This document shows positions 1-33,916 of a stretch of DNA of 33,916 nt, in pieces. Made by a program: the position numbers and the translations under genes. Below the pieces are notes generated by a model. That model searched no databases. It had not been told where the DNA came from and was given only the letters and a program-made list of their open reading frames with translations. The stretch's first letter is position 1; the number at the start of each line of letters is the position of its first letter. This stretch comes from Emticicia agri (GTDB taxonomy: Bacteria > Bacteroidota > Bacteroidia > Cytophagales > Spirosomataceae). Where the stretch lies: positions 1 through 33,916 of the forward strand of contig CAMAQF010000044.1 of the NCBI GenBank assembly GCA_945860265.1, given 5' to 3'.

Positions 1-2
1 AT

Positions 3-359
3 AACGATTCATTCACGTACGAGGCTGCTCAACAAGCCTTGGTTGCATTTGCTAATGAGCGAGATAATGAGACTTTGAAAGTAATGCTCAAGCGTGAGTT
101 TGTGTTGGAAGGTACAACCTTAAAGTTGCAATTGGATAATCAGATTCAGATGGAAACGTTGGTACAATTGAAGCAAGATTTGGCTACTTTTCTACGTCAA
201 AGTTTGAGAAATGCTTCGATACAAATTGCCTCTGAAATTGTGGAATCTACTTCTGAACGCCGACCTTATACTGCACAAGAAAAATTTGAATATTTGGCAA
301 ATAAAAACCCTGCTTTGTTAGAATTGAGAGATAAATTGGGCCTGGAGTTGGTGTTTTAA
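3..359 (+). CDS. dnaX: DNA polymerase III subunit gamma/tau, C-terminal end (partial)
   Basis: This is the last ~118 codons of a gene that enters from the left edge; the frame is open from base 3, so an apparent TTG start at 39 is internal. Seen: a compact mixed alpha/beta segment that ends in 'YTAQEKFEYLANKNPALLEL' followed by a short hydrophobic tail. Known: this ending is typical of the C-terminal region of Bacteroidota DnaX, the clamp-loader subunit that organises the replicative polymerase. The ATPase part lies outside the window. The gene is convergent with the M28 peptidase gene, with a 16-bp hairpin between them. A hypothetical protein with the same tail cannot be excluded because the diagnostic AAA+ domain is not visible. 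Confidence 0.72.
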   Translation, partial: NDSFTYEAAQQALVAFANERDNETLKVMLKREFVLEGTTLKLQLDNQIQMETLVQLKQDLATFLRQSLRNASIQIASEIVESTSERRPYTAQEKFEYLANKNPALLELRDKLGLELVF

Positions 360-361
360 TC

Positions 362-406
362 GAATTGACAAATCTGCAAATCTTCGCACCGCAAATTTGT
401 CAATTC
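362..406. repeat. Long intergenic hairpin between convergent genes
   Basis: The arms GAATTGACAAATCTGC (362-377) and GCAAATTTGTCAATTC (391-406) pair over 16 bp with one G-T wobble around a 13-nt loop. It lies between the stop codons of dnaX and the M28 peptidase gene. No U-run follows on either strand, so it is not a standard intrinsic terminator, although it could still stop or stabilise both transcripts. Confidence 0.6.
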
Positions 407-414
407 TGCAAGGA

Positions 415-1662
415 TTAAAAAGTAATCTTTAAAATCATTTTTTGTGCCCCACGTTTTACTTCGGCATCAATTGTTTGTCCTTTTTCAAATTTACCAAGTG
501 CTTTCATGTATTCTTGCACATCGGTAGTTAAGTTTTCTCCGAGTTTCATAATTACGTCACCCGCTTGGATTCCTGCTATTTCGGCTGGGCGACCTTTGCT
601 TACTCCGTCAATTCTAACCCCACCTTTATCATAAGCATAGTCAGGAATTATACCCATAGTAACCTTAAAATTACTTCGTGCATTTCCAGCGTGTGGATTG
701 TTTGCTACTTGTATAAAATCAAGCTTCGGAGCTACTTCTATTTTCTCAATAATGCTTTTTGCTAAGCCTAAAACCTTTACTTCTCCTTCCGCATTAATCA
801 AGTTTGCATCATCGCTTGGTTTGTGGTACTCTTGGTGAGCTCCTGTAAAGAAAAATAAGACAGGAAGGTTTTTGAGATAAAATGAAGTGTGGTCAGATGG
901 ACCTACTCCTGCTGAATCAACATTGTATTTAACTCCTTGATTAATAGCCAATTGTGGAATATTCTTCCCCCAAAAGCTACTCGTTCCCCAACCGCCAATC
1001 GTTAAGCCTTTATCATCACGATAACGACCAATCATGTCCATATTTACCATACAATTGACTGATTTTAAATCGATTGTAGCATTATCAGCATAATATTTTG
1101 AACCGATTAAGCCCAACTCTTCCCCAGAAAAACCAATAAATAAGAAATTATGTTTTTCTTTAATTTTGTTTTTTGCATAAAACTTTGCGATTTCTATCAG
1201 ACCAGCCGTTCCCGAAGCATTATCGTCTGCCCCATTATGAATGTTTCCAAGCGAATTTGCTTCCAGCGAACTACCTTGTTCGCCTTTGCCGAGGTGGTCG
1301 TAATGGGCTCCAATTACGATGGTTTTATCTGAGCCATTATCCAAAAATCCGACTACATTGGTAGCTTGTACGTAACTAATATTGGGTGGTAAACCTTTTT
1401 TAGCAGGAAATTCTTGCAGATAAGTTCCTTTATCGCCGTAAGGTTTTAGTCCGATTTTTTTGAATTGTTTTTCTATATATTTTGCTGCGGCTTTACCTCC
1501 TTCTGTGCCAGTTCCACGGCCTTCGAGTTTATCAGATGCTAAGTAATCAATGTGTTTTTTAACGCTATTGGGTGTTTGAGCAGAAAGACAAGACCCACCC
1601 GCACCCGATGGAGGAGCTGTTAGAGCTGCAATCATAATAAATGATAGAAATATTTTTTTCAT
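415..1662 (-). CDS. Secreted M28 family zinc aminopeptidase with C-terminal PDZ domain
   Basis: Predicted exported metallopeptidase of 415 aa. The ATG at 1662 is preferred over an upstream in-frame ATG at 1695 because it starts a normal signal peptide (MKKIF..., hydrophobic to about residue 16). The M28 metal ligands are all visible: H120 in GAHYDH, D146 in GADDNASG, the catalytic and ligand pair E181-E182 in SGEELG, D209 in NMDMIG, and H280 in EYHKPSD. After about residue 325 comes a PDZ-like domain with 'GRPAEIAGIQAGDVI', which usually guides substrate or partner binding. Known members release N-terminal residues from peptides in the periplasm or outside the cell. A candidate -7 box lies at 1693-1700. 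The next gene is divergent. Confidence 0.9.
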   Translation of the reverse strand: MKKIFLSFIMIAALTAPPSGAGGSCLSAQTPNSVKKHIDYLASDKLEGRGTGTEGGKAAAKYIEKQFKKIGLKPYGDKGTYLQEFPAKKGLPPNISYVQATNVVGFLDNGSDKTIVIGAHYDHLGKGEQGSSLEANSLGNIHNGADDNASGTAGLIEIAKFYAKNKIKEKHNFLFIGFSGEELGLIGSKYYADNATIDLKSVNCMVNMDMIGRYRDDKGLTIGGWGTSSFWGKNIPQLAINQGVKYNVDSAGVGPSDHTSFYLKNLPVLFFFTGAHQEYHKPSDDANLINAEGEVKVLGLAKSIIEKIEVAPKLDFIQVANNPHAGNARSNFKVTMGIIPDYAYDKGGVRIDGVSKGRPAEIAGIQAGDVIMKLGENLTTDVQEYMKALGKFEKGQTIDAEVKRGAQKMILKITF

Positions 1663-1692
1663 TGATTGAAATTTTGTTGATAAACTGAAAAT

Positions 1693-1700
1693 CAAATATA
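1693..1700 (-). promoter_or_regulatory. Candidate -7 box for the M28 peptidase gene
   Basis: On the minus strand it reads TATATTTG, a perfect match to the Bacteroidota -7 consensus TAnnTTTG, about 30 nt before the chosen start codon. No convincing TTG -33 element sits at the usual distance, so this is only a candidate. Confidence 0.35.
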
Positions 1701-1789
1701 CTCAGAAATTAGTTCTGATAATAAAATCTAAAAATTCTTTTCTTAAACTCCGCTTTTGCCTAAATTGTAAAAAAACAATAATCACCATA

Positions 1790-3439
1790 ATGAAAAAACT
1801 AATTTTACCCGTAGCATGTTTATTTTCGCTTGGTTTGGGAGCATTCATCACAAAAGTTGTCGAAAATCCGCCTTTAACAGTTGAAGTAATCAATCAAGCA
1901 GAAAAAATCTTAGGACTTGATTTTACCGATGCCGAAGCTGATTCTATGCTTAATGATTTGCGAGATAATCAAAAAGATTTTGAAGCCATGCGAAAAGTGC
2001 CGCTTGATAATAGCGTTTCACCGGCTTTGTATTTCAATCCGCTTCCTTTGGGTTTTGAGTTTGAAAAAATCTTTTTTCCTTTTAAGGCTTCAAAAATTTC
2101 GGCTGTCAAATTGCCTGCAAATCGTGAGGATTTGGCTTTTTATTCAGTGCGTGAATTGGGTGAATTACTTAAAACCAAGCAGATTACTTCTGTTGAATTG
2201 ACAAAGTTTTTTCTGGAAAGACTAAAAAAATACGATAGTCAACTGCATTGTGTGGTTACGATTACAGAAGATTTAGCTTTAAAACAAGCTGCACAAGCCG
2301 ATGCTGAGATGAAATTAGGTAAATATCGAGGCTTTCTTCATGGAATTCCATTTGGTGCAAAAGATTTATTGGCTGTAAAAGGTTATAAAACATCTTGGGG
2401 TTCGGTTCCTTACAAAGATCAAATGATTGATAAAGATGCTGTCGTTATTCAGCGTTTGGAACAAGCAGGAGCAGTTCTTTGTGCCAAATTGACCTTGGGT
2501 GAACTTGCAATGGGTGATGTTTGGTTTGGCGGGAAAACTTTAAATCCGTGGGACTTGAAACGTGGTTCGAGTGGCTCATCGGCGGGTTCGGCTTCTTCAG
2601 TTTCGGCTGGCCTTTTGCCTTTCGCTATCGGTAGTGAAACGCTCGGTTCGATTGTGTCGCCTTCGACTGAATGCGGAACTACGGGCTTGCGTCCAACCTT
2701 TGGGCGAGTACCTCGCACAGGTGCAATGGCTTTGAGCTGGAGTATGGATAAATTGGGGCCGATTTGCCGCACCGTTGAAGATTGTGCAATTGTTTTGAAT
2801 ACGATTCAAGGAGTTGATAATCAGGATTTTACTTGTATGAAAGCTCCCTTTAATTATGATGGAACGCAAGGGATAAAAGGTATGAAAATTGCTTATGTAA
2901 AAAGTGATTTTGATAGAAAATCTCCTAATAAAACGACTGATTCGCTTACTTTAGTTACTCTCAAAAAACTTGGTGTAGAGTTAATTCCGATTGAGTTGCC
3001 AACTTTGCCATCTAATGAAATTAGCTTTTTGTTGGGTGTAGAAGCTGCCGCTGCTTTTGATGATTTGACTCGCTCGGGAAAGGATGATTTAATGGTTAGA
3101 CAAGGTAAAAGTGCTTGGCCAAATGCTTTTCGTTCGGCTCGATTTGTGCCTGCTGTTGAATATTTACAAGCCAATCGCCATCGTACTTTGCTGATTCAAG
3201 AATTAGATAAAACGCTGAAAGGATTTGATGTGTATATTACGCCATCATTTAGTAAAAATTTGACTATGACCAACCTTACTGGTCATCCATGTGTGGTTTT
3301 GCCTAATGGTTTTCGCTCGGAAGGCCGCCCTTTAAGTATTACTTTTATGGGTAAATTATTTGGTGAAGCAAAGCTTTTACAAGTGGCAAAAGCCTACCAA
3401 GATGCGACTGATTTTCATAAAAAGCATCCAAAATTATAG
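1790..3439 (+). CDS. Exported amidase signature family hydrolase
   Basis: A 549-aa protein of the amidase signature family, which hydrolyses amide bonds through a Ser-cisSer-Lys triad. The triad is visible: K191 in 'GAKDLL', cis-Ser S263 in 'SGSSAGSA', and nucleophile S287 in 'GSETLGSI', exactly 24 residues after the cis-Ser as in fatty acid amide hydrolase. An N-terminal hydrophobic stretch (about residues 3-20) predicts export or membrane anchoring. About 110 extra residues precede the catalytic domain. There is no gatB or gatC nearby, so a role in the cytosolic Glu-tRNA(Gln) amidotransferase is unlikely. The substrate is unknown. The neighbouring peptidase suggests peptide or amide scavenging, which is inference. 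Confidence 0.88.
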   Translation: MKKLILPVACLFSLGLGAFITKVVENPPLTVEVINQAEKILGLDFTDAEADSMLNDLRDNQKDFEAMRKVPLDNSVSPALYFNPLPLGFEFEKIFFPFKASKISAVKLPANREDLAFYSVRELGELLKTKQITSVELTKFFLERLKKYDSQLHCVVTITEDLALKQAAQADAEMKLGKYRGFLHGIPFGAKDLLAVKGYKTSWGSVPYKDQMIDKDAVVIQRLEQAGAVLCAKLTLGELAMGDVWFGGKTLNPWDLKRGSSGSSAGSASSVSAGLLPFAIGSETLGSIVSPSTECGTTGLRPTFGRVPRTGAMALSWSMDKLGPICRTVEDCAIVLNTIQGVDNQDFTCMKAPFNYDGTQGIKGMKIAYVKSDFDRKSPNKTTDSLTLVTLKKLGVELIPIELPTLPSNEISFLLGVEAAAAFDDLTRSGKDDLMVRQGKSAWPNAFRSARFVPAVEYLQANRHRTLLIQELDKTLKGFDVYITPSFSKNLTMTNLTGHPCVVLPNGFRSEGRPLSITFMGKLFGEAKLLQVAKAYQDATDFHKKHPKL

Positions 3440-3475
3440 AATGATTCTTCGAATTATCCGCTGGATTTATATAAA

Positions 3476-3508
3476 ATCTGTGGTACATCTCAAAGATGTG
3501 CCACAGAT
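3476..3508. repeat. 15-bp hairpin between convergent genes
   Basis: The arms ATCTGTGGTACATCT and AGATGTGCCACAGAT pair with one G-T wobble around a 3-nt CAA loop. It lies between the convergent amidase and thioesterase genes. It lacks a downstream T-run, so it is either a non-canonical bidirectional terminator or a dispersed intergenic hairpin. Confidence 0.6.
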
Positions 3509-3553
3509 AATCTAAATATGAATGACTTATTTTATGCAATTTATAAAATAGCT

Positions 3554-3961
3554 CTACCGAAAAAAAGGCAATAATCTATCAGTAATTTCTTCTGGACAAG
3601 TCGTAATTTTATTATTTAATGTTTTTACAAAAACCAATGTAGTTTCACCAGTGTGTAAAAGCGTTTGTTGCTCATCATATATTTCGTAGTGAAATACAAT
3701 TCTTACCTTAGGTAATGCCTTGATAATCACTCGAATTGTTACTAAATCATCATATTTGGCAGGCGAAATAAAGCGAGATTTGTTTTCATAAACTGGCATA
3801 ATGATGCCTGTTTCTTCTAAATCTCGGTAACGTAGACCCAACGAACGCAAGGCTTCAACACGACCAATTTCGTAAAGTTTAGCGTAATTTCCATAATACA
3901 TATAGCCCATTTGGTCAATATCGGCGTAGCGGATTCGGTAGTCGTAGTCGAATGAATACAT
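3554..3961 (-). CDS. Acyl-CoA thioesterase, YbgC/4-hydroxybenzoyl-CoA thioesterase family
   Basis: A 135-aa single hot-dog-fold protein. The N-terminal signature 'RYADIDQMGYMYYGNYAKLY' followed by 'EIGRVEALRSLG' matches the YbgC-type active-site segment, in which the Asp of D-x-D-x-M-G is catalytic and the helix carries the conserved E..R. Such enzymes hydrolyse acyl-CoA thioesters in the cytoplasm, usually as tetramers. Here the usual His after the Gly is Tyr (MGYMYYGNY), a common variation. It lies 53 bp downstream of the M61 peptidase gene on the same strand and is probably co-transcribed. The physiological substrate cannot be read from the sequence. Confidence 0.85.
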   Translation of the reverse strand: MYSFDYDYRIRYADIDQMGYMYYGNYAKLYEIGRVEALRSLGLRYRDLEETGIIMPVYENKSRFISPAKYDDLVTIRVIIKALPKVRIVFHYEIYDEQQTLLHTGETTLVFVKTLNNKITTCPEEITDRLLPFFR

Positions 3962-4014
3962 TTATTTTAATTGAAAATGAATAATGTACAATTGAGAATG
4001 TTTGTGGATAATGT

Positions 4015-5478
4015 TTAATTAAGAATCTCCAATTTTACTAAGCCTTCTTCGTTTCTAACTATCTGTAAATCAATGTCTTGCAGATAATTGTTGAGTAAAT
4101 CAAAAAGAGATTCTGTGCCAAAAATGCATTTTTCAAAATACCAATCGAGTGATTCTTTGGCCACTTCCCCACAAATATCTTTATAATCTTGCAATGTATA
4201 GCCTTTCAATGGTGTGCCATATTCAGATTTTCCGAAGCGTTGCCACATCAAAGCCATTACATTATCAATTGAGCAGGTTTTGACCGAAATTCGTTGAATA
4301 TGCAAATCCAAAATCTGAGCGGCGATTGCTCCTTTATGATACACCGAAACTTTGCGGTCAGGAATACTTTGGGTATAGCCATCGAGCCATAAATCCCATG
4401 AAGATTCAATGAGCGATTGAGAGGCATGGTCAGCTTGGTCGAAATGACGTTTGTAATACGCTTCCAATTCTTTAAAATATTGATTTTTATCGAAAACCCC
4501 CGAACGATAAAGCATCAAATCTCCGTAGTAAGTCGTTACTCCCTCGGCAACGAAGCAGGTTGAGAAATAATTTTCTTTTGTATAATCGTAAGGAAGTAGC
4601 TCAACCGGGCGAAGTTTACAAATATTCCAAGCATGGAAAAGTTCGTGTGAAGCTAAGCCGAGTAAATCAATGTAAAGTTCTGCTGGCGGCGAGCTGCAAA
4701 AATCTTCACTATCTGGCCCCAAAACTTGCATTGTAGAGCTGCGGTGCTCAACACCATGATAATAAGGTATTGGTAAAATCCAAGTAATAAAGTGATAAGA
4801 TTTTTCAGGAAATTCACCAAATAGTTTGATTTGTTCTTCAGTAAATTTCTTAAAATCGGTTTTTATTTGGTGCAAATATTCCCTTGAAAGGCGGTTTGCC
4901 GCCCCAGTCCCCTCAAACCAAATATTAAATTTTACTTTTCCGACTTCGTAAAAATCATGTTTTAGATTTGAACTGACAATGAAAGGAGAATCTGCCAAAT
5001 GATAGAAATCATTAAACGGAATATTTACTTTTTCGTTATCAAGTTTTTGATGGTCATTCAAGCCTGCAATTTCTTGATTATCAGTTTTGTATAATTCTAA
5101 GGTGCAAGGCTCATTGATGTAGCCTTCAGCATAAATACAAAGGTTTACTGGGTTTACGTATAGAATATTTTCATCGACAAAACTACTTCCTGCATTGATT
5201 ACTTTGGCATAATAATTATATTTAGCCACAATGCGAGTGGCTCCGTTAGTTTGTACTTTCCAGCGGTCTTTCGTAATTTTTGATGCTTTTAGTTTTTGGT
5301 TATTTTCGTCAAAAACTTCAAAACTTTGAATATTTTTGGCAAAATTTTGTAATTCATAACGTCCAGGTCGCCAAGTGGGCAATTGTAGTTCGACTACTTG
5401 AGAGCTAAACTTTTCTATGCTACATTCGACGTCAATGAAGTGAGATGCTTTGTTTTTTGAATATATTTTGTATTTCAT
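4015..5478 (-). CDS. M61 family peptidase (glycyl aminopeptidase-like), lacking a PDZ domain
   Basis: A 487-aa zinc peptidase. ATG 5478 is chosen because homologous M61 N-termini begin with 'MKYKIYSKNKASHFIDVE'-like residues, and because the upstream in-frame ATG (5547) would place the start beyond the rpmH promoter. Seen: an N-terminal beta domain ('LPTWRPGRYELQNFA'), then the gluzincin motif HELFHAWN with a downstream Glu in 'AEGVTTYYGDL'. Known M61 enzymes prefer N-terminal Gly or Ala and usually carry a C-terminal PDZ domain of about 100 aa. Here the protein ends just after the 'YFEKCIFGTESL' region, so the PDZ part is absent. There is no signal peptide, so it is likely cytosolic. It is divergent from rpmH. 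Confidence 0.85.
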   Translation of the reverse strand: MKYKIYSKNKASHFIDVECSIEKFSSQVVELQLPTWRPGRYELQNFAKNIQSFEVFDENNQKLKASKITKDRWKVQTNGATRIVAKYNYYAKVINAGSSFVDENILYVNPVNLCIYAEGYINEPCTLELYKTDNQEIAGLNDHQKLDNEKVNIPFNDFYHLADSPFIVSSNLKHDFYEVGKVKFNIWFEGTGAANRLSREYLHQIKTDFKKFTEEQIKLFGEFPEKSYHFITWILPIPYYHGVEHRSSTMQVLGPDSEDFCSSPPAELYIDLLGLASHELFHAWNICKLRPVELLPYDYTKENYFSTCFVAEGVTTYYGDLMLYRSGVFDKNQYFKELEAYYKRHFDQADHASQSLIESSWDLWLDGYTQSIPDRKVSVYHKGAIAAQILDLHIQRISVKTCSIDNVMALMWQRFGKSEYGTPLKGYTLQDYKDICGEVAKESLDWYFEKCIFGTESLFDLLNNYLQDIDLQIVRNEEGLVKLEILN

Positions 5479-5498
5479 ATAGTTTTTTTCTTTAGGAT

Positions 5499-5529
5499 TT
5501 TGTGGTTTTAAAAAATAGTAGTACTTTTG
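5499..5529 (+). promoter_or_regulatory. Promoter of rpmH (Bacteroidota type)
   Basis: TTTG at 5499-5502 and TACTTTTG at 5522-5529 are separated by 19 nt and match the Bacteroidota sigma-A pattern TTTG-N19-TAnnTTTG. Transcription would start near 5536, about 40 nt before the rpmH start codon. This is the best promoter in the window. Confidence 0.62.
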
Positions 5530-5574
5530 TACTCTCGAATTTAGCATTCAAAGAACAAAAATAATAAAAATATA

Positions 5575-5730
5575 ATGAAAAGGACATTCCAACCATCAAA
5601 TAGAAAGCGTCGTAACAAACACGGATTCCGTGAGCGTATGGAAACAGCTAACGGAAGAAGAATAATTTCTGCACGTCGTGCCAGAGGTAGAAAGAGATTA
5701 TCTGTTTCTGATGAGAAAAAGCATAAATAA
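5575..5730 (+). CDS. rpmH: 50S ribosomal protein L34
   Basis: A 51-aa highly basic protein starting '[20 protein letters not shown]', the universal L34 signature, with '[17 protein letters not shown]' at the end. L34 is a small rRNA-binding protein of the large ribosomal subunit. The gene is short but complete, with a start and stop in the expected frame. It is followed by an intrinsic terminator and then by rnpA, the order conserved across most bacteria. A strong Bacteroidota-type promoter precedes it. Confidence 0.97.
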
Positions 5731-5785
5731 CATTTTCTCTTAAAATAGAAATTTTATCAAAACTATTTGATAATAAATATATTTG

Positions 5786-5810
5786 AGCCGCCTTTTAGGG
5801 GGCTTTTTTT
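5786..5810 (+). terminator. Intrinsic terminator after rpmH
   Basis: AGCC-G-CC, loop TTTTA, GG-G-GGCT, then seven T. The stem has a single internal G-G mismatch. It should end or attenuate the rpmH transcript before rnpA and so could set a higher level for L34 than for the RNase P protein. Confidence 0.65.
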
Positions 5811-5872
5811 ATTGGGGAATTCGGTTTTACTTCATATAATTAATTTTTGGCGAACATTTATGATCGCACTAC

Positions 5873-6262
5873 ATGAAGCAAACATTAAAAAAGGACGAGC
5901 GTCTTTGTAGTGTGAAGGTTATAGAAGGCCTTTTTGACAGAAAAAATTCTGCCAATGAAGGAGTATTTTCATACCCGATGCGTGTGGTTTTTCAGCCTCA
6001 AATTTATTCAGAAACTAATTCAGCCATTGCTAATCTAAAGGTTACCCAAGTTTTATTTTCAGTGCCGAAGCGTCAGTTTAAGCACGCCGTTGACCGCAAT
6101 CTTATTCGCCGCCGTATGAAAGAAGCCTATCGTCTGCATAAACAGCTGCTCATAGGAAATTATAGCATCGCTTTTATTTATATAGGAAAAGGTATCGAAG
6201 ATTATAAAGTTATCGAAAAAGGCATGAAAAGTGCTTTGAAGAAGGTGTTTAGTACAAAATGA
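5873..6262 (+). CDS. rnpA: Ribonuclease P protein component
   Basis: A 129-aa basic protein that assists the catalytic RNA of RNase P in 5' maturation of pre-tRNA. The RNR signature is intact at residues 71-84: 'HAVDRNLIRRRMKEA'. It is preceded by the 'FSVPKRQFKHAV' strand. The position just after rpmH is conserved in bacteria. A degenerate copy of its 3' end lies at 9597-9747, beyond the first BNR gene, so this locus was a rearrangement target. Reading frame and length are normal and this copy looks functional. Confidence 0.93.
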   Translation: MKQTLKKDERLCSVKVIEGLFDRKNSANEGVFSYPMRVVFQPQIYSETNSAIANLKVTQVLFSVPKRQFKHAVDRNLIRRRMKEAYRLHKQLLIGNYSIAFIYIGKGIEDYKVIEKGMKSALKKVFSTK

Positions 6263-6420
6263 TTAAAAACTCTCTCACATTTTTATTTCTTCCCAACCTT
6301 TATTATAAAAATAGGATCATTTAATAAAGTTTTAAAATTAATAGCTAATTATTCAAAATTAAACAATATTGATATTTGTTTTAAACAGCAGCTATACCGT
6401 TTATATAATTGCCAATTATT

Positions 6421-6434
6421 TACCTAAATAGGTA
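6421..6434. promoter_or_regulatory. Palindrome before the first cassette lipoprotein
   Basis: TACCTAAATAGGTA is a perfect inverted repeat (TACCTA-AA-TAGGTA) that ends 6 nt before the ATG. It could be an operator or a small hairpin overlapping the ribosome binding site. Only one copy was noticed, so its role is unproven. Confidence 0.25.
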
Positions 6435-6440
6435 GAGTTT

Positions 6441-6857
6441 ATGAAATTGATATATTTGTATTTCATTCTTACTTTAATAGGATGTACTGCCGAAGGTGTA
6501 AGACCTTTGGGGATTGTGGAAGGTAAAGTAAATATTGACCCCCTTTGTGGATATACTATAGACCCTAATAGCGATAATCCATGCAGATTAACCAATGAAG
6601 AATTGGATAGGATTTATGGTGATTATACTGTTTTAATAAGTAGTGAAAAAAGTCATATTACCCCCTTAAGAAAAAAACTGGACCGGACTGGAGTTTTTTT
6701 ATTTGAGGTAGAAGAGGGTCCTTATAAAGTATATTTAGAGTCTGCCATAAAAAATGCACTGGCTTTAAGTGTAAAAACAAATATTGAGAAAAACGTGAAG
6801 GTTTCAAATCAACAACGAGTATTTGTCGAATTAAATGTCAATGCTGGACGACCTTAG
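6441..6857 (+). CDS. Small lipoprotein of the cassette, paralog 1
   Basis: A 138-aa protein with a type II signal peptide: hydrophobic start and lipobox L-I-G-C with the modified Cys at residue 15. After it comes the core 'GIVEGKVNIDPLCG', a second conserved Cys in 'DNPC', a central 'DRTGVFLFEV' strand and an ending 'ELNVNAGRP'. The same pattern recurs in the genes at 12342 and 12775, so these are paralogs. The shape suggests a single beta-sandwich (transthyretin or prealbumin-like) domain held on a lipid anchor, probably with a disulfide between the two core cysteines. I do not recognise a named family with certainty. It lies between rnpA and the first BNR gene. No function is assigned. Confidence 0.78.
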   Translation: MKLIYLYFILTLIGCTAEGVRPLGIVEGKVNIDPLCGYTIDPNSDNPCRLTNEELDRIYGDYTVLISSEKSHITPLRKKLDRTGVFLFEVEEGPYKVYLESAIKNALALSVKTNIEKNVKVSNQQRVFVELNVNAGRP

Positions 6858-7079
6858 AAATACAAGAACGAATATTAATTATAGGGCTGTTGATTTTGGA
6901 GTAACAGACTTTTTTTGTTCCATTTTATGTATAAAATATTTTTTAATGATTGTTTGATAAGAATATTGTTTAAAATTTAGGATTATTGGTAATTTTATAA
7001 TCTAAAACTAAATAAACTCGTTAAAGTAAATAAACGGATTTTAATTAAACCATTATCTTTTATTCAATACTATTGAACT

Positions 7080-9485
7080 ATGTTAATAATTGTACATGGA
7101 CGGCAATATTGGCTATTTCTTTTACTGTTTACTTTTAATAATGTTTTTGCTCAGAAGACAATTTATGAAATCATTAATCGAAATGATTTAAGTTTTACAG
7201 AGATCCAAAATTTGGCCGATTTGTTTATCGCCAACGAGACCGATACCACTCAGCAAAAGAAAGACCAAAAGCATTATGAAAGATGGAAATTTGAGCAAAA
7301 ATTCCATTTAGATGAAAAAGGCTACCGAATATCGGCTCTGGTTGAGCAAGAAGCTTTCAAGAAAGCCGCTCATATTTCTCCGCTTTCATCATCGGCTGCA
7401 TGGGTAGAACTCGGCCCTAAAAGTTTTACTTATACTTCGGGCTGGAATCCGGGTATAGGACGAGTTACGAGTGTGGCTGTAAATCCGAGTGATACAAATA
7501 TTATTTATATTTCTTCGCCAGGTGGTGGTATTTGGAAGACTACGAATGGAGGTACATCATGGACTCCGCTCGTCGACAATAACAGTACTTACATGAATGT
7601 TTTTAATCTTGCTATTGCTCCTTCTAATACAAATACAATCTATGCAGCAGCTACTGGTTTAGGAGTTATTAAATCTACAGATGCGGGTATTACTTGGACA
7701 ACAATGGCTGCTAGTAATATTTCAACTAGAAAAATAATGGTTCATCCAACCAATAGCAATAAAATATATGCAACTTCCAGTTTAGGAATTCATGAATCTT
7801 CAAATGGTGGCACAAGTTGGACTCTAAGACTGTCTGGGGTTTCAGTCGAAGATATTGAATTTAAACCAAACGACCCAAACATAATGTATTCCTCAGGAAA
7901 TTCGGCTTCGGCTACAACAATTCATCGCTCAACTGATGGCGGTACAACTTGGAACGCTATTACTTCAGGCATTACCGATTTAGGACGTACGCTATTAGGC
8001 GTAAGCCCAAATAATGCCAATGTAGTTTATGCCGTACAAGCCAGTGGAAGTCAGTTTGGGCGATTGTATAAAAGTACAGATGCGGGACTAACCTTTACTA
8101 CTACTGTCATCGGAAATGTGGCGGCAAGGACTAATTATTTTGGATATACAAGCACAACGGCTGGCGGACAAGCTACTTATGATATGGCAATTGCGGTAAA
8201 TCCATCAAATGTAAATGATTTGTCTATCGCAGGAATTATTGTTTGGCGAAGCACCAACGGCGGAATTTCCTTTATTCAACAAACTGTTTGGTCTTACCCA
8301 AATACAGTAGGTTATAATCACGCTGATGTTCATGCCTTAGAATATGTGGGTACTACGCTTTATTCGGGAAGTGATGGAGGAATTTATAAAACATCTTATA
8401 CTGCCCAAAACACTTGGACAGACATATCTACGGGTCTTGGAATCAGACAATTGTATCGGATTGCTTCGAGTATTACCAATGCCAATGTAATGGCAGGCGG
8501 AGCTCAGGATAACGGAACTGTGGCACGACAATCAGGAGGGAATTTTGTAGATTGGCTCGGTGCCGATGGAATGGATGTTATCATTGACCCCACTAATCAT
8601 CTACGAATGATAGGCACTTCGCAAAATGGGAATATTTACAGAACCACTAATGGAGGTAGTTCATATACTGGTTTATCAAGGCCAACTGCAGGCAACTGGA
8701 TTACCCCTTTGGCATGGCATCCAACGAGTTCAACGACCGCCTATGGTGGCTGGAATGCTGTTTACAAAACAATTAATTCAGGTACAAATTGGACGGCGAT
8801 TTCACCCGTAACGGGGAATTTAAATGAATTAGCTGTTGCCCCATCAAATGACCAATATATTTATGCCTCTCTCGGAACAACCTTGCACCGAACTGCAAAT
8901 GGTGGTACAACTTGGTCAACTTATACTGCACCAGCCACTATTACTGATATTGCTGTAAAGTACAATGACCCTACCCGAGTCTGGATAACCACAACATCGA
9001 GTTCTCAACCTGTCTTGCTTTCGACGAATGCAGGAGCTACTTTTACTACTATTTCGGCTGGCTTACCTTCTATTTCGGGGAGAAGTATTGTTGTAGATGA
9101 TTTCACAACTGAAGGTATCTATGTTGGTATGAATATTGGCGTTTATTACAGAAATTTAGCAAATCCTACATGGACTTTGTTCGGAACGGGTTTGCCTCAA
9201 GTGGCAGTTAATGAAGTAGAACTTTCAAAAATTGGTGGAAAACTAAGAGTTGGTACTTATGGAAGAGGTTTTTGGGAAATCGAGACTCCAAGTTGTAGCC
9301 TGACTTTAGTTTACGGAAATATTTCGCAAGCTGCAGGAACTTATTCAGCCAGTGAAACCATAACGAGTCAGGCAAATATTACTACTCCCACCAATTATTA
9401 TGCAGGAAAAAGCATTTCGCTTAATCCGCCATTTAGTGCAGGGCCAAGCGAAGTTTTTTTAGCAAAAATACAGGGTTGTAATTAA
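7080..9485 (+). CDS. Secreted BNR/sortilin-like repeat protein with C-terminal Gly-Cys-Asn domain (copy 1)
   Basis: An 801-aa extracellular protein. Residues 1-24 form a signal peptide (cleavage after ...NVFA). A helical, charged linker (about 26-95) is followed by about ten BNR-type motifs, such as TTNGGTSW, STDAGITW, STDGGTTW and TANGGTTW, the mark of a multi-blade beta-propeller of the sortilin/exo-sialidase/photosystem-assembly type. The last ~65 residues form a separate beta-rich domain ending in GCN, the same ending as in the gene at 9825; it resembles the so-called 3-coathanger stack C-terminal domain of Bacteroidota secreted proteins (recalled, not searched). No clear glycosidase catalytic residues were identified, so a binding or adhesive role is as likely as an enzymatic one. 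Confidence 0.85.
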   Translation: MLIIVHGRQYWLFLLLFTFNNVFAQKTIYEIINRNDLSFTEIQNLADLFIANETDTTQQKKDQKHYERWKFEQKFHLDEKGYRISALVEQEAFKKAAHISPLSSSAAWVELGPKSFTYTSGWNPGIGRVTSVAVNPSDTNIIYISSPGGGIWKTTNGGTSWTPLVDNNSTYMNVFNLAIAPSNTNTIYAAATGLGVIKSTDAGITWTTMAASNISTRKIMVHPTNSNKIYATSSLGIHESSNGGTSWTLRLSGVSVEDIEFKPNDPNIMYSSGNSASATTIHRSTDGGTTWNAITSGITDLGRTLLGVSPNNANVVYAVQASGSQFGRLYKSTDAGLTFTTTVIGNVAARTNYFGYTSTTAGGQATYDMAIAVNPSNVNDLSIAGIIVWRSTNGGISFIQQTVWSYPNTVGYNHADVHALEYVGTTLYSGSDGGIYKTSYTAQNTWTDISTGLGIRQLYRIASSITNANVMAGGAQDNGTVARQSGGNFVDWLGADGMDVIIDPTNHLRMIGTSQNGNIYRTTNGGSSYTGLSRPTAGNWITPLAWHPTSSTTAYGGWNAVYKTINSGTNWTAISPVTGNLNELAVAPSNDQYIYASLGTTLHRTANGGTTWSTYTAPATITDIAVKYNDPTRVWITTTSSSQPVLLSTNAGATFTTISAGLPSISGRSIVVDDFTTEGIYVGMNIGVYYRNLANPTWTLFGTGLPQVAVNEVELSKIGGKLRVGTYGRGFWEIETPSCSLTLVYGNISQAAGTYSASETITSQANITTPTNYYAGKSISLNPPFSAGPSEVFLAKIQGCN

Positions 9486-9565
9486 GTTTGAAGCCTTAAT
9501 TTTACTCTAATCTCACCAAGTTTTTCACCGTAAGAAGTAAACCATTCAATATTGCATCACCCTTC
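9482..9565 (-). pseudogene. Remnant of a LytTR response regulator C-terminus
   Basis: Read on the minus strand this gives EG-stop-CNIEWFTSYGEKLGEIRVKLRLQT-stop. It aligns with the last residues of the intact LytTR regulator at 18232 ('EISVGASYEDKLSEIRERLRL'), sharing the S-Y-x-x-K-L-x-E-I-R-x-x-L-R-L pattern. Everything N-terminal is missing, and an in-frame stop lies inside. Its own stop codon overlaps the stop codon of the BNR gene on the other strand. It is a decayed fragment, not a gene. Confidence 0.6.
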
Positions 9566-9596
9566 AATTAAGCTGATAGGTGGGAAGTTTTTTATA

Positions 9597-9747
9597 AGTC
9601 GTATGAAAGAAGCTTATCGCCAACATAAATAACTAATTATAGGAAACTTCAATATTGCATTTGTATTCTGGTAAAGAAATCGAAGATTATAAAGCTATTG
9701 AGAAAGGTTTGAAAGGTGCTATCAAGAAAGTACTAACCGCAAATTAA
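9597..9747 (+). pseudogene. Degenerate copy of the 3' end of rnpA
   Basis: The frame reads SRMKEAYRQHK-stop-LIIGNFNIAFVF, then after a 2-nt deletion EIEDYKAIEKGLKGAIKKVLTAN-stop. This matches the intact rnpA C-terminus (RRMKEAYRLHKQLLIGNYSIAFIY...IEDYKVIEKGMKSALKKV) along its whole length. It has no N-terminal half, one nonsense codon and one frameshift. Most differences are scattered and many are at third positions, so this is an old duplicate or a copy from a related strain, not a recent tandem copy. Confidence 0.8.
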
Positions 9748-9785
9748 AATTGATTTACTACTACTTAGAAAGCCAATAGAGTTCT

Positions 9786-9793
9786 TATCTTTG
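9786..9793 (+). promoter_or_regulatory. Candidate -7 box for the second BNR gene
   Basis: TATCTTTG matches TAnnTTTG and lies 31 nt before the ATG at 9825, just downstream of the rnpA remnant. The -33 element is weak (TTA at 9765-9767). It suggests that the second BNR gene has its own promoter. Confidence 0.4.
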
Positions 9794-9824
9794 GTAGAAA
9801 TAAACCCCAAAAACACATATATTT

Positions 9825-12251
9825 ATGAAAACACTTCTCTTTATGGGTATTTGTCTGGCTATCCCTCAGATTTTATTTGCTCAAGTTGAGAATGAAGATT
9901 TTCCTGAAGAGCGAATGAGGCATGAAACAAATATTACAATCGATCCCGCCTTAGGTCGTGTTCCGTTTGAAAGACTTGTTCAAGAACGTGAAAAATTACA
10001 TAAGGGACTGCAAGATAAAACTATAAAAACTGCTATTGTAGGTTTAAATTGGTACGAACGTGGGCCAAATAATATTGGTGGTCGAACGAGAGCATTGATG
10101 TTTGATCCCAATGATGCTACTAAAAAAAGAGTTTTTGCGGGGGGGGTTGGTGGAGGATTATGGTACAACAATGATATTACTTCGTCAATCAGTTCATGGA
10201 CAAAAATTGATGATTTTTGGGCAAATATTGCGGTAAGTAGTATTGCTTATGACCCCTCGAATACGCAAATTATTTATGTGGGTACTGGCGAAGGATGGTC
10301 GAGTTCTGATGCACTTCAAGGTGCGGGTATTTATAAAACATCTAATGGTGGTACTACTTGGAATTTAATATCTTCCACAACAGGCATTGCAACTTATGCC
10401 AATAACTTTAAATATACCCAAAAAATTGTTGTAAATAGCCTCGGAGAAGTCTTTGCAGGAACTCAAACGGGTGTTTTAAAATCAACTGATGGTGGGGCAA
10501 ATTGGAGTGTGTCGCAGGCTGGCACTAATTTCGTATCTGATTTAGAAATTGGGACTGATGGAGTTATTTATGCAGCCTTTGGAAGAGGATCTGCTTCTGG
10601 TAGAATCTATAAGTCAACAGATAGAGGGGTAAGCTGGACTGATATAAGTCCCGATAATTTACAGCAGAGAATAGAGATTGCCTTAGCTCCTTCAACGAGT
10701 GGTATATCTCAAGTGGTTTATGCGATGGCAGATGCAAACCCAAGTGCTGATTCGCCCGCATGGATAAAGAAATCAACGGATGCAGGCATAAATTGGGCAA
10801 ATGTAACTAATACATCAATTTTGGGTTCGCAGGGGTGGTATGACATGATTTTGGCGGTACATCCTACAAACCCTAATTTGGTTATTGCGGGCGGTAACGT
10901 AATAGGAAGAACAATAGATGGTGGTGTAACATGGACGCTACAAAGCTATTGGACTCCACATCCTGACCAACACGCTATTGTGTTTAGGCAAAATGGGGAT
11001 ACTTATAACGAAGTGATTATTGGTAATGATGGTGGAGTTGTATATTCAGCCGATTATGGTAATGCTATAGATGCTTCTCCTTCGTTTTCTGAACGTAATA
11101 CTGGTTATAATGTTACACAGTTTTACGGAATTTCGATGAAGAACATATCTGGTGATGGATATATTGTAGGGGGAACGCAAGATAATAATACGCTGAGAAT
11201 AACTTCTGCCGAAAATGTAATAGGTGATGGCACTAATGTAAATGGAGGTGATGGAATCGCTTCTTTTGTTGACCAAGATGACCCCACAATTGCACTTGTT
11301 TCGGCTCAATATGGCAATTATAGAAAGATGAATACTACAACAAGTGCCTTGACGAGTTTAGGTATAACCAGTAGTCAATTTATTACAACTGCTGATTATG
11401 ATAGTCAGAATAATATATTTTATTCAGACAATACGAATGGGACATCTATCTGGAAAGTTAGAAGTATTAACGGAACACCCGTTGCTACCTTTTATTCTAC
11501 TGGTGTTCCTGCTGGAACATCGTTTATTCGTGTGGGGCTTACTGCTCATACTATTTTTGTTGGAACAGGAAGGGCCGTTTCACGGTTTAGCAGTGGTGGT
11601 AATATTTATAAAATTACTAATTTCGGTGAAGCAGGGCAAACGACAACTCTTATAGGAACATTTAATATTGGTTCTATTTCTTCTATTTCGGTTGGTGCTA
11701 CCGAAAATGAGTTATTAGTGACACAATCAAATTATGGTATAAAATCAGTTTATTATACTAATGATGGAGGTGCAACTTGGGTAAGTAAAGATGAGTCAGC
11801 TTATGGTTTGCCCGATGTGCCTATTCGATACGGGATTTTCAACCCACAAGATAGAAAACAAGTGCTTTTAGCAACAGAATTGGGAGTTTGGTCATCGACT
11901 GATATAACAGCAGCAAATCCAGGTTGGGGTGTAACTAATACTGGCTTAGCCAATGTGAGTTGTCATCAATTATATTACCGCTCTGCCGATAACACAGTGG
12001 CAGTTGCTACACACGGTCGAGGAATTTTTACTACTAAATTGACATCATGCCCAACAAATGTAGTTAAAACAGGTAATATGTCGGGAACTGAGACCGTTTT
12101 GTCAGGTACCTATATTAATGGTAAGACGACAAATGTTATTCAGGCCGGAGCGAATACAACCTATAGTGCAAAAAATTATGTACTGCTCGAACCTAAGTTT
12201 GAAACTCAGAGTGGAGCTATTTTTAAAGCTTTGATCGGCGGATGTAATTAG
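9825..12251 (+). CDS. Secreted BNR/sortilin-like repeat protein with C-terminal Gly-Cys-Asn domain (copy 2)
   Basis: An 808-aa secreted protein starting with a clear signal peptide (MKTLLF..., cleavage near FAQ). It has an early segment 'WYERGPNNIGGRTRAL', common at the start of such propellers, then BNR-type motifs TSNGGTTW, STDGGANW, STDRGVSW, STDAGINW, TIDGGVTW and TNDGGATW. The final ~65 residues begin with a Cys-Pro segment and end 'FKALIGGCN', matching the end of the protein at 7080 (...KIQGCN). The bodies of the two proteins have diverged strongly, so this is an old duplication or independent recruitment of the same architecture. It is followed by a hairpin and then two lipoprotein genes. 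Substrate and catalytic activity are unknown. Confidence 0.85.
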   Translation: MKTLLFMGICLAIPQILFAQVENEDFPEERMRHETNITIDPALGRVPFERLVQEREKLHKGLQDKTIKTAIVGLNWYERGPNNIGGRTRALMFDPNDATKKRVFAGGVGGGLWYNNDITSSISSWTKIDDFWANIAVSSIAYDPSNTQIIYVGTGEGWSSSDALQGAGIYKTSNGGTTWNLISSTTGIATYANNFKYTQKIVVNSLGEVFAGTQTGVLKSTDGGANWSVSQAGTNFVSDLEIGTDGVIYAAFGRGSASGRIYKSTDRGVSWTDISPDNLQQRIEIALAPSTSGISQVVYAMADANPSADSPAWIKKSTDAGINWANVTNTSILGSQGWYDMILAVHPTNPNLVIAGGNVIGRTIDGGVTWTLQSYWTPHPDQHAIVFRQNGDTYNEVIIGNDGGVVYSADYGNAIDASPSFSERNTGYNVTQFYGISMKNISGDGYIVGGTQDNNTLRITSAENVIGDGTNVNGGDGIASFVDQDDPTIALVSAQYGNYRKMNTTTSALTSLGITSSQFITTADYDSQNNIFYSDNTNGTSIWKVRSINGTPVATFYSTGVPAGTSFIRVGLTAHTIFVGTGRAVSRFSSGGNIYKITNFGEAGQTTTLIGTFNIGSISSISVGATENELLVTQSNYGIKSVYYTNDGGATWVSKDESAYGLPDVPIRYGIFNPQDRKQVLLATELGVWSSTDITAANPGWGVTNTGLANVSCHQLYYRSADNTVAVATHGRGIFTTKLTSCPTNVVKTGNMSGTETVLSGTYINGKTTNVIQAGANTTYSAKNYVLLEPKFETQSGAIFKALIGGCN

Positions 12252-12266
12252 AGTCTTTCTAAATAT

Positions 12267-12308
12267 AATAATGATTCCAACCTATTTATAGTTATTGGAA
12301 TCATTATT
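12267..12308 (+). terminator. Hairpin after the second BNR gene
   Basis: A perfect 14-bp inverted repeat, AATAATGATTCCAA (12267-12280) and TTGGAATCATTATT (12295-12308), with a 14-nt loop. It lies 15 nt past the stop codon and is followed by a T-rich stretch. It probably ends or stabilises the BNR transcript and lets the lipoprotein pair be expressed separately. Confidence 0.6.
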
Positions 12309-12341
12309 GTTTATAATAAAATTTTTAAAATAATTACTAAA

Positions 12342-12767
12342 ATGAAAAATATTATGACATTTTTAGTTGCATTTTTGTTTTTATTTGGTTGCGAAAACGT
12401 TCCCATCGATGCAGGGATAGTGGAAGGCAAAGTGACGATTGGGCCACTTTGTGGAAATATTCCAGCAATGACGTCTGGTACAAATCCATGTGGATTTACT
12501 GATGAGCAAATGAATCAAGTTTATTCAAAATATAAGGTTGCAATTTATAGCGTAAACAGCCCAAAGGTTGTATTAAAAGAGGTGGTTTTGAATAGAACAG
12601 GTACTTTTTCTTTTGAAGTCCCAACAGGGGGGTATTCGGTTGAAGTCTTGATACCCCAAGGAAGTGCCGCAACTACACAATTAGGTAGCGAATTGAAAAA
12701 AATGGTTAGTATTTCCAAGAGTAAGGTTACAACTATTAGTCTGAATGTAAATACTGGAATTCAATAG
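12342..12767 (+). CDS. Small lipoprotein of the cassette, paralog 2
   Basis: A 141-aa protein with a type II signal peptide; the lipobox is L-F-G-C with Cys17. The core is closely similar to paralog 1 at 6441: 'GIVEGKVTIGPLCG', second Cys in 'TNPCGFTDEQ', then 'NRTGTFSFEVPTGGYSVEV', ending 'SLNVNTGIQ'. The alternating polar and hydrophobic strands suggest a beta-sandwich. The gene lies 90 bp after the second BNR gene and 7 bp before the next lipoprotein gene, with which it should form one transcript ending at 13194-13224. Likely outer membrane or periplasmic; function unknown. Confidence 0.78.
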   Translation: MKNIMTFLVAFLFLFGCENVPIDAGIVEGKVTIGPLCGNIPAMTSGTNPCGFTDEQMNQVYSKYKVAIYSVNSPKVVLKEVVLNRTGTFSFEVPTGGYSVEVLIPQGSAATTQLGSELKKMVSISKSKVTTISLNVNTGIQ

Positions 12768-12774
12768 CAAAAAC

Positions 12775-13176
12775 ATGAAAAGCTACATAATATTATCGAC
12801 AATATTCTTAACATTGATTGCCTGCTCATCGCAAACAATCACGCCCGATATTGGTTCGCTTGATTTGAAAGTGACTGTAGGGCCACTTTGCCCCGTTGAA
12901 CCTTGTAATAAAAATACCGATGATATTAGAAAAGTATATGAAGCATACACTTTTACTGTGAAAGAAGCAAAAACTGGAAAAGTAGTTTTGGCAAAAACAT
13001 TGACTTATAATGGCACAAATGGTTTATTAAAAAGTACTGATATATCGATAGGTGAATTTGAACTTGATTTTAGTCCAAAAAGCTTTTTCAATAAGCAAGG
13101 GTTTCCGAGACCATTCATAATCGAAAAAAGTAAAATGACCCAACTCAATATTTCGATTGATACGGGTATTCGATGA
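12775..13176 (+). CDS. Small lipoprotein of the cassette, paralog 3
   Basis: A 133-aa protein with lipobox L-I-A-C (Cys17) after a short hydrophobic signal. The core 'LKVTVGPLCPVEPC' keeps the P-L-C segment and places the second Cys only five residues later, closer than in paralogs 1 and 2. The end 'NISIDTGIR' matches their 'N-V-N-T/A-G' ending. It is the most divergent of the three. It starts 7 bp after the stop of paralog 2, so translation is likely coupled, and an excellent terminator follows. Function unknown. Confidence 0.75.
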   Translation: MKSYIILSTIFLTLIACSSQTITPDIGSLDLKVTVGPLCPVEPCNKNTDDIRKVYEAYTFTVKEAKTGKVVLAKTLTYNGTNGLLKSTDISIGEFELDFSPKSFFNKQGFPRPFIIEKSKMTQLNISIDTGIR

Positions 13177-13193
13177 GATATTTTTTGATTTTT

Positions 13194-13224
13194 AAAACGC
13201 CAATCAAAACGATTGGCGTTTTTT
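13194..13224 (+). terminator. Strong intrinsic terminator after the lipoprotein pair
   Basis: AAAACGCCAATC, loop AAAAC, GATTGGCGTTTT with further T: a perfect 12-bp stem with a U-tract, 18 nt past the stop codon at 13176. It marks the right edge of the BNR/lipoprotein cassette. Confidence 0.88.
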
Positions 13225-13326
13225 GTTCCCTTTTTCAATCAAGTACCGCTGCAACATTTAGCTTCAATGCTGGGAATTACACCCGAAACTTTTAGTGGTG
13301 GGAATTCTTATCTCACTTTTCAATAA
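13225..13326 (+). pseudogene. Remnant of a Crp/Fnr-type regulator HTH end
   Basis: The frame reads VPFFNQVPLQHLASMLGITPETFS, then an unrelated short tail and a stop. 'PLQHLASMLGITPETFS' is the typical DNA-recognition helix-turn-helix of Crp/Fnr-family regulators, which normally continues with an R-x-R-K segment. There is no start codon or cyclic-nucleotide-binding domain upstream, because the preceding bases are the terminator. It is a decayed gene end. Confidence 0.6.
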
Positions 13327-13499
13327 AATGATAAATTCAACTACATAAGAAGGCTTTAAGTCTATGAAAAAAGCATTAAAAGATAAAACTGAAAGTTTGT
13401 GGCATTATTTTATTATCAAAAAAAACTGATAGTAAGCTATTTAGCAAATTTTTTCATTTATTTTAGTGGTATAATTCAACCTCATTCCTCTAAAATCAA

Positions 13500-14132
13500 A
13501 TGAAAATATTTTCTTATACTTTCGTATTACTTGCTTGCGTGCTTTCAGCATTCAATTTTACCCAAAAAAGTGTTCGACTTTTTGATGGAAAGACCTTTGA
13601 AGGCTGGGAAGGTGACACTCTAAATACCTGGCATATCGATAATGGTGCTTTGGTCGGTGGCTTTTTAGATAAAGATGTGCCACACAACGATTTTATATGT
13701 ACTACTCGAAACTACGTTAATTTTATACTAAAACTTAAAATAAAACTTGTAGGAAATAAAGGCTTTATCAATTCTGGCGTTCAATTTCGTAGCCAACGCT
13801 TGAAAAATCCCGCTCACGAAATGACCGGCTATCAAGCAGATTATGGAGAAAATTATTGGGGAACACTCTACGATGAATCTCGAAGAAACAAAACGATTGC
13901 TGGACAAGATGCAAAAATTACGCAGAAATATATAAAACTAAACGATTGGAACGACTATGAACTTCGAGTCGAAAATCGCCGAATTCGCATCTACATTAAC
14001 GGAAAACAAACAACCGATTATACCGAACTCGACCTAAAAATTCCCCAATCTGGGCTTATCGGCCTACAAATCCATGGAGGAGGAGCTGCTCTAGTTGCCT
14101 TCAAAGATATTTATATTCAAGAATTACCTTAA
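13500..14132 (+). CDS. DUF1080 / 3-keto-glycoside hydrolase-like secreted protein
   Basis: A 210-aa protein with an N-terminal hydrophobic export signal (a Cys at residue 13 in LLAC might be lipidated, but the lipobox is imperfect). The domain starts 'VRLFDGKTFEGWEGD' and contains 'GFINSGVQFRSQR', 'GYQADYGENYWGTLYDESRR', 'WNDYELRVENRRIRIYING' and 'GLIGLQIHGGG', the full set of DUF1080 (PF06439) landmarks of a concanavalin-like beta-sandwich. Known: members of this family act on 3-keto-disaccharides and 3-keto-glycosides. It heads a probable operon with the dehydrogenase-like gene 90 bp downstream, which fits oxidation followed by cleavage of a sugar outside the cytoplasm. Confidence 0.88.
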   Translation: MKIFSYTFVLLACVLSAFNFTQKSVRLFDGKTFEGWEGDTLNTWHIDNGALVGGFLDKDVPHNDFICTTRNYVNFILKLKIKLVGNKGFINSGVQFRSQRLKNPAHEMTGYQADYGENYWGTLYDESRRNKTIAGQDAKITQKYIKLNDWNDYELRVENRRIRIYINGKQTTDYTELDLKIPQSGLIGLQIHGGGAALVAFKDIYIQELP

Positions 14133-14140
14133 TTATAGTT

Positions 14141-14177
14141 ACCTGAACGATTTCGTTGCCTTCGACTTCGCTCAGGT
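14141..14177. repeat. Inverted repeat of the CTTCGACTTCGCTCAGG type
   Basis: The arms ACCTGAACGATTTCG and CGACTTCGCTCAGGT match at 12 of 15 positions as an inverted repeat. The right arm contains TTCGACTTCGCTCAGGT, a short sequence I recall as a frequent dispersed element in many bacterial genomes. It lies between two genes of a probable operon and could form an RNA hairpin there. Confidence 0.5.
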
Positions 14178-14222
14178 ATCGAAAAAATTACGACAAAACT
14201 ATTCAACCTTAAAATCAAGACT

Positions 14223-16985
14223 ATGTACAAATCACGTTTACTCTTACTCCTGCTTTTGGGGCAAATTATTCTTCCTTCCGTCTATGCCCAAGATACAACA
14301 AAAATTGATAAAGAATTTACGCTCGAGGCCACTATGTTGGGCTATTTCTTTAAGAATGGCACAAGAAATCCTACTTTAAAAGTAAAGAAAGGAAGTAGAA
14401 TAAAAATCAATATTGTCAACGGAGAGGTAATGACCCACAATATTGCTTTAGAGAAATTGGACATTAAAAGCGGAACAATTTCTGAAAAAGGTTCAAAGTC
14501 GAGTATCACTTTTGTGGCTAATAAAAGCGATACATACTATTGTACTGTTCCTGGTCATCGAGCTGCAGGTATGGTTGGGAAATTGGAAGTAGTAGAAGGA
14601 GAAATAATTGAAAAAATTGTAGTGGGTAAATTGCCTACGAAAAACGGCAAACCCCTCAATCTTAACTTTGAATCGGGAGATTTGCGTGATTGGATTGCTA
14701 CTGGCGATGCTTTTACAAGTCCATTGATTAGTGCGGACCCATCGCCCATTCATGATAAAGATATGATGATTGGCTTTGAAGGCAAAAACTTCCTTAGTTC
14801 TGGTGGAACTTTTAATTATAAACTAACAGGAACACTGACGTCTGTGCCATTCGTCGTAACTCAACCTTATGCCTCGTTTATGGTATCAGGTGGGGCACTG
14901 CAAGATACTCGTATAGAAATCGTTTTGGCTGATACCAAAAAGATTATTTTTCAGTCATCTGGGCAGGGGAGAGCCAATCTTCAGCCAGTAATTATTGATT
15001 TAAGAAAATATCTCAATAAAAATATCTTTATCAGAATAATAGATAAAGAAACTGGTATTTCGCAGATACCGTACATTCCGAACGATAAAATGGCTCATAT
15101 CAATTTCGATAATTTCTTATTTTACCCTTCGAGACCAGATTTTCAAAACGAATTATTTCAAAAAGATATTATTGTTTTACCACCAATCGACCCCGTTATC
15201 AACGCAGGGCTTTCGGGAATTGAGGCCGCAAAAGCCATGACACCACCCAAAGGTTTCAAGATCACACTGGCAGCCGCAGAACCAGATATTATACGCCCGA
15301 TTGCTTTTACTATTGATTGGCGAGGAAGACTTTGGGTAGTTGAGGGACATACTTATCCAGTACCTGCTCCCGAAGGACAAGGACGTGATAGAATCTTGAT
15401 TTTTGAGGACACAAACGGCGATGGAACACTCGATAGTCGCAAAGTTTTTACTGAAGGACTAAACCTCGTTAGTGGCATAGAAGTCGGCATGGGTGGCGTT
15501 TGGGTTGGTGCTGCCCCCTATTTATTGTATATTCCAACCGATTTCGATACTGATAAGCCAACTGGTGAGCCACAAAAACTATTAGATGGTTGGGGAACAC
15601 AAGATACCCACGAAACTCTAAATAGCCTACGATGGGGTCCAGATGGGTGGCTTTATGGAACGCATGGGGTATTTACACATTCAAAAGTTGGTAAACCTGG
15701 AACACCCGACGACCAACGCACTAAACTCAATGCGGGTATTTGGCGATATCACCCAACAAAGCACATTTTCGAGTTATTTGCCGAAGGAACAAGTAATCCG
15801 TGGGGCTTGGATTTTAATGATTATGGCCACGCTTTTATTACGGCCTGTGTGATTCCGCATTTATACAACATGATTCAAGGTGGTCGTTATGTACGTCAGG
15901 GTGGCAAGCATTTTAATCCATATATTTATGATGATATTAAAACCATTGCCGACCATGCCCATTTTTTGGGAAACCGTGGACCACATGCGGGAAATTTTCG
16001 TTCCGCAGCGGCAGGTGGAGGACACGCCCACGCAGGAGCAATGATTTATTTGGGCGGAAAAAATTGGCCGAAAGAATACCATAATAATATTTTTATGAAT
16101 AATATTAATGGTGCGAGATTGAACGTTGATGAACTGACCCGCGAAGGCTCAGGCTATGTGGCTAAGCACAAAAAAGATTTTATGCCCATGAATGATAGCT
16201 GGTCGCAATGGCTCAATTTCAAATACGACCCAAGCGGGTCAGTTTTTGCGATTGACTGGTATGATAAAAACCAATGTCATAGTTCAAATCCCGATGTGCA
16301 TGACAAAACAATGGGACGAATTTTTAAGATTAGTTACGAAACCGATAAATGGGTACAAGTCGATTTACGTAAATCAACTAACTTAGAATTGGTTAATTAT
16401 CAGTTAAATTCAAATGAATGGTATGTTCGTCAAGCAAGAACAATTTTGCAAGAAAGAGGTGAAAATAAGCAAGTACATGATGCCCTAAAAGTCATGCTGA
16501 ATACCAATCCAGATTTTAGTCGTAAGTTGAGGGCTTTGTGGACACTTTATGTTACCAACGGTTTTTCGGAGAAAGAATTAATTGATTTGCTTTCACACCA
16601 AAGTGAGTACATCAGAAGCTGGGCGATTCAGTTTTTGGCCGAAAACAATACCGTTTCTTCTTATGCTTTACAACAGTTTGGGGTAATGGCTAAAACCGAT
16701 AAATCGGCTTTAGTAAGGCTTTATTTGGCGTCGGCTATGCAAAGAATCGAACCTAATAAACGATGGGAGGTAGTTGAAGCTCTCGCTCAAAAAACAGAAG
16801 ATATTTCCGACCATAATTTACCCTTGATGATTTGGTATGCTGCCGAGCCTTTGGCTGATGTCGATGCGAAAAGAGCAATTATAATGGCAGAAAAAAGTTC
16901 GATTCCTAAGTTTTTAGAATATATGAAAAAAAGAACTGAAAATAATTCAACTACCGATAGCGGAAGTCCTAACCATAAACATTAA
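14223..16985 (+). CDS. Cupredoxin - PVC-type membrane-bound dehydrogenase-like fusion
   Basis: A 920-aa secreted protein. Residues 1-22 are a signal peptide. Residues about 30-127 form a plastocyanin/azurin-like domain with type 1 copper ligands H72, C107, H112 and M117 ('THN', 'CTVPGH', 'GM'). Residues about 140-310 look like a carbohydrate-binding-like beta domain. From about 325 comes the PVC-type dehydrogenase propeller ('PPKGFKITLAAAEPDIIRPI', 'DTNGDGTLD', 'SNPWGLDF'), then HEAT-like helices to the end. Many relatives carry a C-terminal cytochrome c domain; no CxxCH motif is present, so the copper centre may take the electron. Likely a periplasmic sugar or alcohol oxidation enzyme; the substrate is inferred from the DUF1080 neighbour. 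Confidence 0.82.
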   Translation: MYKSRLLLLLLLGQIILPSVYAQDTTKIDKEFTLEATMLGYFFKNGTRNPTLKVKKGSRIKINIVNGEVMTHNIALEKLDIKSGTISEKGSKSSITFVANKSDTYYCTVPGHRAAGMVGKLEVVEGEIIEKIVVGKLPTKNGKPLNLNFESGDLRDWIATGDAFTSPLISADPSPIHDKDMMIGFEGKNFLSSGGTFNYKLTGTLTSVPFVVTQPYASFMVSGGALQDTRIEIVLADTKKIIFQSSGQGRANLQPVIIDLRKYLNKNIFIRIIDKETGISQIPYIPNDKMAHINFDNFLFYPSRPDFQNELFQKDIIVLPPIDPVINAGLSGIEAAKAMTPPKGFKITLAAAEPDIIRPIAFTIDWRGRLWVVEGHTYPVPAPEGQGRDRILIFEDTNGDGTLDSRKVFTEGLNLVSGIEVGMGGVWVGAAPYLLYIPTDFDTDKPTGEPQKLLDGWGTQDTHETLNSLRWGPDGWLYGTHGVFTHSKVGKPGTPDDQRTKLNAGIWRYHPTKHIFELFAEGTSNPWGLDFNDYGHAFITACVIPHLYNMIQGGRYVRQGGKHFNPYIYDDIKTIADHAHFLGNRGPHAGNFRSAAAGGGHAHAGAMIYLGGKNWPKEYHNNIFMNNINGARLNVDELTREGSGYVAKHKKDFMPMNDSWSQWLNFKYDPSGSVFAIDWYDKNQCHSSNPDVHDKTMGRIFKISYETDKWVQVDLRKSTNLELVNYQLNSNEWYVRQARTILQERGENKQVHDALKVMLNTNPDFSRKLRALWTLYVTNGFSEKELIDLLSHQSEYIRSWAIQFLAENNTVSSYALQQFGVMAKTDKSALVRLYLASAMQRIEPNKRWEVVEALAQKTEDISDHNLPLMIWYAAEPLADVDAKRAIIMAEKSSIPKFLEYMKKRTENNSTTDSGSPNHKH

Positions 16986-17010
16986 TTCAAATTTTAGATT
17001 GATAAATAAT

Positions 17011-18186
17011 ATGAAAAAATATTTCAAAATATTCCTACAATATAGTCTTTGCTGCAGCCTAATAGGTGTAGTATCACTTTCTACGTTTGCTCAAGACTTC
17101 AAAAAAACAATACTTTCAAGAGATTTTCTATCAGAGGGCGGAGCAGTGGCTGATTTGAACAAAGATGGTAAACTTGATATTGTGGCCGGTTATTATTGGT
17201 TTGAAGCCCCAAACTGGACTCGTCACGAAATGGCTCCTTCAAGAGTGTTTAAGCCTCGTGAAGAATACAGTAATTCATTCCTTAACTTTGGAATGGATGT
17301 AAATCTTGATGGCTGGGACGACGTAGTGATTATTGATTACCCAGGAAAACCGGCTTTTTGGTTTGAAAATCCCCAAAAACACCAAGTTGGCGAATGGAAA
17401 AAGCACATCATCGCCGACTCGGTGGGTATAGCCAACGAATCACCCAATTTTGTTGATATTGATGGCGATGGAAGGTTGGATATTTTGTGTGGAGATAAGG
17501 CTAAAAAACAAATTGTATGGCTAAAATCGCCGAGTAAAAAAGGAGAAACTACTTGGAAAAGATTTAATTTAACAAACGAAAAAGTAGCAGGAACAGAAAT
17601 GTTTTCGCATGGAATTGGCTATGGCGATATTAATCACGATGGAATAAAAGATGTGGTCATTCGTGAAGGCTGGTATCAAGGAACAAAAGACCTCAACGGT
17701 GGAAATTGGGAGTTTCACCCAGCAAATTTGGGCGAACCATGCTCTCACATGCAAGTTTTTGACGTAAACGGCGATGGTAAAAATGATGTAGTGGCGGCAT
17801 CAGCACACGCTTTGGGAGTTTGGTATTATGAGCAAATCAACGAAAATAGAAAAATAGATTTCAAAACTCACACAATAAGCACAACCACCTCCCAAACGCA
17901 CGCATCAATAATGGCTGATTTGAATGGTGACGGGAAAAAAGAATACATAACTGGCAAACGTTATTTGGCTCATAATGGTCGAGATAATGGCGATGCCGAT
18001 GCTCCAATTTTGATGTATTTTGAGTTTGATTCTAAAAAGCAGCCTTATTGGACTGAACATATCATTGATAGCGATTCAGGTTCGGGGCTGAACTTAACTG
18101 TTGCTGATATGAACAAAGATGGCAAGCTTGACATCGTTATTGTCAGTAAAAATGGCGTGTTTTTGTTAGAGAATCATTTGAAGTAA
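17011..18186 (+). CDS. Secreted FG-GAP/VCBS repeat protein
   Basis: A 391-aa exported protein. The ATG at 17011 is chosen over a TTG 12 nt upstream. The signal peptide runs to about residue 27 (...STFAQ). Six calcium-binding-type repeats are seen: ADLNKDGKLD, VDIDGDGRLD, GDINHDGIKD, FDVNGDGKND, ADLNGDGKKE and ADMNKDGKLD, the pattern of an integrin-like beta-propeller. Such proteins often bind glycans or partner proteins. It lies 25 bp after the dehydrogenase-like gene, so the three genes from 13500 probably form one operon. No catalytic residues are recognisable; a binding or scaffold role is more likely. Confidence 0.85.
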   Translation: MKKYFKIFLQYSLCCSLIGVVSLSTFAQDFKKTILSRDFLSEGGAVADLNKDGKLDIVAGYYWFEAPNWTRHEMAPSRVFKPREEYSNSFLNFGMDVNLDGWDDVVIIDYPGKPAFWFENPQKHQVGEWKKHIIADSVGIANESPNFVDIDGDGRLDILCGDKAKKQIVWLKSPSKKGETTWKRFNLTNEKVAGTEMFSHGIGYGDINHDGIKDVVIREGWYQGTKDLNGGNWEFHPANLGEPCSHMQVFDVNGDGKNDVVAASAHALGVWYYEQINENRKIDFKTHTISTTTSQTHASIMADLNGDGKKEYITGKRYLAHNGRDNGDADAPILMYFEFDSKKQPYWTEHIIDSDSGSGLNLTVADMNKDGKLDIVIVSKNGVFLLENHLK

Positions 18187-18231
18187 AAAGAGAAATAAAT
18201 CAACTATTCTTCGATTATTGAATGTTAAGAT

Positions 18232-18924
18232 TTAAAGCCTCAATCGTTCTCGAATCTCACTGAGTTTATCTTCATAAGAAGCTCCTACCGATATTTCATT
18301 ACCCGCCACCCAAACCGACTGGCGGGTAATTTTTTGTATTTTATTTACAGCCACTATATACGAGCGATGGATTCTAATAAATTGATTGGCTGGAAGTTGA
18401 GTCATACATTCTCCAATATTTTGTCGGCATAATATTTTTTTATTGGATAAAACATACGCCATATAATTCCCTTCGGCTTCAACGTAAAGAAGATCATCGA
18501 GTAATACTTTTTCTTCTTCGTATCCAGTTTTTAGAAACAGAAAATTAGAAGCAGTATCGTTTCGAGAAAGTTTTATTTCGAAAACTTTATTGCACGCCTT
18601 CGTAAATCTTGCTAATGAAAATGGCTTTAAAAGGTAGTCAATTGCATCGAGTTCAAATCCTTTTACTGCATATTCAGAATAGGCCGTAGTAAAGATAATC
18701 ATAGGTGTTTTTTGTAGTATTTGCACAAACTCAATACCCGAAATATCAGGCATTTTTATATCGAGAAAAATTAAATCAACTTTGTTTTGCTGCAAAAATG
18801 GAATCGCCTCGAAAGCATCAGTAAAGGTTGCTTTTAGTTCAAGAAATGGTACTTTTTGAGCGTGTATTTCAATCACTTCTAAGGCTCTTGGTTCATCGTC
18901 GATGGCAATGGCGTTTATTGTCAT
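18232..18924 (-). CDS. LytTR-family response regulator
   Basis: A 230-aa two-component regulator. The receiver domain (1-120) has acidic residues D9-D10, phosphoacceptor D55 in 'FLDIKMPD', and K104 in 'LLKPF'. The LytTR DNA-binding domain (about 130-230) has 'LYVEAEGNYMAYVL' and 'FIRIHRSYIVAVNKI'. It follows its kinase gene with a 52-bp gap and is transcribed towards the FG-GAP gene. Target genes are unknown. Known LytTR systems control cell-surface and polysaccharide functions, so the convergent sugar operon is a possible but unproven target. A decayed tail of a related regulator lies at 9482-9565. Confidence 0.93.
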   Translation of the reverse strand: MTINAIAIDDEPRALEVIEIHAQKVPFLELKATFTDAFEAIPFLQQNKVDLIFLDIKMPDISGIEFVQILQKTPMIIFTTAYSEYAVKGFELDAIDYLLKPFSLARFTKACNKVFEIKLSRNDTASNFLFLKTGYEEEKVLLDDLLYVEAEGNYMAYVLSNKKILCRQNIGECMTQLPANQFIRIHRSYIVAVNKIQKITRQSVWVAGNEISVGASYEDKLSEIRERLRL

Positions 18925-18976
18925 ATTTGCTTGATGGTTAGACCCGAGGTGCGTAACTTTCGGTGTAGACCTTTTT

Positions 18977-20557
18977 TTAATAAATTCCGATAATCAAAGA
19001 TACAAAATAATCGTTGTCAGATACTTGAATATCAAGCGTATGGCGGTTGGGGTAAATCAATTCAAGGCGTTTTTTTACATTCTCTAAGCCAATGCCGTTA
19101 TTTTCTTGTTCGGGCGAATTTTCTTGTTTTGGGTGTAGGCTATTATGTACTTTAAAATAAAGTTTTTGCGTATCATGCGTAAGCGTAATATATATCCACG
19201 AAGGATTTCGGAAACTTATACCGTGTTTGAAGGCATTTTCTACAAATGGATTGAGTAACATCGGTGAAATAAAAATCTCTCGTTCAGAATTTTGGATATT
19301 TACCTTTATTTCAATGTCGTGGTTTTCGTCAATTCTCATCCTTTGTATATCAATGTAATTGTACAAATATTCAATTTCCTTGCTCAGCGGTATGCGGTCT
19401 TGATGGTTTTCGTTAAGCATAAAACGCATCATATCGCCTAGTTTTTGAATTCCATCAGAGGTTTTTTCTGCATTTTCTTTCAACGAAACCGAATAAAGTG
19501 TATTCAAGGCATTAAATAAAAAATGTGGATTTATTTGAGAACGAAGGTTTAATAACTCGGCTGATTTTGAAACGATTTGGGTTTGTAATTGTATTTTTTC
19601 TTTGCTAAAAACCTTTCTAAGAAATGCGATGATAGTAGAAACGAAAACAAATAAAATAAATAGCTGGAAAATCCACTCACTATGAAATCCGAGACTGACG
19701 TATCTAAAAGACAACCAACTTAGCAATTGAATAAAATATCCACTAATCGCACCAAGTAGGTTGATAAACAAAAAGGAAATTATTCCTTTCTGAAAATCTT
19801 TTGATTTTATTGATGAAAAATAGGGGAGAACTCTCTTGTAAAATGCTTCTTGGGCAAAGTAAACCGTAATGGCACAGATAGACATAAACGATAAATCTCT
19901 GACTGCTCCATGCCAAAAATCTTTTCCTGAAGTAATATTGCCAAAAAGAGCAATAAATATCATCGTTATGCTGATGGTCGCAATCAAGAAATAATCTAAA
20001 TATTGAAAATTTGCTTCTTTTTCATCTTTGAGTTTTTTATGGATAAAATAATAAAATTGAGAAAAAGCCTCATAAAATAATATAATGACAAATACAGCAA
20101 TACTATTTGTGACAACCAGTAATTTACTGTATTGTGAGTAAACTTTTAAGCCAATAATCTTTTCGTGACTGTCGTGCTTGAAGCGAATGTATAGTTTCAA
20201 ATATTCAAAAATCTGAACACTAGAAATACATAAAATGATGATGAAAAATAGATATGAAAAAGTTGTACTATCAAATTTTCTTTCTTGTAATCTTGGAAAA
20301 GTCATGTAATGAAAAATGTACAAAGCCATCATAAACAGCGAAGCTGCCACAATTGTCGGAAAATTGTTGTTACCTACATGGTCGTAAGTTCTAAGGCTTC
20401 CCCAAATAACATTTGACGGCACTTTATTGAGTTCGGCAGTCGTAACCATCGAATCAAATCTGCTTGCTACTTGGAAAAGTCGGCGAATAACATAGATGAT
20501 TGTGGAGAAGGCAATGAGTATAAATTCGTAACGTCTGATTTTTTGTAATGATTGCAT
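18977..20557 (-). CDS. LytS/YehU-type sensor histidine kinase
   Basis: A 526-aa membrane kinase. About eight hydrophobic segments occupy residues 10-315, with no recognisable periplasmic ligand domain. The His_kinase domain has 'LRSQINPHFLFNALNTLYS' with phosphoacceptor H345. The ATP-binding domain has 'LLNPFVENAFKHGI' (N box) and 'NNGIGLENVKKRLELIYP' (G box). It should autophosphorylate and pass phosphate to the LytTR regulator encoded 52 bp downstream. A -7 box TAGTTTTG lies 20 nt before the start. The signal sensed is unknown. Confidence 0.92.
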   Translation of the reverse strand: MQSLQKIRRYEFILIAFSTIIYVIRRLFQVASRFDSMVTTAELNKVPSNVIWGSLRTYDHVGNNNFPTIVAASLFMMALYIFHYMTFPRLQERKFDSTTFSYLFFIIILCISSVQIFEYLKLYIRFKHDSHEKIIGLKVYSQYSKLLVVTNSIAVFVIILFYEAFSQFYYFIHKKLKDEKEANFQYLDYFLIATISITMIFIALFGNITSGKDFWHGAVRDLSFMSICAITVYFAQEAFYKRVLPYFSSIKSKDFQKGIISFLFINLLGAISGYFIQLLSWLSFRYVSLGFHSEWIFQLFILFVFVSTIIAFLRKVFSKEKIQLQTQIVSKSAELLNLRSQINPHFLFNALNTLYSVSLKENAEKTSDGIQKLGDMMRFMLNENHQDRIPLSKEIEYLYNYIDIQRMRIDENHDIEIKVNIQNSEREIFISPMLLNPFVENAFKHGISFRNPSWIYITLTHDTQKLYFKVHNSLHPKQENSPEQENNGIGLENVKKRLELIYPNRHTLDIQVSDNDYFVSLIIGIY

Positions 20558-20576
20558 AGCTTTTGTATAATTTTTA

Positions 20577-20584
20577 CAAAACTA
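20577..20584 (-). promoter_or_regulatory. Candidate -7 box for the LytS/LytTR operon
   Basis: On the minus strand it reads TAGTTTTG, a match to TAnnTTTG, with transcription expected about 13 nt before the kinase start codon at 20557. A TTTG lies 15 nt upstream of it (20600-20603), a shorter spacing than usual. Confidence 0.45.
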
Positions 20585-20670
20585 TGCTCTGAATTTACAC
20601 AAATCTCAAAAATGTTGTAGAAGTACTGAAATAAGTGACGAATGACAGATTGAAAACCTATCCTATATAA

Positions 20671-21043
20671 TTAAAATCCAATTTTTCTACGTTCAAGTTC
20701 TTCTGTAATTACTTTCATCACGTTTCCTGCAAAACGATTTTCGTATTTTTCGTGCCAGTAAGCTGCTACTATTTGCCATTTTTCTACTTCGGCTTTAAGT
20801 TTCTCGTTTTCAAGTTGGAGTTTTTCAAGTGAAATATCAACAGGATGAAGTTTAATATCCAATAAATCAACAATTCCCACACCCAAAACTTAAGCAATTT
20901 CGGTAGCCCTCGCAAGCGTCAATTCGGTTTATTGCGTTCAATATCGCCGTAAGCCGTATTTGAAATTCCCAACATATTAGCCATGTTTTCTTGCGAAAAA
21001 TCCTTATCAAGTCTATTTTTTTAATTTTAGCATCTGTATTCAT
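20671..21043 (-). pseudogene. Broken XRE-family transcriptional regulator
   Basis: Piecing the minus-strand frames together gives MNTDAKIKK, a frameshift in an A-rich run, RLDKDFSQENMANMLGISNT then AYGDIERNK, a second frameshift, LTLARATEIA, an in-frame TAA, then 'VLGVGIVDLLDI' and a C-terminal coiled coil (LEKLQLENEKLKAEVEKW). This is a Cro/C1-type HTH protein with a dimerisation helix. Two frameshifts and one nonsense codon show that it no longer makes the full protein. The intact 71-aa tail (20671-20886) has no HTH and is unlikely to act as a regulator. Confidence 0.8.
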
Positions 21044-21079
21044 AAACTCTAAGTGTCTATTTATGAGTTCTTTATAAAA

Positions 21080-21107
21080 CTGTTGACTGTTGACTGCCGA
21101 CTGTGGA
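21080..21107. repeat. Dispersed GACTGTTGACTG-type repeat, left of clpP
   Basis: CTGTTGACTGTTGACTGCCG followed by ACTGTGGA: a tandem of near-heptamer units GACTGTT/GACTGCC/GACTGTG. Related sequence occurs in inverted orientation at 21981-22008 and in short form at 30138-30155. Such units are frequent in Bacteroidota intergenic regions (recalled). No coding capacity. Confidence 0.5.
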
Positions 21108-21300
21108 TTACTTAATATGGCTTTTTCTGAGAAAATATCTGAAATTCTGAAAAAAATTTCTAAAAGAATTAACATCTTTGTATCGAACAAAACGTGTTTA
21201 TAGAAAGTTCTTATTTTGAACTTTGCAAGTAAACGTTCTGTTTTAAATTTAAAGAAACATCAGTCAAAGCTGATAATTGATAACTATTAATTGAAATAAT

Positions 21301-21975
21301 ATGCATTTTGGAGAAGAATTTCGTAAGTATGCCGTGAATCATAGAGGCATGAGTGGTTTAGGAATTGATGATTATATGAAACACAATGTTCAGAACATGA
21401 CTCCAAACATCATCGAAGAGCGTCCGATGCGTTTTGCCGCTATCGACGTTTTCTCTCGTTTGATTATGGATCGTATTATTTTCTTAGGAACGGGTGTTGA
21501 TGATTATGTAGCAAACGTAGTAGTAGCACAATTACTTTTCTTAGAATCAGTTGATGCCAAAAAAGACGTTTTGATGTACATCAATAGCCCAGGAGGGTCT
21601 GTTTATGCTGGATTGGGAATGTACGATACCATGCAATATGTTCGTCCAGATGTGGCTACAATTTGTACGTCATTGGCTGCTTCAATGGGAGCTGTATTGT
21701 TGGCTGGCGGTGCAGCCGGGAAGCGTTCGGCATTGCCACACGCTCGAGTTATGATTCACCAGCCAAGTGGTGGAGCTCAAGGGCAATCGCGTGATATGGA
21801 GATTACTATAAAAGAAATCATTAAATTACGCCATGAATTATATGAAATTTTGGCAAATCACACAGGCAAATCTATCGAGCAAATCGAGCAAGACTCTGAC
21901 CGTGACTACTGGATGAAAGCCGAAGAAGCAAAGACTTATGGTTTGATTGACGAGGTTTTGTATCGTGACAAATAA
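21301..21975 (+). CDS. clpP: ATP-dependent Clp protease proteolytic subunit
   Basis: A 224-aa serine protease subunit that forms a double-heptamer chamber and degrades unfolded proteins fed by ClpX or ClpA/C. The catalytic triad is complete: S128 in '[11 protein letters not shown]', H153 in 'MIHQPSGG' and D202 in 'SDRDYWM', with the same spacing as in Escherichia coli ClpP. The oligomerisation and oxyanion segments '[18 protein letters not shown]' are conserved. About 30 extra N-terminal residues may be a propeptide. It is followed by an intrinsic terminator; clpX is not adjacent in the window. Confidence 0.97.
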
Positions 21976-21980
21976 GAAAA

Positions 21981-22008
21981 GTCAACAGTCGGAAGTTTAC
22001 AGTCGATA
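21981..22008. repeat. Dispersed GACTGTTGAC-type repeat, right of clpP (inverted)
   Basis: GTCAACAGTCGGAAGTTTAC followed by AGTCGATA is, on the minus strand, a relative of the repeat at 21080-21107 (GACTGTTGAC and CGACTGT units). The two copies flank clpP in opposite orientation. Confidence 0.45.
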
Positions 22009-22015
22009 GTTTTTT

Positions 22016-22052
22016 AAAAAAGTCTGTGTAATTAAATTATGCAGACTTTTTT
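22016..22052 (+). terminator. Intrinsic terminator after clpP
   Basis: AAAAAAGTCTG (22016-22026) pairs with CAGACTTTTTT (22042-22052). The inner TGTAATT/AATTATG can extend the stem. Ends in a U-run 41 nt past the clpP stop; also workable on the other strand. Confidence 0.82.
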
Positions 22053-22125
22053 GTTGTAATACCTTGATTTATAGTGCTTTTTAAAATTTATCATTCATCA
22101 TTAATAATTCATCATTACTTAGCCC

Positions 22126-22133
22126 TAACTTTG
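22126..22133 (+). promoter_or_regulatory. Candidate -7 box for rpe
   Basis: TAACTTTG matches TAnnTTTG and lies 22 nt before the ATG at 22155. It supports that ATG as the true start, since an upstream in-frame start at 22074 would lie before the promoter. Confidence 0.48.
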
Positions 22134-22154
22134 TATATAAATATTCTAAAAAGT

Positions 22155-22808
22155 ATGATTTCTCTTCCAAGTGGAGCAATTATCGCTCCTTCTGTCTTAG
22201 CAGCCGATTTTGCAAATCTCCAACGCGACTGTGAAATGCTTAATGTATCGCAAGCGGATTGGTTTCATATTGATATTATGGATGGCGTTTTTGTGCCAAA
22301 TATTTCGTTTGGAATGCCAGTTTTAGAGGCAATCCAACGCCACGCCAAAAAACCACTCGATGTACATTTGATGATTGTTCAACCTGAACGATATGTTGAA
22401 ACATTCAAGAAGTTGGGTGCTGAAATCATCACTGTTCATTATGAAGCCTGTCCTCATTTACACCGCACAATTCAGCAAATAAAAGATTTAGGTTGTAAGG
22501 CAGGAGTTGCACTTAACCCACACACTCCAGTTAATTTGCTTGAAGATATTATACAAGATATTGATATGGTGCTTATCATGTCAGTTAACCCTGGCTTTGG
22601 AGGACAGAAATTTATTGAGCATACTTACGAAAAAGTGCGTAAAGTACGTCAAATGTCAGCTACCGTAACGATTGAAATTGATGGAGGCGTAACTTCTAAA
22701 AATGCCAAACAACTCACTGAAGCAGGTGCGAATGCTCTTGTTGCAGGTAGTTTTGTGTTTAGTTCGGAAAATCCAATTCAGACGATTGCAGATTTAAAAA
22801 ATATCTAA
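22155..22808 (+). CDS. rpe: Ribulose-phosphate 3-epimerase
   Basis: A 217-aa TIM-barrel enzyme that interconverts ribulose 5-phosphate and xylulose 5-phosphate in the pentose phosphate pathway. Seen: 'APSVLAADFANL' at the first strand, metal ligands in 'FHIDIMDGVFVPN' (H38, D40) and 'DVHLMI' (H71), 'MSVNPGFGGQKFI', and 'EIDGGV' plus 'VAGSFVF' for phosphate binding. The ATG at 22155 is chosen because the family starts just before 'APSVLAAD' and a -7 box lies just upstream. The next gene begins 3 nt after the stop, so both are co-transcribed. Confidence 0.96.
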   Translation: MISLPSGAIIAPSVLAADFANLQRDCEMLNVSQADWFHIDIMDGVFVPNISFGMPVLEAIQRHAKKPLDVHLMIVQPERYVETFKKLGAEIITVHYEACPHLHRTIQQIKDLGCKAGVALNPHTPVNLLEDIIQDIDMVLIMSVNPGFGGQKFIEHTYEKVRKVRQMSATVTIEIDGGVTSKNAKQLTEAGANALVAGSFVFSSENPIQTIADLKNI

Positions 22809-22811
22809 TTG

Positions 22812-24431
22812 ATGCAAATACAGCAATTTCTAAAGCAAAATGCCAACTTTATTCTTGTCGGAATCATAGTTTTAGCTTTTGGTTTGAGATATCACAAAAT
22901 AGGTGAACACGGATTGGCTGGTGATGAGAAGTATTCATTATTTGTGAGCCAGTTTGTAACCTATGAAGGAAATAATCAACACGATTCGGTTAGAAAACCT
23001 GGCAACAAGTATTTTACACCTAAAGAATTTTGGTCAGAAAAGTCATTGCCTGATTTTTTTGATTCGATAGCACGATTAGATACTGGTAATGGAGCATTAT
23101 ATACTTATTCCTTACATTATTGGACGAAGGATTTTGGAGTGTCGGATAAAAGTATGCGAATACCCTCCTTAATTTTTAACCTTCTCACCGTTATTTTACT
23201 GTTCTTTTTCGTAAATGAGCATTTCCATTCAAAGAATTTAGCATTACTCGCTTCATTTCTGGCATCCATTTCACCTTTTTATATCAATTATTCTCAAGTT
23301 GCACGTAATTATGGCCTTAATATGTTTTTGGCTTTATTGGCTACGCATCTTTTTTTACAGCTAATTAAGGAAGAAGAAACAAATAGAAAACCAGTATTGA
23401 AATATTTTCTTTATGGCTTTTGTGCTTTGGCTTGCGAACTATGCCATTTAGCAACTTTTCCATTGTTTTTGATTCATGCCCTCTATTTTATTTTATTTTT
23501 CAGAAAAAAACGTGGTTATATTGCTTTTGCCTTAGCTGCCCTTATTCCAATCGTAGGTGTAATGTTATGGCTAAGAACAGATGGTGGTAGATGGTTCATT
23601 GATTATGTGACTAATAGTGTGAAAGTATATAATCAAATGGCACTTGAAACGCCCGATGAATATTTGAATATTGCCAATCTAAAAAATATCTTAAAACAAG
23701 TAAGGCACGTAATCTCAGCTATGTTTTTACTAGTCGATGGCTATCCAACGCTTTCGGTATTTTATAAAAAAACGTATTTTACAATTCTCGCTACTTCAAT
23801 TTTTTCGTTGATAGTTTTTGGATATAGTACTTGGAAACTTCAAGATAGAGAGAAGTTCAAATTAAGGATTTTTCTGTGTTTATTGTCATTTTTACCAATC
23901 TTTGCAATCATTGCTTTTGCTTATCAAGATGGAAATACTTTCCGAATTATGCCTCGTTATGTGGCATATTCGTATAGCTTTTCTTTGGTATTAATAGCAT
24001 TAATAATTAAGGATTTATGGAATAGAAACATTGCTATTAGGTACTTAACACTCGGAGTCTTCACAATTCAATTATTGATGATATCGAAGCTAATAAATAA
24101 TATTTGGGAAGATAAAGCACCACGTTATTTCATGCACTTTTCTGAGCCTCGTAAACAAAATCCGTATCAGTTTTCTGCACAAAATATACTTAAAGTATAT
24201 GCCAAAGGTGATACAGTATTATATCCTTCGGTCTTTGTTGAAAAACGAGGAGGAATCGGGATGCCAACTTTTTCGGTTGTTGATGCACAATTGACTAATT
24301 TTTATTTGCCCCGAAACTCAGAAATCATCCAACGAGTAAATATTAATGAAGAAAATAGAATAATAATTAAGAAAGCAGATGGAAGCCAAAAGCTAATATT
24401 TGATTTTAAATATGATAAATATAGATATTAA
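22812..24431 (+). CDS. Membrane GT-C glycosyltransferase (family 39/ArnT-like)
   Basis: A 539-aa protein with about ten hydrophobic helices. The first periplasmic loop carries the acidic pair in 'GLAGDEKYSLF', the catalytic position of GT-C enzymes that use a polyprenyl-phosphate sugar donor. The helices 'LLTVILLFFFVNEHF', 'LLASFLASISPFYINYSQVARNYGL' and following are typical of the GT39/PMT_2 group ('SQVARNYGL' resembles the conserved S-x-x-A-R-x-Y segment). The C-terminal soluble part is about 110 aa. The start is ATG 22812, 3 nt after rpe. The acceptor (lipid, protein or polymer) is unknown. Confidence 0.82.
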   Translation: MQIQQFLKQNANFILVGIIVLAFGLRYHKIGEHGLAGDEKYSLFVSQFVTYEGNNQHDSVRKPGNKYFTPKEFWSEKSLPDFFDSIARLDTGNGALYTYSLHYWTKDFGVSDKSMRIPSLIFNLLTVILLFFFVNEHFHSKNLALLASFLASISPFYINYSQVARNYGLNMFLALLATHLFLQLIKEEETNRKPVLKYFLYGFCALACELCHLATFPLFLIHALYFILFFRKKRGYIAFALAALIPIVGVMLWLRTDGGRWFIDYVTNSVKVYNQMALETPDEYLNIANLKNILKQVRHVISAMFLLVDGYPTLSVFYKKTYFTILATSIFSLIVFGYSTWKLQDREKFKLRIFLCLLSFLPIFAIIAFAYQDGNTFRIMPRYVAYSYSFSLVLIALIIKDLWNRNIAIRYLTLGVFTIQLLMISKLINNIWEDKAPRYFMHFSEPRKQNPYQFSAQNILKVYAKGDTVLYPSVFVEKRGGIGMPTFSVVDAQLTNFYLPRNSEIIQRVNINEENRIIIKKADGSQKLIFDFKYDKYRY

Positions 24432-24487
24432 AATTCCTATTTGAGTTAGTTATTTTTCAGTTTGCAGGCATTAAAATTGTGGGAAAC

Positions 24488-24645
24488 TTGCCTCGATAGG
24501 GGGCTAAATTGTTAGCATAGAAAAAAATATAAGGAATCAGAGTGCAGTAGGTACTCCATATATAATCGTCAGTCCATATTATGTACCTACATTTTAGGAA
24601 TTACTTCCGAGCATCGTCCGCCAACATTTACCCCTTGACGGGGGA
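24488..24645. repeat. Imperfect 150-bp palindromic element in a non-coding gap (MITE-like)
   Basis: The 486-bp gap 24432-24917 has no credible gene. Its left part is one long imperfect inverted repeat centred near 24568. The inner arms GTAGGTAC (24547-24554) and GTACCTAC (24583-24590) are perfect. The outer arms are CGATAGGGGGCTAAATTGTT (24494-24513) and, on the other strand, CGTCAAGGGGTAAATGTT (within 24618-24640). The two arm pairs share the same centre to within about 2 nt. This could be a MITE remnant or a structured RNA. No transposase is nearby. The stretch 24646-24864 is AT-rich and shows nothing recognisable. Confidence 0.42.
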
Positions 24646-24864
24646 ATATTCAATGGTCTAATCGCAAAAATAATAAGATTTAATGCGTTTAACCTGATAT
24701 TGAATTTAATTACTATGACAACATTTTAAAGCATTGTGAAAGATACTGTAATTAATTTTGAACTTTAATTGTTCAAAAATTTCGCTTAAAATTTTTGAAG
24801 GACTACATTCTTTTCTGCGAAATCTGTGGGAGTAGGACATCAAATTAATTACCGTTAATAAACA

Positions 24865-24899
24865 AAAAAGAGGTGTAGCTATTTGCAACACCTCTTTTT
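24865..24899 (-). terminator. Intrinsic terminator after the fibronectin-III protein gene
   Basis: AAAAAGAGGTGT (24865-24876) and ACACCTCTTTTT (24888-24899) form a perfect 12-bp stem with an 11-nt loop. It lies 18 bp beyond the minus-strand stop codon at 24918 and can also serve plus-strand transcripts from the GT-C gene. Confidence 0.88.
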
Positions 24900-24917
24900 A
24901 TTTAATTAATGTCAAAA

Positions 24918-27134
24918 TTAGAATTTATACACACGCTTTGTAATTTGTTGCGTTGCTGTACGAAGGCTAATCGTATATGTTCCTTCTGAATAATTACTCA
25001 AATCAAGGCGATAATCTAATTGATTTGGAGTTAAAATAGTTTTAGAAATTATTCTGTTTGTTTTGTCAGTAATTATTATCATTCCCGAATCTTTCAACAT
25101 ATTTTCAGACACAGAAACTTTTATAAGATCAGACGTTGGATTTGGATAAACCTGGAATACTTCATCCGCTACAATATCAATTGAAGCAGAAACTTTTGCA
25201 GGAGTCGTTAGTACCAAAACATTAGTATAAATAGAATTTCCTTTGCTGTTTGTCGCTCTTACGCGATAATAATATTTAGTTTTCTCACTTACTGTCTTAT
25301 CTGAATAAGTTACCTGATTACGACCTGTTGAACCAATTTTCGCGAAAGTAGTTCCATCTAAAGAACGTTCTACATCGAAAGCAGCTTCATTATTCGAATC
25401 ATCACCCCATTGCAATGAAACTTCAGCCGAAGTTGCAGTTCCTTTTAGGTCATAAGGTGCGTTTGGTATAGAAGTTACTGCAACTGCAATTTTGGCTGTT
25501 GCTGAATATTTAGAAGTACCATATTGGTTTGAGGCATTAGCTCTAAAATAATAAGTAAGACCTTGTTCAATCGGAATACTCGTAGCAGTAATTGAATTAG
25601 AGTCAAGGTCAGCTCTCACAGTAGTTGATGTAATTCCTTTTGCAAAGGTACTATCAAGTGATCTTTCAATTGCAAAACCCCATTCGTCATCCGAGTTGTC
25701 TTTCCAACTTGTTTTTAATAAAATATTTCCTAAGGCATCACTAGCAAGAACAGCAGTAAGGTTAGAAGGAGCATACGGTGGTCCTAATGTTGTAGCACTT
25801 GCTACATTTGAATAAGGTGATTGTCCTTGGTAATTTGCTGACAAAATTTTGTACCAATATTTTGTTTTGGGCATTCCAGTTTTGTCAGAGTATGTTGATT
25901 GATTGTTGTCAAGAGTGGCAATTTTGATAAAACTTTCAGCAGCTTCACCGCTAATTGACGAACGAAAAATTTCTTGCGAGACACGTTTGTTAGTTACACC
26001 ATCTAGTATGAATTTTTCAGCTCCTCTAATCCAGTTCAAATCAATCTGTGTTGTTGAAATTGTTTTGGCGACCATATTCGATGATGGATTCGGAGGAACA
26101 AGTTTTTCAGTTGTTACAGATAGCACATTTGATGGAGCACTAGTACCACCTGCATTACGAGCAGATACTCTGTAGAAATATTCCTTACCTTCAATTAAAT
26201 TATCTTGGTCTGTAAAGTCAACAAAGCCTGGATTGTTAGCAGTTTTTGTCCCTTGCTGGAACCAAGTTTTTTTGATATCATCAGATCGTTCAATCACAAA
26301 ATCACCTACGTTATTATTTGCTGGGTTATTCCAGTATATGATGATTTTTTTAAGGCCGATATCGTAAATTGATAAGCTATTTGGTGATGTTGGTGGATCT
26401 GGCAAAGCTGTGAAATAATTCGTTTCCGAATATGGTTCAGCTACACCCGTACCATTTTTTGCTGTTACACGATAAGAGTATTGTGTATTTGGCTGAGTGT
26501 TATTGTCAACATAAGAACGTCGTCCTTTACCATCTATACCTGGAATTGTAGCAATCACCACATAAGCACCACCTTGTATGCGGCGTTCAATGATAAAATT
26601 ACTCTCGTTAGTGGAATTATCATCGAAAGATAGTATGCTTTTGCGTGGTGTATATGGTCTTTCTACAAGAGCACCAGTAACTCCCGCTGGTATGTAATCA
26701 TTAGTTGATATAATAATACCATTACTCCAACAAGAAACACTTTTACCAGTTGGGGCTGCGATATCTGGAATATTTACTACTGTTCCGTCACAAGCACGAG
26801 CAGCAAATGATGGACCCACGGGACTATTGTTTTTAATGGCTCTTACCCAAATATAGTAAGTGGTATTTGCTTGTAAATTGGTTAGTTGGTATGTGCCACG
26901 TCCACTGTAATTCGAAGTACCTGTCCATGTTGTTTGGTAACCTGTCGGAACAGGTGAAAATGCTATTTCAAATTCACCTTCATCGAGTGAATTATCATCC
27001 CATGTAAGGTTGATTTTTGTGAAAGTTCCACCAACTGCTCCACCTGAAAGGCCTGTAGGTGCGTTTTGTGCTTGTACGTGCCAAAATGCCGTAGTAAGCA
27101 ACAAAAAAAAGGATAGTAAATAATTTTTTTTCAT
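24918..27134 (-). CDS. Secreted fibronectin type III repeat protein with T9SS type A sorting tail
   Basis: A 738-aa extracellular protein. ATG 27134 is preferred because it starts the signal peptide 'MKKNYLLSFFLLLTTAFWHV' followed by QAQ; the longer frame would extend across the -7 box region. About six fibronectin type III modules follow, each with W-x-D-x-S/N, 'F-x-I/V-E-R' and 'Y-x-Y-R-V-x-A-x-N' strands. The last ~75 residues ('VYPNPTSDLIKVSVS' ... 'SEGTYTISLRTATQQITKRVYKF') are a Por secretion tail, the type A signal cleaved by the type IX secretion system. Possible adhesin or surface scaffold; no enzyme domain is seen. An unusual Cys-containing segment follows the first module. Confidence 0.88.
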   Translation of the reverse strand: MKKNYLLSFFLLLTTAFWHVQAQNAPTGLSGGAVGGTFTKINLTWDDNSLDEGEFEIAFSPVPTGYQTTWTGTSNYSGRGTYQLTNLQANTTYYIWVRAIKNNSPVGPSFAARACDGTVVNIPDIAAPTGKSVSCWSNGIIISTNDYIPAGVTGALVERPYTPRKSILSFDDNSTNESNFIIERRIQGGAYVVIATIPGIDGKGRRSYVDNNTQPNTQYSYRVTAKNGTGVAEPYSETNYFTALPDPPTSPNSLSIYDIGLKKIIIYWNNPANNNVGDFVIERSDDIKKTWFQQGTKTANNPGFVDFTDQDNLIEGKEYFYRVSARNAGGTSAPSNVLSVTTEKLVPPNPSSNMVAKTISTTQIDLNWIRGAEKFILDGVTNKRVSQEIFRSSISGEAAESFIKIATLDNNQSTYSDKTGMPKTKYWYKILSANYQGQSPYSNVASATTLGPPYAPSNLTAVLASDALGNILLKTSWKDNSDDEWGFAIERSLDSTFAKGITSTTVRADLDSNSITATSIPIEQGLTYYFRANASNQYGTSKYSATAKIAVAVTSIPNAPYDLKGTATSAEVSLQWGDDSNNEAAFDVERSLDGTTFAKIGSTGRNQVTYSDKTVSEKTKYYYRVRATNSKGNSIYTNVLVLTTPAKVSASIDIVADEVFQVYPNPTSDLIKVSVSENMLKDSGMIIITDKTNRIISKTILTPNQLDYRLDLSNYSEGTYTISLRTATQQITKRVYKF

Positions 27135-27188
27135 AGCTAAACAATCAGTTTTAATAATTAATATTGGGAGGTAAAATTTGATTTTTTG

Positions 27189-27196
27189 CAAATATA
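27189..27196 (-). promoter_or_regulatory. Candidate -7 box for the fibronectin-III protein gene
   Basis: TATATTTG on the minus strand matches TAnnTTTG and lies about 55 nt before the ATG at 27134, leaving a leader of about 48 nt. It supports the downstream start. Confidence 0.45.
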
Positions 27197-27336
27197 AATG
27201 TTTTTATTCATTATTGCGCAATTACTACACACGAAATTTATTTTACGGCAAAATTTATTTCTTTAGAATAAATTTAATTGCATTATTAATTAGGTGGTAG
27301 TAAATAAAATGCCTCTGTGCTTATGTTTAAAGCACA

Positions 27337-27702
27337 TTACTGGACGGCAATAACTGATATTTCAACGTTTACATCTTTTGGTAACTTGGCAACTTGCACA
27401 GTTTCACGAGCGGGAGGCATTAATGTAAAGTAGCTTCCATACACTTCATTCACAAGTGTAAAGTCTTCCATATTTTTCAAATATATGGTTGATTTAACAA
27501 TATTTTCGTAGCTCATTCCCGCTTCTGATAAAATATTGCCGATGTTTTCCATCACTTTTTGAGTTTCGGCTTTTAAGTCGCCTGATGTTGACAATTCGAG
27601 AGCAATTTGACCAGAAACATAAAGAGTATTTCCTGCTAGAACAGCTTGGCTATAAGGGCCAATCGGGGCGGGTGCTTTTTCGGTGTAAATGATTTTTTTC
27701 AC
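27337..27702 (-). CDS. RidA family reactive enamine/imine deaminase
   Basis: A 121-aa cytosolic protein of the YjgF/YER057c/UK114 family. Seen: 'APAPIGPYSQAVLAGNTLYVSGQI', the conserved catalytic R99 in 'PPARETVQVAKLP', and E114 in 'VNVEISVIAV'; the 15-residue spacing equals that of R105 and E120 in enteric RidA. Known function: hydrolysis of 2-aminoacrylate and related imines made by PLP enzymes, which protects cells from damage. It stands alone on the minus strand, and its upstream gap of 192 bp is shared with a divergent glycosyltransferase gene. Confidence 0.95.
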   Translation of the reverse strand: MKKIIYTEKAPAPIGPYSQAVLAGNTLYVSGQIALELSTSGDLKAETQKVMENIGNILSEAGMSYENIVKSTIYLKNMEDFTLVNEVYGSYFTLMPPARETVQVAKLPKDVNVEISVIAVQ

Positions 27703-27894
27703 GTATGAATTTTTGATAAAAATAATTTTTTTTTAAGTTTCAATTTTGTAAGCTTCTTTATGTTAAACTACCTAAATTTGATAGACAAAATTCAGAATAA
27801 ATAGGACAATAAACAATTTTCGTAGCACAATTATTAATAATAAAAAAGCAAAACAAGTGGTAAATGAACTTATGAAAATCAAAATCTTTTATAA

Positions 27895-28530
27895 ATGGAT
27901 GCCGTAATTATTTTTATAAAAAATCCACAACTGGGTAAAGTAAAAACACGTTTAGCCGTAACTGTTGGCGATGTCCGAGCCTTAGAAATTTATCATCTTT
28001 TGATGCGACATACCAATGCTATAACTACCGAATTGACAGATATTGACAAGTATCTATTTTATTCTGATTTTATTGATGAAAACGATATATGGGGAAATAC
28101 TGATTACCATAAGTTAAAACAATTTGTTGGACCTGATTTAGGCCTTAAAATGGCCTCGGCATTTCTTGAAACTTATCAGAAAAAACACGCTAAAGTCTTG
28201 ATAATTGGCTGCGATTGCTTAGAGTTAAATCAAAGTATAATTACTGAGGCTTATCGGCAACTATCTAAAAATGAGGTAGTTATAGGTCCCGCTTTTGATG
28301 GTGGGTATTATTTGATTGGTTTTAACTTTGATTTAATCGGAAAAGATAGTCAAGAGGTTTTAAAGAAAATGTTTTGTAATAAAGAATGGAGCCACGAAAG
28401 GGTAGGGCAAGAGGCAATTGAAGCTTGTAAAAAAATGAGTTTAAGTTTTTCACTTTTACCAACTTTAACTGATGTTGATGAAGAAATAGATTTTTTAAAA
28501 ACGCAACATTTAGCTTATAGGGCCGTTTGA
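27895..28530 (+). CDS. TIGR04282/DUF2064 family glycosyltransferase-like protein
   Basis: A 211-aa protein of the GT-A fold. Seen: 'IIFIKNPQLGKVKTRLA' (nucleotide-binding loop), 'IGCDCLEL' in place of the usual G-x-D-x-P/L acidic motif, and 'GPAFDGGYYLIGF', a family signature. The family is annotated from its genetic link to arsenosugar biosynthesis in some bacteria; no arsenic genes are present here, so that role is not supported by context. The last 21 bp overlap the end of coaE on the opposite strand. Confidence 0.85.
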   Translation: MDAVIIFIKNPQLGKVKTRLAVTVGDVRALEIYHLLMRHTNAITTELTDIDKYLFYSDFIDENDIWGNTDYHKLKQFVGPDLGLKMASAFLETYQKKHAKVLIIGCDCLELNQSIITEAYRQLSKNEVVIGPAFDGGYYLIGFNFDLIGKDSQEVLKKMFCNKEWSHERVGQEAIEACKKMSLSFSLLPTLTDVDEEIDFLKTQHLAYRAV

Positions 28531-29109
28531 TAACTTTTGGTGGAGGATTAAAATTTGAGGTAAAATAAGTTCACTATCATCGTTAATGATTTGATAGTCA
28601 GTAATATTTAAAAATTCATCATCTGATTTCTGTTGAGCAATAATTGAATGTATTTGTTCTATGCTTCGCTGAGGGTCACGTTGTTTAATACGTTTTATTC
28701 TAATTTCTAAAGGGCAACTAACCACAATTATTTTGTTTAAATCATTGCCTTTTCCCGCTGCATTACTGATGGCTGCTTCACGTAAAACATAGGACTGATT
28801 TTGGTGCTGTCTGAGCCATTGTTGCGTATCATCAAAAACCCTCGGATGAATTAACATATTAATCATTTGAAGTAATTGAGGATTTTCAAATACTTGATTC
28901 GCTATCCATTTTTTATTATACATTCCGTTTTCGTCGTAGGCTTGTCGGCCAAATAATTCTTTTATCTCTTTTTTTAGCTGCAAATCATTATTGGTAAGCC
29001 AATTTGCTCGTATATCGGCATAATAAACAGGCGTACCAATCAGTTCAAAAACTTTGCAGACAATGCTTTTTCCGGAGCCTATTCCCCCGGTTATGCCAAT
29101 AACTTTCAT
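28510..29109 (-). CDS. coaE: Dephospho-CoA kinase
   Basis: A 199-aa enzyme for the last step of coenzyme A synthesis, the ATP-dependent 3'-phosphorylation of dephospho-CoA. Walker A GGIGSGKS at residues 8-15; D32 in 'YYADIRANWL' takes the place of the usual D-x-x-A-R/H; 'HPRVFDDTQQWL' and 'VVSCPLEIRIKRIKQRD' form the CoA-binding and lid parts. The start at 29109 overlaps the stop of the upstream glycosyltransferase gene as ATGA, so translation is coupled. A longer frame from 29145 lies inside the upstream gene and is rejected. Convergent with the gene at 27895. Confidence 0.94.
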   Translation of the reverse strand: MKVIGITGGIGSGKSIVCKVFELIGTPVYYADIRANWLTNNDLQLKKEIKELFGRQAYDENGMYNKKWIANQVFENPQLLQMINMLIHPRVFDDTQQWLRQHQNQSYVLREAAISNAAGKGNDLNKIIVVSCPLEIRIKRIKQRDPQRSIEQIHSIIAQQKSDDEFLNITDYQIINDDSELILPQILILHQKLSNGPIS

Positions 29110-30086
29110 ATTTTTGGTTTTTGTTTCTTTACAAAATATTCCCAAACGATGCTTTTTTGATAAATATGATTTACCTGTTTTGGTGTTTTTCTCTCCAACT
29201 TTGGAATCATCACATAAAATGCAAAATGTGCTTTAACAATAGCTAAGAAGTCGTCAAATGAGCCATCTGCCAATAATTTGATTCCCGAAATACCATCCAG
29301 CATTAGTCTTAGCAGAATTGTTGATACCAGTTTTTCCCTTGGTAAGTTTTTAAAAAGCATAGCCAAACCATTTCGGTAGTTCAGAAATGTCTTACGTGGG
29401 TTGGATTTGTGCAAAGTGCCACCACCAACATGATAGACTGTTGAAGCTGATGAATAAATGATTCGATAACCTTGATTTTTCATACGCCAACATAGGTCAA
29501 TTTCTTCCATGTGAGCGAAGAAATGAGCATCGAACCCATTTAATTTGTGAAAAATTTCTGATCGTAGAAACATACAGGCACCAGTGGCCCAAAAAACTTC
29601 TTTTATGTCGTCATACTGCCCTTTATCTTCCTCATAGCTTTCAAAAACTCTACCTCGACAAAATGGATAACCCAACCAATCAATATAGCCACCTGCTGCT
29701 CCAGCGTACTCAAAGTGAGTTTTTTGGTGATAACTCAATATTTTTGGTTGGCAAGCAGACATTGATTTATCTATATCCATTAAATCAATGATAGATTTCG
29801 TCCAATTCGGTGTAACCTCCACATCAGAGTTGAGTAGCACATAATATTCCGCCTCAATTTCTTTTAGTGCATTGTTATATCCTCCCGCAAAACCATCATT
29901 GTTGGCAAGCTGAATTATTGTAATATCAGCAAATTTACTTCTAAGAAAATTTACAGAGCCATCAGTGGAAGCATTATCAGCAATAAAAATTTCGTACCCA
30001 TCATTATGATTTATTACTGATGGTAGGAAGGTCTCTAAAAACTTTTGTCCATTATAGTTTAAAATTACTACGGCAACTTTGGTCAT
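29106..30086 (-). CDS. Family 2 glycosyltransferase
   Basis: A 326-aa GT-A enzyme. Seen: 'VAVVILNYNGQKFLETFLPS', 'IFIADNASTDGSVNFL' (nucleotide-binding Asp), 'YVLLNSDVEVTP' (DxD-like metal site) and 'MEEIDLCWRMKNQGYRI' (the ED catalytic-base region), with 'VYHVGGGTLHKSNPRKTFLNYRNG' typical of rhamnosyl- or dTDP-sugar transferases of this group. A hydrophobic segment near the C-terminus may associate with the membrane. It overlaps coaE by 4 nt (ATGA) and follows the YbaB gene by 68 bp, so the three form one leftward unit. Donor and acceptor are unknown. Confidence 0.92.
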   Translation of the reverse strand: MTKVAVVILNYNGQKFLETFLPSVINHNDGYEIFIADNASTDGSVNFLRSKFADITIIQLANNDGFAGGYNNALKEIEAEYYVLLNSDVEVTPNWTKSIIDLMDIDKSMSACQPKILSYHQKTHFEYAGAAGGYIDWLGYPFCRGRVFESYEEDKGQYDDIKEVFWATGACMFLRSEIFHKLNGFDAHFFAHMEEIDLCWRMKNQGYRIIYSSASTVYHVGGGTLHKSNPRKTFLNYRNGLAMLFKNLPREKLVSTILLRLMLDGISGIKLLADGSFDDFLAIVKAHFAFYVMIPKLERKTPKQVNHIYQKSIVWEYFVKKQKPKI

Positions 30087-30137
30087 AGTATTTTGTTTTT
30101 GAACTTGAAAAATTTTGACATTTATATTGATTCTTAA

Positions 30138-30155
30138 CAGCTGTGGACTGTTTAC
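30138..30155. repeat. Short CTGTGGACTGTTTAC repeat
   Basis: CAGCTGTGGACTGTTTAC is a short relative of the GACTGT repeats that flank clpP. It lies between the YbaB and GT2 genes and touches the YbaB stop codon. Confidence 0.35.
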
Positions 30156-30508
30156 TATTTAAAGAGTTTATCAAAATCCATTCCTGGAATATTTGGCATC
30201 AATCCTTCAGTCGATTTTTGCAGTTCTTCTTTGGCCTTAACTTCTACTTTTTCTAAAGCTTTATTAGTAGCCGCAACAATCAAATCTTGTAAGATTTCAC
30301 GGTCAGAGGGTTTCATTAAATCTTCGTCGATTTCTATGCTTATGAGTTGTTTTTTGCCATTTGCCTTTGCTTTTACCATTCCTGCTCCCGCTTCACCTAC
30401 TTCGGTTATTTTTGTTAAATTCTCCTGTGCTTCTTGCATTCGGGCTTGCATTTCTTTCATTTTTCCTGCCATCCCAAAAAGGTCTCCCATGTTCATATTC
30501 GTATTCAT
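30155..30508 (-). CDS. YbaB/EbfC family nucleoid-associated protein
   Basis: A 117-aa DNA-binding protein. Seen: an N-terminal Met-rich helix ('MGDLFGMAGKMKEMQARMQE'), the central sheet 'GMVKAKANGKKQLISIEID' and a second long helix ('EILQDLIVAATNKALEKVEV'), the fold of YbaB/EbfC dimers, which bind and bend DNA without strong sequence specificity. In many bacteria it neighbours dnaX and recR; here dnaX is about 30 kb away. First gene of the leftward unit with GT2 and coaE. Its promoter directly abuts the terminator of the upstream gene. Confidence 0.93.
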   Translation of the reverse strand: MNTNMNMGDLFGMAGKMKEMQARMQEAQENLTKITEVGEAGAGMVKAKANGKKQLISIEIDEDLMKPSDREILQDLIVAATNKALEKVEVKAKEELQKSTEGLMPNIPGMDFDKLFK

Positions 30509-30521
30509 TTAAAATGTAAGG

Positions 30522-30529
30522 CAAATATA
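30522..30529 (-). promoter_or_regulatory. Candidate -7 box for the YbaB-GT2-coaE unit
   Basis: TATATTTG on the minus strand, 14-21 nt before the YbaB ATG. The expected start of transcription leaves a very short leader. It begins 2 nt after the T-run of the preceding terminator. Confidence 0.5.
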
Positions 30530-30530
30530 C

Positions 30531-30560
30531 AAAAAAAGGCAGTTGGATAAGAACTGCCCT
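30531..30560 (-). terminator. Intrinsic terminator after the type B T9SS protein gene
   Basis: On the minus strand it reads GGCAGTT, loop CTTATCC, AACTGCC, then seven T. The 7-bp GC-containing stem and U-run fit a rho-independent terminator 38 nt past the stop at 30596. Confidence 0.8.
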
Positions 30561-30595
30561 TGGTTAAAATAACACCCTTAAATATTAATAGAAAA

Positions 30596-32671
30596 TCATT
30601 TAACAAGTTTAACAGAGCCAACTTTTTCAAATTTATTGCCTGCTGTGTCTAAACCATATATTTTAAAACCGTAGTTGCCTGCTGATGCTGGCGTTACGCC
30701 ATCGTTAGCTGTTCCATTCCAGCCAGTATTCAAATCTTGACTTTCAAAGATAACATTGCCCCAGCGGTCATAAATTTCTAAATTAAACTCAACAAAATAC
30801 CTGCCTTTGGCGGTAAAAATATCATTCTTGCCATCTTCATTTGGGGAGAAAGCAGTAGGGATATGGATTTGAGCCGGTGCTGTAAAAATATATTCATTTG
30901 ATGAAACCTCATAAGGAAGTATAATTGGTGAGCTATTTATATTTATTTTCTGTTTGGCTCTAATTACAAACTTAGCTTCTCCAATAGTATTTGTTAAATC
31001 TAATAAGCTTTCAATTTGCTTTTTAACATTTTGAGATGTACTTGTGGTTACATTGACATTTTTTGTATTATTATTTTGGTCAATACTCTCTATATAATAC
31101 TCTATTGGGTTTGGGTTATTTGATTGTATAATTGGAGGTATCCAATTAAGCGTATTTTCTTGAGTTGATGTTAAAAAAACACTACAGAATGCAGGAGATT
31201 GCTCTGAGATATTGCCACAATTATTCTCATATTCCACTTTATAACAGTATTGCTGTTTTGTAGTTTCTGCACTTTTATCTTCATAAGAGTAATCCGTAGA
31301 TTCTGATACTGGTATAAAATTTCCAACTCCTCCTTCAGAACGATAAAACCTGTATTTTATCGGTGGTATAGGATTGAGTTGTGGGGCACGGAATACTAGA
31401 AGATTATCATTCTCGACTGATACAATTCCAACTGTTATTGGAGGTAGCAATAGCGAGGTTTTAGGGTCAACCAAAATAACAGGCGACTTTATGATTGTTT
31501 GGTCAGGAGTATTTCCAATAGTGGCATTAATTGAAAAATTAAATTTTTTTTTACAGTCAAGAGATTTGAACGTGAATGTGGTTGATATTGGGTTTACTGG
31601 CTGATTAGAATTGGCCCCACTTGGAGACTCACCATACGGAATTGAATATTTGAGTACTGCAGGGTCTGGTGAATTCCAATCAAGTTGTACGTCGTTTAAA
31701 CCAACAATAGTTGCTTTAGGAATGATTGTACATACTTCGTTTGAGATAATAGGATTAGTGCAATCATCAAATGATTTTAGTCTAAAGCAATATTCATTGG
31801 TGGCATTTAATCGGATAATGGTTTCGGTTGCGAATTTTTCGCCTGATTTGCGGGTCATTGTTTTGCTAGTAGGATTCCAATTTCCTGCTTTTAGCTTTTG
31901 TTCGAGAGAATATGGCTTGTCATCAGATCCATTCATCATTGTAATTTTATTACTTGTTCCACCGGTTAAGCCTTCCAATTCACTGATTCTAGGAGCATTA
32001 TTGATTTCAAACTCAAAATTAATTGAAGTTTCACACCCATTAAAGTTTGAAGTTCCTCTTATATAATTGGCGACGATTTTAGGTTTGGAGGTCGGGGGAG
32101 TTAGGTAAGTATGTGTTTTATCAATTGGAAACCCTCTAGTTTTGAGATCCGTTTCCATTATTGTTGTTTGGGTCCCATCACCCCAAAAAATCTCATAGCC
32201 TGAGTGAGCCTTGTTTTTTGGCGTGTTTAAGAATTTTACTGTCATCACATTATTACCGCACGAACCTACTTTTACATCGGGCTGTTCAGGTTTTATTGCT
32301 TCAAATGATTTGCAAGAAAAATAACGTTGTCCCCCTTCATTTGCGAATTGCATTACCCAATAAATGCCAGGCGTAGTAACAGTAGTATCTAATTTGGGCG
32401 AATAATTTTTTGTAATATCTCTCCCATCAGTTAAATTAAAAATGTAGTTTCCGCCAATAACATTTGTTCCATTTGGAGTTTTGGCATTTTCTACACGCAC
32501 AACCGTACTGCTAAGACAACTATACTTTGGTCTCAAATCAAAGTCTCCTCCAGGCGAAATACCATTTCCAGGTTTAGTACATTGCTCGGGCATATCGGTT
32601 TGTTGCCCGAAAGAAAGATTAATTAGGCAAAAAGTGCCTAACAATAATAAAATAAATTTGATACAGGACAT
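30596..32671 (-). CDS. Large secreted protein with T9SS type B (gliding-motility-associated) C-terminal domain
   Basis: A 691-aa extracellular protein. Signal peptide to about residue 23 (...LSFGQ). The middle has PKD/Ig-like and fibronectin-like beta modules with several cysteine pairs ('GYEIFWGDGTQTTI' is PKD-like; 'IKYRFYRSEGGVGNFIPVSE' is FnIII-like). The last ~90 residues ('IPTAFSPNEDGKNDIFTAKG' ... 'LEIYDRWGNVIFES' ... 'GNYGFKIYG') are the CHU_C/type B sorting domain used by the type IX secretion system, which normally stays attached at the surface with partner PorP/SprF proteins. No PorP/SprF gene is adjacent. Role unknown; likely a surface protein. Confidence 0.88.
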   Translation of the reverse strand: MSCIKFILLLLGTFCLINLSFGQQTDMPEQCTKPGNGISPGGDFDLRPKYSCLSSTVVRVENAKTPNGTNVIGGNYIFNLTDGRDITKNYSPKLDTTVTTPGIYWVMQFANEGGQRYFSCKSFEAIKPEQPDVKVGSCGNNVMTVKFLNTPKNKAHSGYEIFWGDGTQTTIMETDLKTRGFPIDKTHTYLTPPTSKPKIVANYIRGTSNFNGCETSINFEFEINNAPRISELEGLTGGTSNKITMMNGSDDKPYSLEQKLKAGNWNPTSKTMTRKSGEKFATETIIRLNATNEYCFRLKSFDDCTNPIISNEVCTIIPKATIVGLNDVQLDWNSPDPAVLKYSIPYGESPSGANSNQPVNPISTTFTFKSLDCKKKFNFSINATIGNTPDQTIIKSPVILVDPKTSLLLPPITVGIVSVENDNLLVFRAPQLNPIPPIKYRFYRSEGGVGNFIPVSESTDYSYEDKSAETTKQQYCYKVEYENNCGNISEQSPAFCSVFLTSTQENTLNWIPPIIQSNNPNPIEYYIESIDQNNNTKNVNVTTSTSQNVKKQIESLLDLTNTIGEAKFVIRAKQKININSSPIILPYEVSSNEYIFTAPAQIHIPTAFSPNEDGKNDIFTAKGRYFVEFNLEIYDRWGNVIFESQDLNTGWNGTANDGVTPASAGNYGFKIYGLDTAGNKFEKVGSVKLVK

Positions 32672-32733
32672 AGTTAAAATCTTTTCATGTATTCAATTAC
32701 TCAATAGTTTTAATTAAAAATTATGCCCTGTAG

Positions 32734-32924
32734 TAGCGGAGTCTATTAGATAACGTATTTGTGGAGGTGATTATTCGGTAAAATTTAAAAAATAGACCGA
32801 GAATTACAAATGAATAACAATGAAATATTTAATTATTTTGTTGATAGTCAGTGCATAATCAGTATTTTAAAAAAAACTAATGTTTGGTATTAATTATATT
32901 CAATAGCGGAGTGTCTTCAGATAA
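32734..32924. repeat. Imperfect direct repeat pair around a 150-bp gap
   Basis: TAGCGGAGTCTATTAGATAA (32734-32753) recurs as TAGCGGAGTGTCTTCAGATA and one more A (32904-32924). The second copy covers the stop codon region of the next minus-strand gene. The sequence between the copies is AT-rich and shows no gene. The 245-bp gap 32672-32916 holds nothing else recognised. Confidence 0.4.
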
Positions 32925-33609
32925 TAAATGGATTGATACCTTTAATAGTTCCGAAGGTTTCTACTGGAATAAATCTCGCAAAAAGCTCTTCTGAGTACCA
33001 TCCTTCTGAATGAGTTTTTTTGATAACTTCAGCATGTTCTCTTTGTCTATACGCAAATTTCTTCAAATCTTCCAAACTTTCCCAAACTGAGAATGTTGCT
33101 TGTCTAACAAAAGGCATTTCGCCGATGCCAACCGATGTTAGAAACCCTTGGGCATGAACCATTGATGCCGCGACACTCGGAACGTTTTTCCAAAAACCAG
33201 ATAATTTTGAAACACGAATGGTTGCACGAGTGAGTACCGCAATCGAACCTTTGTAAGTGCGGTCTGGTGAAGGTTGTCCGAAAGGCTCTTTTCCATCCCA
33301 TTTTCCGTGAGATTCGTAAGGAATACAGCCAATTGTCCATTGTTCGTTAGTCATAAATCGCCACCAAGACCAAACAAATGATTTTTTTTGAAATTTTTCA
33401 GCATCATTTTTATCTTTCCAAACCGCCATCAAGCCCCATTGCCGGTAGTCTGGATGAATATCAAAAGTGCCATTTTTACCACAACCCAATAATTTCCAAA
33501 ACGTTATCCCTTTTGTAAAAAACAAGGGAATATGTAAAATCGCCATTGAAATGAATGCCAAAGGAATTAAATATTTCGGATAACGAACAATGGTGAGTGT
33601 GACGTACAT
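32917..33609 (-). CDS. Spheroidene monooxygenase (CrtA)-like protein
   Basis: A 230-aa protein. One hydrophobic segment lies near the N-terminus (residues about 12-32). Seen: 'FWKLLGCGKNGTFDIHPDYR', 'WGLMAVWKD', 'GSIAVLTRATIRVSKLSGFW' and 'FSVWESLEDLKKFAYRQREH', the landmark segments of CrtA-like proteins. Known CrtA is an oxygen-dependent heme enzyme that adds a keto group to acyclic carotenoids. No other carotenoid gene is visible in the window, so a pigment role is not supported by context, and the family also includes uncharacterised members. It lies 124 bp downstream of a methyltransferase gene on the same strand. Confidence 0.72.
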   Translation of the reverse strand: MYVTLTIVRYPKYLIPLAFISMAILHIPLFFTKGITFWKLLGCGKNGTFDIHPDYRQWGLMAVWKDKNDAEKFQKKSFVWSWWRFMTNEQWTIGCIPYESHGKWDGKEPFGQPSPDRTYKGSIAVLTRATIRVSKLSGFWKNVPSVAASMVHAQGFLTSVGIGEMPFVRQATFSVWESLEDLKKFAYRQREHAEVIKKTHSEGWYSEELFARFIPVETFGTIKGINPFII

Positions 33610-33681
33610 TTTTTTGATGAGATCGTAATTTATTATAAAATTATAAACATCTGAAACCGAAATAAGTTATAAAAAATGAAG

Positions 33682-33700
33682 GACAAATTTTCAATTTGTC
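33682..33700. repeat. Short hairpin GACAAATT/AATTTGTC
   Basis: A perfect 8-bp inverted repeat with a 3-nt loop, between the methyltransferase stop and the CrtA-like gene. It carries the same GACAAAT/ATTTGTC core as the hairpin at 362-406. Confidence 0.4.
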
Positions 33701-33733
33701 GATTATGAAGTTAAAGAGAGTTTGGCTTTTGGT

Positions 33734-33916
33734 TTATTTTTCTACCAAAATTAACCATCTAAATGCCCATTTCCATTTTATTTTGTAGTTTTTGATGCCT
33801 GCTTTTTCCAGCAATATCTCCCATTCATTTCTCGAAAAACCTCTTAAAACAGAGAGTGGAGCATCGTTTTTAACCAAATATGATTTTGAAAACAAAGCAG
33901 TTAGCCATTTGATTGA
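33734..33916 (-). CDS. SAM-dependent methyltransferase, C-terminal end (partial)
   Basis: The last 60 codons of a minus-strand gene that continues past the right edge. The reading contains 'NDAPLSVLRGFSRNEWEILL' and then 'EKAGIKNYKIKWKWAFRWLI' before a stop. Known: the sequence 'D-x-P-x-S-V-x-R-x-F' followed by an 'L-x-x-A-G' helix and a W-rich final strand is typical of the end of class I methyltransferases in Bacteroidota, often located near polyketide or pigment genes. The SAM-binding half lies outside the window, so the family is likely but not proven. Confidence 0.6.
   Translation of the reverse strand, partial: SIKWLTALFSKSYLVKNDAPLSVLRGFSRNEWEILLEKAGIKNYKIKWKWAFRWLILVEK

Follow-up and report, generated by a model that had tools for sequence, protein, structure and literature searches.

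In the relatives examined, a gene for a small membrane-anchored lipoprotein follows directly on a gene whose product ends in a GCX_COOH tail, which suggests that the lipoprotein is a dedicated surface partner of the tailed protein. The pairing is real but one-sided. Among 200 genomes of the family, the lipoprotein is present in 13 with 20 genes. Each of these belongs to a gene run that includes a GCX_COOH-tailed gene, and in each of the 13 genomes such a gene lies directly upstream of a lipoprotein at a gap of 52-90 bases. Seen from the tail, the same genomes have 379 GCX_COOH matches, whereas tailed genes with an adjoining lipoprotein number just 15. The window, the whole stretch of 33,916 nucleotides of Emticicia agri DNA analysed here, carries two tailed propeller genes and three lipoprotein genes (Table 1).

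Table 1. Features of the propeller-lipoprotein locus
Feature	Position	Strand	Remarks
rnpA (ribonuclease P protein), intact	5873..6262	+	left island edge; PF00825 46.9 bits
Promoter-like element before lipoprotein 1	6294..6320	+	score 20.6, matrix built without this site
Lipoprotein 1 (GPLC family, here DPLC)	6441..6857	+	upstream of propeller 1
Propeller 1 (BNR1), C-terminal GCX_COOH	7080..9485	+	PF15902 80.3 bits; NF045639 42.9 bits
Decayed remnant resembling the rnpA 3' end	9560..9747	+	homology to rnpA 3' end; same remnant in G009
Propeller 2 (BNR2), GH74-like tandem propeller head, allele class A, C-terminal GCX_COOH	9825..12251	+	NF045639 52.2 bits
GCX_COOH tail of propeller 2, last 62 residues	12063..12251	+	conserved while heads differ between allele classes
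Promoter-like element before lipoprotein 2	12278..12304	+	inside a hairpin in 4/6 Emticicia
Lipoprotein 2 (GPLC family)	12342..12767	+	90 bases past propeller-2 stop; model pLDDT 80.6
Lipoprotein 3 (GPLC family, shorter GPLCPVEPC form)	12775..13176	+	
Terminator-like hairpin	13194..13222	+	z -5.1

Organization of the locus

The gene order given in an earlier, sequence-only reading of this DNA (rnpA, lipoprotein 1, propeller 1, debris, propeller 2, lipoproteins 2 and 3, terminator) was recovered at every position, and its statement that all five products are exported agrees with a signal-peptide-like N-terminal stretch that we recognised by eye in each of them. What had been called gene debris between the propellers resembles, by sequence homology, a decayed 3' end of rnpA (72% identity, 145 columns compared). 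Of the strong terminator described after lipoprotein 3, the hairpin and the T-rich sequence behind it are present, but a simple terminator scan missed it.

All these genes are part of an island bounded by rnpA and a response-regulator-like gene (18232-18924, labelled by eye), which also encodes a 3-keto-disaccharide hydrolase domain protein. In all five other genomes of the genus Emticicia that were inspected, the two boundary genes are either adjacent (two genomes) or one small gene apart (three genomes). An incoming cassette that replaced the rnpA 3' end was rejected as only weakly supported, with the remnants siding with other Emticicia versus the intact gene by 9:6 and 10:4 (15 sites). A recent tandem duplication of a single propeller-lipoprotein unit was rejected too, because the propellers are just 25% identical (end-to-end alignment, E 3e-40) and the gene order is reversed.

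The GCX_COOH tail and the propeller heads

As proposed in that reading, both BNR proteins share one C-terminal domain, namely NCBIfam NF045639 GCX_COOH (3-coathanger stack domain), which both match above the cut-off of 26 bits and at their extreme C-terminus, up to the last residue (801/801 in propeller 1, 808/808 in propeller 2). The NCBIfam model names no partner, in which it differs from the situation described here, and our literature search found no paper using "3-coathanger stack", "GCX_COOH" or "NF045639". These tails are common in the family, and we found no paper that explains how they work. They occur at 20 places in the window's genome and make up about 0.6% of genes across the 13 lipoprotein-bearing genomes, assuming about 0.9 genes per kb. 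The paired tails form no single recognisable subtype, and two class II tails fall below the cut-off (25.5 and 15.8 bits); the structure model of the tail is unconfident, with a pLDDT below 50.

The propeller heads resemble tandem propellers of the GH74 xyloglucanase and sortilin (Vps10) kind, which give propeller 2 its closest matches in both fold and sequence. The 15 best Foldseek matches of its predicted tandem propeller fold are GH74/xyloglucanase entries (TM 0.37-0.53 of the query, with a model pLDDT of only 63.5), and its best sequence matches are GH74 chains; the alignments used to look for the two catalytic aspartates of GH74 are partial. Identity is only about 17%, however, and both propellers score below the cut-off of 175 for the F510_1955 glycosylhydrolase model NF045728 (123.4 and 72.4 bits). 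By predicted fold and sequence match, propeller 2 can be termed GH74-like. The Pfam Sortilin-Vps10 model (PF15902, cut-off 33) separates the two, with propeller 1 well above and propeller 2 without a match at E up to 1. Relatives of propeller 1 above 50% identity were found only in G009 and G089, with five candidates scored in each of the 200 family genomes.

A CnaB-like lipoprotein family

The common core ascribed to the three lipoproteins is confirmed by 20 invariant columns in their alignment. These stand-alone proteins of 133-141 aa have lipoboxes that we read by eye as LIGC, LFGC and LIAC, with a cysteine that is invariant in 16/16 sequences, and an invariant PLC...PC cysteine pair. The beta-sandwich that had been guessed for them is also what the structure prediction returns, and the best fold matches of this model are GBS52, UafA, SdrD and CnaB2 (TM about 0.5). 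This places them near the CnaB, SdrD-B and carboxypeptidase-regulatory-like beta-sandwich domains, from which they differ in standing alone, in the PLC...PC pair and in reaching no Pfam cut-off; their best scores for CnaB, SdrD_B and CarboxypepD_reg stay below threshold (15.5 vs 29.7 for lipoprotein 2, 22.1 vs 32.3 for the G035 protein).

Distant members of the same sequence family, lipoproteins with a GPLCPVEPC...IDTGIR signature and 23-39% identity to lipoprotein 2, occur in archaea, Bacteroidales and Chlorobiota. Their surroundings are different, as none of 15 such loci examined (11 archaeal, the rest from Bacteroidales and Chlorobiota) has a GCX_COOH match, and the older role of the lipoprotein is therefore a different one. 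Among 394 other genomes of the phylum, with ten candidates scored per genome, the lipoprotein was matched in two, G500 and, weakly, G268; no GCX_COOH match was found in the stretch examined around the G500 gene.

Pairing follows the tail

In the family sample, 20 lipoprotein candidates were scored per genome, and one of 14 matches (G218, E 9e-4) was left out as a short partial match in a neighbourhood without the PLC motif. The HMM that detected the tails was trained on 12 tails of the window's genome alone, all of them unpaired. Since 5, 10 or 20 candidates per genome were scored in our searches, divergent relatives may have been missed. The pairing occurs at about six distinct loci in several genera, distinct by their neighbours and with synteny judged by eye; one of these loci is orthologous in six of the 13 genomes. 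The tailed gene is always on the same side of the lipoprotein, lipoprotein 1 excepted.

The sequence-only reading took the recurrence of lipoproteins and BNR propellers in one locus as a sign that they work together. Their neighbourhood is far beyond chance when viewed from the lipoprotein (13/13 genomes) but not from the propeller, which is mostly found apart: of 58 propeller-2-like rows in 38/200 genomes (five candidates scored per genome), nine adjoin a lipoprotein. Measured against the refutation which that reading had set, separation of the two families in most genomes, its claim fails on the propeller side and survives on the lipoprotein side. In nine genomes the tailed body is a BNR propeller, whereas in the other four it is a protein of 702-764 aa without a Pfam match, and for this reason the shared partner feature looks more like the GCX_COOH tail than the BNR propeller. 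Lipoprotein adjacency is seen in 9/19 propeller-2-like rows that reach the tail versus 0/39 that fall short of it (Fisher p 9e-6, for rows that are not independent); sequence was inspected for fewer than half of these 39, one of which (G009:C42) carries its tail on an ORF of its own. A tie to BNR propellers as such was discarded on the same two grounds, the four genomes with another body and the 39/39 unpaired rows. Conversely, 10/19 tailed propeller-2 relatives have no lipoprotein, and three genomes without it (G001, G002 and G008) are rich in GCX_COOH, with 61, 73 and 67 matches, so GCX_COOH proteins have no general need for the lipoprotein. With most tailed genes unpaired, a general GCX_COOH factor was likewise dismissed.

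Exchange of the propeller head

Propeller 2 exists in two allele classes, whose heads are just 48-54% identical between classes, whereas identity over its last 62 residues is 90-98% in the five closest genomes and 81-85% to G007. Over 15 genome pairs, the distance of lipoprotein 2 tracks that of the tail (r 0.94) and not that of the head (r -0.20). Both the tail and lipoprotein 2 vary with the species, and also with an unrelated neighbour gene (r 0.83 for the tail, r 0.96 for lipoprotein 2), so that plain vertical inheritance explains their correlation. Between G000 and G009, fourfold sites are less conserved in the tail (69%) than in lipoprotein 2 (93%), and part of the likeness of the tails therefore reflects selection rather than linkage. 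Such swapping of heads at one locus would give a natural example of a surface protein with a variable business end and a constant attachment.

A conserved promoter-like element

A 27-base promoter-like element (CAACC...ATCAT) precedes the lipoprotein gene itself in 12 of the 13 genomes. The copy before lipoprotein 1 scores 20.6 versus 15.0 for the best unrelated site, bar one at 20.0, and the ortholog of lipoprotein 1 in G009 has a look-alike element that is one base longer. Promoters of ECF sigma factors are recognised by correctly spaced AAC and GTC-type boxes and by a copy before the sigma gene itself; we compared the spacing of the element with that of the E. coli sigma E promoter. The element also lies before four ECF-sigma-like genes, two of them confirmed by TIGR02937, before a gene for a T9SS type A-tailed protein and before a gene adjoining a PorP/SprF gene. 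SigP was rejected as its sigma factor, as the Porphyromonas motif reported in the accessible part of PMC4800418 differs, and the corresponding part of PMC8265659 yielded no sigma motif for comparison.

Proposed mechanism and alternatives

The best explanation, which we hold with somewhat less than even confidence, is a two-part surface module in which the lipoprotein receives the tail. A GH74/sortilin-like beta-propeller would be secreted with its GCX_COOH tail, and the CnaB/transthyretin-like lipoprotein would be expressed from the gene that follows, driven by a promoter of its own, presumably of ECF type. Located in the outer membrane, the lipoprotein may dock or mature the propeller by direct contact with the tail, and the propeller would thereby be retained on the cell surface or brought there; its head would be exchanged by recombination, with tail and lipoprotein staying in place. 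A bolder form, in which the GPLC lipoprotein is a dedicated GCX_COOH receptor and forms, together with the tail, a constant base that carries exchangeable heads and has an ECF-sigma switch of its own, would amount to an undescribed Bacteroidota surface-holding route, and we regard it as doubtful. Since the lipoprotein is found in the family only behind such tails, it offers a concrete gene pair for asking whether, and by what, the tail is bound.

That a lipoprotein once landed behind a GCX_COOH gene and was then merely inherited is highly improbable: the lipoprotein is rare (13/200) and one orthologous locus accounts for six of its genomes, but about six loci, two kinds of body and several genera show the same orientation, except for lipoprotein 1. 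Lipoprotein and propeller might also be functional neighbours without contact, the former binding whatever glycan or other target the latter binds or cuts. Surface glycan-binding proteins accompany enzymes in polysaccharide utilisation loci, and both the GH74 (xyloglucanase) matches of propeller 2 and the 3-keto-disaccharide hydrolase domain protein of the island fit such a role. We nevertheless consider it unlikely, as one kind of lipoprotein goes with two kinds of head, heads swap within the locus while lipoprotein 2 stays, and the lipoprotein, a small protein, is also conserved in archaea.

Equally unlikely is a secretion or maturation factor, a chaperone or shuttle at the periplasmic face that does not stay bound to its tailed cargo. 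It would draw on the same adjacency data, on the element before the T9SS type A-tailed gene and the PorP/SprF-adjoining gene, and on the frequent gene neighbourhood of PorP/SprF-like shuttles and T9SS type B cargo noted in the accessible part of PMC12618676; however, most GCX_COOH proteins manage without the lipoprotein, and its fold is CnaB-like and not a beta-barrel. Pairs such as SprB-SprF and PG1035-PorP, in which proteins with a T9SS type B C-terminal domain have PorP/SprF-like partners, resemble the proposed two-part module in that a C-terminally tagged Bacteroidota surface protein is encoded alongside a dedicated outer-membrane partner acting as shuttle or anchor (PMC9143113, PMC12618676, as far as accessible). 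The tag here is GCX_COOH instead of the type B domain, the partner is a CnaB-like lipoprotein of 133-141 aa instead of a PorP/SprF beta-barrel, and binding has been shown in those systems, whereas the evidence here is adjacency. The T9SS type A sorting domain (TIGR04183) gave no match at E up to 1 in either propeller; elsewhere in the window's genome, it matches at 33 other places.

Pairing of the lipoprotein with the tail

ORF and domain searches confirmed the gene order of the sequence-only reading, from rnpA to lipoproteins 2 and 3. Searching the window's genome (G000; 4.43 Mb in 174 contigs, the window being contig 44), we found three genes of the lipoprotein family, all at this locus, and a weak fourth match (E 0.04). 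GCX_COOH tails (NF045639) occur there at 20 places, 19 above the cut-off; the T9SS type A tail was matched at 33. The bodies bearing GCX_COOH tails are diverse and reach >1000 aa (loci L035, L037 and others in L033-L049); no GPLC lipoprotein was seen at the own-genome GCX_COOH loci examined (L033-L049).

A profile of 16 lipoproteins, run against 200 genomes of the family, matched 14, from which we left out G218 with its weak partial match; the neighbours of all 20 lipoprotein genes in the remaining 13 genomes were read. In 13/13, the first lipoprotein is immediately preceded by an ORF with a GCX_COOH tail, as recognised by an HMM made from only 12 tails of the window's genome, all without a lipoprotein neighbour, and the gap measures 52-90 bases. 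Contig L054 (Emticicia sp. EMPMRC01) is a 14th case. Of the 20 genes, five come after another lipoprotein gene (lipoprotein 3), and the two lipoprotein 1 genes lie ahead of a tailed gene rather than behind one. By their neighbours, the 13 genomes hold about six loci: the rnpA locus, G006, G035, G032 with G112, G120 with G091, and G089. The tailed partner is of another kind (702-764 aa) in G032, G112, G035 and G089. Two such proteins tested had no Pfam match, and those of G032 and G035 did not match propeller 1 or 2. In NCBIfam, two tails of this kind score 15.8 and 25.5 against a cut-off of 26, but the HMM from unpaired tails matches the kind at E 8e-6 to 6e-8.

The proposal that the two families are neighbours therefore holds from the lipoprotein side but not from the propeller side, where 10 of the 19 tail-reaching propeller-2 rows lack a lipoprotein (all 10 checked) and nine have one. 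These rows belong to 58 propeller-2 relatives in 38/200 family genomes, and none of the 39 that do not reach the tail lies at a lipoprotein (0/39). Among eight rows of the non-propeller class II, four full-length ones have a lipoprotein, G035:C512 has the tail on a contig ending 79 bases further on, G120:C173 is weakly tailed and lacks a lipoprotein, and neither was seen in G059 and G035:C441. The 13 genomes contain 379 GCX_COOH matches and 15 tailed genes adjoining a lipoprotein, some of which may fall below the GCX_COOH search threshold; the lipoprotein-free G001, G002, G003 and G008 have 61, 73, 1 and 67 matches. Since most tailed genes stand without a lipoprotein, we regard it as accessory to certain cargos.

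Beyond the family, scanning named genomes turned up 22 lipoprotein loci, seven already in the paired set; the remaining 15 (11 archaeal), searched within 3.8 to 20 kb per locus, showed no GCX_COOH. In a phylum sample, 2/394 other genomes matched the lipoprotein search, neither beside GCX_COOH within the stretch examined. Together with the many tailed genes that stand alone, this absence indicates that the pairing is one-sided and proper to this bacterial family. Close GPLCPVEPC...IDTGIR lipoproteins with varied neighbours occur in archaea (Methanosarcina, Methanoregula, Micrarchaeota and others; L057, L058, L061-L064, L067-L070).

Possible role of the lipoprotein

Modelled with its signal peptide removed, lipoprotein 2 is a sandwich (pLDDT 80.6, pTM 0.70) closest to CnaB and SdrD-B domains (TM ~0.5). 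The propeller 2 model (pLDDT 63.5) has GH74/xyloglucanase entries as its 15 best fold matches, and its tail region (residues 723-790) stays below pLDDT 50. In the simplest account, the lipoprotein would sit at the outer membrane as a putative dock for the tail of the protein encoded just upstream. Much of the same evidence would also be explained by a shuttle or by an independent protein that binds the same target. The closest arrangement described in the literature consulted pairs T9SS type B cargo with PorP/SprF partners (PMC9143113, PMC12618676). The terms "3-coathanger stack", "GCX_COOH" and "NF045639" were in no paper found by literature search.

Exchange of heads and growth of the island

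Propeller-2 heads form two classes, A (G000, G004, G005, G007) and B (G009, G010), with 48-54% identity between and 73-87% within classes. Over the final 62 residues, G000, G009, G004, G005 and G010 share 90-98% identity with one another and 81-85% with G007. The lipoprotein-2 tree makes G000 and G009 sisters, which the head tree contradicts, and over 15 pairs lipoprotein-2 distance correlates with that of the tail (r 0.94) but not with that of the head (r -0.20). Fourfold-site agreement between G000 and G009 is 30-56% in the head, 47% at residues 720-746, 69% in the tail and 80-93% in the flanks. From this conflict and these patterns we conclude that heads were exchanged. A neighbour gene outside the module correlates with the lipoprotein-2 and tail distances as well (r 0.96 and 0.83), and retention of the tail is part linkage and part selection on the protein.

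In 5/5 genomes (G001, G002, G003, G008, G006), rnpA adjoins the response-regulator-like gene, directly in two and with one small gene between in three. G007 has propeller 2 and one lipoprotein between them; in G004, G005 and G010, rnpA is followed by propeller 2, lipoproteins 2 and 3 and a 3-keto-disaccharide hydrolase gene. In the window and G009, lipoprotein 1, propeller 1 and then a decayed rnpA 3' end are additionally present, all ahead of propeller 2. Given this graded content, the island grew stepwise. The last step may have been one cross-over within rnpA, which would account for the decayed remnant and which the site pattern weakly favours.

Positions of the island, its features and the promoter-like element
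Feature	Position	Remark
Island	window 6262-18232; L117-L121	five Emticicia genomes without propeller or lipoprotein there
Response-regulator-like gene	window 18232	
PVC-type heme-binding CxxCH domain protein	window 14223-16985	cupredoxin-like N-terminal part; in island, behind 3-keto-disaccharide hydrolase domain protein
Element hairpin	window 12262-12312	between propeller 2 and lipoprotein 2
Element sites	1501-1527 of loci L088, L093, L097, L106	candidate regulon sites

A promoter-like element

A 27-base element (strict form CAACC[AT]TTT-N13-[AG]TC[AT]T), whose spacing resembles that of E. coli sigma E, precedes the lipoprotein in 12/13 genomes and is absent in G089. A matrix from nine sites (leave-one-out scores 16.5-28.5) found 14 sites scoring >=20 in 1.35 million strand-bases, namely the 12 lipoprotein elements, one before lipoprotein 1 (20.6, outside the matrix) and one in G006 (20.0); no further site exceeded 15.0. 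Before lipoprotein 1 of G009 stands a similar sequence with one extra base. Across six genomes, 28 sites fit the strict pattern versus 10 for a reversed control; taken singly, G000 (6 to 4) and G006 (3 to 4) have a small excess or none. By manual count, made for the strict-pattern matches only, 22/28 lie <=173 bases upstream of a same-strand ORF. Four of the ORFs are ECF-sigma-like (two confirmed), many start like lipoproteins by eye, one carries a T9SS type A tail and one adjoins a PorP/SprF gene. The element may mark a lipoprotein-rich ECF regulon in the family.

In 4/6 Emticicia the element lies inside a hairpin (z -4.0 to -6.1) in which one paired change between species, U-A to C-G, was seen by eye; the hairpin is weak in G005 (-1.5) and G007 (0.1). 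An unpaired GCX_COOH paralog of propeller 2 (L039, L082) is flanked on both sides by look-alike small gene copies (ORFs of ~200 aa), and in G009 this paralog gene is split.
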